Shown here: piece after piece, positions 1 to 64,000 of the stretch
Layout: the number at the start of each line of letters is the position of its first letter
Position numbering within the stretch: the stretch's first letter is position 1
Origin: Thermococcus barophilus MP
GTDB lineage: Archaea; Methanobacteriota_B; Thermococci; Thermococcales; Thermococcaceae
Reading direction: 5' to 3'
Assembly: GCF_000151105.2 (NCBI RefSeq)
Contig: NC_014804.1
Location: forward strand, 1,724,567-1,788,566
Length of the DNA stretch: 64,000 nucleotides
Program-made: the position numbers and the translations under genes
Notes under the pieces: model-generated
Database searches by the model: none
What the model was told of the DNA's origin: nothing
What the model saw: the letters and a program-made list of their open reading frames with translations, nothing else

Positions 1-888
1 ATTCATGCGTTACATCCTTATCTTGATGGTTATGGCAGCGTTCCAATTGCAAAGAAACTTAAAGTTCCTCTTGTGGTAACAGTTCATAGCCCTAACAATC
101 TGAAGGTGTGCTCTAAAAAAGTACTTTCAGCTCTTGAACATGCGGATAAAATTGTAGCAGTGGCAAAATTTATTGTCAAAAAACTTGAGGACATAGGAAT
201 TTCGGGAGAGAAAATTGAATACATCAGTTTGGGTGTTAATACTGAAGAATTTAAACCTCTCAGCGAGAAGGATTCTCAAATTGTTGTATCAAAGTATAAG
301 ATTGATCCCACAGACAGAGTAATCTTATATGTTGGTAGATTAACTAAAAACAAAAATATCAAAACACTTTTGTTGGCAATCTGGGAGGTTTTCAGAACTT
401 CTCCGAAGCTGAGAGCTAACACGAAGATTGTAATTGTTGGTGATGGTCCCGAAAGAGATTCTCTTCAAAAGCTGGTAAAAGAGTTGGGTTTAAGTAAGAA
501 TGTTATCTTTACTGGTCTTGTTTCGCATGATTCTAGGGAACTGAGGGAACTGTATGGAATTGCGGATATATTTGTTCTTCCAAGCTTTTCAGAAGGAAAA
601 CCAGTTGCACTGTATGAAGCTATGAGCAGTGGGTGTGCTATTATCGCGTCTAATGTTGGTGGAATTCCAGAGCAAGTTTTTGATAACATCAATGGGTTCC
701 TCATACATCCAAATGATGTGAATGGGTTAGCGAGAAAGCTCATTTATCTTCTTGAAAATGAGAAAGACTTAGAAAGAATGAAGAGAGAGAGTAGGAAACT
801 TATTTTTGAGCTTGGTTATACTTGGGAGGAATATGAAAAAAGAATAAGACAGGTTTATGAATACATTCTAAATTCACAAGGCATATAA
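1..888 (+). CDS. Glycosyltransferase family 4 (GT-B), 5' end cut by window
   Basis: The reading frame is open from base 1, so the N-terminus lies outside the window; the GTG at 73 is internal. The visible part begins with HPYLDGYGSVPIAKKL, the usual acceptor-side region of GT4 enzymes. The C-terminal Rossmann domain is clear: ILYVGRLTKNKN, VIVGDGPERDSLQ, then FVLPSFSEGKPVALYEAMSS with the E-x7-E donor-binding motif, and ASNVGGIPE. By family it transfers a sugar from a nucleotide donor to a lipid-linked or surface glycan in the cytoplasm; donor and acceptor cannot be read from sequence. It leads a same-strand run with a sulfatase-fold protein, another GT4 and a pyruvyl transferase, which points to surface polysaccharide or N-glycan assembly. 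Confidence 0.9.
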   Translation: MHALHPYLDGYGSVPIAKKLKVPLVVTVHSPNNLKVCSKKVLSALEHADKIVAVAKFIVKKLEDIGISGEKIEYISLGVNTEEFKPLSEKDSQIVVSKYKIDPTDRVILYVGRLTKNKNIKTLLLAIWEVFRTSPKLRANTKIVIVGDGPERDSLQKLVKELGLSKNVIFTGLVSHDSRELRELYGIADIFVLPSFSEGKPVALYEAMSSGCAIIASNVGGIPEQVFDNINGFLIHPNDVNGLARKLIYLLENEKDLERMKRESRKLIFELGYTWEEYEKRIRQVYEYILNSQGI

Positions 889-921
889 ATTTAGTTCGAG
901 AATAATTTAAGGGTGAAAAAT

Positions 922-2310
922 ATGGCTGATAATGAAATAAAGAAAGTTCTGCTAATAACTATTGATTGCTTTCGCGGTGATCATCTTCACTACAATGGGT
1001 ATGGGAGAAAAATAACCCCCACGATGGATATGCTGGCTAAGAAAGGTTCCAACTTCTTCATGGCATTTTCAAATGGCCCGCATACTCATTACTCTTTCCC
1101 TTCAATTTTAACATCAACGTATCCTCTGATGTTTGAAGGTCCAAAAATTGGAGCTGGAAGGATAACTTTAGCTGAAGTCATGAAAATGCTTGGATTCAAA
1201 ACTGTTGGATTGAACTCCAATCCGTTTCTGTCAGAATATTTTGGATATGGAAAAGGTTTTGATGTATTCAATGATTTTTTGTCTGGTGAAAGAGCGAAGA
1301 AAAAGAGCACTATGATGGTAAAACTCAGACGCAAATTTTCTGATAAAAGTATGCTTTATAAATTTCTCCGCTTTGTGGATAAGTACATGGCGGTAAAGAA
1401 AAGAAGAACACCATATGTTCCAGCAGAGGAGCTTAGGAGCAGAGTTATTGACTACTTAAAAAGATACAGAGATGAAAAACTCTTTTTGTGGGCTCATTTT
1501 ATGGATGCTCATTATCCTTATTTACCGAGTAGAGAAACAATGGAAGAGCTTGGCTTCGAGGATGTTAATGATTTCAAGAAAGCAAGACTCTTCACTAAGA
1601 TGCTCAATGCTCCAGAGAAAGTCACTCCAGAGGAGGTTCAAATTTTAATTAACTTATACGATGCGCAGATTTACACAGTAGACCAAGAAATCAGGGAAAT
1701 ATTTGAGTACCTTGATGAAAACGGACTGTTGGAGGAAACACTAATTGTAATTACTGCAGACCATGGGGAAGAATTTGGAGAGCATGGAGACTTTACACAT
1801 AGAGTTGATAGAGACAGGCCAGCATTGTACAATGTTCATATCCACGTGCCTCTGATTTTCTACTCTGGTAACTGGGAATATGATGATGTAAACAAAAATG
1901 TATCCTTAATTGACTTAGCACCGACTATTGTTGACCTCGTTGCTTCTCAAAAAGTTAAGAAGTTCATGGGTAGAAGTTTGGTTCCTTTGATGAGCAAAGA
2001 GGAAAGTGATCACAGAGCATTCTACTCGGAGCATGAATATCAGGAGAGCGAGATTGTTGGAAACATAATGAAAGAAAGGAGGAAGGCAATTGCTTACATT
2101 GAGTATCCATATAAGCTGATTTATTATGAAGGTGACAGCAGTTATCAACTCTACAATTTTGAAGAGGATCCGGAGGAGAGAAACAATTTAATTAATGAAC
2201 CAAATTACCAAAAAGTTGCTCTATACATGAAGGAGAAAATTAAAGAGCATTTGAGGGAAATTGAGATGTCCAAGGTTAGGATTAAGATGAAAAAATTAAA
2301 ACTAGCTTAG
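922..2310 (+). CDS. Sulfatase-fold (alkaline phosphatase superfamily) hydrolase/transferase
   Basis: 462 aa. I chose the ATG at 922 over the in-frame GTG at 913 because AGGGTGA sits about 6 bases upstream of it. Metal-binding motifs of the superfamily are visible: LLITIDCFRGDH near the N-terminus and ITADHGEEFGEHG in the C-terminal half, followed by a C-terminal YPYKLIYYEG block common in sulfatases. The nucleophile region reads HYSFPSILTS. It resembles the C/S-x-P-x-R sulfatase motif but lacks the Arg, so formylglycine formation and true sulfatase activity are doubtful. A phosphoglycerol or phosphoethanolamine transferase-like role on glycans is an alternative. No signal peptide is seen, so it appears cytoplasmic. 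It lies between two glycosyltransferases with short gaps. Confidence 0.8.
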   Translation: MADNEIKKVLLITIDCFRGDHLHYNGYGRKITPTMDMLAKKGSNFFMAFSNGPHTHYSFPSILTSTYPLMFEGPKIGAGRITLAEVMKMLGFKTVGLNSNPFLSEYFGYGKGFDVFNDFLSGERAKKKSTMMVKLRRKFSDKSMLYKFLRFVDKYMAVKKRRTPYVPAEELRSRVIDYLKRYRDEKLFLWAHFMDAHYPYLPSRETMEELGFEDVNDFKKARLFTKMLNAPEKVTPEEVQILINLYDAQIYTVDQEIREIFEYLDENGLLEETLIVITADHGEEFGEHGDFTHRVDRDRPALYNVHIHVPLIFYSGNWEYDDVNKNVSLIDLAPTIVDLVASQKVKKFMGRSLVPLMSKEESDHRAFYSEHEYQESEIVGNIMKERRKAIAYIEYPYKLIYYEGDSSYQLYNFEEDPEERNNLINEPNYQKVALYMKEKIKEHLREIEMSKVRIKMKKLKLA

Positions 2311-2325
2311 CACCAGGTGAAGTGT

Positions 2326-3471
2326 GTGACACTAAAGGTAACTTTAATGCTTCCTTATACGGAAAAACCATATGGTGGAGCTAGGGCTGTTGCGTACAAT
2401 ACAGTTGAAGGATTTAGGAAAATTGCAAAGTTGCTTGAGAAGAATGATGTTCATCTGACAATAGTTTCGACAGCGAGAGATGCTGTTATTTCAAAAAAAG
2501 ACATGCATCCAAATATTGAAATTCTGCACTATAAGTTTCCCTCTTTTGCAACATTTTCTGGAGCATTTCACTCTTATAAGAAAAATAAGTATTTTTTCTT
2601 ATCTTCCGATTTAGTACATGCTCATGATATATACAATGCTTTCGCATCGTCACAAACAAGAACTAAAACTATCATGACTCTTCACGGGCTTTATTGGAGG
2701 GATTTGAAAGCTGACAGATTTAGTGTTCAAAGGCTCTTTTATTATGGATGGAATACTCTTCAGTTTGCTACTATTTTCCATAAATTAACGAAATTTGTTG
2801 CAATATCTCGATATGTGCAGAGAGAACTCAAAGTGCTGGGCATCTATGATGAATCAAAGATTATTGTTATTGAAAATCCAGTTAGAGATGAGCTTTTTGA
2901 CGTAGAGCATGTGGAAACTGGTAATCTGATATTATATCCGGCAAAGATTTATCCATTAAAAAATCAGCTGACCTTCATCAAAGCTCTTGGAATATTAAAA
3001 AATCAGACCAGGGAGGATTTTAAAGTGATCTTTGCTGGTAAGGTTGTTGATGCTCCCTATTATTCACAGATCTTATCTGGGATAAAAAAACTCAATCTCC
3101 AAAACTATATCAAATTCGAGCTTTATTCGTATGAAAAAATGCCAGACGTATATGCTCAGTGTTCTATCACGGCATTGACATCTTATCATGAAAATGCTCC
3201 AATGAGCATTTCGGAATCATTTGCTGTTGGTGTTCCTGTAATTGCTTCCAATGTTGGTGGAATTCCTTATATGGTCAGCCATGGGAAGGATGGATTTATA
3301 GTCCAACCCAATAATCCTGAGGATATTGCTGAAAAGCTTTTAATCTTACTGGAAGATAGAAAGCTACGGAAGAGGATGGGAAAAGAAGCGAAGAAGAAAG
3401 CTCAAGAGAGATGGAGAGATAGGGTTATAGCTGAGAATCTCTTAAACTTATATCTGCAATTGGGGGAATAA
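2326..3471 (+). CDS. Glycosyltransferase family 4 (GT-B)
   Basis: 381 aa. The GTG at 2326 has AGGTGA ending 5 bases upstream and is preferred over the GTG at 2317. The N-terminal acceptor domain carries YGGARAVAYNTVEGF and VHAHDIYNAFASS. The donor domain shows ILYPAKIYPLKNQ, FAGKVVDAPYYS and the E-x7-E segment ENAPMSISESFAVGVPVIAS, then NVGGIPYMV. Function by family is retaining sugar transfer from a nucleotide or lipid-linked sugar to a growing glycan. It starts 15 bases after the sulfatase-like gene, so the two are probably co-transcribed. Specificity is unknown. Confidence 0.9.
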   Translation: MTLKVTLMLPYTEKPYGGARAVAYNTVEGFRKIAKLLEKNDVHLTIVSTARDAVISKKDMHPNIEILHYKFPSFATFSGAFHSYKKNKYFFLSSDLVHAHDIYNAFASSQTRTKTIMTLHGLYWRDLKADRFSVQRLFYYGWNTLQFATIFHKLTKFVAISRYVQRELKVLGIYDESKIIVIENPVRDELFDVEHVETGNLILYPAKIYPLKNQLTFIKALGILKNQTREDFKVIFAGKVVDAPYYSQILSGIKKLNLQNYIKFELYSYEKMPDVYAQCSITALTSYHENAPMSISESFAVGVPVIASNVGGIPYMVSHGKDGFIVQPNNPEDIAEKLLILLEDRKLRKRMGKEAKKKAQERWRDRVIAENLLNLYLQLGE

Positions 3472-3539
3472 AAAATGGCAAAGAAATTTCAGTTGTTCTG
3501 TTGGAACATATTATGGACAAGTTTTGGGGGGGGTAAAAT

Positions 3540-4622
3540 ATGGTAAGTGCTCTTTTGCTTAAAACATGGATGATAAATATCGGAAATGAAATTATTGAAA
3601 ATGGTGCAAAGGCAGCAATTAAGCGAGCTGTTCCTGATCTCAAATTGTTTGAAACAAGTGGCTATTCATATCATCTAGTTTATTCTAAATTTAGATATAG
3701 TCTTACCTCAAGTTTATTAAACAAACTGGGGTTTAAAAGAGATATTAATAAGGAATGGCATAAAAACTTGGTTAGTTCTGCATATTTAATTCATAATAAG
3801 AGTATAGATTTTGCAGTTTTTCCGGGATGCATACTTGACAAGTTTACCCTTCCTAGATACTATCCAATCTTATTAAAACTAATGAGTAAAGGAATTCCAA
3901 TTATACTATTAGGTGCTGGTGGACATGATTATACAAAAGCTACAGTTGATTATGTTTCTAAAATTTTAAAGAAGCTTAAACCTCTAGCACTGATAACAAG
4001 GGACTCTGTTGCTTATGAATATTATTCACAGATTTCAGAAATTAAATATGTATATAATGGAATTGATTGTGGATTCTTTATAAATGATTGGTACCAGCCT
4101 CCACAAGCAGATAAAAAATTTATCGTACTAGCTTTTGATAAGGCGTCCAAAGTCCCTCCCCATGTTTTAGACCGGATTAAATCAATCGATTCAGATGTTA
4201 CTGTGATATTTACTACACACAGGCCTTTTAATTATCTTTACTATACTATTCCTGCCGATGTTTTTGCTAGATTACCAATTGCAATATCTAGATTTCTATT
4301 AGCTCGTAGAGAGTTGTTAAAGTCAGATCGTAATTTATTAAACAAAGAGAACGTCTTTATATCTGATAATGTCAAAGACTATTTGTTCTTATATAGCAAT
4401 GCAGTTGAAGTTCATTCTGACAGAGTACATGCAGTAGTATCTTCCTTAGCTTATGACACTAGAGCGTGGTTATATTATAGTACTCCAAGAGCATTATTAT
4501 TTGAGAATGTTGGGGCTAAAATAAATGAAAATTTAATCGTTATGAACAAAAAAGTTCTGACAACAAAGAAAAAAGAACTAGTAACTTTCTTGAGAGAGAT
4601 TATTGAGGATAATTTTAAATGA
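3540..4622 (+). CDS. Polysaccharide pyruvyl transferase family protein
   Basis: 360 aa, start ATG preceded by a G-rich ribosome binding site (run of eight G at 3527-3534). The N-terminus LLLKTWMINIGNEIIENGA matches the family opening with its conserved GNE. Further family-like blocks are FAVFPGCILDKFT, PIILLGAGGHDY, ALITRDSVAYEYY and the C-terminal VHSDRVHAVVSSLAY, typical of the CsaB/WcaK fold. Members transfer pyruvate from PEP, or in some cases other groups, to surface sugars. Base composition is very AT-rich compared with the housekeeping genes here, which suggests horizontal transfer. The 3' end overlaps the convergent flippase gene by 45 bases. Confidence 0.75.
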   Translation: MVSALLLKTWMINIGNEIIENGAKAAIKRAVPDLKLFETSGYSYHLVYSKFRYSLTSSLLNKLGFKRDINKEWHKNLVSSAYLIHNKSIDFAVFPGCILDKFTLPRYYPILLKLMSKGIPIILLGAGGHDYTKATVDYVSKILKKLKPLALITRDSVAYEYYSQISEIKYVYNGIDCGFFINDWYQPPQADKKFIVLAFDKASKVPPHVLDRIKSIDSDVTVIFTTHRPFNYLYYTIPADVFARLPIAISRFLLARRELLKSDRNLLNKENVFISDNVKDYLFLYSNAVEVHSDRVHAVVSSLAYDTRAWLYYSTPRALLFENVGAKINENLIVMNKKVLTTKKKELVTFLREIIEDNFK

Positions 4623-5825
4623 CAGAATAGTTGCTAGTGCTTGACTCACTACTGTCGCTATAGCTGCACCATAGTAACTGTAACTTTGGATGAGAAAATA
4701 GTTCAAGACAACATTAAGCAGAGCTGTAAATGCGGTTATCTTTGTAAAGCTTAGTTCTTTTCCAGTTGCATTTAAAAAACTTCCAAGAAGAGAATTCAGA
4801 AACAAAAAAGGAACTGCAACAGCAAGCACTCTCAAAACTCCAACACTCTCAGTGAATCCAGCACCAAAAACAATGGTTATTGCAAAATTAGCAAAGATGT
4901 AATATCCCATAACTCCCAGTAGTCCAATAGCCAAAAGTATCTGAAAGCTTTTTTTGAACAAAATGTTTAGTATCCTCTTATTTTCTCTCCATAATCTTGC
5001 CATAGAGGGCATTGTTGTTGCAACAACTATGTTAGGAATAAAAAGTGCAACTTGTATCAGTGTGTATGCAGCACGATAGATTCCTACATCATAATCTGGT
5101 CTAAACAAACCAAGCATAACAATATCGGTCCTATAGTAAATCATTGTAAAGAGGCTGATAAGCCAGAACGGATATGAATGTTTTAAGAGATTAATCCATG
5201 TATCAGGCTTAAACTCGACTCTAATTTTTTCAAAAAACTTTGAACCCCAGTATATACGTAGAGAGTCCCTTAAGAGATATCCAGCCAGAATTGCTAATAT
5301 GAATGGGGCTAATTCTCTTTTAACATATAATACTGCACCTCCCACAAAAAATGCCCAAATTCTTTCAATTACTTTCGCAATACCTTCGTATTTTGTAACT
5401 TCATGAGCGAACATAATTCTTGTAAAGAAATATGCCACTTGTAGAAGGATATTCTCCAACGCAACAATGATAATTAAATTTTTAATAATGTTAGATTTAT
5501 TGAGTTGAAGAACAAGAAAAATTATTATTCCAAAGTTGATTACAGCTAAAGTTATCTTAAACCCTAGGGCATATGGAAATAGTTCATTTTTTCTTTCTTT
5601 ATTTCTTGCAATTTCTCTCATAACATAATAACTAACACCCAAATCGGAAAATATTGAGGTTAAGGCAACAAATGAGAAAATAAATGAATATTGGCCAAGC
5701 CCTTCAGGACCCAAGGTTCGGCTTAGAAGTATTATCACACCATAAGCCAATAACCTTGATACTATCTCTGCACCAAATAACCAGCTAGCATTTTTGAGTA
5801 ATCTAAGTTTTAGGTTATCACTCAT
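4578..5825 (-). CDS. Wzx/RfbX-type polysaccharide flippase (MOP superfamily)
   Basis: 415 aa integral membrane protein with about 12 to 14 hydrophobic segments. The N-terminal NASWLFGAEIVSRLLAYGVI and LSRTLGPEGLGQYSF are characteristic of oligosaccharide flippases. The ATG at 5825 was chosen over an in-frame TTG at 5834. The family moves lipid-linked oligosaccharides across the cytoplasmic membrane. Although on the opposite strand, it converges with the pyruvyl transferase and completes the glycan cluster: synthesis to its left, export here. The specific substrate cannot be inferred. Confidence 0.88.
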   Translation of the reverse strand: MSDNLKLRLLKNASWLFGAEIVSRLLAYGVIILLSRTLGPEGLGQYSFIFSFVALTSIFSDLGVSYYVMREIARNKERKNELFPYALGFKITLAVINFGIIIFLVLQLNKSNIIKNLIIIVALENILLQVAYFFTRIMFAHEVTKYEGIAKVIERIWAFFVGGAVLYVKRELAPFILAILAGYLLRDSLRIYWGSKFFEKIRVEFKPDTWINLLKHSYPFWLISLFTMIYYRTDIVMLGLFRPDYDVGIYRAAYTLIQVALFIPNIVVATTMPSMARLWRENKRILNILFKKSFQILLAIGLLGVMGYYIFANFAITIVFGAGFTESVGVLRVLAVAVPFLFLNSLLGSFLNATGKELSFTKITAFTALLNVVLNYFLIQSYSYYGAAIATVVSQALATILSFKIILNNLSQESY

Positions 5826-5865
5826 TGTTACCAAAACTTAAAAAGTCCCTAGAGGTTAAAACTCT

Positions 5866-5927
5866 TATGCAATGATGAGTGATGGGCGAACCGAGGGATG
5901 AGGATGGAAAGGTGATCGCTGAGCATA
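5866..5927 (+). ncRNA. Putative archaeal C/D box sRNA (first of tandem pair)
   Basis: Box C ATGATGA (5872-5878) and box D CTGA (5919-5922) are flanked by a perfect terminal stem TATGC/GCATA (5866-5870 with 5923-5927). A degenerate D' CCGA (5891-5894) lies exactly 12 bases after box C, and a C'-like GGATGA (5896-5901) follows. A TTAAAAAG element near 5838 could be its TATA box. Such RNAs bind L7Ae, Nop5 and fibrillarin and guide 2'-O-methylation. The D' guide is GTGATGGGCGAA; I could not assign a target. The internal boxes are weaker than in the next sRNA. Confidence 0.65.
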
Positions 5928-5941
5928 GGTTTTTATACTTC
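5928..5941 (+). promoter_or_regulatory. TATA-type promoter of second C/D sRNA
   Basis: The AT-rich element GTTTTTATACTT at 5929-5940 sits about 25 bases before box C of the next sRNA, the normal archaeal spacing from TATA box to transcript start. This suggests separate transcription of the two RNAs, though processing from one precursor is possible. Confidence 0.45.
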
Positions 5942-5959
5942 CCTTTAAATCTCTTTTTG

Positions 5960-6013
5960 GGATGATGAGTTCAGCCTTGCCTGATGTGTGATGATGGAGT
6001 GACGGACTGACCG
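5960..6013 (+). ncRNA. Archaeal C/D box sRNA with predicted 16S rRNA targets
   Basis: All four boxes are canonical and evenly spaced: C ATGATGA (5962-5968), 12-base guide, D' CTGA (5981-5984), C' TGATGA (5989-5994), 12-base guide, D CTGA (6007-6010). The D' guide GTTCAGCCTTGC is complementary over 11 bases to the archaeal 16S segment GCAAGGCTGAA. By the box+5 rule it would methylate the G equivalent to E. coli 902. The D guide TGGAGTGACGGA is complementary over 11 bases to CCGTCACTCCA near the 16S 3' end, placing the modification on the equivalent of U1406. rRNA matches and numbering are from memory, so target calls are inference; the sRNA call itself is strong. Confidence 0.88.
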
Positions 6014-6100
6014 TTTAGCTCTTTTTAATTTGGTTAGGCTAACAAAATTCGAAAATCTAATAAAGTTAGGCTGCAAGCAGAGAGTGGAAAAATTTAAATA

Positions 6101-6120
6101 TTTTGTGCATATGCACAAAA
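6101..6120. promoter_or_regulatory. Perfect 20-bp palindromic operator before the CDF transporter
   Basis: TTTTGTGCAT is followed immediately by its exact complement ATGCACAAAA. The TATA-like AATTTAAATA lies just upstream at 6091-6100 and the start codon of the CDF gene is 14 bases downstream, so the palindrome covers the expected transcription start. This is the usual position of a repressor site, most likely for a metal-sensing DtxR/MntR- or ArsR-type regulator. No such regulator gene is in the window. Confidence 0.6.
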
Positions 6121-6133
6121 TTGTGGTGATACC

Positions 6134-6994
6134 ATGAGAGAGGTTTACAAGCCAATATGGTTCAGCATCATTGGAAATGTACTGTTGGCGTTGCTCAAAA
6201 TTGCTGTAGGCTTTATGTATTCAAGCTTAGCTCTGATTTCCGATGGTGTTCACTCCCTCAGCGACGTTGTAACGAGCATAATTGGTTTTATTGGAATAAG
6301 GATCTCTTCAAAGCCCCCTGACAGGTCTCATCCCTTCGGACACTCAAGATTTGAGCCGCTCTTTGCTTTCTTCATGGGATTGGCTCTTCTTTTAGTTGCA
6401 TATGAAATCGCAAGGGACTCCATAGGGAGAGTGCTGGAGGGGACATCGATTGAAGTTAATTCCATAATGCTTGGTGTTGCCGTTTTTTCGATTATCTTTA
6501 AAGAAGGGATGACGCAATACACCCTCTGGGTTGGAAAAAAGCTCAATAATCAAATACTCATAGCCGATGCCTACCATCATAGAAGCGACGTTTTGAGCAC
6601 AATAGCCGTTCTCATTGGTCTGCTTGCAGAGAAATTTGGCTTCAGGTATGGAGATTCTCTGGCAGGTTTGATTGTTGCCATATTCATAGCAAAAGTGGCT
6701 TTGGAGATAGTTATGAGGAATGTGAATTATTTAACTGGCACTTCCCCTCCCTTTGAGATATGCGAGAGGATAAAGAAAATAGCCTTAAGTGTTGACAACG
6801 TTGTAGGTGTTCACGATTTAAGAGCCCATTATGTTGGTCCGAAGCTTCACGTTGAACTCCATATTGAAGTCCCACCAAATTTGACGCTTAAAGAAGCCCA
6901 CGATGTCAGTGAAGAGGTGAAAAGAAGAATAGAGGAACTTGAGGAAGTTGAGATGGCATTTGTGCATGTTGATATAAAAGGAGTAACAAAGTGA
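6134..6994 (+). CDS. Cation diffusion facilitator (CDF) metal efflux transporter
   Basis: 286 aa, ATG with GGTGAT upstream. Six N-terminal membrane segments carry the CDF signature: SLALISDGVHSLSDVVTS supplies the HSLSD metal site in TM2, and ADAYHHRSDVLST gives the H-x3-D site in TM5. The cytoplasmic C-terminal domain (about residues 205-286) has VHDLRAHYVGPKLHVELHIEV with the conserved histidines. The family exports Zn2+, Fe2+, Mn2+ or similar ions in exchange for protons. A perfect palindrome overlaps its promoter, suggesting metal-responsive control. It ends directly against the convergent decarboxylase stop codon. Metal specificity is not readable. Confidence 0.92.
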   Translation: MREVYKPIWFSIIGNVLLALLKIAVGFMYSSLALISDGVHSLSDVVTSIIGFIGIRISSKPPDRSHPFGHSRFEPLFAFFMGLALLLVAYEIARDSIGRVLEGTSIEVNSIMLGVAVFSIIFKEGMTQYTLWVGKKLNNQILIADAYHHRSDVLSTIAVLIGLLAEKFGFRYGDSLAGLIVAIFIAKVALEIVMRNVNYLTGTSPPFEICERIKKIALSVDNVVGVHDLRAHYVGPKLHVELHIEVPPNLTLKEAHDVSEEVKRRIEELEEVEMAFVHVDIKGVTK

Positions 6995-8155
6995 TCAAAC
7001 AGCTTTCAGAATCTCTTTTAAGTCTTTTAAAAACTCCTCTAAGTGTTCTTTTTTGACATGGGGCATCATAACTATCCTGATGTAGCCTCTGTGAGCACTG
7101 ATTCCCCATCCTCTTCTTTTAAGCTCCTTCTCAACCTTTTCCAGCTCTTTAGTTCCAAAGGACACTATGTTGAGCATGGGCTCTCTTATTAAATATGCCC
7201 CCTTCAAAGTTCTTATCTGGCCCGCAAACCATCTTGAGAGCTCCATCGCCTCTTTGACAATCCTTTTGTAGCCTTCAAAGCCCAAATGCTTTAGGAGTGC
7301 CCACACTGCTAAGGCATTTGCTCCGGGCCTTGTTCCGGTTATTGTGGCTTGAAACACCTTTCCGCCAGCTAAGTATGGGGCGGGAATGCTTATTGCATCA
7401 ATGAATCTCTTTTTTCTGAATATTATCCCCCCAGCAGGAATCGGTACCATGCCCATTTTGTGAGGATCAATTGTTACGCTCTGCACTCCTTTGAGCTTGA
7501 AGTCAAAATCAGGCAGATCATAACCCAAGGCTTTGGCAAAGGGTATCACGAAACCTCCAAAGGCAGCATCGACATGAAGGGGAAGCCCATAATCCTGGGC
7601 TAAATCCGAAAGAGCTGGGATGTCATCCACAACTCCCAGACCTGTTGTCCCTGCTATGCCCACAATTCCTATTGTGTTGTCTGTAATTTTACTCTCAATG
7701 TCCCTAACATTAACAGAGTAGTCTTTATTCAGCTCAGCCCACACCAACTTGACTTTCAACATTTCACTTGCCTTAAGAAATGAGAAGTGTGCACTTTCCG
7801 GCAGAATCAGCTCTGGATTTTCGATATCAGCTATGTTGCGAAATGCCCTCACCGCTAAGATGTTTGCCTCTGTTCCTCCAGAGACAATGTTTCCATACGC
7901 CTTGTTTAAGTGCAGCAAATTTCCAAGCATCTGCACGGCTTCTTCCTCAATTTTTCTACTCCCAACGTGCAATCCGGGGTCTCCAAGATTCCTGTCCATA
8001 TAAAGAGAAATTATCTTTTGAGCGAGAGGATGGGGGTAAGTGCACATTGAGCCAAGGATTTTACCCGAATCAAAAGTTAAGTCCTCACTTAACCGCTTTT
8101 CAAGCTCGTCAAGCACTTCCTCCTCACTCATTCCTTTCTCTGGAAAAGTTACCAT
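6995..8155 (-). CDS. mfnA: MfnA-type PLP decarboxylase (L-tyrosine/L-aspartate decarboxylase)
   Basis: 386 aa. The ATG at 8155 follows AGGTGAGAGTT and gives the family start MVTFPEKGMSEEE; longer in-frame starts are rejected. PLP-binding motifs of group II decarboxylases are present: SGGTEANILAVRAF, HVDAAFGGFVIPF and the lysine motif TIDPHKMGMVPIPAGG. In methanogens MfnA makes tyramine for methanofuran. In Thermococcales the homologue is known as an aspartate decarboxylase that supplies beta-alanine for coenzyme A. That fits the pantoate kinase elsewhere in this window, though the genes are not adjacent. Cytosolic. Confidence 0.9.
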   Translation of the reverse strand: MVTFPEKGMSEEEVLDELEKRLSEDLTFDSGKILGSMCTYPHPLAQKIISLYMDRNLGDPGLHVGSRKIEEEAVQMLGNLLHLNKAYGNIVSGGTEANILAVRAFRNIADIENPELILPESAHFSFLKASEMLKVKLVWAELNKDYSVNVRDIESKITDNTIGIVGIAGTTGLGVVDDIPALSDLAQDYGLPLHVDAAFGGFVIPFAKALGYDLPDFDFKLKGVQSVTIDPHKMGMVPIPAGGIIFRKKRFIDAISIPAPYLAGGKVFQATITGTRPGANALAVWALLKHLGFEGYKRIVKEAMELSRWFAGQIRTLKGAYLIREPMLNIVSFGTKELEKVEKELKRRGWGISAHRGYIRIVMMPHVKKEHLEEFLKDLKEILKAV

Positions 8156-8189
8156 AACTCTCACCTGCATGGAGTTGTTCATTATGCGT

Positions 8190-9374
8190 TTAAGCTTTAT
8201 CCTCCCTAATTTTTCCCAAATACAGTTTAAAGAACTGGGGTGTGGTTATTGCTGTGAGCATTGAAACAATAACTATGCTTGCGAACAAGCTTTGGTCAAT
8301 CAGTCCTTTTTCCAGTCCGAATTTTAGAATTGCAATATCTAAGCTGCCCCTTCCACCCATACCAATCCCAACTAAAAATGCCTTTTTCCAGTCAAATCCA
8401 AAAATCTTCATACCAAGTGAGCATCCGATGAGCTTTCCGAGGACTGCAGCGACATAGAGAATCACAATCATGAACAAGCTTATTTTGCCCATTGTTGGGT
8501 TGAACATCAATCCCACATAGATAAAGAAGAGCGGAATGAAAAATTCTGTCAGCACAACTTGTAGGTCTTCAATCAGCTCGTTGAGCTTAATTCTGCTTAT
8601 GACAAGCGGATCCTTCCTCTCTCTCAGCCGGCTTATCGTTAACCCAGCTAAGTATGCTCCAATTATTTGATGAAGACCAACTTCTTCGGCTATGAGTGCA
8701 AGGAGGAAAGTTAAGACAAGTGTGAATGTGAAAAAGATGTTTAAGTTGCGCACTATTCCATAAAACCTTTTGGATCGTTTGAATACGAATTCTGAGATGA
8801 GAAGAACAGCAACTATGAATAGGGCTATTTTGATCGTCAGGACTGCAAGTGGCACAAAGCTGAGCTCGCCTCTTGCAAGTGCGGTAATGATGCCGATCAA
8901 ATAAACCGCTATTATGTCGTCAGCAAAAGCTGCTCCCATTAGAATTGAAGAAATCTCTCTTTTGACCCTCTCTCTGACAATAACCCCGCTTGTCACTTCG
9001 ATTGCGGTGTTCCCTAAAGTCACACCAACGAATATAGCAGCTGCTAACCCCCTTCCAAATGCCATTACAGTCATGAAGCCAAGAACAAAGGAAAATGCCA
9101 CACCTAAAATTGCAACGACTGTGGCTTTTAGTTTGTTTGTGGCTATAGCAGAAAAGTTACTTGTTAAACCCATGTACAGCATCATCATCAACAGTCCAAA
9201 CTCTGAAAGAACCTTAAGAGGCTCGGAAGGAGAAATCACATTGAGAACAAAGGGACCTAAGATTATTCCCGTTAAGATATGGGCTATTATCGGATGGATT
9301 TCCCTCTTTTCAAAGAGCCACTCTAAGGTTTTTGCAGTTACCAGAAGAATTGAAAGATCGAGGATATATTGCAA
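8190..9374 (-). CDS. CPA2-type cation:proton antiporter (Kef/NapA-like)
   Basis: 394 aa membrane protein with about 12 hydrophobic segments. It starts at TTG: AGGAGGGT lies 5-6 bases upstream, unusually strong, and no ATG is available before the first helix. Family motifs include HPIIAHILTGIILGPFVL, the unwound-helix region around AAFADDIIAVYLIG with the paired Asp residues of electrogenic antiporters, and GRGSLDIAILKFG. There is no C-terminal TrkA domain. It probably exchanges Na+ or K+ for H+. The gene follows a TIGR00304-type membrane protein by 1 base, so they form an operon. Confidence 0.88.
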   Translation of the reverse strand: MQYILDLSILLVTAKTLEWLFEKREIHPIIAHILTGIILGPFVLNVISPSEPLKVLSEFGLLMMMLYMGLTSNFSAIATNKLKATVVAILGVAFSFVLGFMTVMAFGRGLAAAIFVGVTLGNTAIEVTSGVIVRERVKREISSILMGAAFADDIIAVYLIGIITALARGELSFVPLAVLTIKIALFIVAVLLISEFVFKRSKRFYGIVRNLNIFFTFTLVLTFLLALIAEEVGLHQIIGAYLAGLTISRLRERKDPLVISRIKLNELIEDLQVVLTEFFIPLFFIYVGLMFNPTMGKISLFMIVILYVAAVLGKLIGCSLGMKIFGFDWKKAFLVGIGMGGRGSLDIAILKFGLEKGLIDQSLFASIVIVSMLTAITTPQFFKLYLGKIREDKA

Positions 9375-9375
9375 C

Positions 9376-9630
9376 TCAGACCCTCCTGTTCAGCAGAGCC
9401 ATAAATATCCAGAGAAGCATCAGGATTATTGCAAGGATCATTGCTAAGGTTGCACCTCTCTGAGTTCCAAAGACTATTGGGATTGGCCCTATCATTATGA
9501 CCCCTCCACCTTCAACTTCAGCCTCCCCACCTGCTGCTGTCATTAATGTCCCTATGAACACTAAGAGAAACCCTATGAAGATCATTGCTATCCCAGCTAT
9601 TATCAAAAGCTCCCCTTTCATAGCCATCAT
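9376..9630 (-). CDS. Small two-helix membrane protein, TIGR00304-like
   Basis: About 84 aa from the ATG at 9630 (other in-frame ATGs at 9627 and 9621). It has two hydrophobic helices, ELLIIAGIAMIFIGFLLVFIG and a C-terminal MILAIILMLLWIFMALL, separated by a glycine-rich loop GGGVIMIGPIPIVFGTQ. That pattern recalls the archaeal TIGR00304 family; function is unknown. It immediately precedes the antiporter, and an accessory role in ion transport is only a guess from position. The longer frame upstream of 9630 is not protein-like and overlaps the divergent HAD promoter. Confidence 0.6.
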   Translation of the reverse strand: MMAMKGELLIIAGIAMIFIGFLLVFIGTLMTAAGGEAEVEGGGVIMIGPIPIVFGTQRGATLAMILAIILMLLWIFMALLNRRV

Positions 9631-9700
9631 GAGATTGTATTTTTGCAAGTTTTTAAAGCTTAACCTAAAGGTTATTAAAGCAAAGCCTGAAAGCTCTATT

Positions 9701-10399
9701 ATGCTGGTAATGGTTGACCTTGATGACACTCTCTGCAACACCTGGGAAGCCGGAAAATATACCATAATTAGGCTTTTTCCTCATCTCCTAAGGAAAAGAA
9801 AATTCAAAGCACTGTTTTATATTTTGACCGCCCGTTATAGAGAGCTGGAGCAGTCGAGGGAGCTTTTGGTTCTTGATCTGGACAAGCTCCTTCAGAGAAT
9901 TATGGAGAGGGTGTACAGCAGAGTTAAGAGAGAGGATTTGGAGGAGATGCTTGAACTCGTTGATAGAACGTTCTTTTCAAATCTCAAGCTTTTTCCGGAT
10001 GCTAAATATTTTCTTGAGGAGCTTAAAAAAATTAATGCAAAGTTAGTTCTTGTGACTGACTCATCCACGTACTGGCAGAGGAAAAAGCTTGAGTATCTCG
10101 GCATAAAAGACTACTTCGATGGGATAATAATCAGTGGAGAAACGGGACACAGCAAGCTTGATCCCCACAACTTCTTACTTGCGAGGAGAATGTTTCCTAA
10201 TGAGGATGAAGTTTACATGGTTGGGGATAGAGATGATACGGACATGAAAGGAGGTAAAGCTGTTGGAGCGATTACAATACTTGTGAAAAGAGGATATTTT
10301 AAGGGCAAAAGGGCAAAATATGCAGATTACGTTGTCAAAGATTTGATTGAGGCACTGGAGGTGATCAAGCGTGAGCATGAAAAGCGAGATAAAGCGTAA
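9701..10399 (+). CDS. HAD-superfamily phosphatase
   Basis: 232 aa from the ATG at 9701. No Shine-Dalgarno sequence precedes it, but TTATTAAAG lies about 25 bases upstream, suggesting a leaderless transcript. HAD motifs are complete: I MVDLDDTLCNT, II LVLVTDSSTYWQ, III KLEYLGIKD with the SKLDP lysine, and IV MVGDRDDTDMKGG. A helical cap lies between motifs I and II, as in phosphoglycolate-phosphatase or pyrimidine 5'-nucleotidase-like enzymes. The substrate is not predictable. Its 3' end overlaps the following lipid kinase-like gene by 29 bases, so they are co-transcribed. Confidence 0.85.
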   Translation: MLVMVDLDDTLCNTWEAGKYTIIRLFPHLLRKRKFKALFYILTARYRELEQSRELLVLDLDKLLQRIMERVYSRVKREDLEEMLELVDRTFFSNLKLFPDAKYFLEELKKINAKLVLVTDSSTYWQRKKLEYLGIKDYFDGIIISGETGHSKLDPHNFLLARRMFPNEDEVYMVGDRDDTDMKGGKAVGAITILVKRGYFKGKRAKYADYVVKDLIEALEVIKREHEKRDKA

Positions 10400-10991
10400 A
10401 TCCCTCCACCTGGCAGGCTTAACTGTTCCTGCGGTTTATCTTCTTTTTGGCAAAGAAGCTGCTCTCTTCTTTGTTGGTTTGTCTTTTGTGATGTTTATCG
10501 TTCTTGAACCTCTCAGAATTGTGGAGCATTTTAGGGATCGGCTGAAGAGAAAGCTGGGTCTTTATGTTGATAGACAGCTGATCGAGATCGTTGAGAGAGA
10601 AATAGACATTATAGCGAGGGAACATGAAAGGAGAAGCATTGGGGCGCATATCTATTTTGCCCTTGCTGCGTTTGTCATAGTTTACTTCTTTCCCAGGGAC
10701 ATTGCTATCGGATCTATAGCTGTTGCGACTTTAGGAGATGCCGTAGCTGCAATAATTGGAAAGCCTTTTGGAAAACATCGCTTTAAGAACGGTAAGAGTC
10801 TGGAAGGCAGCTTAGCTTATTTCGTAACTGCCCTGCTCATTCTATCTTCCCTCATTGACCTTCCACACGCATTGATTGGAGCATTGGCCGGAACTTTGGC
10901 TGAATTCTATGAGCTCCCCCCTGATGACAACTTCTCGAATCAGTTGGCAGTTGCTGTTACGCTCTATGCCTTTAGAAACATAGCGTTTTGA
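10371..10991 (+). CDS. SEC59/DGK1-like CTP-dependent lipid kinase (dolichol kinase-like)
   Basis: 206 aa membrane protein. The GTG at 10371 has GGAGGTGAT about 6 bases upstream; an ATG at 10377 is possible. The N-terminal EIKRKSLHLAGLTVPAVYL and the C-terminal LGDAVAAIIGKPFGKHRF followed by NGKSLEGSLAYF are signature blocks of the dolichol/phytol/diacylglycerol kinase family, related to phosphatidate cytidylyltransferases. In archaea such proteins are expected to phosphorylate polyprenols used as glycan carriers or lipid intermediates. It overlaps the upstream HAD phosphatase gene. Exact lipid substrate is inferred. Confidence 0.82.
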   Translation: MSMKSEIKRKSLHLAGLTVPAVYLLFGKEAALFFVGLSFVMFIVLEPLRIVEHFRDRLKRKLGLYVDRQLIEIVEREIDIIAREHERRSIGAHIYFALAAFVIVYFFPRDIAIGSIAVATLGDAVAAIIGKPFGKHRFKNGKSLEGSLAYFVTALLILSSLIDLPHALIGALAGTLAEFYELPPDDNFSNQLAVAVTLYAFRNIAF

Positions 10992-11019
10992 AAAAGAGAA
11001 TAAAATAAAGAAAAACAGG

Positions 11020-13620
11020 TCATCCAATTGTTACCTCTGCAAACGTGCTTATTGTGTCTGCATCAGTCCATTCCTGTCCTGGGTCGAGGTCGTGAACTGA
11101 TGGGTCATCTGGTAATGTTTCTACGGCTGAGTCACCGGCGTTTGCTCCGGTTATCCATGCCACTATGCCGATCTTTGCCGGCTTTCCTCCGAGGGCATCC
11201 CATGGGATTGCGACTTCTAATGTCTGCAGACCGTTTGTACTTCCTGTCCATGCTGCAAATCCGATATCTTGAAGGTTATAGTACTGCCATCCAGTACCGT
11301 TCCAGAGCACAAGCTGCATGGTTTCAATTCTGTCGGTTCCTTTCTCTCCAAAGAACTCCCCGAACCACCAGAAGTAAAGTTCTGCATCAACACCTCTTGT
11401 GAAGCTTATTTTTCTTCCCCATCCATCGGTATCCCCTGTATAGCCCCCATCTTTATAGTCTAAGGCAAATCCATAGGCAATTCTCCATGAAGCTTTGTTT
11501 TCAGTTGTTAATGCGATGTAAAGGAAGTTATCATCGTAGTCGACATACAGTGCTTTGAGATTTGCCCCCTGCTGTCCAAAGCCTGTCGTATCTTCATAAA
11601 CCAATGTTTCTGGACTCCAGTCATCTAAGTTGCCGTCAATCTTCTTTGTAAGCTTATTGGCTAAGAGTTCGCCCTGCACTGCACTGAGGAACTTTTCAAC
11701 TTCTCTCTGAATTCTTAGGAGTCTTGAATATGCTGCAAATATTTTCAAGCTTCCTCTGAGCTCCATGTTTCTTATTCCTATCATCTCCTTCCCTTCATTG
11801 AACATGGAAAGGCTTTCATTAAGCTGCATCTGGAATTTTGTCAAGTTTTCCTGGTATTTGGCTGGGAGTTTTGCTCTGGTAATGTTTTGGAGTAGCTCTT
11901 GGACTATCGGGTACTTCTTCTCATAAAGCCTCGGCCATACATACTTGCCAAGATTTATCATGTCGCTCTGGGTCTTTACTGCTTTTCCTATTTCAAGTTC
12001 CAATGTGGCAATGTTATTTTCCTCATTGACCTCTTGAATAACATTTTCAGGGTCAACAACTGCTTTAAATACGTGGGTTCCCCATGAACCGGGATATTCG
12101 TAGGTGTACACCAAGCTAACTGAGCTTTCTGCGGAAACATTTACAATCCACGAGCTGAGAAGTTCGTCGTTGTCGTAGAGCTCAACTTTAACGTTCTTGG
12201 CATCAACTTTGCCCAAGTTTTGGACTTCAACCGTTAGATTAGCTGGCTGCCAGGGCTCTATGTCCAGAACATTTGAACTCAATTTTACAGTTAATTCGGG
12301 TTTTGGGATTGGAATTTCGATTACAGCAAAGTTCGATAGGTAGTCTTGGTCTGTCCAGTCATTCCCATCAACGTCTGGATCCAGTGGAACTGTATCAACT
12401 GCAGAATCGCCACCAAAGCTACCTGCAACCCATGCTATTATGGCAAGTTCAGACGTTCTTCCCCCTATAGCACTCCATGGAATTGCCATCTCAAGGATCT
12501 GCAATCCATTTCCGCAGGTGGCAGCATATGTAACGACGCTTCCAACGTCCTGATACTCCCATCCGTTTCCTGTCCAGGTTATGAAGTTTCCGCCACCAAT
12601 TTTATCATTTCCAGCATCGTACCAGAAGTAGATCTCGTAATCTACCCCTCTTGAGAACCCTATTTTTCTTCCCCAAGCGTCAGTGTCTCCTGTATAACCA
12701 CCATCTTTGACATCAAGTCCGAATCCGTAAACGATTCCCCAGCTTGCAGTGTTGTTTGTTGTTAGTGCTATGTAGAGGTATTGGTCATCGTATGAAACAT
12801 ACAATTTGTCCAGGTCTGCACCATCTGGACCATCTAATGTGCTGACTCCAACAATCTCGTAGTTTTTCCAATCACTTAAGTTGCCGTCGATGGTCTTTGG
12901 GGCTATCTGGATTTCTGCAAGATTTGTGAAGTAATCTGTGTCACCCCATTCATCTCCGTTGAACCAGCTGGCATAAGGTTCATCAAGACTTTCCATCGCT
13001 GGATCCCATGGCACAGAGCTGACTGCTGAGGAGTCCCCTCCACCTGCAATCCAAGCTATTAGTGCGAGCTTTTCTGGTTTTCCACCGAGCGCTGTCCAAG
13101 GAATCTTAACCTCCAACGTCTGGAGACCGGTTGATGTATCCCCGGTGTATGCAAAACCTGCTCCAACGTCTGCCAATGCTTTATAGTCCCATCCTCCGCC
13201 AGTCCATGTAATGAAGTTGTCTGCTGTGATGCCGCTACCACCGCTATACCAGAAGTAAATCTCGTAATCAATTGCATATCCGTTTCCAAAGCCAATGCGT
13301 CTTCCCCAAGCATCCATGTCTCCAGTGTATCCATTTCCGGTTCCCGGATCAACGTCAATTCCAATTCCATAAGCCAAGTCCCAGCTTTGGGAATTCCTTG
13401 TGGTTATCATAATGTACAGATACTCATCATCCCAAGCAACATATAGGTTATTCAGATTTGCACCTGCGAGCCCATTGTCGTTGGCTGTAGCTATGTAATC
13501 AAGTGTTCCCCAGTCGCCTAAGCTTCCATCAAGAACTTTTGTTCCATAAAGTCCGCTCACTGCCGGCACTAAGCCCAGCACAATAAGTACAACAATAACA
13601 AAACTCGGGCCTTTTTTCAT
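11020..13620 (-). CDS. Secreted protein with three DOMON/glucodextranase-C-like repeats and a CARDB domain
   Basis: 866 aa with a signal peptide (about residues 1-23, ending AVSG). Three related beta-rich modules occupy roughly 28-240, 243-440 and 650-866. Each opens DGxLxDW and contains a GYTGDxDxWGRxIxF block plus LQTLEVxIPW, as in the DOMON-like C-terminal domains of archaeal pullulanases and glucodextranases. A CARDB-type domain (about 443-540) and a helical stretch (540-650) separate modules 2 and 3. No catalytic domain is seen. It is divergent from 4-alpha-glucanotransferase and has a TGM-like site at its promoter, so it probably binds starch or maltodextrin outside the cell. The RBS GGGGTGA overlaps that site. 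No C-terminal anchor is evident. Confidence 0.82.
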   Translation of the reverse strand: MKKGPSFVIVVLIVLGLVPAVSGLYGTKVLDGSLGDWGTLDYIATANDNGLAGANLNNLYVAWDDEYLYIMITTRNSQSWDLAYGIGIDVDPGTGNGYTGDMDAWGRRIGFGNGYAIDYEIYFWYSGGSGITADNFITWTGGGWDYKALADVGAGFAYTGDTSTGLQTLEVKIPWTALGGKPEKLALIAWIAGGGDSSAVSSVPWDPAMESLDEPYASWFNGDEWGDTDYFTNLAEIQIAPKTIDGNLSDWKNYEIVGVSTLDGPDGADLDKLYVSYDDQYLYIALTTNNTASWGIVYGFGLDVKDGGYTGDTDAWGRKIGFSRGVDYEIYFWYDAGNDKIGGGNFITWTGNGWEYQDVGSVVTYAATCGNGLQILEMAIPWSAIGGRTSELAIIAWVAGSFGGDSAVDTVPLDPDVDGNDWTDQDYLSNFAVIEIPIPKPELTVKLSSNVLDIEPWQPANLTVEVQNLGKVDAKNVKVELYDNDELLSSWIVNVSAESSVSLVYTYEYPGSWGTHVFKAVVDPENVIQEVNEENNIATLELEIGKAVKTQSDMINLGKYVWPRLYEKKYPIVQELLQNITRAKLPAKYQENLTKFQMQLNESLSMFNEGKEMIGIRNMELRGSLKIFAAYSRLLRIQREVEKFLSAVQGELLANKLTKKIDGNLDDWSPETLVYEDTTGFGQQGANLKALYVDYDDNFLYIALTTENKASWRIAYGFALDYKDGGYTGDTDGWGRKISFTRGVDAELYFWWFGEFFGEKGTDRIETMQLVLWNGTGWQYYNLQDIGFAAWTGSTNGLQTLEVAIPWDALGGKPAKIGIVAWITGANAGDSAVETLPDDPSVHDLDPGQEWTDADTISTFAEVTIG

Positions 13621-13624
13621 ACTG

Positions 13625-13641
13625 AGTCACCCCGGGTGATA
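13625..13641 (-). promoter_or_regulatory. Degenerate Thermococcales glycolytic motif (TGM)
   Basis: Read on the minus strand the site is TATCAC, five bases, GTGACT; the consensus is TATCAC-N5-GTGATA, so one half is perfect and the other differs at two positions. It overlaps the ribosome binding site of the secreted DOMON protein and lies downstream of its TATA-like ATATAT. In known cases a TGM downstream of TATA represses in the absence of maltodextrins through TrmBL1/Tgr. Confidence 0.6.
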
Positions 13642-13695
13642 ATTGTTCACCCTTGTTGATATATGAGCATGATAATGTTTATATACCTTTTTGAA

Positions 13696-13712
13696 TATCA
13701 CCGTTAGTGATA
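13696..13712 (+). promoter_or_regulatory. Perfect Thermococcales glycolytic motif (TGM)
   Basis: TATCAC-CGTTA-GTGATA matches the TGM consensus exactly. A TATA box (TTTATATACC, 13679-13688) lies just upstream and the 4-alpha-glucanotransferase start is 20 bases downstream. This geometry is the one described for repression by TrmBL1/Tgr, relieved by maltooligosaccharides. Confidence 0.88.
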
Positions 13713-13732
13713 ATTATGATGGAGGTGTTGCA

Positions 13733-15703
13733 ATGATAAATTTCATCTTTGGCATTCATAATCATCAGCCCCTTGGGAACTTTGGGTGGGTTTTTGAAGA
13801 TGCTTACAACAAATCATACAGACCATTTATGGAGATCCTTGAAGAGTTCCCCTCAATGAAAGTTGCCGTTCATTTCAGCGGTCCCCTCCTTGAATGGATA
13901 AACGAAAACCATCCGGAGTATATTGAGCTTTTGAGAAAGCTTGTAAAAAGGGGACAGCTCGAAATAGTTGTTGCAGGATTTTATGAGCCAGTGTTAGCGG
14001 CGATACCAAAGGAAGACAGGATTGAGCAGATAAAACTCCTTAAGGAGTTTGCTAAGAAGCTGGGTTACGACGCAAAGGGTGTATGGCTTACTGAAAGGGT
14101 ATGGCAGCCTGAGCTTGTTAAGACTCTCAGGGAGAGCGGAATTGAGTATGTCATAGTTGATGACTACCACTTCATGAGTGCCGGACTTAGCAAAGAAGAT
14201 CTTTACTGGCCATACTATACCGAAGATGGAGGAGAGGTTATCGTTGTATTCCCAATTGACGAAAAGCTAAGGTACCTGATTCCCTTCCGACCTGTTGAGA
14301 GAACAATTGAGTATTTGGAAAGCTTAGCTGACAGCGATCCTTCAAAGGTCGCTGTTTTCCATGATGATGGTGAAAAGTTTGGGGTCTGGCCTGGAACTTA
14401 TGAATGGGTTTACAAAAAAGGCTGGCTTAGGAGGTTCTTTGATGCCGTCACAAGCAACGAGAAGATAAACCTTATGCTTTATTCCGAGTATCTTTCGAAG
14501 TTTACCCCAAGGGGTGTCGTCTATCTGCCGATAGCATCATACTTTGAAATGAGCGAGTGGTCTCTTCCGGCAAGTCAGGCAAAGCTTTTTGTTGAGTTTG
14601 TTGAAAAATTGAAAAGGAGAGGGGAATTTGAAAAGTACAGGGTATTCGTTAGGGGTGGCATTTGGAAGAACTTCTTCTATAAGTACCCGGAGAGCAATTT
14701 CATGCACAAAAGGATGCTCTATGTTAGCAAACTTGTCAGAAATATTCCAGAGGCAAGGAGGTACATACTTAAAGCCCAGTGCAACGATGCTTACTGGCAT
14801 GGTGTCTTTGGCGGTGTTTACCTGCCTCACCTGAGGAGAGCAGTTTGGGAGAACATCATAAGAGCACAGAGCTATGTCTCCACTGGAAACAGGGTTTTTG
14901 ACGTGGATTTTGATGGAAGAGATGAGATCATTCTTGAAAATGGAAGGTTTATAGCAACGATTAAGCCTCATTATGGAGGGTCAATCTTTGAGCTAAGCTC
15001 AAAGAGAAAAGCTGTTAACTACAACGATGTTTTAGCAAGAAGATGGGAGCACTACCACGACGTCTCTGGAACAACTCCAGGGGAAGAAAGCGAAGAGGGC
15101 GTTGCAAGCATTCATGAGCTTGGTAAGAAAATCCCTGGGGAAATTAAGCGTGAGCTGGCTTATGACTGGCACCTTAGGGCTATTTTGCAAGATCACTTCA
15201 TATCAACTACGGAGACTCTTGATACTTACCGCTTAGTTAAATATCATGAGCTTGGAGACTTCGTTAATCAGCCGTATGAATTTGAGCTTAATGGAAATCG
15301 TGTAAAGCTTTGGCGCAATGGGGGAATCTATGCCGAGAAAAAGGTTCCGGCAAGAGTTGAGAAAGTAATTGAGCTTACAAATGACGGCTTCCTGGCAAAA
15401 TACAGTGTTTCACTTGGCGAGCCTTATGAAACCCTCTTTGGAGTTGAACTTAACTTAGCCGTTCACAGCGTCATGGAGAATCCGGAGGAGTTTGAAGCCG
15501 ATAGAATACTCGTGAACGACACTTATGGCATTGGTAAAGTTGAGATAATCTTAGACAGAAAAGTTAAGGTATGGAAATTCCCAATTAAAACCCTCTCACA
15601 GTCGGAGAGCGGCTGGGACTTTATTCAGCAGGGTGTAAGTTATACCCTGCTATTCCCAACAGAGAAGGAGCTTGAATTTGAAATCAAATTTAGGGAGCTC
15701 TGA
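13733..15703 (+). CDS. GH57 4-alpha-glucanotransferase
   Basis: 656 aa, very close to the 659-aa T. litoralis enzyme. The ATG at 13733 follows GGAGGTG. The GH57 opening FIFGIHNHQPLGNFGWVFED is intact. The catalytic nucleophile is in GVWLTERVWQPEL (Glu) and the acid/base Asp in AVFHDDGEKFGVWPG. The C-terminal beta-sandwich domain begins near residue 400. It disproportionates alpha-1,4-glucans, producing longer maltodextrins and cycloamylose in the cytoplasm. No signal peptide is present. A perfect TGM in the promoter and the divergent secreted starch-binding protein support a role in maltodextrin use. Confidence 0.95.
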   Translation: MINFIFGIHNHQPLGNFGWVFEDAYNKSYRPFMEILEEFPSMKVAVHFSGPLLEWINENHPEYIELLRKLVKRGQLEIVVAGFYEPVLAAIPKEDRIEQIKLLKEFAKKLGYDAKGVWLTERVWQPELVKTLRESGIEYVIVDDYHFMSAGLSKEDLYWPYYTEDGGEVIVVFPIDEKLRYLIPFRPVERTIEYLESLADSDPSKVAVFHDDGEKFGVWPGTYEWVYKKGWLRRFFDAVTSNEKINLMLYSEYLSKFTPRGVVYLPIASYFEMSEWSLPASQAKLFVEFVEKLKRRGEFEKYRVFVRGGIWKNFFYKYPESNFMHKRMLYVSKLVRNIPEARRYILKAQCNDAYWHGVFGGVYLPHLRRAVWENIIRAQSYVSTGNRVFDVDFDGRDEIILENGRFIATIKPHYGGSIFELSSKRKAVNYNDVLARRWEHYHDVSGTTPGEESEEGVASIHELGKKIPGEIKRELAYDWHLRAILQDHFISTTETLDTYRLVKYHELGDFVNQPYEFELNGNRVKLWRNGGIYAEKKVPARVEKVIELTNDGFLAKYSVSLGEPYETLFGVELNLAVHSVMENPEEFEADRILVNDTYGIGKVEIILDRKVKVWKFPIKTLSQSESGWDFIQQGVSYTLLFPTEKELEFEIKFREL

Positions 15704-15749
15704 TTTTTAAAATTTTTAAATTTAAAAAGAAAACGGCCAATGGTTGTCT

Positions 15750-16673
15750 TTATGTGCTGGATATCTGAGGCTTTATTCTAAAGTCTATTGGCTTTTCAAG
15801 ACGCCAGACTTTGCAGAAGGAGCACTTCTCACCTAAAGCTGGCATTCCACATACTTTGCACTCTTTAAATTCTACTTCTTCAATTTCCTGCTCAAAGAGG
15901 TGTCTTTTCCTTAGGTAACCTTTCACGAAGTTTATCTTTGTCCCCGGTCTTTTTTCTTCCATATCGTTCAGGATCTCTTTATAGCTCAGAGTGGTTGCTC
16001 CCCTTGCATGCGGACATTCTTCAACCATGTAGTCTATACCAACCGCTAAGGCGTACGCAACAACTTCCCTTTCTGTGACTTCGTAAAGTGGCTTAACTTT
16101 TTTCACGAATTTACCTTCTCCGGGCAATAAAGGCCCTTGCTTGGCCAAATACTGGGTATTCCAGTTCATTATATTGCCAAAAATGAACGACGCTTCATCA
16201 TCTAAGTTGTGTCCCGTAACGATAACGTCAAATCCATTGTCATAAGCAAATTTGTTAAAGATGTACCTCTTAGTTATTCCACAGTAAGAGCATGTGGGGC
16301 GGGAGGTTTTAAGCTCACCAATCCCGGCTCCCAAGAGCTCTCTAACTCTAACTATATGAAGCTTGGCGTTTATCATCTCACACTGCTTTTTAGCATATTC
16401 CTCACTTTTAGCTGAGTACTCCCCAATTCCAAGGTTTATATAAAGGCATTCAATATTGTAGCCGAGTTTTTTGAGCACGTAAGAGACAACGGCTGAGTCT
16501 TTACCTCCGCTCACAACCACAAGAATTCTCTCGTCTCTTTTTAGAAGCTTGTATTTCTCAATAGTCCTCTTAACTTTTCTCTCAAAATACTCTATGAAGT
16601 GCTCTCTGCAGAGGTACATTTTTGGATAGTGGAGCTTGATGAATGCCTTTTTCTCACAGAATTTGCACTTCAT
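15750..16673 (-). CDS. ttuA: tRNA-5-methyluridine(54) 2-sulfurtransferase TtuA
   Basis: 307 aa, the usual length of the TIGR00269/TtuA family. Domain order: N-terminal zinc finger CKFCEKK...C..H, PP-loop SGGKDSAVVSYVL for ATP binding and adenylation, Cys of SRPTCSYCGITKR (Fe-S cluster/catalytic cysteines), and a C-terminal second zinc finger CKVCG..C..C. TtuA puts sulfur on position 2 of U54 or m5U54 in tRNA, stabilising tRNA at high temperature. The start ATG has GGTGAG upstream. The window also encodes an RNA m5U methyltransferase that could make the m5U54 precursor. Single gene, convergent with the glucanotransferase. Confidence 0.9.
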   Translation of the reverse strand: MKCKFCEKKAFIKLHYPKMYLCREHFIEYFERKVKRTIEKYKLLKRDERILVVVSGGKDSAVVSYVLKKLGYNIECLYINLGIGEYSAKSEEYAKKQCEMINAKLHIVRVRELLGAGIGELKTSRPTCSYCGITKRYIFNKFAYDNGFDVIVTGHNLDDEASFIFGNIMNWNTQYLAKQGPLLPGEGKFVKKVKPLYEVTEREVVAYALAVGIDYMVEECPHARGATTLSYKEILNDMEEKRPGTKINFVKGYLRKRHLFEQEIEEVEFKECKVCGMPALGEKCSFCKVWRLEKPIDFRIKPQISST

Positions 16674-16730
16674 GTTCTCACCTAAGGAAAGGAGAAGAAG
16701 GAGATTTAAAAAACTTGCCTATCTTAATGA

Positions 16731-18188
16731 TCATCCCTCTAAGCTTTCAATTCTTTTCTTCCAGTTGCCTGGTTTTTTGAAATCTTTTTCTGTATAATTT
16801 CCCTCTTTTTTCAGAATTCCCCTCGCCGCTAAGAGCCCTGTTGCGGCAGCGTTTACTATATCTCTGGAAAGCCCAGCACCATCACCGGCGGCGAATATGT
16901 TTTCTATGCTCGTTTCTAAGTCTTCATTTACTTCAGCTCTCATTGCATAGTATTTAATTTCAGGAGCATAGAGCAGAGTATGATCACTTGCAACTCCTGG
17001 GATTACTTTATCTAACTTTTCGAGACCTTCTATTATATTCGTAACAACCCTATGGGGCAGTGCCATGGCTATATCTCCCGGGGTAACATGTTTTAATGTC
17101 GGTTCAACGTTGCTCTTCCTTATCCTTGCCCATGTACTCCTCCTTCCTCTCCTTAAATCACCTAAACGCTGCAGAATTGGCTTTCCTCCACCGATCGTTG
17201 TTGCCAACTGAGCGATGCTCTTCCCATAAGCTGTTGTGTCTTCAACGGGCTCTGTAAGCTCTATTCTGCTCAAAAAGGCGAAATTTGTGTTGTTGCTTTT
17301 TCTGTCCCTCATTGAATGTCCATTTACACCAACATAACTATCATATCTTTCCTCCACAACAAATCCATACGGATTTGTGCAGAATGTCCTAACGAAGTCG
17401 TCGTATGTATCTGTGTAGATGTGGAACTTAGGGTCGTGGTTTATGCTCGTTATGGGCTCCATCACTATGGCGGGAACTTCAACCCTAACCCCCACATCTA
17501 TTGGGCCGTGTCTGGCTTTTAGTCCAATTTTCTGAGCAACTTCATGGAACCAGTCGGCTCCACCCCTTCCGGGAGCTACAATTATGTATCTGGCTTTAAT
17601 CGTGAAGAGTCTATTCCTTCTCCTCGCTACGACTTCACTTTGCCTAAATTCTTCAACTTTTGTCCAGAGAATGAACTTTACTCCCTTGCTTTCAAGATAT
17701 TCTTTGATTGATTTTATCACTTCCTTTGTATGGTCAGAACCAATGTGTCTCTGGATTATTGGGATGAATTTTACCCCTGCCTGAGCGGCTCTCCTCTCCC
17801 ATTCTCGAATTTGCTCCTCATTTCCTTTGTAAAGCCTTCTTGGTGCCCCATGTCTCAGAAATATTTGATCAACTTCCCAAACGAGCTGCCAAGAATAGTT
17901 TTCGTCGTGTGTAAGTTCAGTTAAATCGCCACCGATATCTGGTCTTAGATTTATTGTTCCATCGCTTAAGCCTCCAGCGCCTCCAACACCGCTCATTATG
18001 TGACATGGTTTGCACCCAACACAGTAGCCGACTTCATACATTGGACATACTCTCTGATCAATGTCTCCACCTTCATCTATCACAGCTATTTTAAAATCGC
18101 TTTTCTCTGCAAGCTCATAAGCGGCAAAAAGACCTGCTGGACCTGCTCCTATAATGACAACGTCAAATTTTTCTTCAAAAGAAACCAT
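16731..18188 (-). CDS. FAD-dependent dehydrogenase/oxidoreductase (COG2509-like)
   Basis: 485 aa from the ATG at 18188 (AAGGGA upstream); the open frame beyond it overlaps the divergent CBS gene and is not protein-like. The N-terminal dinucleotide fold is DVVIIGAGPAGLFAAYEL. A cysteine-rich segment RVCPMYEVGYCVGCKPCHI follows, then GVGGAGGLSDG. The C-terminus has IFAAGDGAGLSRDIVNAAATG, an FAD-binding motif. The family is widespread in archaea and annotated as uncharacterised FAD-utilising dehydrogenase; the cysteine cluster may hold metal or Fe-S. Substrate unknown. Cytosolic, monocistronic. Confidence 0.85.
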   Translation of the reverse strand: MVSFEEKFDVVIIGAGPAGLFAAYELAEKSDFKIAVIDEGGDIDQRVCPMYEVGYCVGCKPCHIMSGVGGAGGLSDGTINLRPDIGGDLTELTHDENYSWQLVWEVDQIFLRHGAPRRLYKGNEEQIREWERRAAQAGVKFIPIIQRHIGSDHTKEVIKSIKEYLESKGVKFILWTKVEEFRQSEVVARRRNRLFTIKARYIIVAPGRGGADWFHEVAQKIGLKARHGPIDVGVRVEVPAIVMEPITSINHDPKFHIYTDTYDDFVRTFCTNPYGFVVEERYDSYVGVNGHSMRDRKSNNTNFAFLSRIELTEPVEDTTAYGKSIAQLATTIGGGKPILQRLGDLRRGRRSTWARIRKSNVEPTLKHVTPGDIAMALPHRVVTNIIEGLEKLDKVIPGVASDHTLLYAPEIKYYAMRAEVNEDLETSIENIFAAGDGAGLSRDIVNAAATGLLAARGILKKEGNYTEKDFKKPGNWKKRIESLEG

Positions 18189-18275
18189 ATATCCCTTACC
18201 AAGGTTTGCAGTGTGCATACTTATAAAATTTGTGATTACAGAGAAAGATTTAAACACATTTTTGTCCAATATACT

Positions 18276-18827
18276 ATGGTGGCATGGGTGGAACGTGCTG
18301 AAAAGCTGAAGAGGAAGAAGATGCATATTGTTGTGGGAAAAAGAAAGCACCTCCAAATGCAGAGAAAGGAGGAGCTGAGCCATAATATAAGGTACATATC
18401 CAAGGTTCCTGTTAAACTTGTCATGGATACGGATTTCTTAAAGGTTCATCCAGAGGATCCACTTACAACCTTAATAGAAAACCTCAAAGGAGAGGAAACC
18501 TCTGCAGTTGTTGTTGATGAAAAAAACAGGCTTTTGGGATTTATTACAATGAAGGACCTGCTTCATTTCTTCAGTCCACCTCGGAGATATTCGATTGTTG
18601 GTCTTGGGCTCTTGAAAAGATACACGCTGAACAGGGCATCAAGGGTTGAGGACATAATGGTTACGAAGCCGATAACAATTCACATCGATGATAATTTGGG
18701 TCATGCAATAAAGTTGATGATTGAAACTGGTAAGCATCATCTTCCTGTTGTTGATGGTGAAAAACATGTTCATGGCATCTTAGAGGTGAAGGACATAATA
18801 AGGCTTATCAGGATTGTATCCGTTTAG
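18276..18827 (+). CDS. CBS-domain pair protein
   Basis: 183 aa. The ATG at 18276 lies about 25 bases after GATTTAAAC, so it is probably leaderless. A basic N-terminus (residues 1-45) precedes two CBS motifs: VMDTDFLKVHPEDPLTTLIE to GFITMKDLLHFF, and VEDIMVTKPITIHIDDN to HGILEVKDIIRL. CBS pairs bind adenine nucleotides and regulate partners. The two antiporter genes follow at once (gap of 11 bases, then 1 base), so it may sense energy state for them; this is inferred from position only. Confidence 0.85.
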   Translation: MVAWVERAEKLKRKKMHIVVGKRKHLQMQRKEELSHNIRYISKVPVKLVMDTDFLKVHPEDPLTTLIENLKGEETSAVVVDEKNRLLGFITMKDLLHFFSPPRRYSIVGLGLLKRYTLNRASRVEDIMVTKPITIHIDDNLGHAIKLMIETGKHHLPVVDGEKHVHGILEVKDIIRLIRIVSV

Positions 18828-18838
18828 AGGCGATAAAG

Positions 18839-19981
18839 TTGGATGTATTCCTCGAACTTGCAACTATATTAATAGCTGCAAAGATATTTGGGTATCTGGC
18901 AACCAAGATAAAGATGCCTGCAGCATTGGGTCAGCTTGTTGGGGGAATAATTATTGGTCCATCTATCCTTCGTTTTGTGAGCTATTCTGAGGAGGTACAC
19001 TTGATAAGTGAACTCGGTATTGTTCTGCTTCTCTTTCTGGCCGGTCTTGAAACGGATGTCGAGGAATTTAAGCGTGTTGGCGTTCCGGCTTTTCTTGTTG
19101 CCGTTGGCGGTGTTGCTGTACCCCTCATCCTTGGTTATGCCTCTGCGCTGTTCTTTGGATATTCAAAGGTTCAGGCTCTTTTTCTTGGAGGTGTTTTAAC
19201 TGCCACAAGTGTTGGATTAACGGCGAGCATTTTAATGGAAATGAAGAAGCTCAGGGGGAAGGAAGGAACCACGATTTTAGCTGCTGCTGTTGTCGATGAC
19301 GTTTTGGGCATCATTGTTCTCACAATTTTGGTTGCATTAAACACAAAGGGGCATGTCTATATTGAGGATTTGCTCATTCTCCTTGGGGAAGTAGCATTTT
19401 TCTTTGCTGTTAGTATTCTCCTCGGAACTCCAGCTATAAAAGAGGCCTTAAAGCTTTCATCAAAAATTGAACTGCCAGAGACAGTTACAGCCTTTGCTCT
19501 TTCCATAACGTTGATATTTGCATATATAGCTGAAAAGTTTCAAATAGCCGGCATTACTGGTGCTTATTTGGCAGGTTTAATAATAGCTCAAACTGATGAA
19601 GCGAGGAGAATAACTACCAAGATAATGACAATAGCATACTCCCTATTTGTTCCAGTATTTTTGGTTAGCATCGGTATAAAAAGCGACATAGGAACACTCC
19701 TCCATGCAGGAACTTTCGCCCTTATCTACGCCCTTGTGGGTGTTTTTGGTAAGATAGTGGGATGTGGAGCTGGGGCATTGCTTGCAAAGTTCAAACCTAA
19801 AGAAGCCCTTCGCGTTGGTGTTGGCATGATACCAAGGATGGAAGTTGCCCTGATCATGGCCAACGTCGCTTTGACAGAGGGGGTTTTTGACCAAGGTATT
19901 TTCTCGATCCCCGTGACTATGGTGATTATAACCACGCTAATAACGCCACCTCTGCTTAAGCTGGCATTTGCGAGGGAGTGA
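18839..19981 (+). CDS. CPA2-type cation:proton antiporter (first of pair)
   Basis: 380 aa with about 12 hydrophobic segments. It starts at TTG with GAGGCGAT upstream; the next ATG (residue 28) would remove the first helix. Motifs: LGQLVGGIIIGPSIL, LGIVLLLFLAGLETDVEEFK, and TTILAAAVVDDVLGIIVL with the paired Asp of the ion site. It shares extended identity with the next gene, including the TTILAAAVVDDVLG block, pointing to tandem duplication. Probable role is Na+/H+ or K+/H+ exchange in the cytoplasmic membrane. Confidence 0.88.
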   Translation: MDVFLELATILIAAKIFGYLATKIKMPAALGQLVGGIIIGPSILRFVSYSEEVHLISELGIVLLLFLAGLETDVEEFKRVGVPAFLVAVGGVAVPLILGYASALFFGYSKVQALFLGGVLTATSVGLTASILMEMKKLRGKEGTTILAAAVVDDVLGIIVLTILVALNTKGHVYIEDLLILLGEVAFFFAVSILLGTPAIKEALKLSSKIELPETVTAFALSITLIFAYIAEKFQIAGITGAYLAGLIIAQTDEARRITTKIMTIAYSLFVPVFLVSIGIKSDIGTLLHAGTFALIYALVGVFGKIVGCGAGALLAKFKPKEALRVGVGMIPRMEVALIMANVALTEGVFDQGIFSIPVTMVIITTLITPPLLKLAFARE

Positions 19982-19982
19982 G

Positions 19983-21110
19983 ATGGAAACTTTATTGATG
20001 ATAGCGATGATGCTCGCAACGGCAAAGCTCCTTGGCTGGATATTTGAAAAGTTCGGTCAGCCTGTTGTGCTCGGTCAGATTCTTGGAGGATTAATAATTG
20101 GAATCTTTGCTGAAAGCAATGAAATAATCCGTGAATTTGCGAATCTCGGTGTGCTCCTCCTTTTGTTCTTAGCGGGACTTGAGAGTGATCTGGGTGAATT
20201 TAAGAGAGTTGGAAAGCCAAGCATGTTTGTTGCGGGAGTGGGGGTTGCTGTTGCATTTGCATTTGGATTTCTTGTTTCCCTGCCTTTTGTCGAGCTCCAT
20301 GAAGCCCTTTTATACGGTGCAATAATGACTCCAACCAGCGTTAGCATAACTGTTAGAGTACTAATGGAGCTCAGAAGGTTAAGAACAAAAGAGGGAACCA
20401 CGATTTTGGCTGCTGCTGTTGTTGATGATGTTTTGGGCATATTGATTCTAACCATCGTGCTCTCTCTATTGAGAGAAGGTAGCGTCCATTATGATGCCAT
20501 CATTGAGATCCTCATTGAGGTTGCTGGATTTCTTGCAGTTTTCTTATATTTGGGTCCTGTGCTGGCGGAAAAAGCCTTTAGAAAGATTTCCCGCATAGAT
20601 TTGCCAGAGTCCACAACGACTTTTGCAGTAATTTTTCTGATACTCTTTGCTTACTTAGCCGAGCACTTGAACTTGGCTTCCATCCTTGGAGCATACATGG
20701 TTGGTCTTACGATTGGGCAAACAAATTACAGAAAACAAGTGGAAAATCCAGTTAACACCTTGGGATATTCACTGTTCATCCCTCTCTTCTTCGTGGAGGT
20801 TGGTATGAGAATTGAGCTGACCTATATACTTCATGCTGGATTATTCGCCGTAATCTATGCCTCTGCAGCTATTCTCAGTAAGATACTTGGGTGTGGTTTT
20901 GGTGCCTATTTAGGTGGCTTTGACCTGAAGGCATCTTTAAGAATAGGAGTTGGCATGATTCCAAGGCTGGGTGTTGAGCTGGCTATGCTGGCGATAGCAA
21001 TGGCGAGCGGCGTAGTTGGTGCTGACGCATTAACAGTGGCAATCTTCATGGTGTTTGTGACGACCATAATAACTCCTCCATTATTGAAGTGGGTTTACAG
21101 CAGAGGATGA
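19983..21110 (+). CDS. CPA2-type cation:proton antiporter (second of pair)
   Basis: 375 aa. The ATG at 19983, one base after the previous stop, has GGGAGTGA upstream. Motifs mirror those of its neighbour: LGQILGGLIIGIF, LGVLLLLFLAGLESDLGEFK, TTILAAAVVDDVLGILIL, GMIPRLGVELAML. The two-gene duplicate arrangement behind a CBS regulator suggests either a heteromeric antiporter or two ion specificities. Which ion is carried is not visible. Confidence 0.88.
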   Translation: METLLMIAMMLATAKLLGWIFEKFGQPVVLGQILGGLIIGIFAESNEIIREFANLGVLLLLFLAGLESDLGEFKRVGKPSMFVAGVGVAVAFAFGFLVSLPFVELHEALLYGAIMTPTSVSITVRVLMELRRLRTKEGTTILAAAVVDDVLGILILTIVLSLLREGSVHYDAIIEILIEVAGFLAVFLYLGPVLAEKAFRKISRIDLPESTTTFAVIFLILFAYLAEHLNLASILGAYMVGLTIGQTNYRKQVENPVNTLGYSLFIPLFFVEVGMRIELTYILHAGLFAVIYASAAILSKILGCGFGAYLGGFDLKASLRIGVGMIPRLGVELAMLAIAMASGVVGADALTVAIFMVFVTTIITPPLLKWVYSRG

Positions 21111-21157
21111 AGCAAACTTTAGAAATCAGAAGTGTTTAAGACGATTGAAGAACATGG

Positions 21158-21340
21158 AAGTTTGTTTATCTTTCTGAGGTTCGCTGATATAGTGTGGATT
21201 TAAGTAAGTATATTGTTTTTAAAGTGGGTTTCTTGTCTTTTTTGCGTCCAAAGGACGCTTTTGGAGTGAAACACTGAAGAACTGCCAATTAATTAGAAAT
21301 CCACACTAAGAAACAGCACTTGGAAGAGATAAACAAACTT
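21158..21340. repeat. 183-bp nested inverted repeat with central hairpin (MITE-like)
   Basis: Two perfect inverted-repeat pairs share one centre of symmetry: AAGTTTGTTTATCT (21158-21171) with AGATAAACAAACTT (21327-21340), and TAGTGTGGATTT (21190-21201) with AAATCCACACTA (21297-21308). Both centre near 21249, where a 6-bp hairpin GCGTCC-AAA-GGACGC sits (21244-21258). The remaining arm sequence is only loosely symmetrical. No coding sequence lies inside. This is the form of a small palindromic non-autonomous element or a long structured RNA. Confidence 0.6.
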
Positions 21341-21344
21341 TGAT

Positions 21345-21368
21345 CAAACTTTGCGAAGGCAAAGTTTG
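21345..21368. repeat. 10-bp perfect hairpin beside tRNA-Gly
   Basis: CAAACTTTGC, loop GAAG, GCAAAGTTTG. On the minus strand it begins 4 bases after the tRNA-Gly CCA end, so it could end or protect that transcript. Its arm also repeats the CAAACTTT word at the edge of the adjacent inverted repeat. Confidence 0.55.
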
Positions 21369-21371
21369 TTA

Positions 21372-21449
21372 TGGTGCGGTGGCCGGGATTTGAACCCGGG
21401 TCGCCGGCTTGGGAGGCCGGCGTCCTAGACCAGGCTAGACTACCACCGC
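21372..21449 (-). tRNA. tRNA-Gly (anticodon CCC)
   Basis: On the minus strand GCGGTGG pairs with CCACCGC, followed by A and an encoded CCA. The anticodon stem CCGGC/GCCGG encloses the loop CTCCCAA with anticodon CCC. The T-arm GGGTTCAAATCCC is standard. No intron. Confidence 0.95.
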
Positions 21450-21484
21450 CCAACAATAAATAGAGAAAGGAGTATTTAAAAGCT

Positions 21485-21910
21485 TTACTTCAGTCTCTCC
21501 AAAATAATTGCCGGGCACACCTTAGTGACTCCATCTATCTTTCCAATCTTGTTTGAGATTATATCTGCTAAATCTTCTCCGTCTTTTGCCCATATTTCTG
21601 CCATTATCATGTGATCCCCGCTTGTTAGATAAAGCTCCTTAACAAACTCAAATTCTTTAAGCTTGTGTGCAACTTCAAATATTTTCTCGGGTTTTGTATC
21701 TACACCAGTTATGCTCACAAGGTTATAGCCGAGTTTGGCAGGGTTAACCTTGACAGTGTAACCCTTAATGATTCCTGCCTCCTCCAATGCCCTAACCCTT
21801 TTCCTCACAGCAGTCTCGCTAATTCCAAGGACTTTGGCTATTTCTGTAAAAGGCGTCCTTGCATCTTTGGTGAGCATGTCTATTATAACCCTATCCCTTT
21901 CATCTATCAA
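21485..21910 (-). CDS. lrpA: Lrp/AsnC-family regulator LrpA
   Basis: 141 aa, the exact length of P. furiosus LrpA, and alignable with it from memory throughout. Start is TTG with GGTGAG upstream. The N-terminal helix-turn-helix (residues about 5-60) contains [20 protein letters not shown]; the C-terminal RAM domain contains [18 protein letters not shown] and ends [15 protein letters not shown]. Lrp proteins form octamers around DNA and respond to amino acids; P. furiosus LrpA represses its own gene. Single gene, followed by the tRNA-Gly gene on the same strand. Confidence 0.93.
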
Positions 21911-21977
21911 TTCTTCTCACCTCACATTAATTTAGCAAATCTAATATATTAACTTTTTGAACTTTTTGGTTTCAATA

Positions 21978-23231
21978 TCAAACATTTAATTTTAATTTTG
22001 TTACTACCTCAACGTGTGGGGTGTGAGGGAACATGTCGAGCCCAATTATCTCTTCAACTTTGTAGATACTCTTAAGCTCCTCCAAGTTTTTAGCAAGGGT
22101 TTTGGGATTGCACGAAACATAGACAATTATTTCTGGTGCGTCTTTAAGCATTTTTCGAATGAGCTTTGGATGAAGCCCGGCCCTTGGTGGATCGACCACA
22201 ATGGTATCATATTTTCCGAGATTTCCTACGCTTTTGTCTTCTCCAACATAAAATTTAGCATCAACATTGTTTATTTCAGCATTCTTCCTTGCCATCTCAA
22301 CAGCAAAAGGATTAATTTCAATTCCTTCAACTTCAAAGCCTTTTTTGGCGAGATAAATTCCAAATGTTCCGACCCCAGAATAGAGATCAAGGACTTTTTT
22401 GCCTTCTGCAAACTCAGCTACTTTTTTCACAAGGTTGACTGCCTGATAAGAATTTGTCTGGAAAAAGCTGTTTGGATGAATCAAGTAGACAACATCATCA
22501 AGCCTTTCTTTTATGAACTCTCTGTTCCAGAACTTCCTTGGCTCTCCATAGGAGACATCACTTTTTGAGCTGTTAACGCTCCAGTATATCGAGTCTGCAA
22601 AACTAAAGTATTCTTGAACTTCATCCGGGAGGCTTCCTTCGTATGTAACTAAATTGATCATGAGTTCTCCGGTGAACTTGCCTTCTCTCATCACAATGTA
22701 TCTCATGAAACCTTCGCTCTTCCTTAAATTCCATGGTTGCAGTTTGAAATCTTCTATAAATTCCCTGAGCGATTTGAGAGCTCTTCCACTCTTTTCACCA
22801 AAAACTATGCACTTTTCTATGTCTACAACATCCCACCAAGTGCCTCTTCTCCTAAACCCTATACCTTCTGTGGATATTACAACATCAATCCTATTCCTGT
22901 GTCCATAAATTTTTGGAGAGGGGATGACATCAACAGCATATCCGAGGAGATTTTCCAGTTTTTCTGCCTTAAATTTTATCTGCTCACTGTACGGCAGATG
23001 CTGGAGCACGCACCCTCCGCACTTTCCAAAGTACGGGCATTTTGGTTCAGTCCTAATTGGAGAAGGCATTATTATTTCGTATTCATGTGCAACAAGCTTT
23101 TTCTTTTCTCTATGCCATTTTTTAATCTCAACAACATCCCCAACAGCTGCAAAAGGAACATAAACCTTCTTTTTCCCCGCTTTTATGATCCCAAACCCCT
23201 CTTCGCTCAGCTTTTTAATCTCTCCTCTCAT
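21978..23231 (-). CDS. RNA m5U methyltransferase (TrmA/RlmD family)
   Basis: 417 aa. N-terminal TRAM-like OB domain (VYVPFAAVGDVVEI), then the four-cysteine Fe-S motif CPYFGKCGGCVLQH with a later Cys, then the SAM-binding domain VLDLYSGVGTFGIYLAKKG, motif IV VDPPRAGLHPKLI and the catalytic Cys in YVSCNPKTLAKNL. Pyrococcus has two such paralogues, one acting on tRNA U54 and one on 23S rRNA; I cannot tell which this is. No clear RBS, but TTTATAAG about 27 bases upstream suggests a leaderless transcript. If tRNA-specific, it would supply the substrate for TtuA. Confidence 0.9.
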   Translation of the reverse strand: MRGEIKKLSEEGFGIIKAGKKKVYVPFAAVGDVVEIKKWHREKKKLVAHEYEIIMPSPIRTEPKCPYFGKCGGCVLQHLPYSEQIKFKAEKLENLLGYAVDVIPSPKIYGHRNRIDVVISTEGIGFRRRGTWWDVVDIEKCIVFGEKSGRALKSLREFIEDFKLQPWNLRKSEGFMRYIVMREGKFTGELMINLVTYEGSLPDEVQEYFSFADSIYWSVNSSKSDVSYGEPRKFWNREFIKERLDDVVYLIHPNSFFQTNSYQAVNLVKKVAEFAEGKKVLDLYSGVGTFGIYLAKKGFEVEGIEINPFAVEMARKNAEINNVDAKFYVGEDKSVGNLGKYDTIVVDPPRAGLHPKLIRKMLKDAPEIIVYVSCNPKTLAKNLEELKSIYKVEEIIGLDMFPHTPHVEVVTKLKLNV

Positions 23232-23339
23232 GAATCTTGGATCCGCTGTGCACTTATAAATCTTTTTTGAAAGATTGGCAAATTTTGTCCAGCAATGTTT
23301 ATTAGAATGGAATGCATAAATATTAGTGGTGCCTTTGGT

Positions 23340-23549
23340 ATGCGCAGGAGGGAGTATATATACAAGCTTTTAGTTGTAAAGAAAAGAGCTGTAACTTTAC
23401 AAAAATTAAGTGAAGAGCTGGAAACTCCCATGCCTAAACTTCTCCAGACCCTTAAGAGTTTAGAATCCGATGGACTTGTTGAGGTTTTCTACGGAAAGGA
23501 AAAGGCTGCAATCATGGTTAAGGCTAAAACTTTGGATGACTACATTTAA
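23340..23549 (+). CDS. Small winged-helix protein
   Basis: 69 aa from the ATG at 23340; an ATAAAT element about 25 bases upstream supports a leaderless start here rather than at 23295. The sequence REYIYKLLVVKKRAVTLQKL followed by LQTLKSLESDGLVEVFYG reads as a single winged helix-turn-helix with a short wing. It is divergent from the RNA methyltransferase and precedes a MinD-like ATPase by 166 bases. Its target is unknown. Confidence 0.65.
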   Translation: MRRREYIYKLLVVKKRAVTLQKLSEELETPMPKLLQTLKSLESDGLVEVFYGKEKAAIMVKAKTLDDYI

Positions 23550-23715
23550 TGCTATCTGGATGTATTTCTTTTTACTTTCAGTTTCACTATTTTTTGTTTT
23601 ACTAAATTGCACTTATTTTTTGAGAATTTTTTCTGAATTTCGAACATTATCTTTATAAAGTTCAACCTCATAGTAACATTCAGAAAGGTAAGTTGTCTAT
23701 GGAAGTGGAAAATAC

Positions 23716-24516
23716 ATGACAGTGGTTGTTATCACAGGTAGGGGAGGAGCTGGCAAAACAACGCTTACCTCTAATCTTGGAGTGTATTTTGCGAGAAACA
23801 AGTACAAAACTTTGGTAATTGATGGTGATCTATACCTTCCAAAGTTGGGTTTTCATTTCAGCATCGATTCTCCAAGATACAGCATCCATAACCTTCTTAG
23901 AGATCCAACTCTTAAAATGGAGAATGCCCTTTACAGACATAAAAAAACGGGGGTTTACATCATCCCGGGTAGCGCAAAACTCCGAGATATAATAGATGTA
24001 CCGGCATTTAGATTAAAGAGTATTCTCCATGAAATCATGGACGAGTTCAGTGTTATATTTGTTGATTCTCCAACAGGAATACCTTTTGACACCCTCCATA
24101 TCTTTGAGCTTGCCGATTATCAGATAATTGTTATTGAGCTTGAACGTTCGCCAATTTATTCAGCGGAGGTTATGATACAGAATGAAGTTGTTAAGCTCAA
24201 AAGCTTGGGGGATGCATTTGGATTAAATGTTGCTGTGGTTCTTAATAAGGTTAGGGAGTCTTCAAAAAATATTGAGGCTGTTATAGATTTTCTTGAAGAC
24301 GAAATAGATGTCCCGGTAATAGGGGTGATACCATTTGACCATAGCGTTCCTCATTCGGTGAACATGGGCGTTCCCATACTTGAATACAAACCAAGGAGTC
24401 GTGTCTCACGAAGACTTAGGGAGTGTGGGGAAATTTTAGAGGATTGGATGTTTGGAAAGGCAAAGGTGGAGAGAATTATAGATGAAATAATAGCTGAAAA
24501 ACTATTAAACCCCTAA
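23716..24516 (+). CDS. MinD/ParA-like SIMIBI ATPase
   Basis: 266 aa. The deviant Walker A reads GRGGAGKTT; the signature lysine of KGGxGKT is replaced by Arg, which is unusual for ParA/MinD proteins. Switch I/II-like motifs follow: [13 protein letters not shown] and [14 protein letters not shown]. Later blocks [12 protein letters not shown] and [10 protein letters not shown] are typical of MinD. A C-terminal helical tail (about residues 230-266) could be an amphipathic membrane-targeting segment. These ATPases position membrane or cell-surface machinery; this one has no partner gene beside it. The 3' end overlaps the convergent pyrE by 4 bases. Confidence 0.85.
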
Positions 24517-25061
24517 GTCCTGTATTTTTCTTTGTATTCAAACAGCTCCCTGACTTTTATAAGCGGAATCAGGGTGTAGCCCTCTTTTTCAATGTTTTCT
24601 TTGGCTCCCTCCTCTCTGTCAACAACAACCATGATTCCCACAACTTTTGCTCCTTCTTTTTCAAGAATTTTTGCAGCTCTTAAAACACTTCCACCCGTTG
24701 TTGTTACATCTTCAACTAAAAGCACTTTATCCCCAGCTTTTACATCTCCTTCAATTTGCTTTCCAGTCCCGTGCTCTTTCTTCTTCTTTCTCACGATTAA
24801 AAGCGGATTTTCAGTCTCTAAAGATAGGGCTGTTGCAATTGGAACAGCTCCAAGCTCAGGACCGGCAACTTTGTCAAACTCAATTTTTCTCTTTTCAGCT
24901 TCGCTTTTCATGAGTTTTGCAATCAGTTTTAGGGCTTTAGGATTAGTTATGAGTTTCTTAACGTCAATGTAGTAGTTGCTCTCTTTTCCCGAGGTCAAAA
25001 TAAAATGCCCGAACTTTATACATTTTTCTCTAAATATCATACCGATTAGCTCATCCTTCAT
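24513..25061 (-). CDS. pyrE: Orotate phosphoribosyltransferase
   Basis: 182 aa from the ATG at 25061 (GGTGAT upstream). The family features are [20 protein letters not shown] at the N-terminus, the flexible-loop lysines in [15 protein letters not shown], and the PRPP-binding motif [18 protein letters not shown]. It converts orotate and PRPP to OMP in pyrimidine biosynthesis. Monocistronic in this window. Confidence 0.95.
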
Positions 25062-25128
25062 TTTTATCACCAGAATGCTAAATTTAAAAAATTTTTGAAA
25101 ATAAATAAACAGAAAAACGTTTAAAAAC

Positions 25129-26814
25129 TTAGCGCTTTCCCGCTTTCATCCTCTCCTGTAACTCATACAGCTGTGCAATTCTTTCTAAGGTATCAGCATC
25201 TTCTGGGCTTTTGTCTTCCCTTAATGCCACGTATCTTGGGAATCTTAATGCAAAGCCGCTCTCGTATTTTGGACTCTTCTGGATCTCTTGGTATGTAACT
25301 TCAATTACTACTTTTGGTTCTATCTCTACAAATTTCCCTTTCTCTTTCTTTATGAGAGGCTTAAGCATCTTTGTAAACTCAACTAAGTCTTCATCTGTAA
25401 ATCCGCTCCCAACTTTTCCAACTGGGACAAAAGTTCCAGTTCCAGGGTCATAAGCACCAAGCAGGAAAGAGCTTAGAACATGCGCCCTCCTCCCTTCTCC
25501 CCATTCTGCTCCAATGATTACCAAATCGAGGTTCTCCATTGTGGGCTTGATCTTGAGCCACTTTTTACCCCTGTTACCTGGCTCGTAAACCGAATCGAGC
25601 CTTTTAGCCATCAGCCCTTCATGCCCCATGTCGAGGGCTTTGTGGTAAAATTCCTCAGCTTCTTCCGGACTTTTTGTTATCAAGTTCTCTGCAACTTTAA
25701 TCCACTGATTGACTTCAACTATGCTCTCCAATTTCTTGCGGCGCTCTATAAAAGGAGTATCAATTAAGTTCTCTCCATCAACGTAAAGAACATCGAATAA
25801 ATTAAGCTCCAAAGGTATTTTCTCAATCATCTCTTGGATATTGTACTTTCTCCTAAACCTCCTCAAAACATATTGGAACGGTCTTGGCCTCCCCCCTTCT
25901 CCAACTGCTACAAGTTCTCCTTCAACTATGGCTTTTTCTGGCTTTATGCTCTTCTTTATCCTCTCAACAACCTCTGGAATGGACTTCGTAACGTTCTCCA
26001 GTCTTCTGGAATAGATTATCACTTTATCTCCATCTTTATGGACTTGAACTCTTGCACCGTCGTATTTAATTTCGAACTCTGCTTCGCCCCCCATTTCGAC
26101 TAAAGCTTCTCTGACATTAGCGGCCATTTGGGCAAGCATTGGTTTTATAGGCTTTCCGATCTGGATTGTGACCTTTGACAGTCCTTCGTTTCCCTCAAGC
26201 TTGGCTATTTTTGTAACGAAACCAAAATCACTTGTTAGCATGTAAGCCCTCTCAACAAGCTCCGGTTTTACTCTGAATGCCTCAGCTATTGCATCTCTCA
26301 AAAGTCCCTCAGCAACTCCTGTTCTCATTGTTCCGAGAATTGTTCTTGCCAGATATTTCCCTTCAATTGGTTCGGCATCCATGAAAAGGTTTGCAAGATA
26401 TTTAAGCTTCCTGTCTTGACTCCCTTCTCCAGTGGTTTCTGCAACTTTCACGAGAGTTTTGTAAACCCTTTTTATTGTCAAAGGCTGTCCAAAAAAGCTC
26501 CTTTGTTTTCTTTTTTGAAGGGCTAATGCGACACTCTCTCCCAGATCACCAGTGTCTTTCACCGAGTTCTCTATCCACTCCGCATTAATACCCGTTGCCA
26601 TTGCAACCGCTTTGATAAGCAATTTTTCACCGACTCCCAATTCCCTTTCATCCCAATCTGGGAAGACCTTTCCCAGAATGAGGTAGGGCACAATTTCCAA
26701 AAGCTCCTCATCTTCAACCTTCTTGAGAAAATCAGCGACAAACCTTGTTTTTAATGTCTTGAGTGTTGTTTTTTCCAGTCTCCTATATAGCTCGGCCAAC
26801 TCTTTGTACAGCAT
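25129..26814 (-). CDS. lig: ATP-dependent DNA ligase
   Basis: 561 aa, matching Thermococcus ligases (about 560 aa). ATG preceded by GGTGAG. The N-terminal DNA-binding domain spans residues 1-210. The adenylation motif [12 protein letters not shown] carries the nucleotidyl Lys, with [18 protein letters not shown] and [10 protein letters not shown] as motifs III, IIIa and IV, and KWLKIKP as motif V. A C-terminal OB domain ends at GKR. It seals nicks in replication and repair. The gene lies upstream of pyrE and downstream of pantoate kinase on one strand, an order I recall from T. kodakarensis. Confidence 0.97.
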
Positions 26815-26855
26815 AACTCACCACCATAAAAAATAGGGAGTTAACGGATAAAAGC

Positions 26856-27767
26856 TTACCCTATCCATCTCCCGACCTTTGGTCTTTCATTGTAAATTCC
26901 GCAGATGTGGTAGCTGTCTATGCCTAAGTCTCTAAGTCTTTCCTGAACTTTAGGCAGTTCTTCTTCCCTCAAAAGAGCAAAGAGGCTTTTTCCAAGCATA
27001 ATCATAGAAGAGGGCAGTTTTATTAGCTTATCAATTTCCTTTGCAATCTCTAACAGCTCCCCATTCAGAAGTCCTGTATTTTCGGCGAAGTCTCTTGCAA
27101 GATGCATGAGATTTTCGGGAGTTGGATTTTTAAGGAGCCTTCTTAGGGCTTTCTGTCCTTCTTTTTCTATTGTCCTTATAATGTCGCTGTCAAGGACTTC
27201 TTTTGTGGATAATCTCCCCAAGGGTATTGCAAGAACTTTGTATTCTTCGGAAAATATATTATCAACAATACCAATCCCAGGAGCCCCAGCTTTTATCCTA
27301 ATCTCGATTCCTCCATGAATCTGTGCAATAACATCCCCCAAACCGCCTTTGTTAAGGACTTCATGCTTGTGCGCTATTTGTGCCGCTTGAAGGAACGTTT
27401 TGTTCTTAAAATAGTATCCTAAAGCCAAAGCTGTTCCCAAAGCCCCACCGGCACTGTTGCCGAAGCCATATCCATTTGGGAAGTCGAAGTACTGCCAGAT
27501 TTCTACTTCCCCCTTAAATTCTTGGGGGGTCACTTCTTCAGCCACGGAGTAGCTGATAATTGCATCTTTCCTTTTTACGGGCTCCCCGTTGAATGCAATG
27601 TGAACATGCTTTTCCAATACACTTTCAACTTCAACACTCACAAAAACATTGGTGCCCTTTGTCAGGTTAATTCCAGCCCCAAGAGATCCTGCTAAAAGAG
27701 GATTTTCGTTAAATTTAGGCACAAAGAATGCCGTTATATGCGCTGGGATAAAGGCTCTGATCAGCAT
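26856..27767 (-). CDS. Pantoate kinase (GHMP family)
   Basis: 303 aa, ATG with GGTGA upstream. The opening RAFIPAHITAFFVPKF, with SLGAGINLTKG and the GHMP ATP-binding motif FGNSAGGALGTALALG, matches archaeal pantoate kinase. It phosphorylates pantoate to 4-phosphopantoate, the archaeal route to coenzyme A. The MfnA-like decarboxylase in this window could supply beta-alanine for the next step. It is spaced 41 bases from the ligase gene and 4 bases from the restriction gene upstream. Confidence 0.92.
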   Translation of the reverse strand: MLIRAFIPAHITAFFVPKFNENPLLAGSLGAGINLTKGTNVFVSVEVESVLEKHVHIAFNGEPVKRKDAIISYSVAEEVTPQEFKGEVEIWQYFDFPNGYGFGNSAGGALGTALALGYYFKNKTFLQAAQIAHKHEVLNKGGLGDVIAQIHGGIEIRIKAGAPGIGIVDNIFSEEYKVLAIPLGRLSTKEVLDSDIIRTIEKEGQKALRRLLKNPTPENLMHLARDFAENTGLLNGELLEIAKEIDKLIKLPSSMIMLGKSLFALLREEELPKVQERLRDLGIDSYHICGIYNERPKVGRWIG

Positions 27768-27771
27768 TATT

Positions 27772-28740
27772 TCACCTCACTTTATAGCTGAACACGAGAA
27801 ATTCTCCATCATTCTGATGAGCTATTGTAAAGATCTCTATTGGCAGTTCGCTCTCTTCTATGATGTTTCCTACAGTTTTTGATCCGTTGTCAGCCTTGAT
27901 AATCAAATTCAGCGTTTTTGGAGGTATGTTGTATTTCTCCCAGTGAGGATTGCCCTCGTTTTTAGCTTCTGCCATTATTCTCAATCTCGGTTTTATTGAG
28001 GCTTTGGGGATATCTTGGGAAAATGAAATCAAGCTGTGATCCGTTAAATACTGGAATACTTGACTGGCATTTTCTTTGACTTTATCCGGAATGGGGTATT
28101 CTTTGGCATGTTTATTGAAAATGTTCTGGAACATTGTTGAAATTAGATCCTTTTCAGGAATCGTTTCAAAAAATGCACCATCAACAATGGAGACTTTAAC
28201 TTTGTTTTCATCTTTTTTGTGGGTTCTTATTAGGTAGAAGCATTTTCGTTTGTATGTTTTCCATTCCGGATAACTTGAATTTTTATCAAATATCTCTGCG
28301 ATTTTTATAACTATCTTACCTTTTGAGCCGTTTAGCCTCTCTATTTCTTTCAATGTTTTATATTCTGTTGGGATGGTGGAGTTAAAGGAAGCAATGCTGC
28401 CCCCTTTGCTGTCTTTTAGCTCTAATATCTCCCCTCCTATAAGCCTACTATTCTCAAATATGGATTTAAACATAAAGTCTGGAAATGCTTGCGAGTCAGT
28501 GTAAAGATTTTTGATTTTTAAGTTCTTTTTTAATGTCTCTTCGGAATATATTTGCTTTAAATTCTGCCAGATGTCAAAACCAAGTTTTTTTGCAGTTTTT
28601 CTTCCATCAACATATGCTAAATTTGAAATAGATGATTTAAGAACAATTTTCTCTAATTCGTCATGTAAGCTGATTCTCTTCGATTCCAGTAGCTCTACCA
28701 TCTTTAAGAATGTGTTTACTATGTTTGGATAGCTCAACAT
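27772..28740 (-). CDS. Putative type II restriction endonuclease (PD-(D/E)xK)
   Basis: 322 aa. The best catalytic candidate is FPDFMFKSI about residues 86-94 followed by GGEILELKDSKGG, giving Asp, Glu and Lys in PD-(D/E)xK order, then FNSTIPT, a motif seen in several type II endonucleases. The gene overlaps the methyltransferase by 80 bases (ATG at 28740; an internal ATG at 28701 would reduce the overlap), which suggests translational coupling. Recognition sequence unknown. Function is inferred from the motif and the adjacent methyltransferase. Confidence 0.8.
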   Translation of the reverse strand: MLSYPNIVNTFLKMVELLESKRISLHDELEKIVLKSSISNLAYVDGRKTAKKLGFDIWQNLKQIYSEETLKKNLKIKNLYTDSQAFPDFMFKSIFENSRLIGGEILELKDSKGGSIASFNSTIPTEYKTLKEIERLNGSKGKIVIKIAEIFDKNSSYPEWKTYKRKCFYLIRTHKKDENKVKVSIVDGAFFETIPEKDLISTMFQNIFNKHAKEYPIPDKVKENASQVFQYLTDHSLISFSQDIPKASIKPRLRIMAEAKNEGNPHWEKYNIPPKTLNLIIKADNGSKTVGNIIEESELPIEIFTIAHQNDGEFLVFSYKVR

Positions 28741-29599
28741 CAAGAAGGGTCTTTTGTTTTGGGATTTTTAAAGGTTTTTCAGGCATTGGCCAGATTTTTT
28801 CCAAATTTTCAGTGAATCTGTAATATTCTCTGTATCTGCTTATATCGTCTGCCTTTCTAAGCTTTGAGAGTCTCTTCTTAATAACTTCTACATAATGAGG
28901 ATCGATTTCAATTCCGACGTAGTGTCTTTTAAGCTGCTTTGCAACAACTAAGGTTGTTCCTGTTCCTGCAAATGGGTCCAGAACTAAATCTCCAGGCATT
29001 GTGGAAGATAAAATGATCCTTAAAAGCAATGCTACTGGGGATTGTTGTAGGTGAATTCTCTTTCCACTTTCATCTCTAAGGGGTTCATCGCCGGCAAAGT
29101 ATCCGGATGTGAGTTCTCTTATGTCGTCCCAAACATCTGTGAGATATATACCATTTTCTCTTGGATACTTGTGCCATGGGGCAAGAGGATAGTCAACTCT
29201 CAGCTTGTTAAACACTCTTGGCTTTTTTCCTTTAGTGGCGAATGCTATTATCTGATATGCCTTATTGAAACGGTATCTCTGCGGTACTGCAGATGCCATC
29301 TTTTTCCATATTATCAGGTTTTGAAGAGTCCAGCCTGTTTCTCTGAGAATTCTTAACACCCATTCTGTGTTTTTCTCTCTCTGCATGAAGTAAATTGCTC
29401 CGCCTTTTTCAGTCACCTTATAAATTTCTCTTACAACTTCCTTCATCCAGCCCCAATATTCCTCTTCACTTAAATTATCATTGAAGAAGCGGTATTCTTT
29501 TCCCTGATTAAATGGTGGATCAAGAAAGCTTAAATGAACTCCTTTAAGTTTGGGTATCCATTCCAAGCAATCTCCCAGAATTATTTCATCAATAATCAT
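28661..29599 (-). CDS. DNA methyltransferase, type II R-M (beta-like motif order)
   Basis: 312 aa. The catalytic motif IV is near the N-terminus, LSFLDPPFNQG (DPPF), while the SAM-binding motif I lies late, VLDPFAGTGTTLVVAKQL, the order of beta-class N6-adenine or N4-cytosine methylases. The region between (about residues 80-200) is the target recognition domain. It protects host DNA from the endonuclease that follows. Its ATG overlaps the stop of the small upstream gene (ATGA), so three genes form one operon. Confidence 0.92.
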   Translation of the reverse strand: MIIDEIILGDCLEWIPKLKGVHLSFLDPPFNQGKEYRFFNDNLSEEEYWGWMKEVVREIYKVTEKGGAIYFMQREKNTEWVLRILRETGWTLQNLIIWKKMASAVPQRYRFNKAYQIIAFATKGKKPRVFNKLRVDYPLAPWHKYPRENGIYLTDVWDDIRELTSGYFAGDEPLRDESGKRIHLQQSPVALLLRIILSSTMPGDLVLDPFAGTGTTLVVAKQLKRHYVGIEIDPHYVEVIKKRLSKLRKADDISRYREYYRFTENLEKIWPMPEKPLKIPKQKTLLDVELSKHSKHILKDGRATGIEENQLT

Positions 29600-29868
29600 T
29601 TGCTATCACCTGTGTCTGTGTCATCCAGTTCAAAAAACTCTTTGTCGTACTGCGGACTAAATCCGGGATATGTTTCTTGAACAACCTTGATTGCATATTT
29701 TAGGCATTCTTCTTTGTTCTTAAATTTTGGCTTTTTCCCCAAGCTGTTAAGCCTGGCATTCCAGTAGATCATTCTCAGCATATTTTGAGCTTCATCTCCT
29801 CTTGGTATGTGCTTCAACTCTTCCTTCACTATCCTTCTTATCTCCTTAAGTTTTTGTACTCCGTTCAT
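29596..29868 (-). CDS. Small protein leading the restriction-modification operon
   Basis: 90 aa from the ATG at 29868; the frame beyond it is low-complexity and passes through a promoter-like TTTATATATC. The protein is charged and helical (KLKEIRRIVKEELKHIP, RMIYWNARLNSL) with an acidic tail. I do not recognise it and see no HTH, so it is not an obvious C-protein regulator. The 4-base ATGA overlap with the methyltransferase implies a linked function, perhaps an accessory subunit. Confidence 0.7.
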   Translation of the reverse strand: MNGVQKLKEIRRIVKEELKHIPRGDEAQNMLRMIYWNARLNSLGKKPKFKNKEECLKYAIKVVQETYPGFSPQYDKEFFELDDTDTGDSK

Positions 29869-29870
29869 GG

Positions 29871-29892
29871 TAGATAGATAGGTAGATAGATA
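29871..29892. repeat. TAGA tetranucleotide tract in the R-M promoter
   Basis: Five near-perfect TAGA/TAGG units lie between the TATA-like element and the start codon of the R-M operon. The tract fills the expected initiation region of a leaderless mRNA. Unit-number change would shift the TATA-to-start spacing and so could alter expression. Confidence 0.6.
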
Positions 29893-29990
29893 TATAAACC
29901 TTTTGGAATATGGGAAAGGTCGTAGGAGACGTAGTTCCCAGTAATAAACAGGGGAGAAAAGTGAAAGGAAGGAAAAAAACCTGTCTCCTA

Positions 29991-31583
29991 TCACTCCTCA
30001 ACAACATATATTGGCACTTTTCCGTGTGGAATGCCGTACTTCTTGCCGTACCATTCGCTGAGGAGCCAGTGTGCCGCAACAAGGAGGATAAGTCCTATTG
30101 GTAGAAGCACTGCCCATGTTCTTACTCCAATAGCGAAGAGCAGGTAAAGTACAATTCCAACGCTGGCCGCTGTTACTGCATATGGGATTTGGGTTGTTAC
30201 GTGGTCAATGTGGTCGCTTCCGGAGAACATCGAGCTCATGATTGTCGTATCGCTGATTGGTGAACAGTGGTCACCGAAGATACCTCCAGCGAAGACTGCA
30301 CCAATTGATGCGAAAAGCACTGGTCCTGCTTGACCACTTAGGTGGTAAGCAAGGGGAATAGCTATTGGCATCATTATCGAGAAGGTTCCCCATGATGTTC
30401 CAGTTGTGAATGAAATGAACATTGCAATGAGGAATATTACCAAAGGCACTATTCCGGGTGAAAGCACTCCTGAGGCGATACTGACTACATAATCAGCCGT
30501 TCCAACGGCATCAGTTGCGCTTTTAATGCTCCAGGCTAAGAGCAGTATCGTGTTCGCAATGATCATCTGCTTCATACCCTGAACTATTGCGGTCTCTGCT
30601 TCTTCAATTGTCATTATCTTGAACCCGAGCACCAAGAAGAATGCCACAACAACCATTGCAAAGCTTCCCCAGAGAAGGGCTAAAGCTGGATCAGAGTTTG
30701 AGAGCACCCCCATTAGACCATCTGAGGCATATGTTTCACTGCCTCCCCCAGTGATCCACATTCCATAAAGCGTTACAAAGACGAGTGTTAGTATTGGCCA
30801 TATGAATGTGTGAACATTTCCGCCTTCTTTTGGCATTCCGAGGTCGATCTCAGTTGTCATCAATGGCTTTGCACCATCACGGATAACTTTTCCAGTGGTT
30901 CTTGCCCTGTATTCAGCGTGAAGCATTGCTCCATAATGCCTGTGGGTGTAGGCAACAAGGAACACCAGGATAATTGCGAAGATTGAGTAAAATCTGTACG
31001 GAACACTTGAAAGCCATGCGGCGTAAGGTCCTAAGCTCACCCCTAAATCCTTGAATGAGTCTCCAATCAGACCAACCTCATAGCCAATCCATGTTGAAAC
31101 CAAAGCCAAACCAGCCACTGGGGCAGCGGTTGAGTCATCTATATATGCCAGCATTTCCCTTGAGACCCTTGTTCTGTCTGTAATAGGCCTCATGGTGTTA
31201 CCAACGATAATTGTGTTTGTGTAGTCATCAAAGAAAACCAGAACTCCCAAAAGCCATCCCATTAGTGATGCTGCCCTGCTTGTTTTTACCGTTCTTGTTA
31301 ATGCCCTTGCAATTGCCATCGCACCGCCGGATTTGTATATCAAACCAACCCCAGCACCAATCAGGAAATCGAAGAGAAGAATTTTTGCGTTCCAGTCATC
31401 GATGGCATTTCCAACTATCCAGTCTAAAGTCTGGGTGGTTCCTGTTATTGGGTTCCATCCTGAGACCATCACTCCACCAATCCAAACACCTGCAAACAAC
31501 GCTAATATAACCCTTTTTGTCCATATAGCCAGTATAATAGCTACGAGAGGTGGCAGCAGAGACAAAACCCCGAAGTCTGCCAT
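29991..31583 (-). CDS. Na+/H+ antiporter, NhaC family
   Basis: 530 aa with about 12-13 hydrophobic segments. The ATG at 31583 follows GGAGGTG. Family motifs: FDFLIGAGVGLIYKSGGA, VFFDDYTNTIIVGNTM with acidic residues in the membrane, GTSWGTFSIMMPIAIPLAY and GDHCSPISDTTIMSS. It probably exports Na+ (or malate/lactate with Na+ as in related members) in exchange for H+. A TATA-like element (TTTATATAC, complement of 31633-31641) lies about 50 bases upstream. Single gene. Confidence 0.9.
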   Translation of the reverse strand: MADFGVLSLLPPLVAIILAIWTKRVILALFAGVWIGGVMVSGWNPITGTTQTLDWIVGNAIDDWNAKILLFDFLIGAGVGLIYKSGGAMAIARALTRTVKTSRAASLMGWLLGVLVFFDDYTNTIIVGNTMRPITDRTRVSREMLAYIDDSTAAPVAGLALVSTWIGYEVGLIGDSFKDLGVSLGPYAAWLSSVPYRFYSIFAIILVFLVAYTHRHYGAMLHAEYRARTTGKVIRDGAKPLMTTEIDLGMPKEGGNVHTFIWPILTLVFVTLYGMWITGGGSETYASDGLMGVLSNSDPALALLWGSFAMVVVAFFLVLGFKIMTIEEAETAIVQGMKQMIIANTILLLAWSIKSATDAVGTADYVVSIASGVLSPGIVPLVIFLIAMFISFTTGTSWGTFSIMMPIAIPLAYHLSGQAGPVLFASIGAVFAGGIFGDHCSPISDTTIMSSMFSGSDHIDHVTTQIPYAVTAASVGIVLYLLFAIGVRTWAVLLPIGLILLVAAHWLLSEWYGKKYGIPHGKVPIYVVEE

Positions 31584-31904
31584 CAATCAACACCTCCAAT
31601 CTTAAATTTGCAGACATTCGTTATTCGGCATGTATATAAAGTTTTCGGAAAAATTTTTGTCATTCTGTTTATTTTCGAAATTTTATCGGGGTTTATTGGA
31701 ACTTCTCAAATGACCCTTTCTGAACTTTTCTGGACGTTTGTGAATGTCTATGTATTATGATGTAGCATCAGTAGCATTAAGGTGTTCTTTTTATAAAAAT
31801 TTTTCCCTAAAAGCCTATATGTGATTAGACATATGTCGAAAAAAGTTTGTCCCTTTTGTTCAACAGAAAAAAGTATTCGAAAAAATTTGGCAAAATTAAA
31901 CCCT
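31584..31904. other. 321-base AT-rich intergenic region
   Basis: Holds the NhaC promoter (TATA-like GTATATAAAG on the plus strand near 31633) and the 3' flank of the uracil-DNA glycosylase gene. The palindrome GACATATGTC is at 31829-31838. No RNA gene or convincing reading frame is seen. Confidence 0.5.
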
Positions 31905-32489
31905 TTAAGTATTCATCAAGACGTTCTTGAGCTTTTTAAAGTCTTTTCTCAGCTCCTCCTTAAGCTGGGGTCTGTACAAAGCTACCGCTGGATGGTACAT
32001 CGGCATTATAATTACCTTTCCAAAAAGCGTTCTTGCCTCAAATGTTTTTCCATGTATCCTGCTTATCGGCTCTGCTTCGAACCCGAATTTCCTAAGGATA
32101 TAGCTCATAGAATGTCGCCCTAATGGGACAATTATTTTGGGTCTAATTATGTCAATCTGTCTATCCAGATATGGAGAGCAGGCTTTGATCTCGTCTTCGT
32201 TGGGGTCTCTATTATTGGGAGGGCGGCATTTCACAATATTGGTGATATATACATCTTCCCTTTTCAAACCAATTTCAGATAGGAGTTCATCCAAAACCTT
32301 TCCAGCTCTTCCAACAAAAGGCAAACCCTTTTGATCTTCCCAATAGCCAGGGGCTTCGCCAACAAACATCACCTTTGCGTCATAGCTTCCGCTGCCAGGA
32401 ACGGCATTTGTCCTTAACGCACTTAATGGACACTTTTTGCAGTTCCTTATCCTTTCTTCAAGCTTTTTCATGAGTTCATCTTTTGCCAC
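31905..32489 (-). CDS. Uracil-DNA glycosylase, family 4 (Fe-S)
   Basis: 194 aa. GTG at 32489 with GGGTG upstream gives MAKDELMKKLEER; the in-frame GTG at 32498 is less likely. Four Fe-S cysteines are visible: CKKC near the N-terminus and VKCRPP...KACSPY in the middle. The active-site motif is VMFVGEAPGYWED and the C-terminal motif is MYHPAVALYRP. It removes uracil from DNA, important at high temperature where cytosine deaminates fast. It overlaps the upstream small gene by 14 bases. Confidence 0.93.
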   Translation of the reverse strand: MAKDELMKKLEERIRNCKKCPLSALRTNAVPGSGSYDAKVMFVGEAPGYWEDQKGLPFVGRAGKVLDELLSEIGLKREDVYITNIVKCRPPNNRDPNEDEIKACSPYLDRQIDIIRPKIIVPLGRHSMSYILRKFGFEAEPISRIHGKTFEARTLFGKVIIMPMYHPAVALYRPQLKEELRKDFKKLKNVLMNT

Positions 32490-32844
32490 GCTTAACACCC
32501 AAGGTTTTTTGTGAAAGATAAGCAGTCAAAAGCTCGGTCCATGCCGTGTAATAACCTTTTTCGTATTCATCTCTGAACTCTTGGTTTAGTATCTCTTTAA
32601 AATGCGAGAGAAGTTGTTTGGCTTTTTCATGGTCAACTTCTTTCACAAGCTGAACTATCAGTGCATCAGTGTCATTGTCTTTTAGAGCTGATATGAATCC
32701 ATTTATTGCTTTTGAATACCCTCTTCCCCATTCATCATTACCCACCATCTTTTCAAGTTTCTCAAGATGTGATTTTGCTTTGTTGAAATCCCGCCTCATT
32801 AGGGCTCTCAAAAACATCTCCATCCTCATTTCCCTTGCTGGCAT
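32476..32844 (-). CDS. Conserved helical protein of unknown function
   Basis: 122 aa, ATG with GGTGAAC upstream. Predicted all-helical: LRALMRRDFNKAKSHLEKLEKM, then KAINGFISALKD and KAKQLLSHFKEILNQEF, a TPR-like pattern. No catalytic motif. Overlap with the uracil-DNA glycosylase start suggests co-translation. I recognise the type as a Thermococcales hypothetical but not a named family. Confidence 0.75.
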   Translation of the reverse strand: MPAREMRMEMFLRALMRRDFNKAKSHLEKLEKMVGNDEWGRGYSKAINGFISALKDNDTDALIVQLVKEVDHEKAKQLLSHFKEILNQEFRDEYEKGYYTAWTELLTAYLSQKTLGVKRGKR

Positions 32845-32910
32845 TTTTGTTCACCAACTTTAACTGTCCCGAAATATATTTAACTCTAACCTTCACCCAT
32901 ACCTATGCAA

Positions 32911-32928
32911 GTAAATCTTCATATTTAC
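32911..32928. promoter_or_regulatory. Inverted repeat upstream of the tes promoter
   Basis: GTAAAT, six bases, ATTTAC, located just before the TATA-like GTTTTTATACC (32935-32945) of the lipid synthase gene. A position upstream of TATA would suit an activator, but the repeat is short and AT-rich, so chance is possible. Confidence 0.35.
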
Positions 32929-32978
32929 GCAAAAGTTTTTATACCCCATCAGGTAATCAAATACCAGAGGTGATTAAA

Positions 32979-34730
32979 ATGAGTGAAACTGTGGGCGAAA
33001 TTCCAAGCGGTGAGAAGGAATTTGATGAGCTCACCAAGAAAGTTCGCGATATCATTGAGTATCCTGAGTTGAGTGAGGAGGAATTTCAAAAGTTGCTTAA
33101 AAAAGCCAGTAAAGGATACGGCGGTTCTCTGCCACATAAAACGTATTCTCTCTGTCCAGAAACAAGAAAAGTTGTACCAGCTGTTGTATGGGAGAAAAAT
33201 GGGATTGTTTGGATAACCAAAAAGTGTCCTGAGGGTCTGATAACCGATGCATACTATGAAGATGTTGAAATGTACTACAAATTTAGAGAATGGAAGTTTG
33301 ACGAGAAAAAATTGATGAGCTTTAATGTGGAAAACAGCGGTGTTAACTGTCCGTTTGATTGCGGTCTCTGTCCAAGGCACCGCTCGCACACTAATCTGCT
33401 TAATATAGTCTTAACTAATCGCTGTAATTTAAGTTGCTGGTACTGCTTCTTCTACGCCAAAGAGGGGCAGCCGATATACGAACCAACCCTTGAGCAAATA
33501 CGCATGATGCTTCGCAATGCAAAGAGGGAAAATCCAATTGGGGCAACAGCTGTTCAGTTCACTGGTGGGGAACCTACACTCAGAGAGGATCTAATTGAAA
33601 TAATCAGGATTGCAAAGGAAGAAGGATACGACCACATTCAGCTCAATACCGATGGGATAAGACTGGCTTTTGAGCCAGAACTGGTTAAGAAAATTAGGGA
33701 AGCCGGAGTCAATACCCTTTATCTGAGCTATGATGGCATGACCCCACAGACAAACTGGAAGAACCACTGGGAAATTCCGCTTATTTTTGAGAACGTCAGA
33801 AAAGCAGGCGGACCGGGAATTGTTCTTGTGCCAACAACGATTAGGAATGTAAACGACCACGAGCTTGGGGCTATTATCAACTTTGGTCTCAACCATCTTG
33901 ACATTGTTAGGGGAGTGAACTTCCAGCCGATTTCACTTGTTGGCAGGGTTCCAAAGAAGGAGAGACAGAGGTTCAGAATTACAATCCCGGGTGCAATAAA
34001 GAAAATCGAGGAGCAGACGAATGGAGCAATAGCAAAGGAAGACTGGTATCCAATTCCAATAGCAGGTCATATAGCAAAGTTCTTTGAATCGTTTGCTGGA
34101 AGTAAATACTACATGACCTCCCACTTTGGCTGCGGTGCTGCAACTTACGTTTTCCTTGATGATGATAAGGTAATCCCAATATCAAGATTTCTTGACGTTG
34201 AGGGATTTGTAGAATTCCTTGAAGAAAAAGCAGAGGAGCTTTCAAAGTGGAAGAAGCTTGGCAGACTTGAGAAGCTTAAAGTTGGAGCAGAGATATTCCT
34301 CAAATTCAAGAGCTTTTACGACGAAAAATACGCTCCAAAGAGCTTTGATGTTCTTGATATCATAAAGAACGCCTTTGCACATGGAACATACGATGCACTG
34401 GGACAGTTCCACTATAAAACGCTGTTCCTTGGAATGATGCACTTCATGGATGAATACAATTATGATGTCGAGAGGGTTGAGAGATGTGTTATCCACTATG
34501 CAATGCCCGACGGCAGAATAGTGCCGTTCTGCACATTCAACGTCATCCCGGAGCTTTACAGAGATAAAGTTCAGGCACAGTTCAGTTATTCTTGGGAGGA
34601 ATGGAAAGCTATGCATCCAGACTGGGAATACAAAAAGGACAAATATGTAAGAACGAGAGAGTTTGTTGAAAAAATGAAGAACAGCGAAATCTACAGGAAG
34701 ACTTACATCGACATCAAACAGTACTTCTGA
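32979..34730 (+). CDS. tes: Radical SAM tetraether lipid synthase (Tes/GDGT-MAS-like)
   Basis: 583 aa. ATG at 32979 has GAGGTGAT upstream. An N-terminal Cys-rich region (GVNCPFDCGLCPRHRSHTNL) precedes the radical SAM motif CNLSCWYCFFYAKEG (CxxxCxxC) and the SAM-binding FTGGEPTLRED. A long C-terminal extension contains further cysteines (FGCGAATYVF, VPFCTFNVIPELY). This architecture matches the MJ0619-type enzymes that join two archaeol chains into glycerol dialkyl glycerol tetraethers. Identification is by remembered motif pattern, not a search. The expected product is the membrane-spanning lipid, consistent with hyperthermophile membranes. Confidence 0.85.
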   Translation: MSETVGEIPSGEKEFDELTKKVRDIIEYPELSEEEFQKLLKKASKGYGGSLPHKTYSLCPETRKVVPAVVWEKNGIVWITKKCPEGLITDAYYEDVEMYYKFREWKFDEKKLMSFNVENSGVNCPFDCGLCPRHRSHTNLLNIVLTNRCNLSCWYCFFYAKEGQPIYEPTLEQIRMMLRNAKRENPIGATAVQFTGGEPTLREDLIEIIRIAKEEGYDHIQLNTDGIRLAFEPELVKKIREAGVNTLYLSYDGMTPQTNWKNHWEIPLIFENVRKAGGPGIVLVPTTIRNVNDHELGAIINFGLNHLDIVRGVNFQPISLVGRVPKKERQRFRITIPGAIKKIEEQTNGAIAKEDWYPIPIAGHIAKFFESFAGSKYYMTSHFGCGAATYVFLDDDKVIPISRFLDVEGFVEFLEEKAEELSKWKKLGRLEKLKVGAEIFLKFKSFYDEKYAPKSFDVLDIIKNAFAHGTYDALGQFHYKTLFLGMMHFMDEYNYDVERVERCVIHYAMPDGRIVPFCTFNVIPELYRDKVQAQFSYSWEEWKAMHPDWEYKKDKYVRTREFVEKMKNSEIYRKTYIDIKQYF

Positions 34731-34740
34731 GGTGATGTCA

Positions 34741-35037
34741 ATGGAGAGAAAGCTCAAGTTTGTTGAACTTAAATTCGGCAGGATAACACCCCAAGAAGCC
34801 ATGGATTTGCAGTACAAACTCAGCGTTAATCCAGCAACTTACAGGGTTTTCATCAACGGCTATTCAAAGAGGGGCATGATAATTTTTGATGAAGAAAAGC
34901 TCCCAAAAGAGAAGCTCTTGGAAATGCTGAGTGAGTTGAATCCGCAGATCATTGAAGAAAAAGAAATAAGCATTGAAGAGCTTGTAAATTCCAGCATGAG
35001 CTGGAAGAACGTCATGGGCGAAGTTCTGTCCGAATAA
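34741..35037 (+). CDS. Small conserved protein downstream of tes (possibly DUF3213)
   Basis: 98 aa from the ATG at 34741, with GAGGTGAT ending 4-5 bases upstream and overlapping the tes stop region, so it is translated from the same mRNA. Sequence blocks KFVELKFGRITPQEAMDLQY and YRVFINGYSKRGMIIFDEE suggest a compact alpha/beta fold. It may belong to a Thermococcales-restricted DUF (DUF3213 is my best guess). Position suggests a link to lipid synthesis; no function is known to me. Its 3' end overlaps the convergent kinase gene by 26 bases. Confidence 0.7.
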   Translation: MERKLKFVELKFGRITPQEAMDLQYKLSVNPATYRVFINGYSKRGMIIFDEEKLPKEKLLEMLSELNPQIIEEKEISIEELVNSSMSWKNVMGEVLSE

Positions 35038-35971
35038 GGACTTCTCTTGCCTCTTTGTATTCTTTCAGTTCTTCAGCTCTTGGAACACTCCATGCTCCCC
35101 TTCTCAGTGTAGAAAGTGCAGCAACAAGGTTTGCAAATCTACCAACCCTCAGCAGCTCCTCCTCATTAAGCTCGAGATGTTCAAGCTTGTCCATATGCCA
35201 CAGAGCAGATAAAAGTGCTGCCATAAAAGCGTCTCCAGCTCCTGTTGTATCCACAGGCTCAACTCTGTATGAAGGGACTTCAGTTTTGATTTCTCCATGA
35301 ATGATTTCACTTCCTCTTTCGCCTTTTGTTACTGCCATGAGCTTAAAGTTAAAGCTCTCCAGGTCTACTCCATGGTTTTCTAAGAATTCCAGCTCCCCAT
35401 CCCCTATCTTAACTATATCTGCAAAACTTAATGCTTTTTCAATATCTTTTATCATATCCTCCTCTCTTCCACGCCACAGATCAAGGCGTATGTTCACATC
35501 ATAGCTTATTGGAATCTTGCCCTTTGCTCTTTTAATTACTTCAAAAACAGTGCTCCTGCTTGGTTCTCTTGCAAACAGAACACTCCCAAAGTGAAGCAAA
35601 GAGGCTTTTTCAAGGAAAGAAAAATCTATGTCGTCAATTTTCAGGTTGAAATATGCGACTCCATCATAGAGGATGAATTCCGGTTTGGCACCGATTAGTT
35701 GAACAAAAACAACGCCGGTGTGCTTTTCTTTGTCAAATCTTATGTAATTTATGTTCACACCTTCTTTTTCGAGCTGCTCAACTAAAAATTCGCCAAATGG
35801 GTCTGCTCCAACTTTGCTTATTAATGCTGCAAGTGTTTTCAGTCTCACCAGTCCTACGGTTACGTTGGCTGGTGCTCCTCCGGCGTGCTTTTCAAAGGTG
35901 CTAACTTTTTTTAGTGAGCCTTCTTCTTTTGCTATAAAATCTATGAGGATTTCACCTATTGAAAATATCAT
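35012..35971 (-). CDS. PfkB-family sugar kinase (fructokinase-like)
   Basis: 319 aa. The ATG at 35971 (AGGTGG upstream) gives MIFSIGEILIDF; an earlier in-frame start is rejected. PfkB motifs: KHAGGAPANVTVGLVRL near the N-terminus and the C-terminal VEPVDTTGAGDAFMAALLSAL with the catalytic Asp. It phosphorylates a sugar with ATP; fructose or a ketose is a reasonable guess given the isomerase-like gene in the divergent operon. It follows the DUF2139 gene by 10 bases, under the same TACTTTTAGTA-controlled promoter. Confidence 0.9.
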   Translation of the reverse strand: MIFSIGEILIDFIAKEEGSLKKVSTFEKHAGGAPANVTVGLVRLKTLAALISKVGADPFGEFLVEQLEKEGVNINYIRFDKEKHTGVVFVQLIGAKPEFILYDGVAYFNLKIDDIDFSFLEKASLLHFGSVLFAREPSRSTVFEVIKRAKGKIPISYDVNIRLDLWRGREEDMIKDIEKALSFADIVKIGDGELEFLENHGVDLESFNFKLMAVTKGERGSEIIHGEIKTEVPSYRVEPVDTTGAGDAFMAALLSALWHMDKLEHLELNEEELLRVGRFANLVAALSTLRRGAWSVPRAEELKEYKEAREVLIRTELRP

Positions 35972-35981
35972 TGTATGCCAC

Positions 35982-37457
35982 CTATCTGAGCTCAATTCTG
36001 ACTTTCCCCTTAAAGTCTTCTTCTTTAAGCCTGAAGGATACTATTCCGCTAAATGAATTTAGTTCAATTATGTTTTTACCCTTTTTGATATCGAATTTGT
36101 CAGAACATGCCTCAATAGGTGGCAGTGTGAGATCGTATTCATAGATTGTTAGCTCGTTGTTTTTTGATGCATAGATAACCATGCGGGGATCTTTGTATCC
36201 ATCGAGTGGAATTCCTCCAAATGCCCCAGCTCCTTCCTGCATTGCCATTGATGGATATGCCAAAGGTATGGAGAAGGAAACGGCAGGTGGTTTTTCTTGC
36301 AGTATCTTCTCATCGAGGACAACTATGTCCTTGTTGCCTGTGTCGAAGGGCGTCGCATCAAGTGCACCCGTGTTTGGTGTTGTATTGGTACCGAGCAACA
36401 GCTTCCCGTTGGCTTTTTCCATGCTTGTAATCCTTGCACCAAAACTTCCAACTATCTTCACCATAGGTGGAGCAATATAAACCAAAACGCTCGGCCCAAC
36501 TATCGTGTTTGTTAACTTTGCAAATCTTATTTCTCCGGGGCTTCTTGGCTTATAAATTGCATCATGGTGTGCATTGTATGCTATCACCAAACCTCCATCT
36601 AAGGGGAGTGCATTGACCCTAAAGGGGGCGTAGAATGTGTAGAAGTCAAAGAGCCTAAAAAACTCAAATGGTTCATCGTTGAGTGGATTCCCCACAAAAA
36701 GACCGCCTCTCACAAAGGCAAATGCTCTGTTGTATGCACTTCCCATTGCTCCAAGGTGTGGATGGAGGTATCTTTCCCCGTCGATGCTCTCTCCAAGCTT
36801 AAACTTTTCCCATCTTCCGCTAATCATATCCAAGGCATGAATCTCTTCAAGACCCTTTGCAAAGTTTTTTCCAATGCCGAAAAATGCAGTGTCGTGAACA
36901 ATCGTACCTTTTGGACTTGGAGCAGAATTGAGCAATTTTATCTCACCCTTCTTCCTGTCCAAAGCATATATCCCCAGGTTTTGATGTCCATCTTCTCTTG
37001 CTAACAGCAGTTCGTCGGTGTAGGGATTGTATATTATATCGCTGACTTCTCCGGCCCAGTCTGTGGGATGATGTATGGACTCTTTCCAGACTAAGCGTAT
37101 TGAGTCGTTTTCGGTATCATATTCATGCACATGGGAGTATTTGTTGACGAAATTTATTGTCGCTTTTTCATTTCCCTTCCCCTCATAGATTGCGGGAGCA
37201 TGAACCCATCCCCCAAAGTAAATGAACTCATCGACAACATCGACGGCATTGTACGTGTCTCCTCCAGACGTCGGTTTTTCGCCAACCAGCTCAAATTCGT
37301 AAATTCTGTGTGAATCTTCTTTTACAAAATGGGCTTCTGCTTCAAATGCAACTGTGAAATAAAGAACTCCGTTGTGATATCTTAAGCCAAAAATTCCACC
37401 GCTTCCCCATTCAGGGCCATAACGTGGAGGAAAACGATAGTTCGGTAGCTGGTTCAT
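35982..37457 (-). CDS. DUF2139 family protein (beta-propeller-like)
   Basis: 491 aa, ATG preceded by GGGGGTGAC. No signal peptide. Repeating segments such as NGVLYFTVAF, DEFIYFGGWVHAP, NPYTDELLLARED and ANGKLLLGTNTTP are spaced like propeller blades. I match it by memory to the archaeal DUF2139 family; biochemical role unknown. It is the first gene of a two-gene operon with the PfkB kinase and has the same operator as the divergent sugar transporter, so it probably belongs to trehalose/maltose use. Confidence 0.75.
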   Translation of the reverse strand: MNQLPNYRFPPRYGPEWGSGGIFGLRYHNGVLYFTVAFEAEAHFVKEDSHRIYEFELVGEKPTSGGDTYNAVDVVDEFIYFGGWVHAPAIYEGKGNEKATINFVNKYSHVHEYDTENDSIRLVWKESIHHPTDWAGEVSDIIYNPYTDELLLAREDGHQNLGIYALDRKKGEIKLLNSAPSPKGTIVHDTAFFGIGKNFAKGLEEIHALDMISGRWEKFKLGESIDGERYLHPHLGAMGSAYNRAFAFVRGGLFVGNPLNDEPFEFFRLFDFYTFYAPFRVNALPLDGGLVIAYNAHHDAIYKPRSPGEIRFAKLTNTIVGPSVLVYIAPPMVKIVGSFGARITSMEKANGKLLLGTNTTPNTGALDATPFDTGNKDIVVLDEKILQEKPPAVSFSIPLAYPSMAMQEGAGAFGGIPLDGYKDPRMVIYASKNNELTIYEYDLTLPPIEACSDKFDIKKGKNIIELNSFSGIVSFRLKEEDFKGKVRIELR

Positions 37458-37481
37458 ATAAAGTCACCCCCATTAATGAAG

Positions 37482-37492
37482 TACTAAAAGTA
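37482..37492 (-). promoter_or_regulatory. TrmB-type operator TACTTTTAGTA (DUF2139-pfkB promoter)
   Basis: On the minus strand TACTTTTAGTA directly follows the TATA-like TTTTTATA. It is the same 11-mer as at 37664-37674 in the divergent promoter and resembles the TACTT...AGTA palindrome bound by TrmB. Location over the initiation region implies repression. Confidence 0.7.
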
Positions 37493-37663
37493 TATAAAAA
37501 TTTTCCAGGTCATCGAGATTTGAATAATATCACAGTAAATGTTTCTTATTTTCAAGAAAATTTGGAATATACTTTAAAAACTCCTAATTAACACATTAAA
37601 TTTCTTGTTGAACTTCCAATATAATTAGAATTATAATACACATTAAAAACCACAAAATATATA

Positions 37664-37674
37664 TACTTTTAGTA
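37664..37674 (+). promoter_or_regulatory. TrmB-type operator TACTTTTAGTA (sugar transporter promoter)
   Basis: Identical 11-mer to the divergent site, again abutting a TATA-like AAATATATA (37655-37663). The TrmB paralogue encoded in the operon it controls is the obvious ligand, giving autoregulated, sugar-relieved expression. Confidence 0.72.
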
Positions 37675-37700
37675 TATAGTGGGGGATGAGGTGTCTATAT

Positions 37701-38984
37701 ATGCCCCAGAGAAAAATGCTTGGAATTCTGCTTCTTGGAATTTTTGTTTTCTCAGTAGTTGCCAGTGGCTGTATAAGTCAGACAAGTCAAAGCCCAACTG
37801 CTACTACAATAACAAAAACAGAAACAAAGGTTCAAACAGAAACAAAAGTTCAGGAACAGATAACTCTTAAAGTTATAGGTCCTTGGTCTGGTAAAGAGCT
37901 TGATGCATTTATGAAGGTCATTGAAGCATTTGAGGCTCAGCATCCCAATATAAAGATCGAATACAAAACATACAGAGCTGAAGATCTCGCCACCATTCTT
38001 CCATTGCAGTTTGAATCTGGAGACACTCCAGCAGATGTTATCTTTATGTGGGGATGGTTCATTAAAAAGATGGGTGAAAAAGGACATCTGATGACCTTCA
38101 ATGATGTCATAAATCCTGATGAATATATTCCGGGTGTTTTAGATGCTGTTATGTCCAATGGGAAAATTTATGGGGCTCCATTTACTGCAGCTGCAAAGCC
38201 GGGATTCTGGTACAGAAAATCCTTCTTTAAAAAGTATGGCTTAAAACCTCCTCAAACTTGGGATGAATTTGTTTCTCTGCTTGCAAAGATAAAAGAGATA
38301 CCAGGGATAAAGGCTCCAATAGTTAGCGGAGACAGCGTTGGATGGCCGCTTTCGGATGTTACGGAGCACTTTATTTTGACATTTGGAGGAGCAGATCTTC
38401 AGCTTAAGCTTATAAAGGGAGATGTCAAGTTCGAAGATCCGCAGGTTAGGGATATATTTGCAAATAAACTTGTACCTCTCCTTAAGGCCGGCTACTTCAG
38501 TGAACCCGTGGAGTGGACATCTGCGGTAACTGCTTGGTGGAAAGGAGATTATGCATTGTACTTTATGGGTACATGGATAACGGGAATGGTGGATGATCCA
38601 AATGATCTTGGAATGTTTTCACTTCCAGGATGCAAGGCAATGGTTCTTGCTCCAGACTACCTGATGGTACCTAAATACACAGCACATCCAAAGGAAGCCA
38701 TGGAGCTCGCAAAATTCTTAGCTACAGAAGGTCAAAGGGTACATGTTGGAACAAACTCAGGAAAGCTTGCCACTTGGAAGAAGGTAACCTTAGATGACTA
38801 TTGGCCACCTATGAGGGATGTAGCAAAGATCGTTAGCAACGTTCAGGCTGTACCAGATCTTGATGATAGTGTTGGCGGTGAATGGCAGAAGACATTTTGG
38901 GATCAGTTAAAGTTACTGTGGGTTCAGCCCGATAGGCTGGATGACGTTCTTAAGACCCTTGACGAGAAGTTCCCTAAGAAGTGA
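37701..38984 (+). CDS. Sugar ABC transporter solute-binding lipoprotein (MalE-like)
   Basis: 427 aa. ATG at 37701 has GAGGTG about 7 bases upstream; an ATG at 37686 is possible. The signal sequence ends in the lipobox VVASGCISQ, so the mature Cys would be lipid-anchored outside the cell. A Thr/Gln-rich linker follows, then a family 1 binding fold: SGKELDAFMKVIEAFEAQHP, KIYGAPFTAAAKPGFWYRKS, GDYALYFMGTWITGM. It is clearly different in sequence from the T. litoralis trehalose/maltose-binding protein I remember. Ligand is inferred from neighbours (TreT, TrmB): trehalose, maltose or a similar disaccharide. Confidence 0.88.
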   Translation: MPQRKMLGILLLGIFVFSVVASGCISQTSQSPTATTITKTETKVQTETKVQEQITLKVIGPWSGKELDAFMKVIEAFEAQHPNIKIEYKTYRAEDLATILPLQFESGDTPADVIFMWGWFIKKMGEKGHLMTFNDVINPDEYIPGVLDAVMSNGKIYGAPFTAAAKPGFWYRKSFFKKYGLKPPQTWDEFVSLLAKIKEIPGIKAPIVSGDSVGWPLSDVTEHFILTFGGADLQLKLIKGDVKFEDPQVRDIFANKLVPLLKAGYFSEPVEWTSAVTAWWKGDYALYFMGTWITGMVDDPNDLGMFSLPGCKAMVLAPDYLMVPKYTAHPKEAMELAKFLATEGQRVHVGTNSGKLATWKKVTLDDYWPPMRDVAKIVSNVQAVPDLDDSVGGEWQKTFWDQLKLLWVQPDRLDDVLKTLDEKFPKK

Positions 38985-38994
38985 GGGATCTCCA

Positions 38995-39873
38995 ATGCGT
39001 AGGCATTTCTTAATCCCTTTCTTTTTTCTATTGCCCGCACTTCTTCTGATGATCCCTTTTGTAATATATCCCGTTTTTAAAACAATTTATCTGAGTTTCT
39101 TTCTTAATGATAAATTCGTTGGTCTGGAGAACTACAAGCATGTGCTGCTGAGTCCGGATATAATAAACGTTGAGAGGTTCCCGACTAAATCTCCTCCCTG
39201 GGGCTCTCTTGTTAACAATGCAATTTTTATATTGATACATCTCCCCATCACATTATTTTTGGGTCTTGGCTTGGCGCTTTTGCTGAGAAAGGAGGAGGTT
39301 AAGGGGAGTTCGATTATTAAGTCTATAATTTTTCTTGGTATGGTAATTCCGATGATAGTCGGAGGTTTAATAACCCGCTTTCTCTTTGAGCAGGGCGCTG
39401 GAGTTGTGCCTTCAATATTCGGGGCTCTTGGAATAAAGAGCCTTGACATCACATGGACTGCATATCCACAGACAGCACTATTTGCCGTAATTCTCGGCTC
39501 CATCTGGATATGGACGGGCTTCAGCATGCTGATGTACTCGGCAGGACTTGCATCAATCCCAAGAGACTATTACGAAGCCGCCTTGATAGATGGAGCAAGC
39601 AGATTTCAGATATTTAGGCATGTGACTTGGCCCCTGCTGAAACCTATAACTACTGTTGTAGTTGCAATGACTCTCCTCTGGGATCTCAAGATATTTGATG
39701 TTGTTTATGTTGCTACGGGTGGAGGGCCTGGCGGGGCATCAATGGTGCTGGCACTCCAAATGTGGGACTACTTTGCAAGGGAACTTAACTACAACTATGC
39801 AGCAGTTGTTGCGGTTTTGCTAACTGCCCTTACACTTGTACCTGCAACATGGCTACTTAAAAGGAGGGAGTGA
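38995..39873 (+). CDS. Sugar ABC transporter permease (MalF-like)
   Basis: 292 aa with six membrane segments. The ATG at 38995 follows GAGGGA. The ATPase-contact EAA loop reads YEAALIDGASRFQIFRHV, and the C-terminal GGPGGASMVLALQMWDY is typical of MalF/UgpA permeases. It pairs with the next permease to form the membrane channel for the upstream binding protein. The operon carries no ATPase gene, so the pair must use a MalK encoded elsewhere. Confidence 0.92.
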   Translation: MRRHFLIPFFFLLPALLLMIPFVIYPVFKTIYLSFFLNDKFVGLENYKHVLLSPDIINVERFPTKSPPWGSLVNNAIFILIHLPITLFLGLGLALLLRKEEVKGSSIIKSIIFLGMVIPMIVGGLITRFLFEQGAGVVPSIFGALGIKSLDITWTAYPQTALFAVILGSIWIWTGFSMLMYSAGLASIPRDYYEAALIDGASRFQIFRHVTWPLLKPITTVVVAMTLLWDLKIFDVVYVATGGGPGGASMVLALQMWDYFARELNYNYAAVVAVLLTALTLVPATWLLKRRE

Positions 39874-39874
39874 A

Positions 39875-40717
39875 ATGATACCAAGATACAAGATTAAGAG
39901 TTATATTGTTTCAAATTTAATTGCATGGCTGGCTGGAGTTATATGGCTTATACCGTTTCTTGGTGTGTTGATGGCTTCGTTAAGACCCTATGAGGAGATT
40001 GTGAATGGTTGGTGGCATCTCCATCCCTTCACGATAACATTGAAAAATTACATTGAAGCATTTAACCATCCAATGTTTCCTATTGGTGTTGGACTAAAAA
40101 ACTCTCTAATAATAGCCGTTCCAAGTGCTATAGTTCCCCTGATAGTCGCGTCTCTTGCGGCATATGCATTTGCAAGATACAGCTTTCCGGTGAAAAATTA
40201 TCTCTTCACTTTCATAGTCTTTCTGATGGCATTGCCCCAGCAGATGACGGTTGTTCCTCTTTATTTTCTTCTTAGGAATCTCCACCTGCTCAACACTTTT
40301 AGAGGGTTGATTCTTGTCCATTCGGCTTGGGGATTGGCGTGGATAACATTCTTCATGAGGAACTACTTCTCAATGTTGCCTACTGATGTTGAAGAAGCTG
40401 CAAAAATTGATGGTGCATCAGACTTTACAATATTCTACAGGATAGTTCTTCCGATGGCGTTGCCTGGTTTGATCTCGGCAGCAATTCTTCAGTTTACATG
40501 GGTCTGGAGCGACTTCTTCCTTGCATTGGTGTTTCTTCAGAATCCCGCAAAGTACGTCGCAACTCAAAGGCTTCCTCTCCTTAGAGGACAGTACTATGTT
40601 AATTGGGGAGTACTTACAGCTGCGTCTATCCTCGTCATGATTGTTCCTCTGTTCGTTTATGCCTTATTCCAGAAGTACTACATAAGTGGTATGGTGGGAT
40701 GGTCCACAGAAAAATAG
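39875..40717 (+). CDS. Sugar ABC transporter permease (MalG-like)
   Basis: 280 aa with six membrane segments; the ATG at 39875, one base after the previous stop, has GGAGGGA upstream. The EAA motif is VEEAAKIDGASDFTIFYRIV. The N-terminal WLIPFLGVLMASLRPYEEI and C-terminal QKYYISGMVGWSTEK are common in MalG-type proteins. It completes the permease dimer. Confidence 0.92.
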   Translation: MIPRYKIKSYIVSNLIAWLAGVIWLIPFLGVLMASLRPYEEIVNGWWHLHPFTITLKNYIEAFNHPMFPIGVGLKNSLIIAVPSAIVPLIVASLAAYAFARYSFPVKNYLFTFIVFLMALPQQMTVVPLYFLLRNLHLLNTFRGLILVHSAWGLAWITFFMRNYFSMLPTDVEEAAKIDGASDFTIFYRIVLPMALPGLISAAILQFTWVWSDFFLALVFLQNPAKYVATQRLPLLRGQYYVNWGVLTAASILVMIVPLFVYALFQKYYISGMVGWSTEK

Positions 40718-40729
40718 GGAGGTAATACC

Positions 40730-41971
40730 ATGTTTGAGGTTAAAAACTTTGGAGGAAAAGGAAAGAATTTGAGAAACTATGAAGTTATAATAGGATCTGA
40801 AGAAATCGAAAAAATTATGGAAAAAGCGGAAAGCCTCAAAGGAAAGACAATTGTAAATGTTAATTCAACAGCTTTTGGTGGAGGGGTTGCTGAGATACTT
40901 CATAACCTGATTCCCCTAATGAGGAGCCTTGGCATAGATGCCAGATGGTTCGTAATTGAAGGAACGGATGAATTCTTTAAAGTTACAAAAACTTTTCACA
41001 ATGCTTTACAGGGCAATAAGGAGCTCAAGCTTACAGAGGAAATGGAGCAGCTATATCTTGAGATTAACAAGAGAAACTCTGAAAATTTTGATCCAAGTCT
41101 CTATGACTTTGTTGTCATTCATGATCCACAGCCTGCTCCGCTAATAAGCTTTTATGATAAAAGGCAGCCGTGGATATGGAGATGTCATATTGATCTGAGC
41201 GATCCAAATCCTGAATTCTGGGGCTTTTTAAGACAGTTTGTTGAAAAATATGACCGTTATATCTTCCATATGCCTGAATATGCACAAAGTGATCTTGATA
41301 AGGACAGGGTCATTATAATGCCCCCATCCATTGATCCGCTCAGCGAAAAAAACATCGAACTAAAAGAAAGTGAAATTTTAAAGATCTTGGAGAAGTTTGA
41401 TGTAGATCCAGACAGACCAAAGATAACTCAAGTTGCAAGATTTGATCCCTGGAAAGGAGTTTTCGACGTAATTGAAGTTTACAGAAAGGTTAAAGAGAAG
41501 ATACCAGATGTTCAACTCTTACTTGTGAGTGCAATGGCACATGATGATCCTGAGGGGTGGATATACTTTGAAAAAGTACTTAGGAAAATTGGAGAAGACT
41601 ATGACGTGAAGATATTGACAAATTTAATTGGTGTCCATGCTAAGGAAGTAAACGCATTCCAGAGGGCAAGCGACGTTGTCCTTCAGATGTCAACAAGGGA
41701 GGGATTTGGATTAACTGTCAGCGAGGCCATGTGGAAGGAGAAGCCGGTAATAGGCAGAGCAGTTGGCGGAATCAAGCTTCAAGTAGTTGATGGGGAAACT
41801 GGATTTTTAATTAGAACAGTAGATGAAGCCGTTGAAAAAACACTTTACCTGCTTAAGCATCCTGAGGTTGCAAAAAGGATGGGTCAAAAAGCAAAAGAAA
41901 GAGTCAGAGAAAACTTTATTATAACAAAGCACTTAGAAAGATATTTAGACCTCTTTACTCTATTTATTTGA
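40730..41971 (+). CDS. treT: Trehalose glycosyltransferring synthase TreT
   Basis: 413 aa, GGAGGTAATACC before the ATG. The sequence follows P. horikoshii and T. litoralis TreT closely as I recall them: NVNSTAFGGGVAEILHNLIP, PWIWRCHIDLSDPNPEFWGF, QVARFDPWKGVFDVIEVYRK, and the GT4 E-x7-E region REGFGLTVSEAMWKEKPVIG. TreT interconverts NDP-glucose plus glucose with trehalose, so imported trehalose can be turned into activated glucose. Located in the transport operon between permeases and regulator, as in related species. Confidence 0.95.
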   Translation: MFEVKNFGGKGKNLRNYEVIIGSEEIEKIMEKAESLKGKTIVNVNSTAFGGGVAEILHNLIPLMRSLGIDARWFVIEGTDEFFKVTKTFHNALQGNKELKLTEEMEQLYLEINKRNSENFDPSLYDFVVIHDPQPAPLISFYDKRQPWIWRCHIDLSDPNPEFWGFLRQFVEKYDRYIFHMPEYAQSDLDKDRVIIMPPSIDPLSEKNIELKESEILKILEKFDVDPDRPKITQVARFDPWKGVFDVIEVYRKVKEKIPDVQLLLVSAMAHDDPEGWIYFEKVLRKIGEDYDVKILTNLIGVHAKEVNAFQRASDVVLQMSTREGFGLTVSEAMWKEKPVIGRAVGGIKLQVVDGETGFLIRTVDEAVEKTLYLLKHPEVAKRMGQKAKERVRENFIITKHLERYLDLFTLFI

Positions 41972-41982
41972 TAGTGATGAAG

Positions 41983-43002
41983 ATGGAAATCAGTGAAAAA
42001 GTTCTTGGAATGCTGACAAGACTTGGGTTCACAAAGTATGAAATCCTAACGTACTGGACATTGCTTGTATATGGGCCAAGTACTGCAAAGGAGATATCCG
42101 AAAGAAGCGGTATTCCATACAATAGGGTTTATGATACAATAGCTTCACTGAAGACCAGAAGGTTTGTAAGTGAGATAGATGGCTCTCCAAGGGTTTACGT
42201 AGCTTTTTCTCCATCCATAGCTTTTCTCAGATTTAAAAAAGAAGTTGATGAGATCAAGGAACAACTTGAGGAGGAGCTAAAAAGAATTAAGGTGAAAACT
42301 GAAGAGAGGCCTGGCGTATGGAGAACCAAAGAACTGGATGAAGCAATTGAAATGGTTAGGGAATCTCTGGAGAGAGTTGAATATGAGGCAATTCTTTTAT
42401 CTCCAGGGAAATTTTTTATAGAAATAAAAGACAGTTTAAGAAATGCCCTTAAAAAGGGGGCAACCCTTTCCATATACACCGAGGGAAACATTGATCTGTC
42501 CGAGTTAACTAATATTGGGAACCTGTTTGTAAGAAAGTTCCACAGGCTCAATCATTTCATAGGGATGTTTGACGGGAGGGAGGTAATAAACATACAAAAT
42601 ATTGGATTTGAGCCAAAGAATCCACCTAGTTTTAAAGCTACATATCCAGAAATTATATTTTCTCAGTACAGCTTCTTAAGAGAAGCATTCGGTGAATCGG
42701 AACTTATACTGGAAGATATAAATCAAAAAAATGAACTGAGATTTTTTGCAGATTTCCATGCTGTTGATGTTATAAGGAGGTATCTTGGAAAATGTGACAT
42801 TTATGCTGAAGTTATTGCAAAAAGCCTTAGTACAAATGAAATTGAGGAGCTTAGGGGAAAAGTCGTTGGATATACTTTTGCGCTAAATGAGGGCATAGAC
42901 AATTTTGAGCTGGAGACTGATAGGGGTATTCTTAAAATCGGCGGAATGTTTGCTGTTTTGGAAGATTACGAAACTACAAAGATTAAGCTTATATTAACCT
43001 GA
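41983..43002 (+). CDS. trmB: TrmB-family sugar-responsive transcription regulator
   Basis: 339 aa, near the 338 aa of T. litoralis TrmB. Start ATG at 41983 gives MEISEKVL; an ATG at 41977 is possible. The winged helix contains LGFTKYEILTYWTLLVYGPS and AKEISERSGIPYNRVYDTIASL. A coiled coil spans about residues 75-100, followed by the sugar-binding domain with RKFHRLNHFIGMFDGREV. Family members bind maltose, trehalose or other sugars and release DNA. It is a paralogue rather than a close copy. The TACTTTTAGTA sites at both promoters are its likely targets. Confidence 0.9.
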   Translation: MEISEKVLGMLTRLGFTKYEILTYWTLLVYGPSTAKEISERSGIPYNRVYDTIASLKTRRFVSEIDGSPRVYVAFSPSIAFLRFKKEVDEIKEQLEEELKRIKVKTEERPGVWRTKELDEAIEMVRESLERVEYEAILLSPGKFFIEIKDSLRNALKKGATLSIYTEGNIDLSELTNIGNLFVRKFHRLNHFIGMFDGREVINIQNIGFEPKNPPSFKATYPEIIFSQYSFLREAFGESELILEDINQKNELRFFADFHAVDVIRRYLGKCDIYAEVIAKSLSTNEIEELRGKVVGYTFALNEGIDNFELETDRGILKIGGMFAVLEDYETTKIKLILT

Positions 43003-43012
43003 GGTGGTTGGA

Positions 43013-44491
43013 ATGATAGCCGTTGCAACTTTTACCGATCCTCGACCAACTGCTCTTTCAGAAGAACGTGAGAGAGCGTTAATGGAGAAGCACAGAGCTT
43101 TAATTGAAGCCTTGGAAGAATTTGAGATTTTAGATGTCAATGCAAAGCTGAAAAAGTATGAAGCGTTTGAAAAAGGGGAGAACTTTGGGATTGATAGCAA
43201 AGAAGAAGTTCTTGAGGCAGCAAGGATAGTAAACTCAAAAGATGTAAGCGGAATAACCCTCGGCTTATGGCACTGGACCGAAAGTAACCTTGTGACCCTT
43301 CTGGCTAAAGAAACAAACAAACCTCTGCTTTTATATGCAGATGACGACCCAGCGTGGGCTGGGACGACATGCATAACATCCGTTGGATCATCACTTTGGG
43401 AAAGTGCCGTGAACTATTATGCACTTCATCACACAAGACTAAAAGGCGATGTTGGAAAAGTCAAAGCGTGGGTTAGGGCAGTTGAGGCAGTATCGAAGCT
43501 CTCCAAGAAGTCTCTCCTCCTTTGGGGAGCGCCTTATACGTTAGGAATGGAGCACCTGATGGATGATTTACCCAGACTAAAGCGCTTCATCGGAGATTTC
43601 TTAATGCTTGATCAGTACTTGATTGTCAGAAAAGCTGACGAAATGCTGAGTGATGAAAAACTTAGGATCAAAGTAGAGGAGTTCTATGACTGGCTCACTT
43701 CAAAAGCTAAAGTAAAGTTCGACAATGTTATGTTAACCCAAGAAGCTCTGAGAAGACAGATAGCTATCTATCTGGCGGCAAAGGACATTTGGGAGCAGTA
43801 TAAAAGTGAGGTTGCGGGAGTTTCGATTAAATGTCAGCCAGAGCTGAGTGAAATTTACGGAGTTACTGCGTGTTTAATCCCAGCGCTGTTTCCATTCAGC
43901 TTAGATGCAAAAGGAGAGAAGCCGATAATTCCAGCCACCTGTGAGGGAGACATTAAAGGAACAATAAGCTCGATTTTACTGTTCTACCTAAGCGGGAAGC
44001 CCCCTCTTTTTGGGGACATAAAATATGTTGATGACGAACTCGTCCTGATAGCAAACTGTGGAGCCTCTTCACTTTACTACGCAAAGCTGAGCGAAAATCC
44101 GGAGGAAAATCTGAGTGCAACGACGATACAAGGACAGTGCCAAGGAAAGAGTGGTGGAGCTTTAACATATAGAACTCCAAAGACCACTTTAACAATTGCA
44201 AGACTCATCAGAATTGACGGGGAATACTATCTGCTTTACTTCTTAGCTGAAGGTGTTGAGATAACTGAAGAAATCGAGAAAAAGCTTAAATGGGGTAAGC
44301 AGTGGCCGCATACAGCTGTGAAAAATCCTCTCGACAAGGAGCGCTTTATTGCGGTTATGGGTGCAAATCACCTTTCTGCTGTTCCCGGAGATTACACCAC
44401 CGAACTTAGATTCATAGCTAAGCTTTGGGGCATCAAGGCTGTCAACTTGGCAGACAAGGAACAAGTTGAAGGGCTTTTAGAGAAGGTATGA
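43013..44491 (+). CDS. L-fucose/arabinose isomerase-fold protein
   Basis: 492 aa. GAGGTGG precedes the ATG at 43013, which overlaps the end of the trmB operon region. The C-terminal half has the fucose isomerase-like metal region PATCEGDIKGTISSILLFYLSG and a late CQGKSGGALTYRTP. The N-terminal part shows GLWHWTESN and PLLLYADDDPAWAGTT in place of the usual motifs. Family members interconvert aldoses and ketoses using Mn2+. Its position as the last gene of the sugar operon suggests it works on a product of the imported sugar; the actual substrate is unknown. Confidence 0.75.
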   Translation: MIAVATFTDPRPTALSEERERALMEKHRALIEALEEFEILDVNAKLKKYEAFEKGENFGIDSKEEVLEAARIVNSKDVSGITLGLWHWTESNLVTLLAKETNKPLLLYADDDPAWAGTTCITSVGSSLWESAVNYYALHHTRLKGDVGKVKAWVRAVEAVSKLSKKSLLLWGAPYTLGMEHLMDDLPRLKRFIGDFLMLDQYLIVRKADEMLSDEKLRIKVEEFYDWLTSKAKVKFDNVMLTQEALRRQIAIYLAAKDIWEQYKSEVAGVSIKCQPELSEIYGVTACLIPALFPFSLDAKGEKPIIPATCEGDIKGTISSILLFYLSGKPPLFGDIKYVDDELVLIANCGASSLYYAKLSENPEENLSATTIQGQCQGKSGGALTYRTPKTTLTIARLIRIDGEYYLLYFLAEGVEITEEIEKKLKWGKQWPHTAVKNPLDKERFIAVMGANHLSAVPGDYTTELRFIAKLWGIKAVNLADKEQVEGLLEKV

Positions 44492-44528
44492 TTTTTATAT
44501 CCCTCCTCTTAATTTATCCTGATGCACC

Positions 44529-44870
44529 ATGTATAAAGGATTGGCTATAATCTTTGGCTTTCTCTTTCTGGGAGAGATCGTGGTTAGGGTTTTGAATCTT
44601 CCGATTCCTGGCAATGTAGTGGGCATGATCCTTCTCACCTTAGCTCTGATTTTTAATGTCGTTAAAATTGAGGATGTTGAAAAAGAAGCAGAGCTATTTG
44701 TGAAAAACATGAGCATAATGTTTATTCCTCCTGGAGTCGGTATAGTTTTATACTGGGGGCTGATCAAAAGTCAAGCGGTGCCAATTTTTGTAGCTTTGAT
44801 AGTAAGTTTCTTTGTAACAATAATTTTAACTGCTAAATTTGTTGAATTTTTAGGGGGGAAAGAAGGATGA
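44529..44870 (+). CDS. LrgA/CidA-family membrane protein
   Basis: 113 aa with four hydrophobic helices. Start ATG about 30 bases after TTTTTATATCC, probably leaderless. The LrgA motif LPIPGNVVGMILLTLALIF is clear, and FIPPGVGIVLYW matches the second signature. In bacteria LrgA/CidA are holin-like or carry small metabolites such as pyruvate with LrgB. It overlaps lrgB by 4 bases (ATGA). Confidence 0.9.
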   Translation: MYKGLAIIFGFLFLGEIVVRVLNLPIPGNVVGMILLTLALIFNVVKIEDVEKEAELFVKNMSIMFIPPGVGIVLYWGLIKSQAVPIFVALIVSFFVTIILTAKFVEFLGGKEG

Positions 44871-45541
44871 ACAGCTTTGGAATCTTCTTAACTTTGGCTT
44901 TATTTTACCTGTTCTCAAAGCTCTACCAGAAGAAAAGGTCTTTTTACTTGAATCCCGTTCTTCTCTCGATACTCGTAATTGCTGTGATTCTGAAGGTCTT
45001 TGGCATAAGCTATCAGACCTATATGGAAAGTGCACGAATACTAAGTTTTCTCTTAGGTCCGGCAGTTGTGAGCTTGGCTATTCCTCTATACAAGCAGCGA
45101 GAAGTTATTAAGACTTATTTAAAGGAAATTGCCTTGGGAATACCATTTGGGGGTCTCATTGCGATATTGAGCGCCTTCTACGTTGCAAAGTTTTTGGGGG
45201 CAGAAGAAATAGTTCTGCTCAGCATTGCTCCCAAGAGCATAACCACGGCAATAGCTATCGGAGTCAGCGAGAAGATAGGGGGCATTCCTGCCTTAACGGC
45301 TGTTCTCGTTATTTTGACGGGAATAATGGGGAATGCAGTTGGTGTTGAGGTGCTGAATCTCATTAGAGTTAAGGATAGGGTGGCAAGAGGACTTGCCATG
45401 GGGGTTTCTTCTCATGGATTGGGAACAGCAAGGATAATTCTCGATGATGAGCTTGCTGGAGCGGTCAGCGGATTAGCGATGGCACTAAACGGAGTTTTCA
45501 CTTCCCTTGTTCTTCCTTATCTTATCCATGTCCTCAAGTAG
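44867..45541 (+). CDS. LrgB-family membrane protein
   Basis: 224 aa with about seven hydrophobic segments. Signature blocks: LLGPAVVSLAIPLYKQREVIK, SIAPKSITTAIAIGVSEKIGG and GVSSHGLGTARIILDDE. It works with LrgA as a two-part transporter or murein-hydrolase exporter in bacteria; archaea lack murein, so a metabolite role such as pyruvate or glycolate transport is more likely here. The 3' end overlaps the convergent Tfx regulator gene by 57 bases. Confidence 0.92.
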   Translation: MNSFGIFLTLALFYLFSKLYQKKRSFYLNPVLLSILVIAVILKVFGISYQTYMESARILSFLLGPAVVSLAIPLYKQREVIKTYLKEIALGIPFGGLIAILSAFYVAKFLGAEEIVLLSIAPKSITTAIAIGVSEKIGGIPALTAVLVILTGIMGNAVGVEVLNLIRVKDRVARGLAMGVSSHGLGTARIILDDELAGAVSGLAMALNGVFTSLVLPYLIHVLK

Positions 45542-45940
45542 GCATTCACTAACTCGAAGTTTGTCTTGGGCATCTAAGAAAAGGGTGAAATCTCTTTTTG
45601 CAATCCTATCCTCTATGGGAGCATGCTCAACAAGAAAAGCTATTATCTCGGCTGTACTGTAGGGAACCTTAATTTTAAGTTCATCAGCCTTTTTAAACAG
45701 CTTATCTGGGATTGTAAAGATGTCCTCTCCTTTTTTTACTTCAACGCTGATCTTTGAATTTATCTGCTCCCAGATAAGGAGGGTATTTCTCGCTTTCTCA
45801 ATTTTTTCCAAGGCCCTGTGCTCAAGAATGCTCACATTTGCCCTGCTTGTGCCCAAAAGTTCAGCTATTTCGCTCTGCTTAAGTCCTTTAGCTCTTAGCT
45901 GGAGTATCCTAATCTGCTGTTCGGTGAGGAAGCTCTTCAT
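45485..45940 (-). CDS. Tfx-family DNA-binding regulator
   Basis: 151 aa, ATG at 45940 with AAGGTG upstream. The N-terminal helix-turn-helix SFLTEQQIRILQLRAKGLKQ followed by SEIAELLGTSRANVSILE is the Tfx signature. The C-terminal part (IPDKLFKKADELKIKVPYS) is conserved in Tfx proteins such as the Methanothermobacter one that binds near the fmd operon. Its own targets are unknown. Long 3' overlap with lrgB makes antisense effects possible. Confidence 0.88.
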   Translation of the reverse strand: MKSFLTEQQIRILQLRAKGLKQSEIAELLGTSRANVSILEHRALEKIEKARNTLLIWEQINSKISVEVKKGEDIFTIPDKLFKKADELKIKVPYSTAEIIAFLVEHAPIEDRIAKRDFTLFLDAQDKLRVSECLLEDMDKIRKNKGSENSV

Positions 45941-46010
45941 TTTAAACACCTTAATTTAACATCACATTCAAGATTAAAAATTTTTCTTTCACCCGATAAT
46001 TATTGTGGTG

Positions 46011-46787
46011 CTACCTCTCTCTTCTGAATATGGGAAACTCCCTGAGGAGAAGTGCCAGCTCCTTTTTGCTTAGTGTCTCTGGCTCAAATTCCACCATGAC
46101 CATTGTGTTGTGGAGAAGGGCATGGTCCTTTAATGTTGTTAGAAGCCTGAAGACTCTATCGAAGCTGTTCTCAATAATCAGGTATTCCAGCCCATCAATG
46201 AATACGAACTTTTCTCCTTCACCCTTCATCAGCTGCACTGTTATGTGTGCCAGGTACTCAAGGTTTCTCGGGTTGATAGCATTTCTGACATTTTCCACCT
46301 TGCTCAGCCATATCACCGGGGCTTCACATCCCAGGGCTCTCCAGTAGTCTTCATTCTTTCTGCTGATGATTAGGCTCTGCCTTCCCTTTGAAAATCTGCA
46401 AACGAGCTGACTGTTGGTTTCATCTGCTTTCAGCAAAAGCAGTCCAGGGGTTATGCTGATCTCGGCTCTGTTATTGGGTGGGAGTGGCTTAAACTCAATT
46501 TCAACCTTTCCACGCCTTATCCTAAAGAGCACAAGGATAACTATTAAAGCCCCGACAAATTCCCCAGCAATGCTGAGAAAGTAAAGGGCTGTGGTGGTTA
46601 TTCCCGCTGAGAGGGATAGCTCGCTGAGAATATCAATGAAAATGGCAAGAAGTGCTATCATAATCAGGTGTCTCTCAGTTTTATGTGTTTCTTTCGTTGA
46701 AAGGTAGAACATGTAGAGTGTCACAAAGATAGCAAGCACCAGCAGAAAATGTCCTGCATACCAAAAGCCTTGTGCAATTTCGTGCAT
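46011..46787 (-). CDS. DUF835 membrane protein
   Basis: 258 aa. Three or four membrane helices fill residues 1-90, then a cytoplasmic domain carrying the DUF835 pattern: GRQSLIISRKNEDYW, NPRNLEYLAHITVQLMK, FVFIDGLEYLIIENSFDRVF and a closing MVMVEFEPETLSKKELALL. This fold resembles a degenerate RecA/KaiC-like nucleotide-binding domain. No function is established to my knowledge. The gene is 4 bases after the DUF257 gene, suggesting a membrane sensor or complex with it. Confidence 0.8.
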   Translation of the reverse strand: MHEIAQGFWYAGHFLLVLAIFVTLYMFYLSTKETHKTERHLIMIALLAIFIDILSELSLSAGITTTALYFLSIAGEFVGALIVILVLFRIRRGKVEIEFKPLPPNNRAEISITPGLLLLKADETNSQLVCRFSKGRQSLIISRKNEDYWRALGCEAPVIWLSKVENVRNAINPRNLEYLAHITVQLMKGEGEKFVFIDGLEYLIIENSFDRVFRLLTTLKDHALLHNTMVMVEFEPETLSKKELALLLREFPIFRRER

Positions 46788-46791
46788 GCCC

Positions 46792-47427
46792 CTACACCCG
46801 GACTTTCATTCCTTCCATGTTTTCATTCACTGATTTAAGAACCATGAACATATGGCTCGTTCCTTCTTTTATTATTCTGATAACTGTTGTTGCAACTTCC
46901 TCCAGCAGGGGCATAACTTCGGGATTTATGCGTTCTGCCATATCCGCGTTTACAAAGTAAAATGCTATTCTCTTATCATTTCCGCAAAAAGAGAGGGTTA
47001 TATTTATCATGGAAAGAAGATCCTGCTTTGAATTGGCCAAGAAGAGAAGCTTTTCAAATCCAACAACGGGGTTGATGACTTTTCCCTTGACCACGGAGCT
47101 GAAGATCTTTCCGTACTCCTGTTCATAAACTGAAGGCTCTTCTATTGGAAACCTCTTTACAACACTGCCGACGTTTACCTTTCCTCCCTCTTTGATAACT
47201 GTGATGCTATCCAGAATGCTCTCATCATATCCGGCAAGCTTCATATGGATCCTGTAGAGATACAATGTGTCCAGAATATCATCAACAATAACTCCATACC
47301 CTTTTCTTTTTGCCCATTCTATCAGGTGATACAATCCTTTGACAGGGGATGCAAGTGATGAGTGCTCCACAAGAACGGTCTCTCCAAACTTGATGCTGTC
47401 CCATATTTCATCAAGGTCATTCTCCAT
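46792..47427 (-). CDS. DUF257 (KaiC-like) protein
   Basis: 211 aa, ATG with AGGTG upstream. Sequence FGETVLVEHSSLASPVKGLY corresponds to the P-loop region of related ATPases but lacks GxxxxGKT, and VVGFEKLLFLANSK and IAFYFVNADMAER follow. This fits the Thermococcales DUF257 family as I recall it. Cytosolic. Paired with the DUF835 membrane protein; joint function unknown. Confidence 0.75.
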   Translation of the reverse strand: MENDLDEIWDSIKFGETVLVEHSSLASPVKGLYHLIEWAKRKGYGVIVDDILDTLYLYRIHMKLAGYDESILDSITVIKEGGKVNVGSVVKRFPIEEPSVYEQEYGKIFSSVVKGKVINPVVGFEKLLFLANSKQDLLSMINITLSFCGNDKRIAFYFVNADMAERINPEVMPLLEEVATTVIRIIKEGTSHMFMVLKSVNENMEGMKVRV

Positions 47428-47805
47428 AAACTACACCTCAGGTATCATGAAGTGTTTCATCGATATGCTACGATGTCTATGGAAGTATTTATTTTTTACG
47501 CTTTGTTACTGAATAGGTTTAATAACCACACGTTTTTAAAACAAAATGTTATATTAATATTTAACATCTAGGAAAATTTTGAACTTGGCCCTTCGAGTGA
47601 GTATTCAAGTGTTTTATGTGATAATGGAGTTCTAATTAACATTGAAGATGTTAGGGAGTCGTTGAGGTTCTCAATTAGAAGATATGAATATCTTGCATTA
47701 TTCCCATCACACGAGAAGAATCTATGATAAAGTCTTTGGAAATTTGCGGTTTAGGGTTTAGGGATAGTTCTTTATTTAAACTTTATATAGTAATTAACCC
47801 ATGTT
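47428..47805. other. 378-base gene-poor stretch with a possible gene remnant
   Basis: Carries the promoter of the DUF257-DUF835 pair and, at 47572-47727, 51 open codons without a start (GPSSEYSSVLCDNGVLIN ... RRYEYLALFPSHEK). The codon pattern looks protein-like, so it may be the 3' remnant of a decayed gene. I cannot identify the family. The CATCG/CGATG inverted repeat near 47459 is too short to interpret. Confidence 0.4.
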
Positions 47806-47846
47806 TTGTTGAACAACCAATAATTTTTTATATGATTGTTCAACAA
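47806..47846. promoter_or_regulatory. Paired palindromic operators of the AbiE operon
   Basis: TTGTTGAACAA (47806-47816) and TTGTTCAACAA (47836-47846) are 11-bp palindromes differing only in the central base, exactly 30 bp apart and flanking the TATA-like TTTTTTATATG. The antitoxin start codon is 9 bases after the second. AbiEi antitoxins are known to bind inverted repeats and bend DNA to repress their own promoter. Confidence 0.7.
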
Positions 47847-47854
47847 CTTGAAAC

Positions 47855-48496
47855 ATGAGACGACTTGCGATTAGGTATATAATCTCAAGATTTGGTGGCA
47901 ATGCCGTTACAAAAGATGAGCTGAAAGATGTTAGTGAGAAGTTTGGCATTGACATTGATTATTTTGTCAATTACCTGTTATCCCAAGGTTACATAGTTAG
48001 AATTCTCAGGGGCGTGTATTACGTTAAAACAATTGAAGAAATTGGATTAAAACGGGCTCCTGATATATTTAAAGTGATCGCAAAAGGGCTCAACAAGCTC
48101 AATTTAATATGGTACTATGGGCTATTTACAGCCTTGAGGCTCAATGGCATGACTCACGAATATTTCAACATGATATTCGTCCTCAATGACAAAGTAATCC
48201 GGTCAAAAGCAGTTAAAATTCTTGGAGAGAACGTCAAATTTGTAAAAATAAAGCCAACTTTGGCATCTTTTGGAATAATCAAAAGTAACGAAATAAAGTT
48301 CTCAGATCCCGAAAAAACAATCCTCGACTTCATATACCTCTCAAGGTATAACAAACGACTCAAACCACATGCGGAGGATATTTTAGTAGAGTACGGAGAC
48401 AAGATTAACTGGGCTATTTTATGTAGCTACCTACAAAAATATCCAAAGAGTGTGCAGAGGGAGGTTTTAAAGCATGAACGAGAGAGAATTTGTTGA
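47855..48496 (+). CDS. AbiEi-family type IV antitoxin
   Basis: 213 aa, apparently leaderless (TATA-like element about 25 bases upstream). An N-terminal winged helix, YIISRFGGNAVTKDELKDV through SQGYIVRILRGVYYVK, is followed by the AbiEi antitoxin domain with WYYGLFTALRLNGM and SDPEKTILDFIYLSRY. Antitoxins of this type also repress transcription. The last 23 bases overlap the toxin gene, the usual arrangement of AbiE pairs. Confidence 0.88.
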   Translation: MRRLAIRYIISRFGGNAVTKDELKDVSEKFGIDIDYFVNYLLSQGYIVRILRGVYYVKTIEEIGLKRAPDIFKVIAKGLNKLNLIWYYGLFTALRLNGMTHEYFNMIFVLNDKVIRSKAVKILGENVKFVKIKPTLASFGIIKSNEIKFSDPEKTILDFIYLSRYNKRLKPHAEDILVEYGDKINWAILCSYLQKYPKSVQREVLKHERERIC

Positions 48497-49412
48497 ATTC
48501 ATAATTCAAAAAACGGGAATTAAAAAGGGAAACCTCATACGAAAAGACATCATCTTGCATTCCATTTTGAGGGAATTGTACTCAAATGAGTACTTTTCTA
48601 GCAACTACCTCTTCAAAGGAGGAACATGCTTGATTAAATGTTATCTTGGTTACTATCGCTTCAGCGTTGATTTGGACTTTACAAGTAGAGATCCCCAAAC
48701 ATGGATAGAGCTTTCAAGACGAAGTCGGGAAAGAGAACTCAAAGCTGAAGCTGTAAAGCTTGCAGAGCTAATTGAGGGCATTGCCAGTAAAAGGGGTTTG
48801 GAGTTTAAAGCGGATTTGAGGGATAGGAATTATATGGAATTTGGCGGAGGATCGAGGATGATTACTTTCAAGCTGTATTATTCTGAAGGAGTAATGCGTG
48901 AGATGATAAAGATTCAAGTTAACTTGGTGGAGAGGCTTCTTTTTGAGCCTAAAAATGTTAGTGCTAAATCCTTGCTTTCAGATATTCAAGTTAGTGGTGA
49001 GGAGGAGGCATATTTCTCAGAGTTTCTTGAGGATTATTCTGATGTCCCTGTTTCTGCATATGATCTGCGGGAGATTCTAACAGAAAAAGTTAGGGCGCTT
49101 TTAACACGAAAGAAGGTGAAATTTAGGGATGTTTATGATTTGTACTACCTTGAAAAAGAGGCAGGCTTGAGGATTGAAGACTATGTTGAGGAGATAACTC
49201 AAAAGCTTTTATTTGCGCTGAAATTTGAGAGGTATTCTATTAACTTTCAAAGGGTTATAAAGTCAATTTCGTTCCTTGAGGCCACTGCAACAGAAGAAGA
49301 GCTATTTTTGCTAAATGTTCCGTTTAATGCCGAAGATTTCAAGAAGTTTTTGGAAAGGTTACATAACTATATTTTAGTACAATTTGGCCAAAAATCAGAG
49401 ACGATATCATAA
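48474..49412 (+). CDS. AbiEii-family nucleotidyltransferase toxin
   Basis: 312 aa. The nucleotidyltransferase signature is present: YLFKGGTCLIKCYLG followed by RFSVDLDFTSRDP (GG...DxDF), with YDLREILTEKVRALLTRKK later, a conserved AbiEii region. Toxins of this family transfer nucleotides, for example to tRNA acceptor ends, and slow growth; some protect against viruses by abortive infection. The start ATG lies inside the antitoxin gene. Active-site residues look intact. Confidence 0.9.
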   Translation: MNEREFVEFIIQKTGIKKGNLIRKDIILHSILRELYSNEYFSSNYLFKGGTCLIKCYLGYYRFSVDLDFTSRDPQTWIELSRRSRERELKAEAVKLAELIEGIASKRGLEFKADLRDRNYMEFGGGSRMITFKLYYSEGVMREMIKIQVNLVERLLFEPKNVSAKSLLSDIQVSGEEEAYFSEFLEDYSDVPVSAYDLREILTEKVRALLTRKKVKFRDVYDLYYLEKEAGLRIEDYVEEITQKLLFALKFERYSINFQRVIKSISFLEATATEEELFLLNVPFNAEDFKKFLERLHNYILVQFGQKSETIS

Positions 49413-49598
49413 AGAGTAGCTTTCAAGAACCAGACATATATAGCTAGGCAAATCGACGTATCGCTATCTGATACTTGTGATTCTTCCAGATTGGAGAAGT
49501 TGTTAATAACTTGTTAGTACTTTGAGAGTCTAGTTGATACAAGAGAATCATTTGCAACCTGAGCCATACTTCTCACATTACTACGGAGGTGCTCAACA
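49413..49598. other. Intergenic stretch between AbiE toxin and the small RHH-like gene
   Basis: 186 bases with no convincing reading frame. It holds the promoter region of the small gene downstream, which has GGAGGTG at 49580-49586. A loose inverted repeat TTCTTCCAGATTGGAGAAG is at 49481-49499. Confidence 0.4.
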
Positions 49599-49883
49599 AT
49601 GAAGAAAAGTAATCGTTCTTTTGGGAAATGGGGCGCATATAAAGATGTTCACGTAACGCTACCTATTTGGTTGATACGCGAAATAAAAAAGCGCGGGGTC
49701 TCTTTGAGTAAGTTCCTAGAACGTGCTGCCGTGTTTTGGTTGGAACATGAGCAAGGATTTTTAAAAGAGTTTTTGGTGGTCCCGCGGCCCGGATTTGAAC
49801 CGGGGACCTGCGGATCTACAGTCCGCCGCCGCTCCCAGGCTAGGCTACCGCGGGACCCTACAGCCCAGCCCTTCGTTATGTAG
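49599..49883 (+). CDS. Small RHH-like protein whose frame runs antisense through tRNA-Tyr
   Basis: ATG with GGAGGTG 7 bases upstream, so expression is plausible. Residues 1-59 look real: DVHVTLPIWLIREIKKRG is a ribbon-helix-helix-like beta strand plus helix, then VSLSKFLERAAVFWLEHEQG. From about residue 60 the frame reads the antisense of the tRNA-Tyr gene (PRPGFEPGTCGS), which is not native protein. The natural 3' end seems to have been lost or replaced where the gene meets the tRNA 3' end, as happens at integration boundaries. Up to 94 aa if read to the stop. Confidence 0.6.
   Translation: MKKSNRSFGKWGAYKDVHVTLPIWLIREIKKRGVSLSKFLERAAVFWLEHEQGFLKEFLVVPRPGFEPGTCGSTVRRRSQARLPRDPTAQPFVM
49777..49854 (-). 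tRNA. tRNA-Tyr (anticodon GTA)
   Basis: On the minus strand CCCGCGG pairs with CCGCGGG followed by A and an encoded CCA. It starts with C1-G72, the archaeal tRNA-Tyr identity pair. The anticodon stem GCGGA/TCCGC encloses CTGTAGA with GTA. T-arm CCGGTTCAAATCCGG. No intron. Confidence 0.94.
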
Positions 49884-49939
49884 TCCATGGGGTTGATTTA
49901 TAAATTTTTCCCCAAAGAATTTTCAAGAGAGACGGGGAT

Positions 49940-50998
49940 TTATTCTTTCTCAACTTTCACCCTTAGCTCTTCAGCGAACCAGTTAACGCGCTGCGGGAAC
50001 GGAATCTCTATGCCCTCTCTTTCAAGAGCTTTCTTGAGTTTTTCAAGGATTGTGCTCCTTACATCAAACCACTTTTCACTCGGAGCCCATGCTTTGACGT
50101 AAATGTTTACACTGCTGTCCGCGAGTTCATCGACATATACCGCAGGTTCAGGCTCTGCCAGTACAAGAGGCATTTCTTCAAGGGTTTTCTTTATAACCTC
50201 AATGGCCCTGCTCACATCTTCCTTATACGCTATGCCGATAATCACATCAACCCTTCTTGCCGGAAACTTCTGGAGGTTCTTTATTTCGCTGTTGAACACT
50301 TTTTCATTTGGGATTCTTACCAGGACACCATCCCATGTTCTTATCCTTGTTGAGAGTATCCTTATATCGTTGACTACTCCAGAATAACCGGCGACTTCAA
50401 CGGGGTCACCGATTTTTAACGGCTTATCAAAATACATGAATATTCCCGAGATGAAGTTCGCTATCACCGTTTGTGCTGAAAAACCTAAAATGATTCCCGT
50501 GATCCCAGCTGCTGCAATGATTGTTGTCAGCTTTCCTGTAAAACCTGCAATGTTCAGTGCTATTAAAAAAGCCACTGTCAACAGGGAGTAGTAGAAGAGC
50601 TTAGCCTTGAGCTGAACCTCAGGGAGGTTTCCTCTTTTTGCCCCTCCGATCAGAAGGTAATCTTTGGACTTCTTTGCTATGAGGTATGAGAAGTAGAACA
50701 CAAGAAACGCACTTATTAAGTTGCTCAATGTAGTTCCTGCTATGCTGATTGAGAGGACTCCAATCGTATCGAGAGAATAGATGAGTGCAATTATTATGAT
50801 CAGCCTTCTTATTGCTTCCCCTGTGTCTTCGTTTATTATCCACACATATTTTGTAGTTCTCGAGATCCCCACGATCCATCTTTTGATGAGGTTTGCTATG
50901 ATTATTCCAGATAGCAGAACTGCTGCAGCTTTTGCCAGCATAATTGGGGTTACCTCAGATAGTGGACTTGATAAGAAAATTTCTGTCATGTTGAACAT
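49940..50998 (-). CDS. Mechanosensitive channel, MscS family
   Basis: 352 aa from the ATG at 50998 (GAGGTG 6 bases upstream). About five membrane helices precede the pore helix region ITGIILGFSAQTVIANFISGI and MYFDKPLKIGDPVEVAGYSG, the MscS beta-domain start, then IRTWDGVLVRIPNEKVFNSEIKN in shorter form. The cytoplasmic alpha/beta domain completes the vestibule. It releases solutes on osmotic downshock. It starts next to the DUF432 stop, so the two genes form an operon. Confidence 0.93.
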   Translation of the reverse strand: MFNMTEIFLSSPLSEVTPIMLAKAAAVLLSGIIIANLIKRWIVGISRTTKYVWIINEDTGEAIRRLIIIIALIYSLDTIGVLSISIAGTTLSNLISAFLVFYFSYLIAKKSKDYLLIGGAKRGNLPEVQLKAKLFYYSLLTVAFLIALNIAGFTGKLTTIIAAAGITGIILGFSAQTVIANFISGIFMYFDKPLKIGDPVEVAGYSGVVNDIRILSTRIRTWDGVLVRIPNEKVFNSEIKNLQKFPARRVDVIIGIAYKEDVSRAIEVIKKTLEEMPLVLAEPEPAVYVDELADSSVNIYVKAWAPSEKWFDVRSTILEKLKKALEREGIEIPFPQRVNWFAEELRVKVEKE

Positions 50999-51000
50999 TT

Positions 51001-51639
51001 TCACCACCTCATGAGGAAGTTCGGTAGCGACAACGCTTCCTTTGTGGGGATTAAATTTTCTTCCGGGGGTTTTCCTGTGTTGTTGACTTCTGGAGTGTCC
51101 GTTTTTAGTGTAACTATCAAAAGAGGATAATATGCTTTTTCGGCATTGAAAAACATCACGCTGTCTTTTATTGGGAACACTACTCTGTCAACTATTTTCC
51201 ATTCTTTTGAAGGGTTGCTTATGACTATTTTTGCAATTCCCACAGATTCAGGCTCCTTTAGGTAGAAAGGGCTCTTGTGGTACCTCGTAATGACTCCGAC
51301 GTCTACAGTTCCGTAGAGGGCATATTTCTCCTTTCCCAATATGAAATGGTCAATTGTTAGTTTTCCAAGTTTCACATCCACTTCAACAGGTGCTTCAGCA
51401 TATCCGGAGATTGTATCTTTTGGTGGGATGGCTATTGGCTCATCAAACCGAATCATGAGGAGCTTAACCCCATAACCAATGGCGGGGGAAGGCAGAATTT
51501 TCAGCTTCCCTGATTTTTTTATTATTCTCTTAACCTCATCTCGTCGATAAACAACAATATCTTCGGTTTCTTCGGTGAGGTGAATCTTCTTATCAAAAAC
51601 CCTGATGAATCTTGTCTTCAGATCATATTCTCCAAACAT
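51001..51639 (-). CDS. DUF432 protein, MscS-associated
   Basis: 212 aa. Beta-rich protein with no signal peptide or membrane segment: KLLMIRFDEPIAIPPKDTIS, EAPVEVDVKLGKLTIDHFIL, KYALYGTVDVGVITRYHKSP. The archaeal DUF432 family is often next to MscS-type channels, as here, with the channel start overlapping its RBS region. Role unknown; a regulatory or accessory function for the channel is inferred from context. Confidence 0.8.
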   Translation of the reverse strand: MFGEYDLKTRFIRVFDKKIHLTEETEDIVVYRRDEVKRIIKKSGKLKILPSPAIGYGVKLLMIRFDEPIAIPPKDTISGYAEAPVEVDVKLGKLTIDHFILGKEKYALYGTVDVGVITRYHKSPFYLKEPESVGIAKIVISNPSKEWKIVDRVVFPIKDSVMFFNAEKAYYPLLIVTLKTDTPEVNNTGKPPEENLIPTKEALSLPNFLMRW

Positions 51640-51674
51640 GAAACAAAGTAGGAAGAAAAAGATTTAAAGTTTTG

Positions 51675-53528
51675 CTAATCTATCGGTTCAAGTTTCAGGT
51701 CAACCAGCCTGGCATGGACGTATAAACCTCCAGCTCCGGGTATCGTGAGGGAAGCCTCAACTTCTACAGGGAATGGCAACTCTGGAGCGACTACCGTTTC
51801 GCCGTTGCCCTGGGCAAAGCCGCCCTGGACCAGGCCATTCCATGTGACTTTGTAGGTATCGAACGTCATTCCCCCTATGGCCACTGAATCGCCTGCCTCA
51901 ACAGTGTAGCCGTTTCCATTCTCGGTTAAGGTAACGTAGGTTAGCACATCACCGTAAATTCCACCGTAGAACCCCGTTGGATAGCTCCATACCATGTTGT
52001 ACTTCTGGAAGTCCTCGCTTATCATCCCGCAGCTCATGTCTCCCTCAATGTTTCCTTCCTCGTCTATCGAGTAGTGGCAGCTCGGTCCGGTTATCTCGAC
52101 TTTGACGAAGTCCGGGCCGTTGATGAGGTCGTAAACTGAAGGAATCCAGAGTGTTCCGGATGTGTACTCGTCCAGATAGCCCGGCTCAACGTAAACTCTG
52201 TACTCGTAGCTCTCTCCGCTTATCTCAACCTTGGCGTAGAGCAGGTAAACGCTCCTACCGTTTAGTTCTTCCTCACGGTAGCCCTTTGTGATGACGAAGT
52301 GCTTTTCTTCTCCCCCGGAGAGCTTGTAGTCCACGTTGAACGTTACCTCCTTGACGAGGTACTCTTTTCCGTTTATGCTTATTGACTTACTCGCGTCCCA
52401 GCCGAGCTTCCAGTTGTCAGAGAGTTTCGGCGTTGATGTCTCTGTTTGGGTTCCGGTTTGTGTATCCGTTCCCGTGCTTTCTCCCGGGGAAGTCGTGTGC
52501 TCTATCCCGACGTTTATTCCTTCGAATTCTTTCGAGAACTTCATCTCCTCCACAGAAATCTTGGAGTAGTAGCTCTCGCCACCCATCTGGCTAAAGGTCC
52601 CCTCGCTCTCAACCGGAACTGGCAGTGCCGGGGCTATCCTTGCCTTACCCTGTCCCCTAACGTTGCCAATCGCCCAGCTCCATTCGACGTTGCTTACCAT
52701 GAAGCTCTTTCCGTCAAACGTTACCGTTCCGTCCGGGCTAACCTTGTAGCTATAGCCCATTCCCATAAAGGAGAAGCTGTACTCGTCTGGCTTGCTCAGA
52801 TCGTGATCCTCAAGTCCCCTCCAGACGGCCGAGCTCACCATGACGGTCCAGCCCTGAAAAGCCGTGCCCGGGATCGCTCCCATAAGGGTGTTCAAATCTC
52901 CCTCGGTGTAGGGAAGCTCTGAATACTTTCCTATGGATGCAGGATTGCTCCAGTAGAAGTAGTTTCCTCCGTAGGATGCCTCTATCACAGCGGTTGTTCC
53001 CGACATCATGGCCCCGAAGTCCGGGAACGGGGTTAGGAAATAGCTATCGCTGTCCTTAGTTCGTTCCTTTATCAGTATCAGGTACTCAAGCGAGCCTTTC
53101 ATGTCCGGGTCGTTCAGGGGTGTTATCTTCCCGTAGTAGGCGAAGAGGTTGTACTCGCCTAAGTCTTTCTTTCCGTTGTCGTCGGAATAGATGTGGGCCT
53201 TGACGTAGCCCCTCTGCTTTATTACCTCATATGAGCGCTCTCCTTCTGGAGTTTTGACCATGAAAGTGTATTTTATGTATGTTATGTGATAACCCTCGCT
53301 TCCAATACTTATTGGATTGTAAGCGTCCCAAGGTGTTGTCCATGTGGCATAAGAGCTCTCACTTTCACCTTGACTTTCAGTGTGTGTTTGAGTCATGGTG
53401 TGGCTCTCTATCATGCTCTCCGCCTTTTCCTTGGCTTCTTCCACCGCTTTCTCTTTAACTCCTCCAATGCATCCACTTATAAGAACCAGTCCAGCTACAA
53501 ACAGCACCAATAGTAAAGATTTTTTCAT
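51675..53528 (-). CDS. Large lipoprotein with two repeated beta-rich halves, high-GC island
   Basis: 617 aa from the ATG at 53528 (GGAGGGG upstream). A signal peptide ends in the lipobox VLISGCIGG, so it is probably lipid-anchored outside the cell. Two halves repeat: each starts with W..D...SI.I...GY/EYLVKE.T and contains SYEVI/HFVITKGY and a 'VEVEASLT/VPVESEGTF' block, separated by a Ser/Thr-rich linker (about residues 330-350). No known enzyme domain. Codon third positions are markedly G/C-rich compared with both neighbours, so it looks acquired from a higher-GC Thermococcus. Confidence 0.75.
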   Translation of the reverse strand: MKKSLLLVLFVAGLVLISGCIGGVKEKAVEEAKEKAESMIESHTMTQTHTESQGESESSYATWTTPWDAYNPISIGSEGYHITYIKYTFMVKTPEGERSYEVIKQRGYVKAHIYSDDNGKKDLGEYNLFAYYGKITPLNDPDMKGSLEYLILIKERTKDSDSYFLTPFPDFGAMMSGTTAVIEASYGGNYFYWSNPASIGKYSELPYTEGDLNTLMGAIPGTAFQGWTVMVSSAVWRGLEDHDLSKPDEYSFSFMGMGYSYKVSPDGTVTFDGKSFMVSNVEWSWAIGNVRGQGKARIAPALPVPVESEGTFSQMGGESYYSKISVEEMKFSKEFEGINVGIEHTTSPGESTGTDTQTGTQTETSTPKLSDNWKLGWDASKSISINGKEYLVKEVTFNVDYKLSGGEEKHFVITKGYREEELNGRSVYLLYAKVEISGESYEYRVYVEPGYLDEYTSGTLWIPSVYDLINGPDFVKVEITGPSCHYSIDEEGNIEGDMSCGMISEDFQKYNMVWSYPTGFYGGIYGDVLTYVTLTENGNGYTVEAGDSVAIGGMTFDTYKVTWNGLVQGGFAQGNGETVVAPELPFPVEVEASLTIPGAGGLYVHARLVDLKLEPID

Positions 53529-53687
53529 ATTTTCCCCTCCAAACCCGCAAAAACAAAAGCGGGCGTATATGATTATATTACTTTTGCACCTCACTATATT
53601 AATAATTTTCCACAGCTTCAAGCCGAATGGAAATGATTTAAAAATGTTTAAATCAAAAAGCATGGAATAAACTGTGGGGGGAAGGAA

Positions 53688-54458
53688 ATGTATGAAAAAA
53701 TAAAGCTTTTAAGTGAGATAAAGGAGCTTATGGAGAATGACAAGCTGTTTGAAATGTTCAAAAAAACATTTGAGGATTATGAATATTACTTCAACACAAC
53801 AAACTACATAGTTCTCAACGTTTACCAGTTTAATGACCATGGAAGCATACACGTCCTTTTAACAGCAAGGAGGGCATTGGAGATTTTAAAGATTATAAAA
53901 AAATTTGGAATTCAAACAACAGCAGAAAAGCTCGGCAAGCCTTTCAAATGGAGCAAGTTTATAGTCGCATTTGGGGCTTTATTCCATGATATTGGAAACA
54001 TGATCCACCGTGAGAATCACTACCTTTTCAGCACGATTTTGGCAGAACCGATCATAGAAAAGCTCGCCAAAGAGTTTGAGGAGGATGATTGGTTGCTTTT
54101 GAAAGCGCTAACGCTTAATGCAATTTACACTCATGACGAAGCAACTCAGTGCACAACGATTGAGGGCAGCTGCGTTACAGTTGCTGATGGCTGTGATATG
54201 GAGCAAGGTCGCTCGAGGCTTGTCCATAAGAAGGATAAAGTCGATATCCACTCCGTCTCTGCACTTGCGATTGAGAAAGTCGAAATACAAGAGGGAGACA
54301 ACAAAACACCCGTGGTTATAGATGTCAAAATGAGGCACCTATCCGGAATTTTCCAAGTTGACGAAATTTTAACCAAGAAGATCAGAAACTCCCTGCTGAG
54401 TGGAAAGGTTAAAATCCGGATTCATGCAGAAAACCAGGTGCTGGAGAAGGTGGTTTAA
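53688..54458 (+). CDS. HD-domain phosphohydrolase
   Basis: 256 aa with GGGGGAAGG upstream. The HD motif is in FIVAFGALFHDIGNMIHREN (H-D pair), preceded by an early metal His in DHGSIHVLLTARRALEIL and followed by a late Asp in VTVADGCDMEQGRSR. Such proteins hydrolyse nucleotides or cyclic nucleotides; the substrate is not predictable. The stop overlaps the next ATG (TAATG), so they are co-translated. Confidence 0.85.
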   Translation: MYEKIKLLSEIKELMENDKLFEMFKKTFEDYEYYFNTTNYIVLNVYQFNDHGSIHVLLTARRALEILKIIKKFGIQTTAEKLGKPFKWSKFIVAFGALFHDIGNMIHRENHYLFSTILAEPIIEKLAKEFEEDDWLLLKALTLNAIYTHDEATQCTTIEGSCVTVADGCDMEQGRSRLVHKKDKVDIHSVSALAIEKVEIQEGDNKTPVVIDVKMRHLSGIFQVDEILTKKIRNSLLSGKVKIRIHAENQVLEKVV

Positions 54459-55123
54459 TGCCTTCTCCTTTCCTTGATGCATATTTGGATTTGAAGTATT
54501 TGCTTAACAGGGGTTATCGAAAAAGCACTGCACTGAATTTTGTTGCAAATCATTATAAGCTAAAAAAGATGGAGAGATATTTTCTGGCGAGATGCGTTTT
54601 CAGTGATAAGGAACTTGAGAACAGACAAAGAAAGAGAATGCCGATTGAGTTCATAAGGGGTAGGATCTTGGCAGTTGATGGATTCAATGTTCTTATAACC
54701 TTGGAATCCGCTCTCGAAGGAAAAGCTATACTTTGCGAGGATGGATTTGTTCGAGATTTGAAGTATCAGAGGGGATACAAGCTTAGCGAAAAAACTGAAG
54801 AAATGCTATTTGTTCTCTTGGAATTTTTGTCTCAGTTCAGTCCAGAGAAGGTTGTATTCTTATATGACAAACCTGTTAGCAAAAGCGGAGAGGTTGCAGA
54901 GATTACAGGTAAAATTATGAGGGAGGTTGGTCTTTCTGGATTAGCTAAAGTTGTACCATCTCCTGACTTTGAGCTTAAGAAGTTTAAAACAGTTGCAACC
55001 TCGGATTTTGCTGTTATTGACAGCGTGGAACATGCCGTTGACATTCCTCAGGAATATGCGTTGAGGAGAAGAATTAAAATAAAGACATTCAGGGAGGTAT
55101 TAAGAGAGTTTAAACTTCCCTAA
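54458..55123 (+). CDS. DUF434/DUF5616-like protein
   Basis: 221 aa. N-terminal part (FLDAYLDLKYLLNRGYRKST) fits DUF434; the rest, ILAVDGFNVLITLESAL, VVFLYDKPVSKSGEVAE and FAVIDSVEHAVDIPQEYALR, resembles a NYN/PIN-like nuclease fold with Asp residues in the expected places. Function unknown; nucleic-acid cleavage is possible. It follows the HD gene by overlap and converges with the DUF5305 gene with a 4-base overlap. Confidence 0.75.
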   Translation: MPSPFLDAYLDLKYLLNRGYRKSTALNFVANHYKLKKMERYFLARCVFSDKELENRQRKRMPIEFIRGRILAVDGFNVLITLESALEGKAILCEDGFVRDLKYQRGYKLSEKTEEMLFVLLEFLSQFSPEKVVFLYDKPVSKSGEVAEITGKIMREVGLSGLAKVVPSPDFELKKFKTVATSDFAVIDSVEHAVDIPQEYALRRRIKIKTFREVLREFKLP

Positions 55124-56151
55124 TTGTCTCTTCTGTATTCGTAAACAACCCCGGTGTCAACAATTGCATACACATCACTGTTTCCCTCTTGATAGTGCAT
55201 TATGGGTTTGTCTATCAGTTCAAAGGTTCTCTTCAAGTCTTCTTCTGTTGCGAGTGTTATTTTTTTGTCCACTTTGTTTGGTATTCCTTCGATCATGTAT
55301 CTTCTCAGATCCTTAAGTTCATCTTTTGGAGTCTTTGCCTTTGCCGTGTACACCATTCCAAATATCGGAAGGGCACTTAGTAGTGCAAGTAGTGGAAATA
55401 CTTTCCTTGCTGCAGCAACGGTGATTGGCTTTCCGAGAAAGCTTACATAGTTGACCTGAATATTTTTGTCGATAATGTTCTTCTTTGCCTCAACTTCATC
55501 ATTTGTGAAGTATATGAGCCCATTGCCAGAATCTATTACCATGTTTATGGTCTGATCAAACTCCTCTTTGATATACTTTCCGTTGACTTTCCCTTTAGCA
55601 AGAACCTGAACCACGATCTTTGTTTCCCTGGAGATCCTCTTAATCCCCAACCCTTCCTTCACTATCTCCATTCTCCTGTTCATGTCGTTCATGTTGAAGG
55701 TTATAGCCTCACCCATCATGCCGTTTTCCAGCTCTCTTTCTCTTTCCACAAGCTTTTCTTCCCACAGCACTATTTTTTCCTTTCCTTTTGAAATATAATA
55801 GGTGGTGACAATTGTCAGCTTGTACCTGCCAGTTACATCATCTCCGGGTGTGAAAGTGTAAACATAAACCCCGGATATTGATTCGGTAATATCCTTTGGG
55901 TAGTACTTCATACTTTTCACATCTCCATAAAGGGATGTGTTTGAAAAGAAGGCTTTATGCTGAAACACACCTCTTTGCATATAGCTCCCCATCTTCTGAG
56001 AGGTAATAGTTTCCGGGTCTTTCTGCAGCGCAACTGCACTGTAAGCGGAGAATAACAGGAAAACTGCGATTGCTATCGCAAAGCCTACCTTTTTCTTGTT
56101 GATCCTTTTAATATTTTTTAAATCAATTCTCTTCACTTTTGAAACCTCCAT
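55120..56151 (-). CDS. DUF5305 membrane protein
   Basis: 343 aa. One N-terminal membrane helix (VGFAIAIAVFLLFSAYSAVA), a large extracytoplasmic beta domain (about 50-260), a second helix AARKVFPLLALLSALPIFGMV, and a cytoplasmic tail. DUF5305 proteins are commonly beside archaeal S26 signal peptidases, as in this cluster. ATG at 56151 chosen; a TTG at 56163 is in frame. Function unknown; an assembly or anchoring factor for the secreted proteins upstream in the operon is a reasonable guess. Confidence 0.78.
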   Translation of the reverse strand: MEVSKVKRIDLKNIKRINKKKVGFAIAIAVFLLFSAYSAVALQKDPETITSQKMGSYMQRGVFQHKAFFSNTSLYGDVKSMKYYPKDITESISGVYVYTFTPGDDVTGRYKLTIVTTYYISKGKEKIVLWEEKLVERERELENGMMGEAITFNMNDMNRRMEIVKEGLGIKRISRETKIVVQVLAKGKVNGKYIKEEFDQTINMVIDSGNGLIYFTNDEVEAKKNIIDKNIQVNYVSFLGKPITVAAARKVFPLLALLSALPIFGMVYTAKAKTPKDELKDLRRYMIEGIPNKVDKKITLATEEDLKRTFELIDKPIMHYQEGNSDVYAIVDTGVVYEYRRDN

Positions 56152-56190
56152 ATTTCCAAGCAATAGCCAAAATAAAAAAATAAAAAGGCA

Positions 56191-57117
56191 CTAACCATCA
56201 CATCCACCACCATGGTGGCAGCAGTCTTCTTCTTTAACTGCCTCGACAGTAATGGGGTCTGTCTTTATTCCGTATCCAGCAATTTCTGCTCCCTCATTCA
56301 AGGTATATGTACCGGGACTTGTGAACTCCTGCTTCCCTGCTGGATTGAGTCTGGTGTACACTGTTATGTCAATGTACTCACTCTCTCCTTTTCTAACGGT
56401 AACCCTCCACTCCATGTGTGTGGAGCCCATATTGCCAATGCCTTGTCTTGTAAAGGTATATGTACCGTTTGTGGCTGATGTTCTGTTGAGATCAACTTCA
56501 AGTTCTGCTGGAATAACATCTCTGATCACAAGCTCCTTTTCTGATCCGTAGTTTGTCACTTCTATCCTCATGGTCCAGCTTTGGTTTGTTTTTACGTGTA
56601 CTGTTGTGTTTCCATCTATGAGGGTTTTTGTCAGCTCCACTTGAGGTGCTATCACATTAATCTTCAACGGGCAAGTGCTTATCTCAGCGTCGCCATTGTT
56701 CCAGCTTGCATAGAGGGTAATTGGGACGGTATATGTTCCAATTGGAGCATCACTTGCAACACTCACGTTCCCTTCAAAGGAATATTCTTCTTGGTCAAAG
56801 AGCGTTACCCATCCATTTTCAAGCTCAACATCTATGCTGGGGAGCAAAGCATTGCTAAGTTCAATCCTTGCTTCTAAGGTTTCTCCCAGCTGATTTCGTA
56901 TGGTTAGTGCATTAAAACTTGCAAAGCTACCCTGCTCTACAGTTACAGTGGTGGAATATCCATCATCAGTACAGAAGTAGGCGATGTAGGCTTCATTTCC
57001 CTGAGAAATCTGCACCCATATTCCTCTCTGACTCTCGTATTCTCTGAAGTTGCCGCTGGATCCAATGAGTATCATAGAACTCGCCAGCAATACTAACAAC
57101 ACCGCAGTCCATTTCAT
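56191..57117 (-). CDS. Secreted protein with DUF1102-like mature N-terminus and Cys/His-rich tail
   Basis: 308 aa. Signal peptide to about residue 22, then GNFREYESQRGIWV, which matches the mature start of the DUF1102 proteins (NF-x-x-Y-x-x-x-R). Two Ig-like beta domains follow, one with YSFEGNVSVASDAPIGTYTVP and one with WTMRIEVTNYGSEKELVIRD (DUF11-like). The C-terminus ends EEDCCHHGGGCDG, three Cys and two His that could bind metal or form disulfides. ATGA overlap with the signal peptidase gene. Likely a minor filament or tip/adhesin component; inferred. Confidence 0.7.
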   Translation of the reverse strand: MKWTAVLLVLLASSMILIGSSGNFREYESQRGIWVQISQGNEAYIAYFCTDDGYSTTVTVEQGSFASFNALTIRNQLGETLEARIELSNALLPSIDVELENGWVTLFDQEEYSFEGNVSVASDAPIGTYTVPITLYASWNNGDAEISTCPLKINVIAPQVELTKTLIDGNTTVHVKTNQSWTMRIEVTNYGSEKELVIRDVIPAELEVDLNRTSATNGTYTFTRQGIGNMGSTHMEWRVTVRKGESEYIDITVYTRLNPAGKQEFTSPGTYTLNEGAEIAGYGIKTDPITVEAVKEEDCCHHGGGCDG

Positions 57118-58181
57118 AACCCAACACTCTCCTTAAGTTTATCAAAAATTCCTGAGCGGTGAACTCTATATCTGATTATGTCCTCACTACCTGCTCCTAT
57201 GGCAAAATAAAGCAATATTAAGAAGATGCTCGCCTCTACGATGTATGCGACAAACGGGAGATATGGGCTTTTGCTGTAAAGCTCCGCAATCACTCTTTCA
57301 GGTAGAATCGGCAGATATGCATAAATTTCAATTTTCTCCCCGTATACTCTGGTTTCTTCTGGAACATTAACCCTGATAGTTATTGCCTTCTCGCTTCTTC
57401 CAGGGATTTTAAAAGAGTTTTCGCTTGTTATTTCTATCCTATTTCCCTTTGCTTCAACGAAGTATAGAAAAGGATAAATTGCTCTGTTTTTTATTGTCAA
57501 GTTCTCCTCGAATGTAGAACCTGGCATATACCACCCTTTCTGCTGCCCTCCAGCCAGAGTTGAAGAGTAGCTGAATGCTAAAGTTCCCCAGGAGAGCATC
57601 ATTGAGATTAGTAACGTCACAAGAACAAGTGATGCAGTTATTGCGTAAACCGTCTTGAATTTAACCTTAATGTATCTCCGTCTCTTTTTTCTTCTCTTTC
57701 TTTCTCCTCCAGTTGTCATCAGTATTGCCCCAATAACGAGCAGTGCAACTGCAATGTAGAGATTTGAGCCTTTCTTTGAAAGATCCTGAATATAATTGCC
57801 AGCACGGGGTATCTTTATTGGTGTTCTCCCAAGTGTCACCACCGTGCCTATGACGCTCTCCTTTGATATTTTCGGATTTTCTCCTGCTGGTCTGTTGCGA
57901 CATTGTTGTTCTCCCTTGGTTATGTATCCCTCTTCATCTTTGGCATACACCCTGTGTACGGTCCACTCATCCTTCATTCTGAAAACAATGATATCTCCAA
58001 CATCTCCTTTTGAAAATGGGTTTATGAAGAATAGATCTCCCTTTTCTATTGTTGGACTCATGCTATCTGAATAAGCGTAAGATATGAGAACAGGTCTATC
58101 AAGAACAATCCCAATCACTGATGAGATCAAAATAACACCAACCACAAAGGTAAAAAGAAGTTCAAGAAGCCTCATCCGCAT
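57114..58181 (-). CDS. S26B-type signal peptidase I with C-terminal extension (SipW-like)
   Basis: 355 aa, about twice the usual archaeal length. An N-terminal helix precedes the catalytic serine motif AYSDSMSPTIEKGDLFFI, then the ER/archaeal-type histidine in EWTVHRVYAKDEEGYITKGE. The canonical GDN acidic motif appears as GEQQ, so the Asp is replaced or shifted (GENP follows). After residue 140 come a basic patch KRRKKRRRYIKVK, two further helices and an extracytoplasmic Ig-like domain (about 220-310). It probably cleaves the DUF1102 proteins encoded around it, as SipW does for TasA. Overlaps the upstream gene by 10 bases. Confidence 0.82.
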   Translation of the reverse strand: MRMRLLELLFTFVVGVILISSVIGIVLDRPVLISYAYSDSMSPTIEKGDLFFINPFSKGDVGDIIVFRMKDEWTVHRVYAKDEEGYITKGEQQCRNRPAGENPKISKESVIGTVVTLGRTPIKIPRAGNYIQDLSKKGSNLYIAVALLVIGAILMTTGGERKRRKKRRRYIKVKFKTVYAITASLVLVTLLISMMLSWGTLAFSYSSTLAGGQQKGWYMPGSTFEENLTIKNRAIYPFLYFVEAKGNRIEITSENSFKIPGRSEKAITIRVNVPEETRVYGEKIEIYAYLPILPERVIAELYSKSPYLPFVAYIVEASIFLILLYFAIGAGSEDIIRYRVHRSGIFDKLKESVGL

Positions 58182-58669
58182 GCACCTTCAAACGCCTGTA
58201 TTTTAAAGCTTCCAGAAACATCCCCAAGAGCATAGCCTGTTGTGTTGACAAAGATGCCTATATTTGCTGACTCGTATTCACCCAGTGTGATGCTGATGCT
58301 CTCTGCTGGCGTTGTGTTTGAGTAGTAAAACTTCAAACCATTCATCTCTGAGGTGATTATCACACAGATAACCGAAGCTCCCGTTTGTGTAACGTTGTTC
58401 TCGACTCTTATGACATCATCAAACTGATAGATAGCATCCCTTGACAATCCTTCTCCATATCCCGGGTAAAATGGGCTGTTCTTGCTGATATCAATTGTCA
58501 GGTTCCCCCCATGGTAGAGAAAAGCATAGGGAGGGAGTGGGGTTTCAATAGTGAATGAAGTGTTGCCATTTTCAAGAGCGTAAGAAACAGGTATAGGCTT
58601 GCTGATGCTAACTGCCGCAATAAATATAAGAACCGCTACCAGTGGCAAAGTAATTTTTGTGCTTATCAT
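58172..58669 (-). CDS. DUF1102-family secreted protein, short form
   Basis: 165 aa, start ATG with GGAGTGA upstream. Signal peptide to about residue 24. The DUF1102 core is present: PLPPYAFLYHGGNLTIDISK followed by NSPFYPGYGEGLS and a beta-rich C-terminus ending QAFEGACG. It lacks the NF-x-x-Y-x-x-x-R segment of its relatives, so if they assemble through the N-terminal strand this one would behave differently, for example as a cap. The gene overlaps the signal peptidase start by 10 bases. Confidence 0.75.
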   Translation of the reverse strand: MISTKITLPLVAVLIFIAAVSISKPIPVSYALENGNTSFTIETPLPPYAFLYHGGNLTIDISKNSPFYPGYGEGLSRDAIYQFDDVIRVENNVTQTGASVICVIITSEMNGLKFYYSNTTPAESISITLGEYESANIGIFVNTTGYALGDVSGSFKIQAFEGACG

Positions 58670-58705
58670 TTCTTTTCACTCCACAATCTAAAAACAAAGA
58701 TATAC

Positions 58706-58723
58706 GGGGGCATTGCTTCCCCC
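58706..58723 (-). terminator. Hairpin between DUF1102 genes, possible attenuator
   Basis: GGGGG-CATTGCTT-CCCCC forms a stem; on the minus strand it is followed after seven bases by TTTGTTTTT. It lies in the 87-base gap between the second DUF1102 gene and the short form, the only sizeable gap inside this run. Partial termination or RNA stabilisation there would make the first genes more abundant than the peptidase. Confidence 0.45.
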
Positions 58724-58756
58724 AAATCCATAATACCTTGTTCGAATGAATCATGT

Positions 58757-59311
58757 CTACTCACATTCGCCAGCAAATACTTGTATGTCCATCTGAACTT
58801 GGTTTTCGCCAAGCTCTGCACCCGTGTTGTCGAATACCATACCGATCTTAACTGGGTCTCCATGATATACTGTAAACAGGAGCTGTGTTGATGAAGTTCC
58901 GTTGTAGTCGCCAGTGAACAGAGTAACGTCGCTGTTACTTGGAACTGAAATGCTGACACATATCGGGTATGCATCCGTAAGTGTGACATTTCCATCTTCA
59001 ACATAGTTCTCCCAGAGGTCGTTGCTGACTTCAAACATCTCTTCAAACACATATGTTGTGTTTGGACTCATTCCTGCACCGTGTCCAGGATAATCCGGAT
59101 GGTTGTCGCTGATTTCCACAGTTAGCTTTCCGTTGTTCAGGTAAACATATGGTTGGAGCGGAGTCAGATCAATAAACTCATTGTCGTCTCCGACGATAGC
59201 AACTGTCAAATCTCTTTCTGCTTCATAATACCTGAAGTTGGCTCCTGCGCCAACCGCCAACATCATGCCCACTAAGAGCAATACCAAACCAATAACCTTA
59301 TTCATTTTCAT
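58757..59311 (-). CDS. DUF1102-family secreted protein (putative filament subunit 2)
   Basis: 184 aa. ATG at 59311 overlaps the previous stop (TGATG), with GAGGAGG upstream. Signal peptide to GAGA, mature start NFRYYEAERDLTVAIVGDD. The DUF1102 core is FIDLTPLQPYVYLNNGKLTV, then SDNHPDYPGHGAGMSPNTTY and MFEVSNDLWEN, followed by a beta-rich C-terminus ending QVFAGECE. It shares a 30-base identical stretch with the next gene upstream, evidence of duplication. Secreted; predicted all-beta, TasA/camelysin-like jelly roll is an inference. Confidence 0.78.
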   Translation of the reverse strand: MKMNKVIGLVLLLVGMMLAVGAGANFRYYEAERDLTVAIVGDDNEFIDLTPLQPYVYLNNGKLTVEISDNHPDYPGHGAGMSPNTTYVFEEMFEVSNDLWENYVEDGNVTLTDAYPICVSISVPSNSDVTLFTGDYNGTSSTQLLFTVYHGDPVKIGMVFDNTGAELGENQVQMDIQVFAGECE

Positions 59312-59922
59312 CAATCCTCCTCGCATATGCCTTGTAGTTCTGCTGGCTCCGTGCCGAGTCTGTATGCCTTAATTGTCATCGTCTCATCCCAGACATCTCC
59401 AGGGCTGTCGCCGTTTGCGCTCAGATCAATGCCTATCTTCTTTCTTTCTCCCGGACCAAGTGCAAAACACACGTCATCTCTTGCGCTGTCTGATGCTGTT
59501 GCTTCAGCACCGCCATCAACTGCATAAACGCCGCCTTCATGTCCGTAGAACTCGACATGGGTGTCGCTTGATGTTATCCTGACGATTATGGTCATGTTCT
59601 CCCAGAGGTCGTTGCTGACTTCAAAAACCTCATCGAAGTTGTACTCGCTTGATGGGCTTATGCCCATTCCATAGCCCTCCCCGGGCCACATTGGATTGTT
59701 TGCTGAGAAGTCAACCACCAAAACTCCGCCCTCATTTATGTATGCATACGGCTGGAGTGGAGTTAAGTCAATAAGCTCAGTGTCGTCTGTAACAATTGCC
59801 CAGTGGACACTTCTGCTTGCATTGTAGTCACTAAAATTGGCCCCTGCTCCGAGCACGAGACCAAAGGCCACTAAAAGGCCAAAAATTCCAAGTGCTAACT
59901 TTTTCACTTCTTTCATCTCCAT
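59311..59922 (-). CDS. DUF1102-family secreted protein (putative filament subunit 1)
   Basis: 203 aa from the ATG at 59922 (ATG at 59916 also possible); the frame beyond it runs through the promoter. Signal peptide to GAGA, mature start NFSDYNASRSVHWAIVTDD. Core blocks ELIDLTPLQPYAYINEGGVL, SANNPMWPGEGYGMGISPSS and VFEVSNDLWENMTIIVRITS. A single internal Cys pairs plausibly with the C-terminal LQGICEED Cys. First structural gene after the two regulators, with a TATA-like CCTATATACC about 55 bases upstream, so it may have its own promoter and be the major subunit. Confidence 0.8.
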   Translation of the reverse strand: MEMKEVKKLALGIFGLLVAFGLVLGAGANFSDYNASRSVHWAIVTDDTELIDLTPLQPYAYINEGGVLVVDFSANNPMWPGEGYGMGISPSSEYNFDEVFEVSNDLWENMTIIVRITSSDTHVEFYGHEGGVYAVDGGAEATASDSARDDVCFALGPGERKKIGIDLSANGDSPGDVWDETMTIKAYRLGTEPAELQGICEED

Positions 59923-60012
59923 CTTTTTCGAGCCCCATATACGGGACTTCAACAGAAATCTTTGCGGTTGTGGTATATAGGTAATTGGAGTATTCAAGAA
60001 AGTAACCGGTAA

Positions 60013-60459
60013 TTACCCCGTTCTTTTTATGATCCTTTTCTCCTTGAGCCTTTGAATGACCGACATGGACAGGAATACCGTCGAAATCACAAATCCTTCC
60101 CAGCTTTGGACATAATAACTCATGGCAGCTGAGCCAAGTGCAAGCATGCTGTAGACGGTTGCCCATCGCACATCGTTCTTGTTCACAATTTCCATGTACA
60201 CATCAACATTTTCTGGAACCTGAATGAGCTTTATGGTTCCATGCTTGAATTCTATTATTCCTTCCCTTTCCATCTTTGGGATGTGGGTTTGCACCAAGCT
60301 TACATAAACACTTTTCCTGTGCCTTCTATCTGTATTTCCTTCCTTCTTTGCAATGTATTCGACGAGGTCTCTTAAATCAGCTTTTCCATTACATTTCTGA
60401 AGGTATTCTATAACAAACATTCTCCTGTCATTTCCCAATATCATCGCGGAGGTCGTCAT
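60013..60459 (-). CDS. Winged-helix regulator with two C-terminal membrane helices
   Basis: 148 aa from the ATG at 60459 (AGGTGAT upstream). Winged helix in about residues 1-85 (NDRRMFVIEYLQKCNGKADL through IPKMEREGIIEFKHGTIKLI), then two hydrophobic segments ATVYSMLALGSAAMSYYV and WEGFVISTVFLSMSVIQRL. This is the layout of haloarchaeal DUF7344-type membrane-linked regulators. It probably controls the surface-protein cluster that follows and could read membrane state. Confidence 0.75.
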   Translation of the reverse strand: MTTSAMILGNDRRMFVIEYLQKCNGKADLRDLVEYIAKKEGNTDRRHRKSVYVSLVQTHIPKMEREGIIEFKHGTIKLIQVPENVDVYMEIVNKNDVRWATVYSMLALGSAAMSYYVQSWEGFVISTVFLSMSVIQRLKEKRIIKRTG

Positions 60460-60464
60460 CGGCA

Positions 60465-60674
60465 TCACCTTAATCGGTAGTGCCGACGATGGTTGGCATT
60501 GATGTAGTACACCTCTATTACATTATCCCTGATGAGATTCCTCAATACTCTCTCAACTTTTTGGCGCGTACAATCAATACCCATCTCGTTTAACTGTCTT
60601 GTAAGAATGGCAACTGTTGAATGACCATCTCTCCGCAGAATGCTGATAATTTCTTCTCTGATATTATGCTTCAT
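60465..60674 (-). CDS. Small winged-helix regulator
   Basis: 69 aa from the ATG at 60674 (AGGTGAG upstream). Sequence IREEIISILRRDGHSTVAIL and QKVERVLRNLIRDNVIEVYY is a compact winged helix ending RRHYRLR. A TATTTATAGTA element about 30 bases upstream is the promoter. Its stop overlaps the RBS of the next regulator. Likely first gene of the putative filament operon. Confidence 0.78.
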   Translation of the reverse strand: MKHNIREEIISILRRDGHSTVAILTRQLNEMGIDCTRQKVERVLRNLIRDNVIEVYYINANHRRHYRLR

Positions 60675-61068
60675 ATTACTCACCTTACAGTATTATTGTT
60701 GGCTTATACTATAAATACCTTCCTAAAAAGTTCGATTTTCAAAAATTTAGAAATTTCATCAAATAAAACTGCCAAAAAAGACTTATAGTCGTTTTTATAA
60801 CTTAGTAATATGCTGTTTCTTAAAAGAAGGGGGCTGGGAAGTTTTCAATTTTTTGGAAATTTTCCATAATATGCTCTGGGTCTTATTGTGAACAAAAGGA
60901 AGGCGAATTTTCCATGGAGTTTATTTGAAGATTACTTCAGCTAACAAGTTACACCGTACCATGGTAGAGTGGCACATAGAAAAACTCCAATGGTTCGAAT
61001 GCCCACAGTTGAGCGTAATAAGAAAAAGAGTAAGCTGCAATATGTCACTGGTCTGGAGCCCGGAGGTT
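60675..61068. other. 394-base intergenic region
   Basis: Contains the promoter of the small winged-helix gene on the minus strand and the 3' flank of tRNA-Gln. A frame from 60969 reads into the antisense of tRNA-Gln and is not credible as a gene. Nothing else recognised. Confidence 0.5.
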
Positions 61069-61144
61069 TGGTAGCCCCGCGGGGATTCGAACCCCGGTCG
61101 CGGGATCCAGAGTCCCGCATGCTTGGCCGCTACACCACGGGGCT
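61069..61144 (-). tRNA. tRNA-Gln (anticodon CTG)
   Basis: On the minus strand AGCCCCG pairs with CGGGGCT, followed by A and encoded CCA. The anticodon stem CGGGA/TCCCG encloses CTCTGGA with CTG. T-arm GGGGTTCGAATCCCC. No intron. Confidence 0.93.
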
Positions 61145-61212
61145 GTGCCCATGAACATTCACACGGTGAAGGTTTTTAAATGTTACTCCTTGCTATATAT
61201 TTGGTGACTTTA

Positions 61213-61471
61213 ATGGACTTCTCTCTGTTTATGGAGAGATACGGCTACAAGATACTTTTGCTTATCGTCGTTTCTGGAAATACTTGCAGTTATCCTCACT
61301 CCTTTTGTGATGATGTTTTGGGCATTCAGCAGTGGTGGAATTACAACTGCAGTTATTTCAGTGATAATATTTGCCATAGGCATTTCATTGATGGCGGTTC
61401 CCAAGATATGGAGTTTTGCTGATAGGATGAGACAGACCTACATTATTGAAGACTGGAGTGAAAAAGAGTGA
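61213..61471 (+). pseudogene. Small two-helix membrane protein gene with a one-base frameshift
   Basis: The frame from the ATG at 61213 (GGTGACT upstream) reads MDFSLFMERYGYKILLLIVV and then fails. One frame over, LEILAVILTPFVMMFWAF, a second helix AVISVIIFAIGISLMAV and the tail KIWSFADRMRQTYIIEDW continue to TGA at 61469. Removing one T from the TTT at 61271-61273 joins them into about 85 aa. Either the gene is recently broken or the sequence has a homopolymer error. Family not recognised. Confidence 0.65.
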
Positions 61472-61553
61472 GACTTCGTAGAATTATTCAACTCAAAATC
61501 TTCATTTAGATGTGGTTTCTGCTTCTTTTAGCGCCTAAAGGCATTTGTTACGA

Positions 61554-61631
61554 TGGCGGGCCGGGCGGGATTCGAACCCGCGACCACCGGGTTAAAAGCC
61601 CGGTGCTCTAACCAGGCTGAGCTACCGGCCC
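61554..61631 (-). tRNA. tRNA-Lys (anticodon TTT)
   Basis: GGGCCGG pairs with CCGGCCC, discriminator G, CCA encoded. The anticodon loop CTTTTAA gives TTT, on the stem CCGGG/CCCGG. T-arm CGGGTTCGAATCCCG. No intron. Confidence 0.95.
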
Positions 61632-61760
61632 TCGCTTAGCAATAACCAAATGTCATTTTATAAGCTTTACTATTTATCCGCTCAGTGAAGTTGGTCAAGA
61701 GTACTGGGTTAGTATTCTAATTTTACCTCTCTTCAAAGCGTTAATGCAGAAAAGTTTGTT

Positions 61761-61838
61761 TGGCGCCCGGGTCGGGATTTGAACCCGAGTCGCGGGAGTG
61801 ACAGTCCCGCATGATAGGCCGGGCTACACCACCCGGGC
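61761..61838 (-). tRNA. tRNA-Asp (anticodon GTC)
   Basis: GCCCGGG pairs with CCCGGGC, discriminator G, CCA encoded. The anticodon loop CTGTCAC gives GTC. It lies about 7 bases after the 5S rRNA on the same strand, the usual Thermococcales 5S-tRNA-Asp unit, so they are co-transcribed. Confidence 0.95.
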
Positions 61839-61845
61839 GCTTTGA

Positions 61846-61972
61846 GTGGCCGGCGGCGTCCCCGGCTTCCCGCCCCCTCTCGGAGGGCAGTACAACCGGG
61901 ATCGCTGGCGGGCTTAACTTCCGGGATCGAAACGAGACCGGGTGTAGCCCCGCCGCTATGACCGCCGCACCG
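61846..61972 (-). rRNA. 5S ribosomal RNA
   Basis: On the minus strand the archaeal 5S landmarks are in order: GCGGCGGTCATAGCGG, ACACCCGGTCTC, CGATCCCGGAAGTTAAGCC, CCAGCGATCCCGG, TACTGCC and a GAGAGGGGGCGGGAAGCC helix, ending CGCCGCCGGCC. The 5' CGGCGGT pairs with the 3' end to form helix I. Ends are estimated to within a few bases; length is about 125. It is a stand-alone 5S gene, not part of a 16S-23S operon within the window. Confidence 0.92.
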
Positions 61973-61990
61973 ATACATACTCACCGCTGG

Positions 61991-62003
61991 TTGATTTATA
62001 AAG
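61991..62003 (-). promoter_or_regulatory. TATA box of the 5S rRNA-tRNA-Asp transcript
   Basis: CTTTATAAATCAA on the minus strand lies about 25 bases before the predicted 5S start, with no other start nearby. It is a good match to a strong archaeal TATA element. Confidence 0.75.
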
Positions 62004-62062
62004 TTTGCGGTGTTGAAAAAGATTAATAACGCTGAACTCCCAAAAATTCAAAGGTGGTGGTA

Positions 62063-62638
62063 ATGGGATTAATCGAAGACAAGGCACTTGTTGAGGCAGC
62101 TCTTTTTGTTGCGGGAAGGCCTTTAAGTGTAAAAGAACTCTCAAAAGCCCTTGGAATAAAATCTCTTGATTACCTTGAAAAGCTGATTGAGCTGATTGCT
62201 GCTGAGTATGCGGAAAGAAAAAGTGCAATAGAGGTTGTGAGGGTTCTTGGGGACAAGTATGTCATGCAGGTGAAGCAGGAATATTCTCAAAGGGTAATCC
62301 ACCTTATGCCAAAGCCTGATTTAAGAACAGGTGAGCTCAAAACCCTCGCCCTCATAGCATATCTTCAGCCAATAGAGCAGAGCAAGATAATAAAACTCAG
62401 GGGAAGTCAGGCATATGAGCACATCAAGCATCTCCTTCAAATGGGTCTGATTTATGCTGAACCTTATGAGAGAACTAAGCTTTTGGGAACAACTCAAAAA
62501 TTCGCTGAGCTTTACGGATTTCCAGAGAACGACCCTCTGCTGATTAAAGAGGCATTTAAGAAAGTTGTCCATGCAGAATATGCTGATTTAATTGAAAAAC
62601 TTGAGAAAACTGAAAAAGATAAAAATCGGACTGAGTAA
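62063..62638 (+). CDS. scpB: Segregation and condensation protein B (ScpB)
   Basis: 191 aa from the ATG at 62063 (AAGGTGG upstream). Two winged helices: KALVEAALFVAGRPLSVKEL with a first wing at IEVVRVLGDKYVMQVKQEYS, and LKTLALIAYLQPIEQSKII with the second wing ending in KLLGTTQKFAELYGF. These are the ScpB hallmarks. It binds the ScpA kleisin on SMC to condense and separate chromosomes. scpA is not in the window. Confidence 0.93.
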   Translation: MGLIEDKALVEAALFVAGRPLSVKELSKALGIKSLDYLEKLIELIAAEYAERKSAIEVVRVLGDKYVMQVKQEYSQRVIHLMPKPDLRTGELKTLALIAYLQPIEQSKIIKLRGSQAYEHIKHLLQMGLIYAEPYERTKLLGTTQKFAELYGFPENDPLLIKEAFKKVVHAEYADLIEKLEKTEKDKNRTE

Positions 62639-62761
62639 TTTCTTGAAGTCTTAGTTTTCTTATTTCTGAATAAAAAAGAAAATTTATGGTCATTTTGCAA
62701 AATCTGGAGCTTCAAAAAGTTTAAATACTCAAATTTAGAATTACTATTTAGGTGAGTGTAT

Positions 62762-63829
62762 ATGACCGTGTTGACAAAAGAGCAGATTATTGAGCTTATC
62801 CGAAGACAGAAAAAGCTCAGCTTAAATGAAATTGAAGAACAGATAAGAGAGATTGCTCAAAGGGATAAAATATCGGAACATGCTGCTGCTTTACTCTTAG
62901 CGGAGCAGCTGGGTGTTAACCTGGAAGAAACGGCACCACTGATGTATATTGCTGATCTTGTGTCGGGAATGAGAGATGTGAACATAGTGGGAAGGATACT
63001 GCGGAAGTATGGAATTAGGGAGTACACAAAGCGAGATGGGACAAAAGGACAGGTGGCGAGCATCTTGATTTATGACAGCACTGGAAAAGCAAGGGTTGTT
63101 CTCTGGGATGGAAAGGTTGGTGAGTACTACAACAAGCTTCAGGTAGGCGATGTAATCAAGGTCATTGATGCAAATGTTAGAGAGAGCTTAGCTGGAATTC
63201 CAGAGCTTCATGTAAACTTCAGAAGCAGAATAATTGTTAATCCAGAGGATCCAAGAGTTGAGGAGATTCCCCCGCTTGAAGAAGTTAGAACGTACTCCTA
63301 TTCAAGAAGGAAAATTGCTGAGCTGATGGGTGGAGAAAAATTCGTTGAGCTTAGAGGGACAATCGCAAAGCTGTACAGGGTTATAGTTTATGATGCATGT
63401 CCGGAGTGCAGGAGAAAAGTTGACTATGATCCTGGAATGAATGTCTGGATTTGTCCCGAACATGGGGAGGTAAAACCGCTAAAAATGACAGTAATTGACT
63501 TTGGAATTGATGATTCTACAGGTTACATACGGGCCACGTTGTTTGGAGAAGACGCTGCCGAGCTCTTGGGAGCTGATCCAGAGGAGATAAGCGAAAAGTT
63601 GAAGGAGCTAACGGAGATGGGAATGACGGTTAAAGAGGCTGGAAGAAAATTAGCGGAGGAGGAGTTCTATCCACTGCTTGGGCGGGAGATAGTTATCAGG
63701 GGAAATGTGGTAGAGGACAGATTTCTTGGCATGCTCCTCAAGGCATCTTCTTGGGAGGATGTTGATTACAGGGGAGAGATTGAAAGGATTAAGAGAGAGC
63801 TTAAAGGCACATTGGGGGAGGTGTTCTGA
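62762..63829 (+). CDS. Replication protein A 41-kDa subunit (RPA41)
   Basis: 355 aa from the ATG at 62762 (AGGTGAG 6 bases upstream). N-terminal helical region, then OB folds: VNIVGRILRKYGIREYTKRD, ARVVLWDGKVGEYYNKLQVG and VELRGTIAKLYRVIVYDACP. The zinc finger CPECRRKVDYDPGMNVWICP and a following H supply the C4-type site. P. furiosus RPA41 forms a heterotrimer with RPA14 and RPA32 and binds single-stranded DNA. Its stop overlaps the next ATG (TGATG). Confidence 0.95.
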   Translation: MTVLTKEQIIELIRRQKKLSLNEIEEQIREIAQRDKISEHAAALLLAEQLGVNLEETAPLMYIADLVSGMRDVNIVGRILRKYGIREYTKRDGTKGQVASILIYDSTGKARVVLWDGKVGEYYNKLQVGDVIKVIDANVRESLAGIPELHVNFRSRIIVNPEDPRVEEIPPLEEVRTYSYSRRKIAELMGGEKFVELRGTIAKLYRVIVYDACPECRRKVDYDPGMNVWICPEHGEVKPLKMTVIDFGIDDSTGYIRATLFGEDAAELLGADPEEISEKLKELTEMGMTVKEAGRKLAEEEFYPLLGREIVIRGNVVEDRFLGMLLKASSWEDVDYRGEIERIKRELKGTLGEVF

Positions 63830-64000
63830 TGGAGGTGCAGATCAGGCGTAGAAAGCCAGGTGTAGAAAGGAAAATTGGTGAGATAAGTGAAGATGATACA
63901 AGGGTTGCACTAATTGGAAAAGTTGTTAAAGTGGACAAGCTTGACTACTTATTCTGGCTCGATGACGGCACTGGTGTTGCTGTAATTGAGACGGAGGAGA
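63829..64000 (+). CDS. RPA14-like single-strand DNA-binding subunit, 3' end cut by window
   Basis: 57 codons are visible: EVQIRRRKPGVERKIGEISE followed by the OB-fold start VALIGKVVKVDKLDYLFWLD. Start ATG overlaps the RPA41 stop and has GGGGGAGG upstream. In Pyrococcus the order is RPA41-RPA14-RPA32, so RPA14 is expected here, but the short visible part cannot prove it. Confidence 0.75.
   Translation, partial: MEVQIRRRKPGVERKIGEISEDDTRVALIGKVVKVDKLDYLFWLDDGTGVAVIETEE

Follow-up and report, generated by a model that had tools for sequence, protein, structure and literature searches.

Positions 5958 to 6012 (forward strand) of the window, the whole 64,000-nucleotide stretch of Thermococcus barophilus MP DNA analyzed here, hold the gene for sR60, a C/D box sRNA known from the Thermococcales. 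From its sequence, this RNA is predicted to use two guides to direct 2′-O-methylation of 16S rRNA at the equivalents of Escherichia coli U1406 and G902 (probability of roughly 0.9). A preliminary description had called positions 5960 to 6013 a C/D box sRNA, and the boxes, the match to the Rfam family sR60 (RF01309), and the fit of the guides to the organism's own 16S rRNA bear this out. The two parts of the prediction differ in strength: a function at U1406 is very likely, while one at G902 is favored by a smaller measure.

Identity and layout of the sR60 gene

The RF01309 covariance model matched positions 5958 to 6012 (+) at 74.4 bits (cmscan; E = 1.7e-16), against a gathering cut-off of 50 bits, and aligned to the locus over its full length (positions 1 to 55 of 55). 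Reading along the forward strand, the gene comprises box C (ATGATGA; 5962 to 5968), a D′ guide of 12 bases (GTTCAGCCTTGC; 5969 to 5980), box D′ (CTGA; 5981 to 5984), a TGT spacer (5985 to 5987), box C′ (GTGATGA; 5988 to 5994), a D guide of 12 bases (TGGAGTGACGGA; 5995 to 6006), and box D (CTGA; 6007 to 6010). All four boxes are exact with respect to the C/D consensus sequences RTGATGA and CTGA. A strict box descriptor matched only at this place in the 64 kb, both strands included, and produced no match in 60 dinucleotide-Markov windows. Self-folding of the sR60 RNA showed no advantage over shuffled sequences; weak self-folding is expected of C/D sRNAs. Because Rfam already holds RF01309, sR60 is not new: it is a catalogued member of an existing family and belongs to a well-known kind of RNA. 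A full-text literature search found no paper under the name sR60.

The genome carries genes for fibrillarin, Nop5, and L7Ae, those for fibrillarin and Nop5 adjoining each other. In the mechanism that we propose, sR60 would be transcribed, and L7Ae, Nop5, and fibrillarin would assemble on its C/D and C′/D′ motifs. With the D guide placed on 16S positions 1361 to 1371, fibrillarin would then methylate the 2′-OH of U1364 (E. coli U1406), and pairing of the D′ guide with the strand of the h27 tetraloop would direct methylation to G858 (E. coli G902). As a class, C/D box sRNAs are expressed in Thermococcus kodakarensis (PMC4247193, PMC9014305).

Pairing of the guides with 16S rRNA

We tested the guides against the organism's own 16S gene (G000:C1:812425-813924), after which the 23S gene comes next, and called methylated positions by the N+5 rule. 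The D guide forms 11 contiguous Watson-Crick pairs with 16S positions 1361 to 1371 (−21.9 kcal/mol for the duplex), placing N+5 at U1364; the D′ guide likewise forms 11 contiguous Watson-Crick pairs, with positions 854 to 864 (−19.2 kcal/mol), placing N+5 at G858. By alignment to E. coli rrsH, these positions correspond to U1406 and G902, the two equivalents named in the preliminary description. The twelfth base is unpaired in both guides, A6006 facing C1402 in the D duplex and G5969 facing an A in the D′ duplex. The locus thus combines guides of about 12 nt lying directly before boxes D and D′, 11 pairs per guide with the organism's own rRNA where a C/D box sRNA calls for at least 10, and targets placed at N+5.

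The other best sites for these guides in 16S and 23S rRNA were clearly weaker. Shuffled guides attained an 11-pair run in only 2 of 600 and 1 of 600 trials, and the two matches together are therefore far beyond chance. Nothing was found in favor of a chance box-like sequence without function, which the Rfam match, the conservation described below, the two 11-bp rRNA matches, and the expectation of zero descriptor matches make negligibly probable. A genome-wide search for a second U1406 guide found none, and the U1406 guide is present as a single copy.

Conservation of sR60 within and beyond the family

We sampled 61 genomes of the window's family, and sR60 scored above the Rfam cut-off in 60; the exception is a draft that is 75% complete. 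Across a wider set from the phylum, every match above the cut-off fell within this family, and none was found in 14 named controls; the distribution is thus restricted to Thermococcales-like genomes, as is characteristic of RF01309. Among the 59 copies extracted, 58 share the D guide core GGAGTGACGG, which contrasts with the variability of the C′ box, spacer, and flanks. Both target sites are letter-for-letter identical in all forward-oriented 16S loci.

Conservation of the D′ guide is divided along its length. Its TTCAGCCT portion, which pairs with a conserved target, is invariant among the extracted copies, and its last three bases vary. Guides of the TTGC type form 11 pairs (including one G-U pair in the TTGT form), those of the TTAC/TTAT type form 9 contiguous pairs, and those of the TAGG/TAAG type, found in one genus, form 8. 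The preliminary description had termed the boxes and the 12-base guide spacings ideal; for the D′ guide, this is accurate in T. barophilus, with its exact boxes and 11 pairs for each guide, and does not extend across the family. Since the D′ guide is full in T. barophilus but not family-wide, the assignment of G902 is less secure than that of U1406.

This pattern raises the possibility that only the D guide directs methylation, at U1406, and that the D′ guide acts mainly as a folding clamp, or chaperone, for h27, with G902 methylation lost or partial in some genera. In some genera the part of the D′ guide nearest box D′ has degenerated and pairs less well (TTCAGCCTAGG, TTCAGCCTTAC), Pyrococcus being one example of a degraded D′ guide, while the distal TTCAGCCT is invariant. 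Dennis et al. have proposed that dual guides serve as chaperones (PMC4644070). However, the D′ duplex in T. barophilus is perfect across 11 bp, N+5 included, and the N+5 pair is preserved in all D′ guide variants. We consider a clamp a tentative alternative, and methylation guided at both sites remains our preferred reading.

Weak sR60 matches in the class's other families proved to be a different C/D sRNA (loci L100 to L107), whose D guide, AGATGGGCGGT, fits C1402 of 16S rRNA and not U1406; the core of its D′ guide is TCGACAGCGT. The combination of the U1406 guide and C′ box, searched for with up to two mismatches, was absent from 25 further genomes, comprising the class's other families and the four family members without a strong match. 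Because the sRNA of the other families fits C1402 and the U1406 guide was not found there, C1402 guiding appears to be the wider trait and U1406 guiding, as far as the search pattern could reveal, appears to be confined to this one family.

A tandem neighbor, sR1

A second C/D box sRNA gene, sR1 (RF01152), which formed no part of the earlier finding, lies upstream of sR60 on the same strand (5868 to 5924, +; cmscan, 50.8 bits against a gathering cut-off of 45), with 33 bases between the two. Its D′ guide (GTGATGGGCGAA; 5879 to 5890, +), followed by box D′ (CCGA), forms nine Watson-Crick pairs and one G-U pair with 16S positions 1358 to 1367, giving N+5 at C1360 (E. coli C1402). The sR1 D guide (GAAAGGTGATCG; 5907 to 5918, +) forms nine Watson-Crick pairs at the 3′ end of 16S rRNA, giving N+5 at C1493 (E. 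coli C1533); this target adjoins the anti-Shine-Dalgarno sequence.

The pair is flanked by a polysaccharide flippase-type gene (PF01943; 4578 to 5834, −) and a cation efflux gene (PF01545/PF16916; 6134 to 6994, +). An AT-rich, TATA-like stretch occurs about 25 bases ahead of each sRNA gene, in CTTAAAAAG (5830 to 5868) for sR1 and in TTTTTATAC (5925 to 5958) for sR60. The stretch before sR60 (TTTTTATACT; 5930 to 5939, +) is a possible promoter of its own, and the upstream sequences suggest that sR1 and sR60 may have separate promoters.

Of the 59 sR60 copies examined, 41 have sR1 upstream at a distance of no more than about 50 bases. In the remaining copies it is found elsewhere in the genome, about 0.8 to 2 kb away in three and about 20 kb away in several of one genus (g6). 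The footprint of the sR1 D′ guide (E. coli 1400 to 1409) and that of the sR60 D guide (1403 to 1413) share seven bases, from which we infer that the two particles could not bind together and would have to act in turn. We can only speculate that the two genes make up a conserved tandem that times assembly of the decoding center, with Cm1402 and Um1406 installed successively while the sR60 D′ guide holds h27 and the sR1 D guide holds the 3′ end of 16S rRNA.

Published methylation data for relatives

Cryo-EM of the Pyrococcus abyssi 30S subunit at 3.2 Å, combined with LC-HRMS, identified no more than two ribose methylations, Am373 and Cm1376, and the resulting list has none at U1380 or at the G902 equivalent (PMC7005279). 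By an offset of 12, counted from m3U1467, m6A1469, and m62A1487/1488 against Pyrococcus-like 16S genes, Cm1376 corresponds to E. coli C1402, which is the sR1 site, and U1380 corresponds to U1406. A review table likewise matches a Cm of P. abyssi to E. coli Cm1402, yeast Cm1639, and human Cm1703; the U1406 equivalent is missing from this cross-species table, which covers only sites shared with plants (PMC11542601). Among seven other archaea, predictions in helix 44 are sparse, and the nearest site named on the same strand is E. coli A1408 (Dennis et al., PMC4644070).

One might conclude from these data that the D guide interacts with rRNA without methylation at U1406, through pairing only or with substoichiometric modification, as no Um was modeled at P. 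abyssi U1380 whereas Cm was modeled at the sR1 site (PMC7005279). Given that P. abyssi has 59 C/D guide RNAs (PMC3124441) and only two ribose methylations were modeled, we take the missing entry as weak counterevidence; two ribose methylations in a 3.2-Å map very probably undercount those of the group. Furthermore, the D guide is near-invariant and its register is ideal. We therefore regard an interaction without methylation as improbable and retain U1406 methylation as the expected outcome, both sR60 methylations being predictions from sequence.

Meaning and comparison with known systems

Altogether, these results lend good support to a predicted ribose methylation, specific to this lineage, at U1406, beside C1402, the universally methylated cytidine of the decoding site, in hyperthermophilic archaea, and they name two adjacent genes as the putative makers of the U1406 and C1402 methylations. 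The overall picture of archaeal rRNA modification is unchanged; the part that deserves specialist attention is the tandem pair with its overlapping decoding-site targets.

Compared with the RF01309 consensus, sR60 of T. barophilus shares the boxes, the D guide, and the TTCAGCCT core of the D′ guide, but its D′ guide ends in TTGC where the consensus has UAaG, with 11 rather than 8 contiguous pairs with 16S rRNA. sR1 (RF01152) resembles sR60 as a C/D box sRNA with a target on the same 16S strand, at C1402, but differs in its guides, its D guide fitting the 16S 3′ end at C1533. Similarly, eukaryotic C/D snoRNAs (yeast 18S Cm1639, human Cm1703) and the bacterial enzymes RsmI and RsmH also 2′-O-methylate this strand of the decoding site. 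These systems act at C1402, however, whereas the D guide of sR60 points to U1406.
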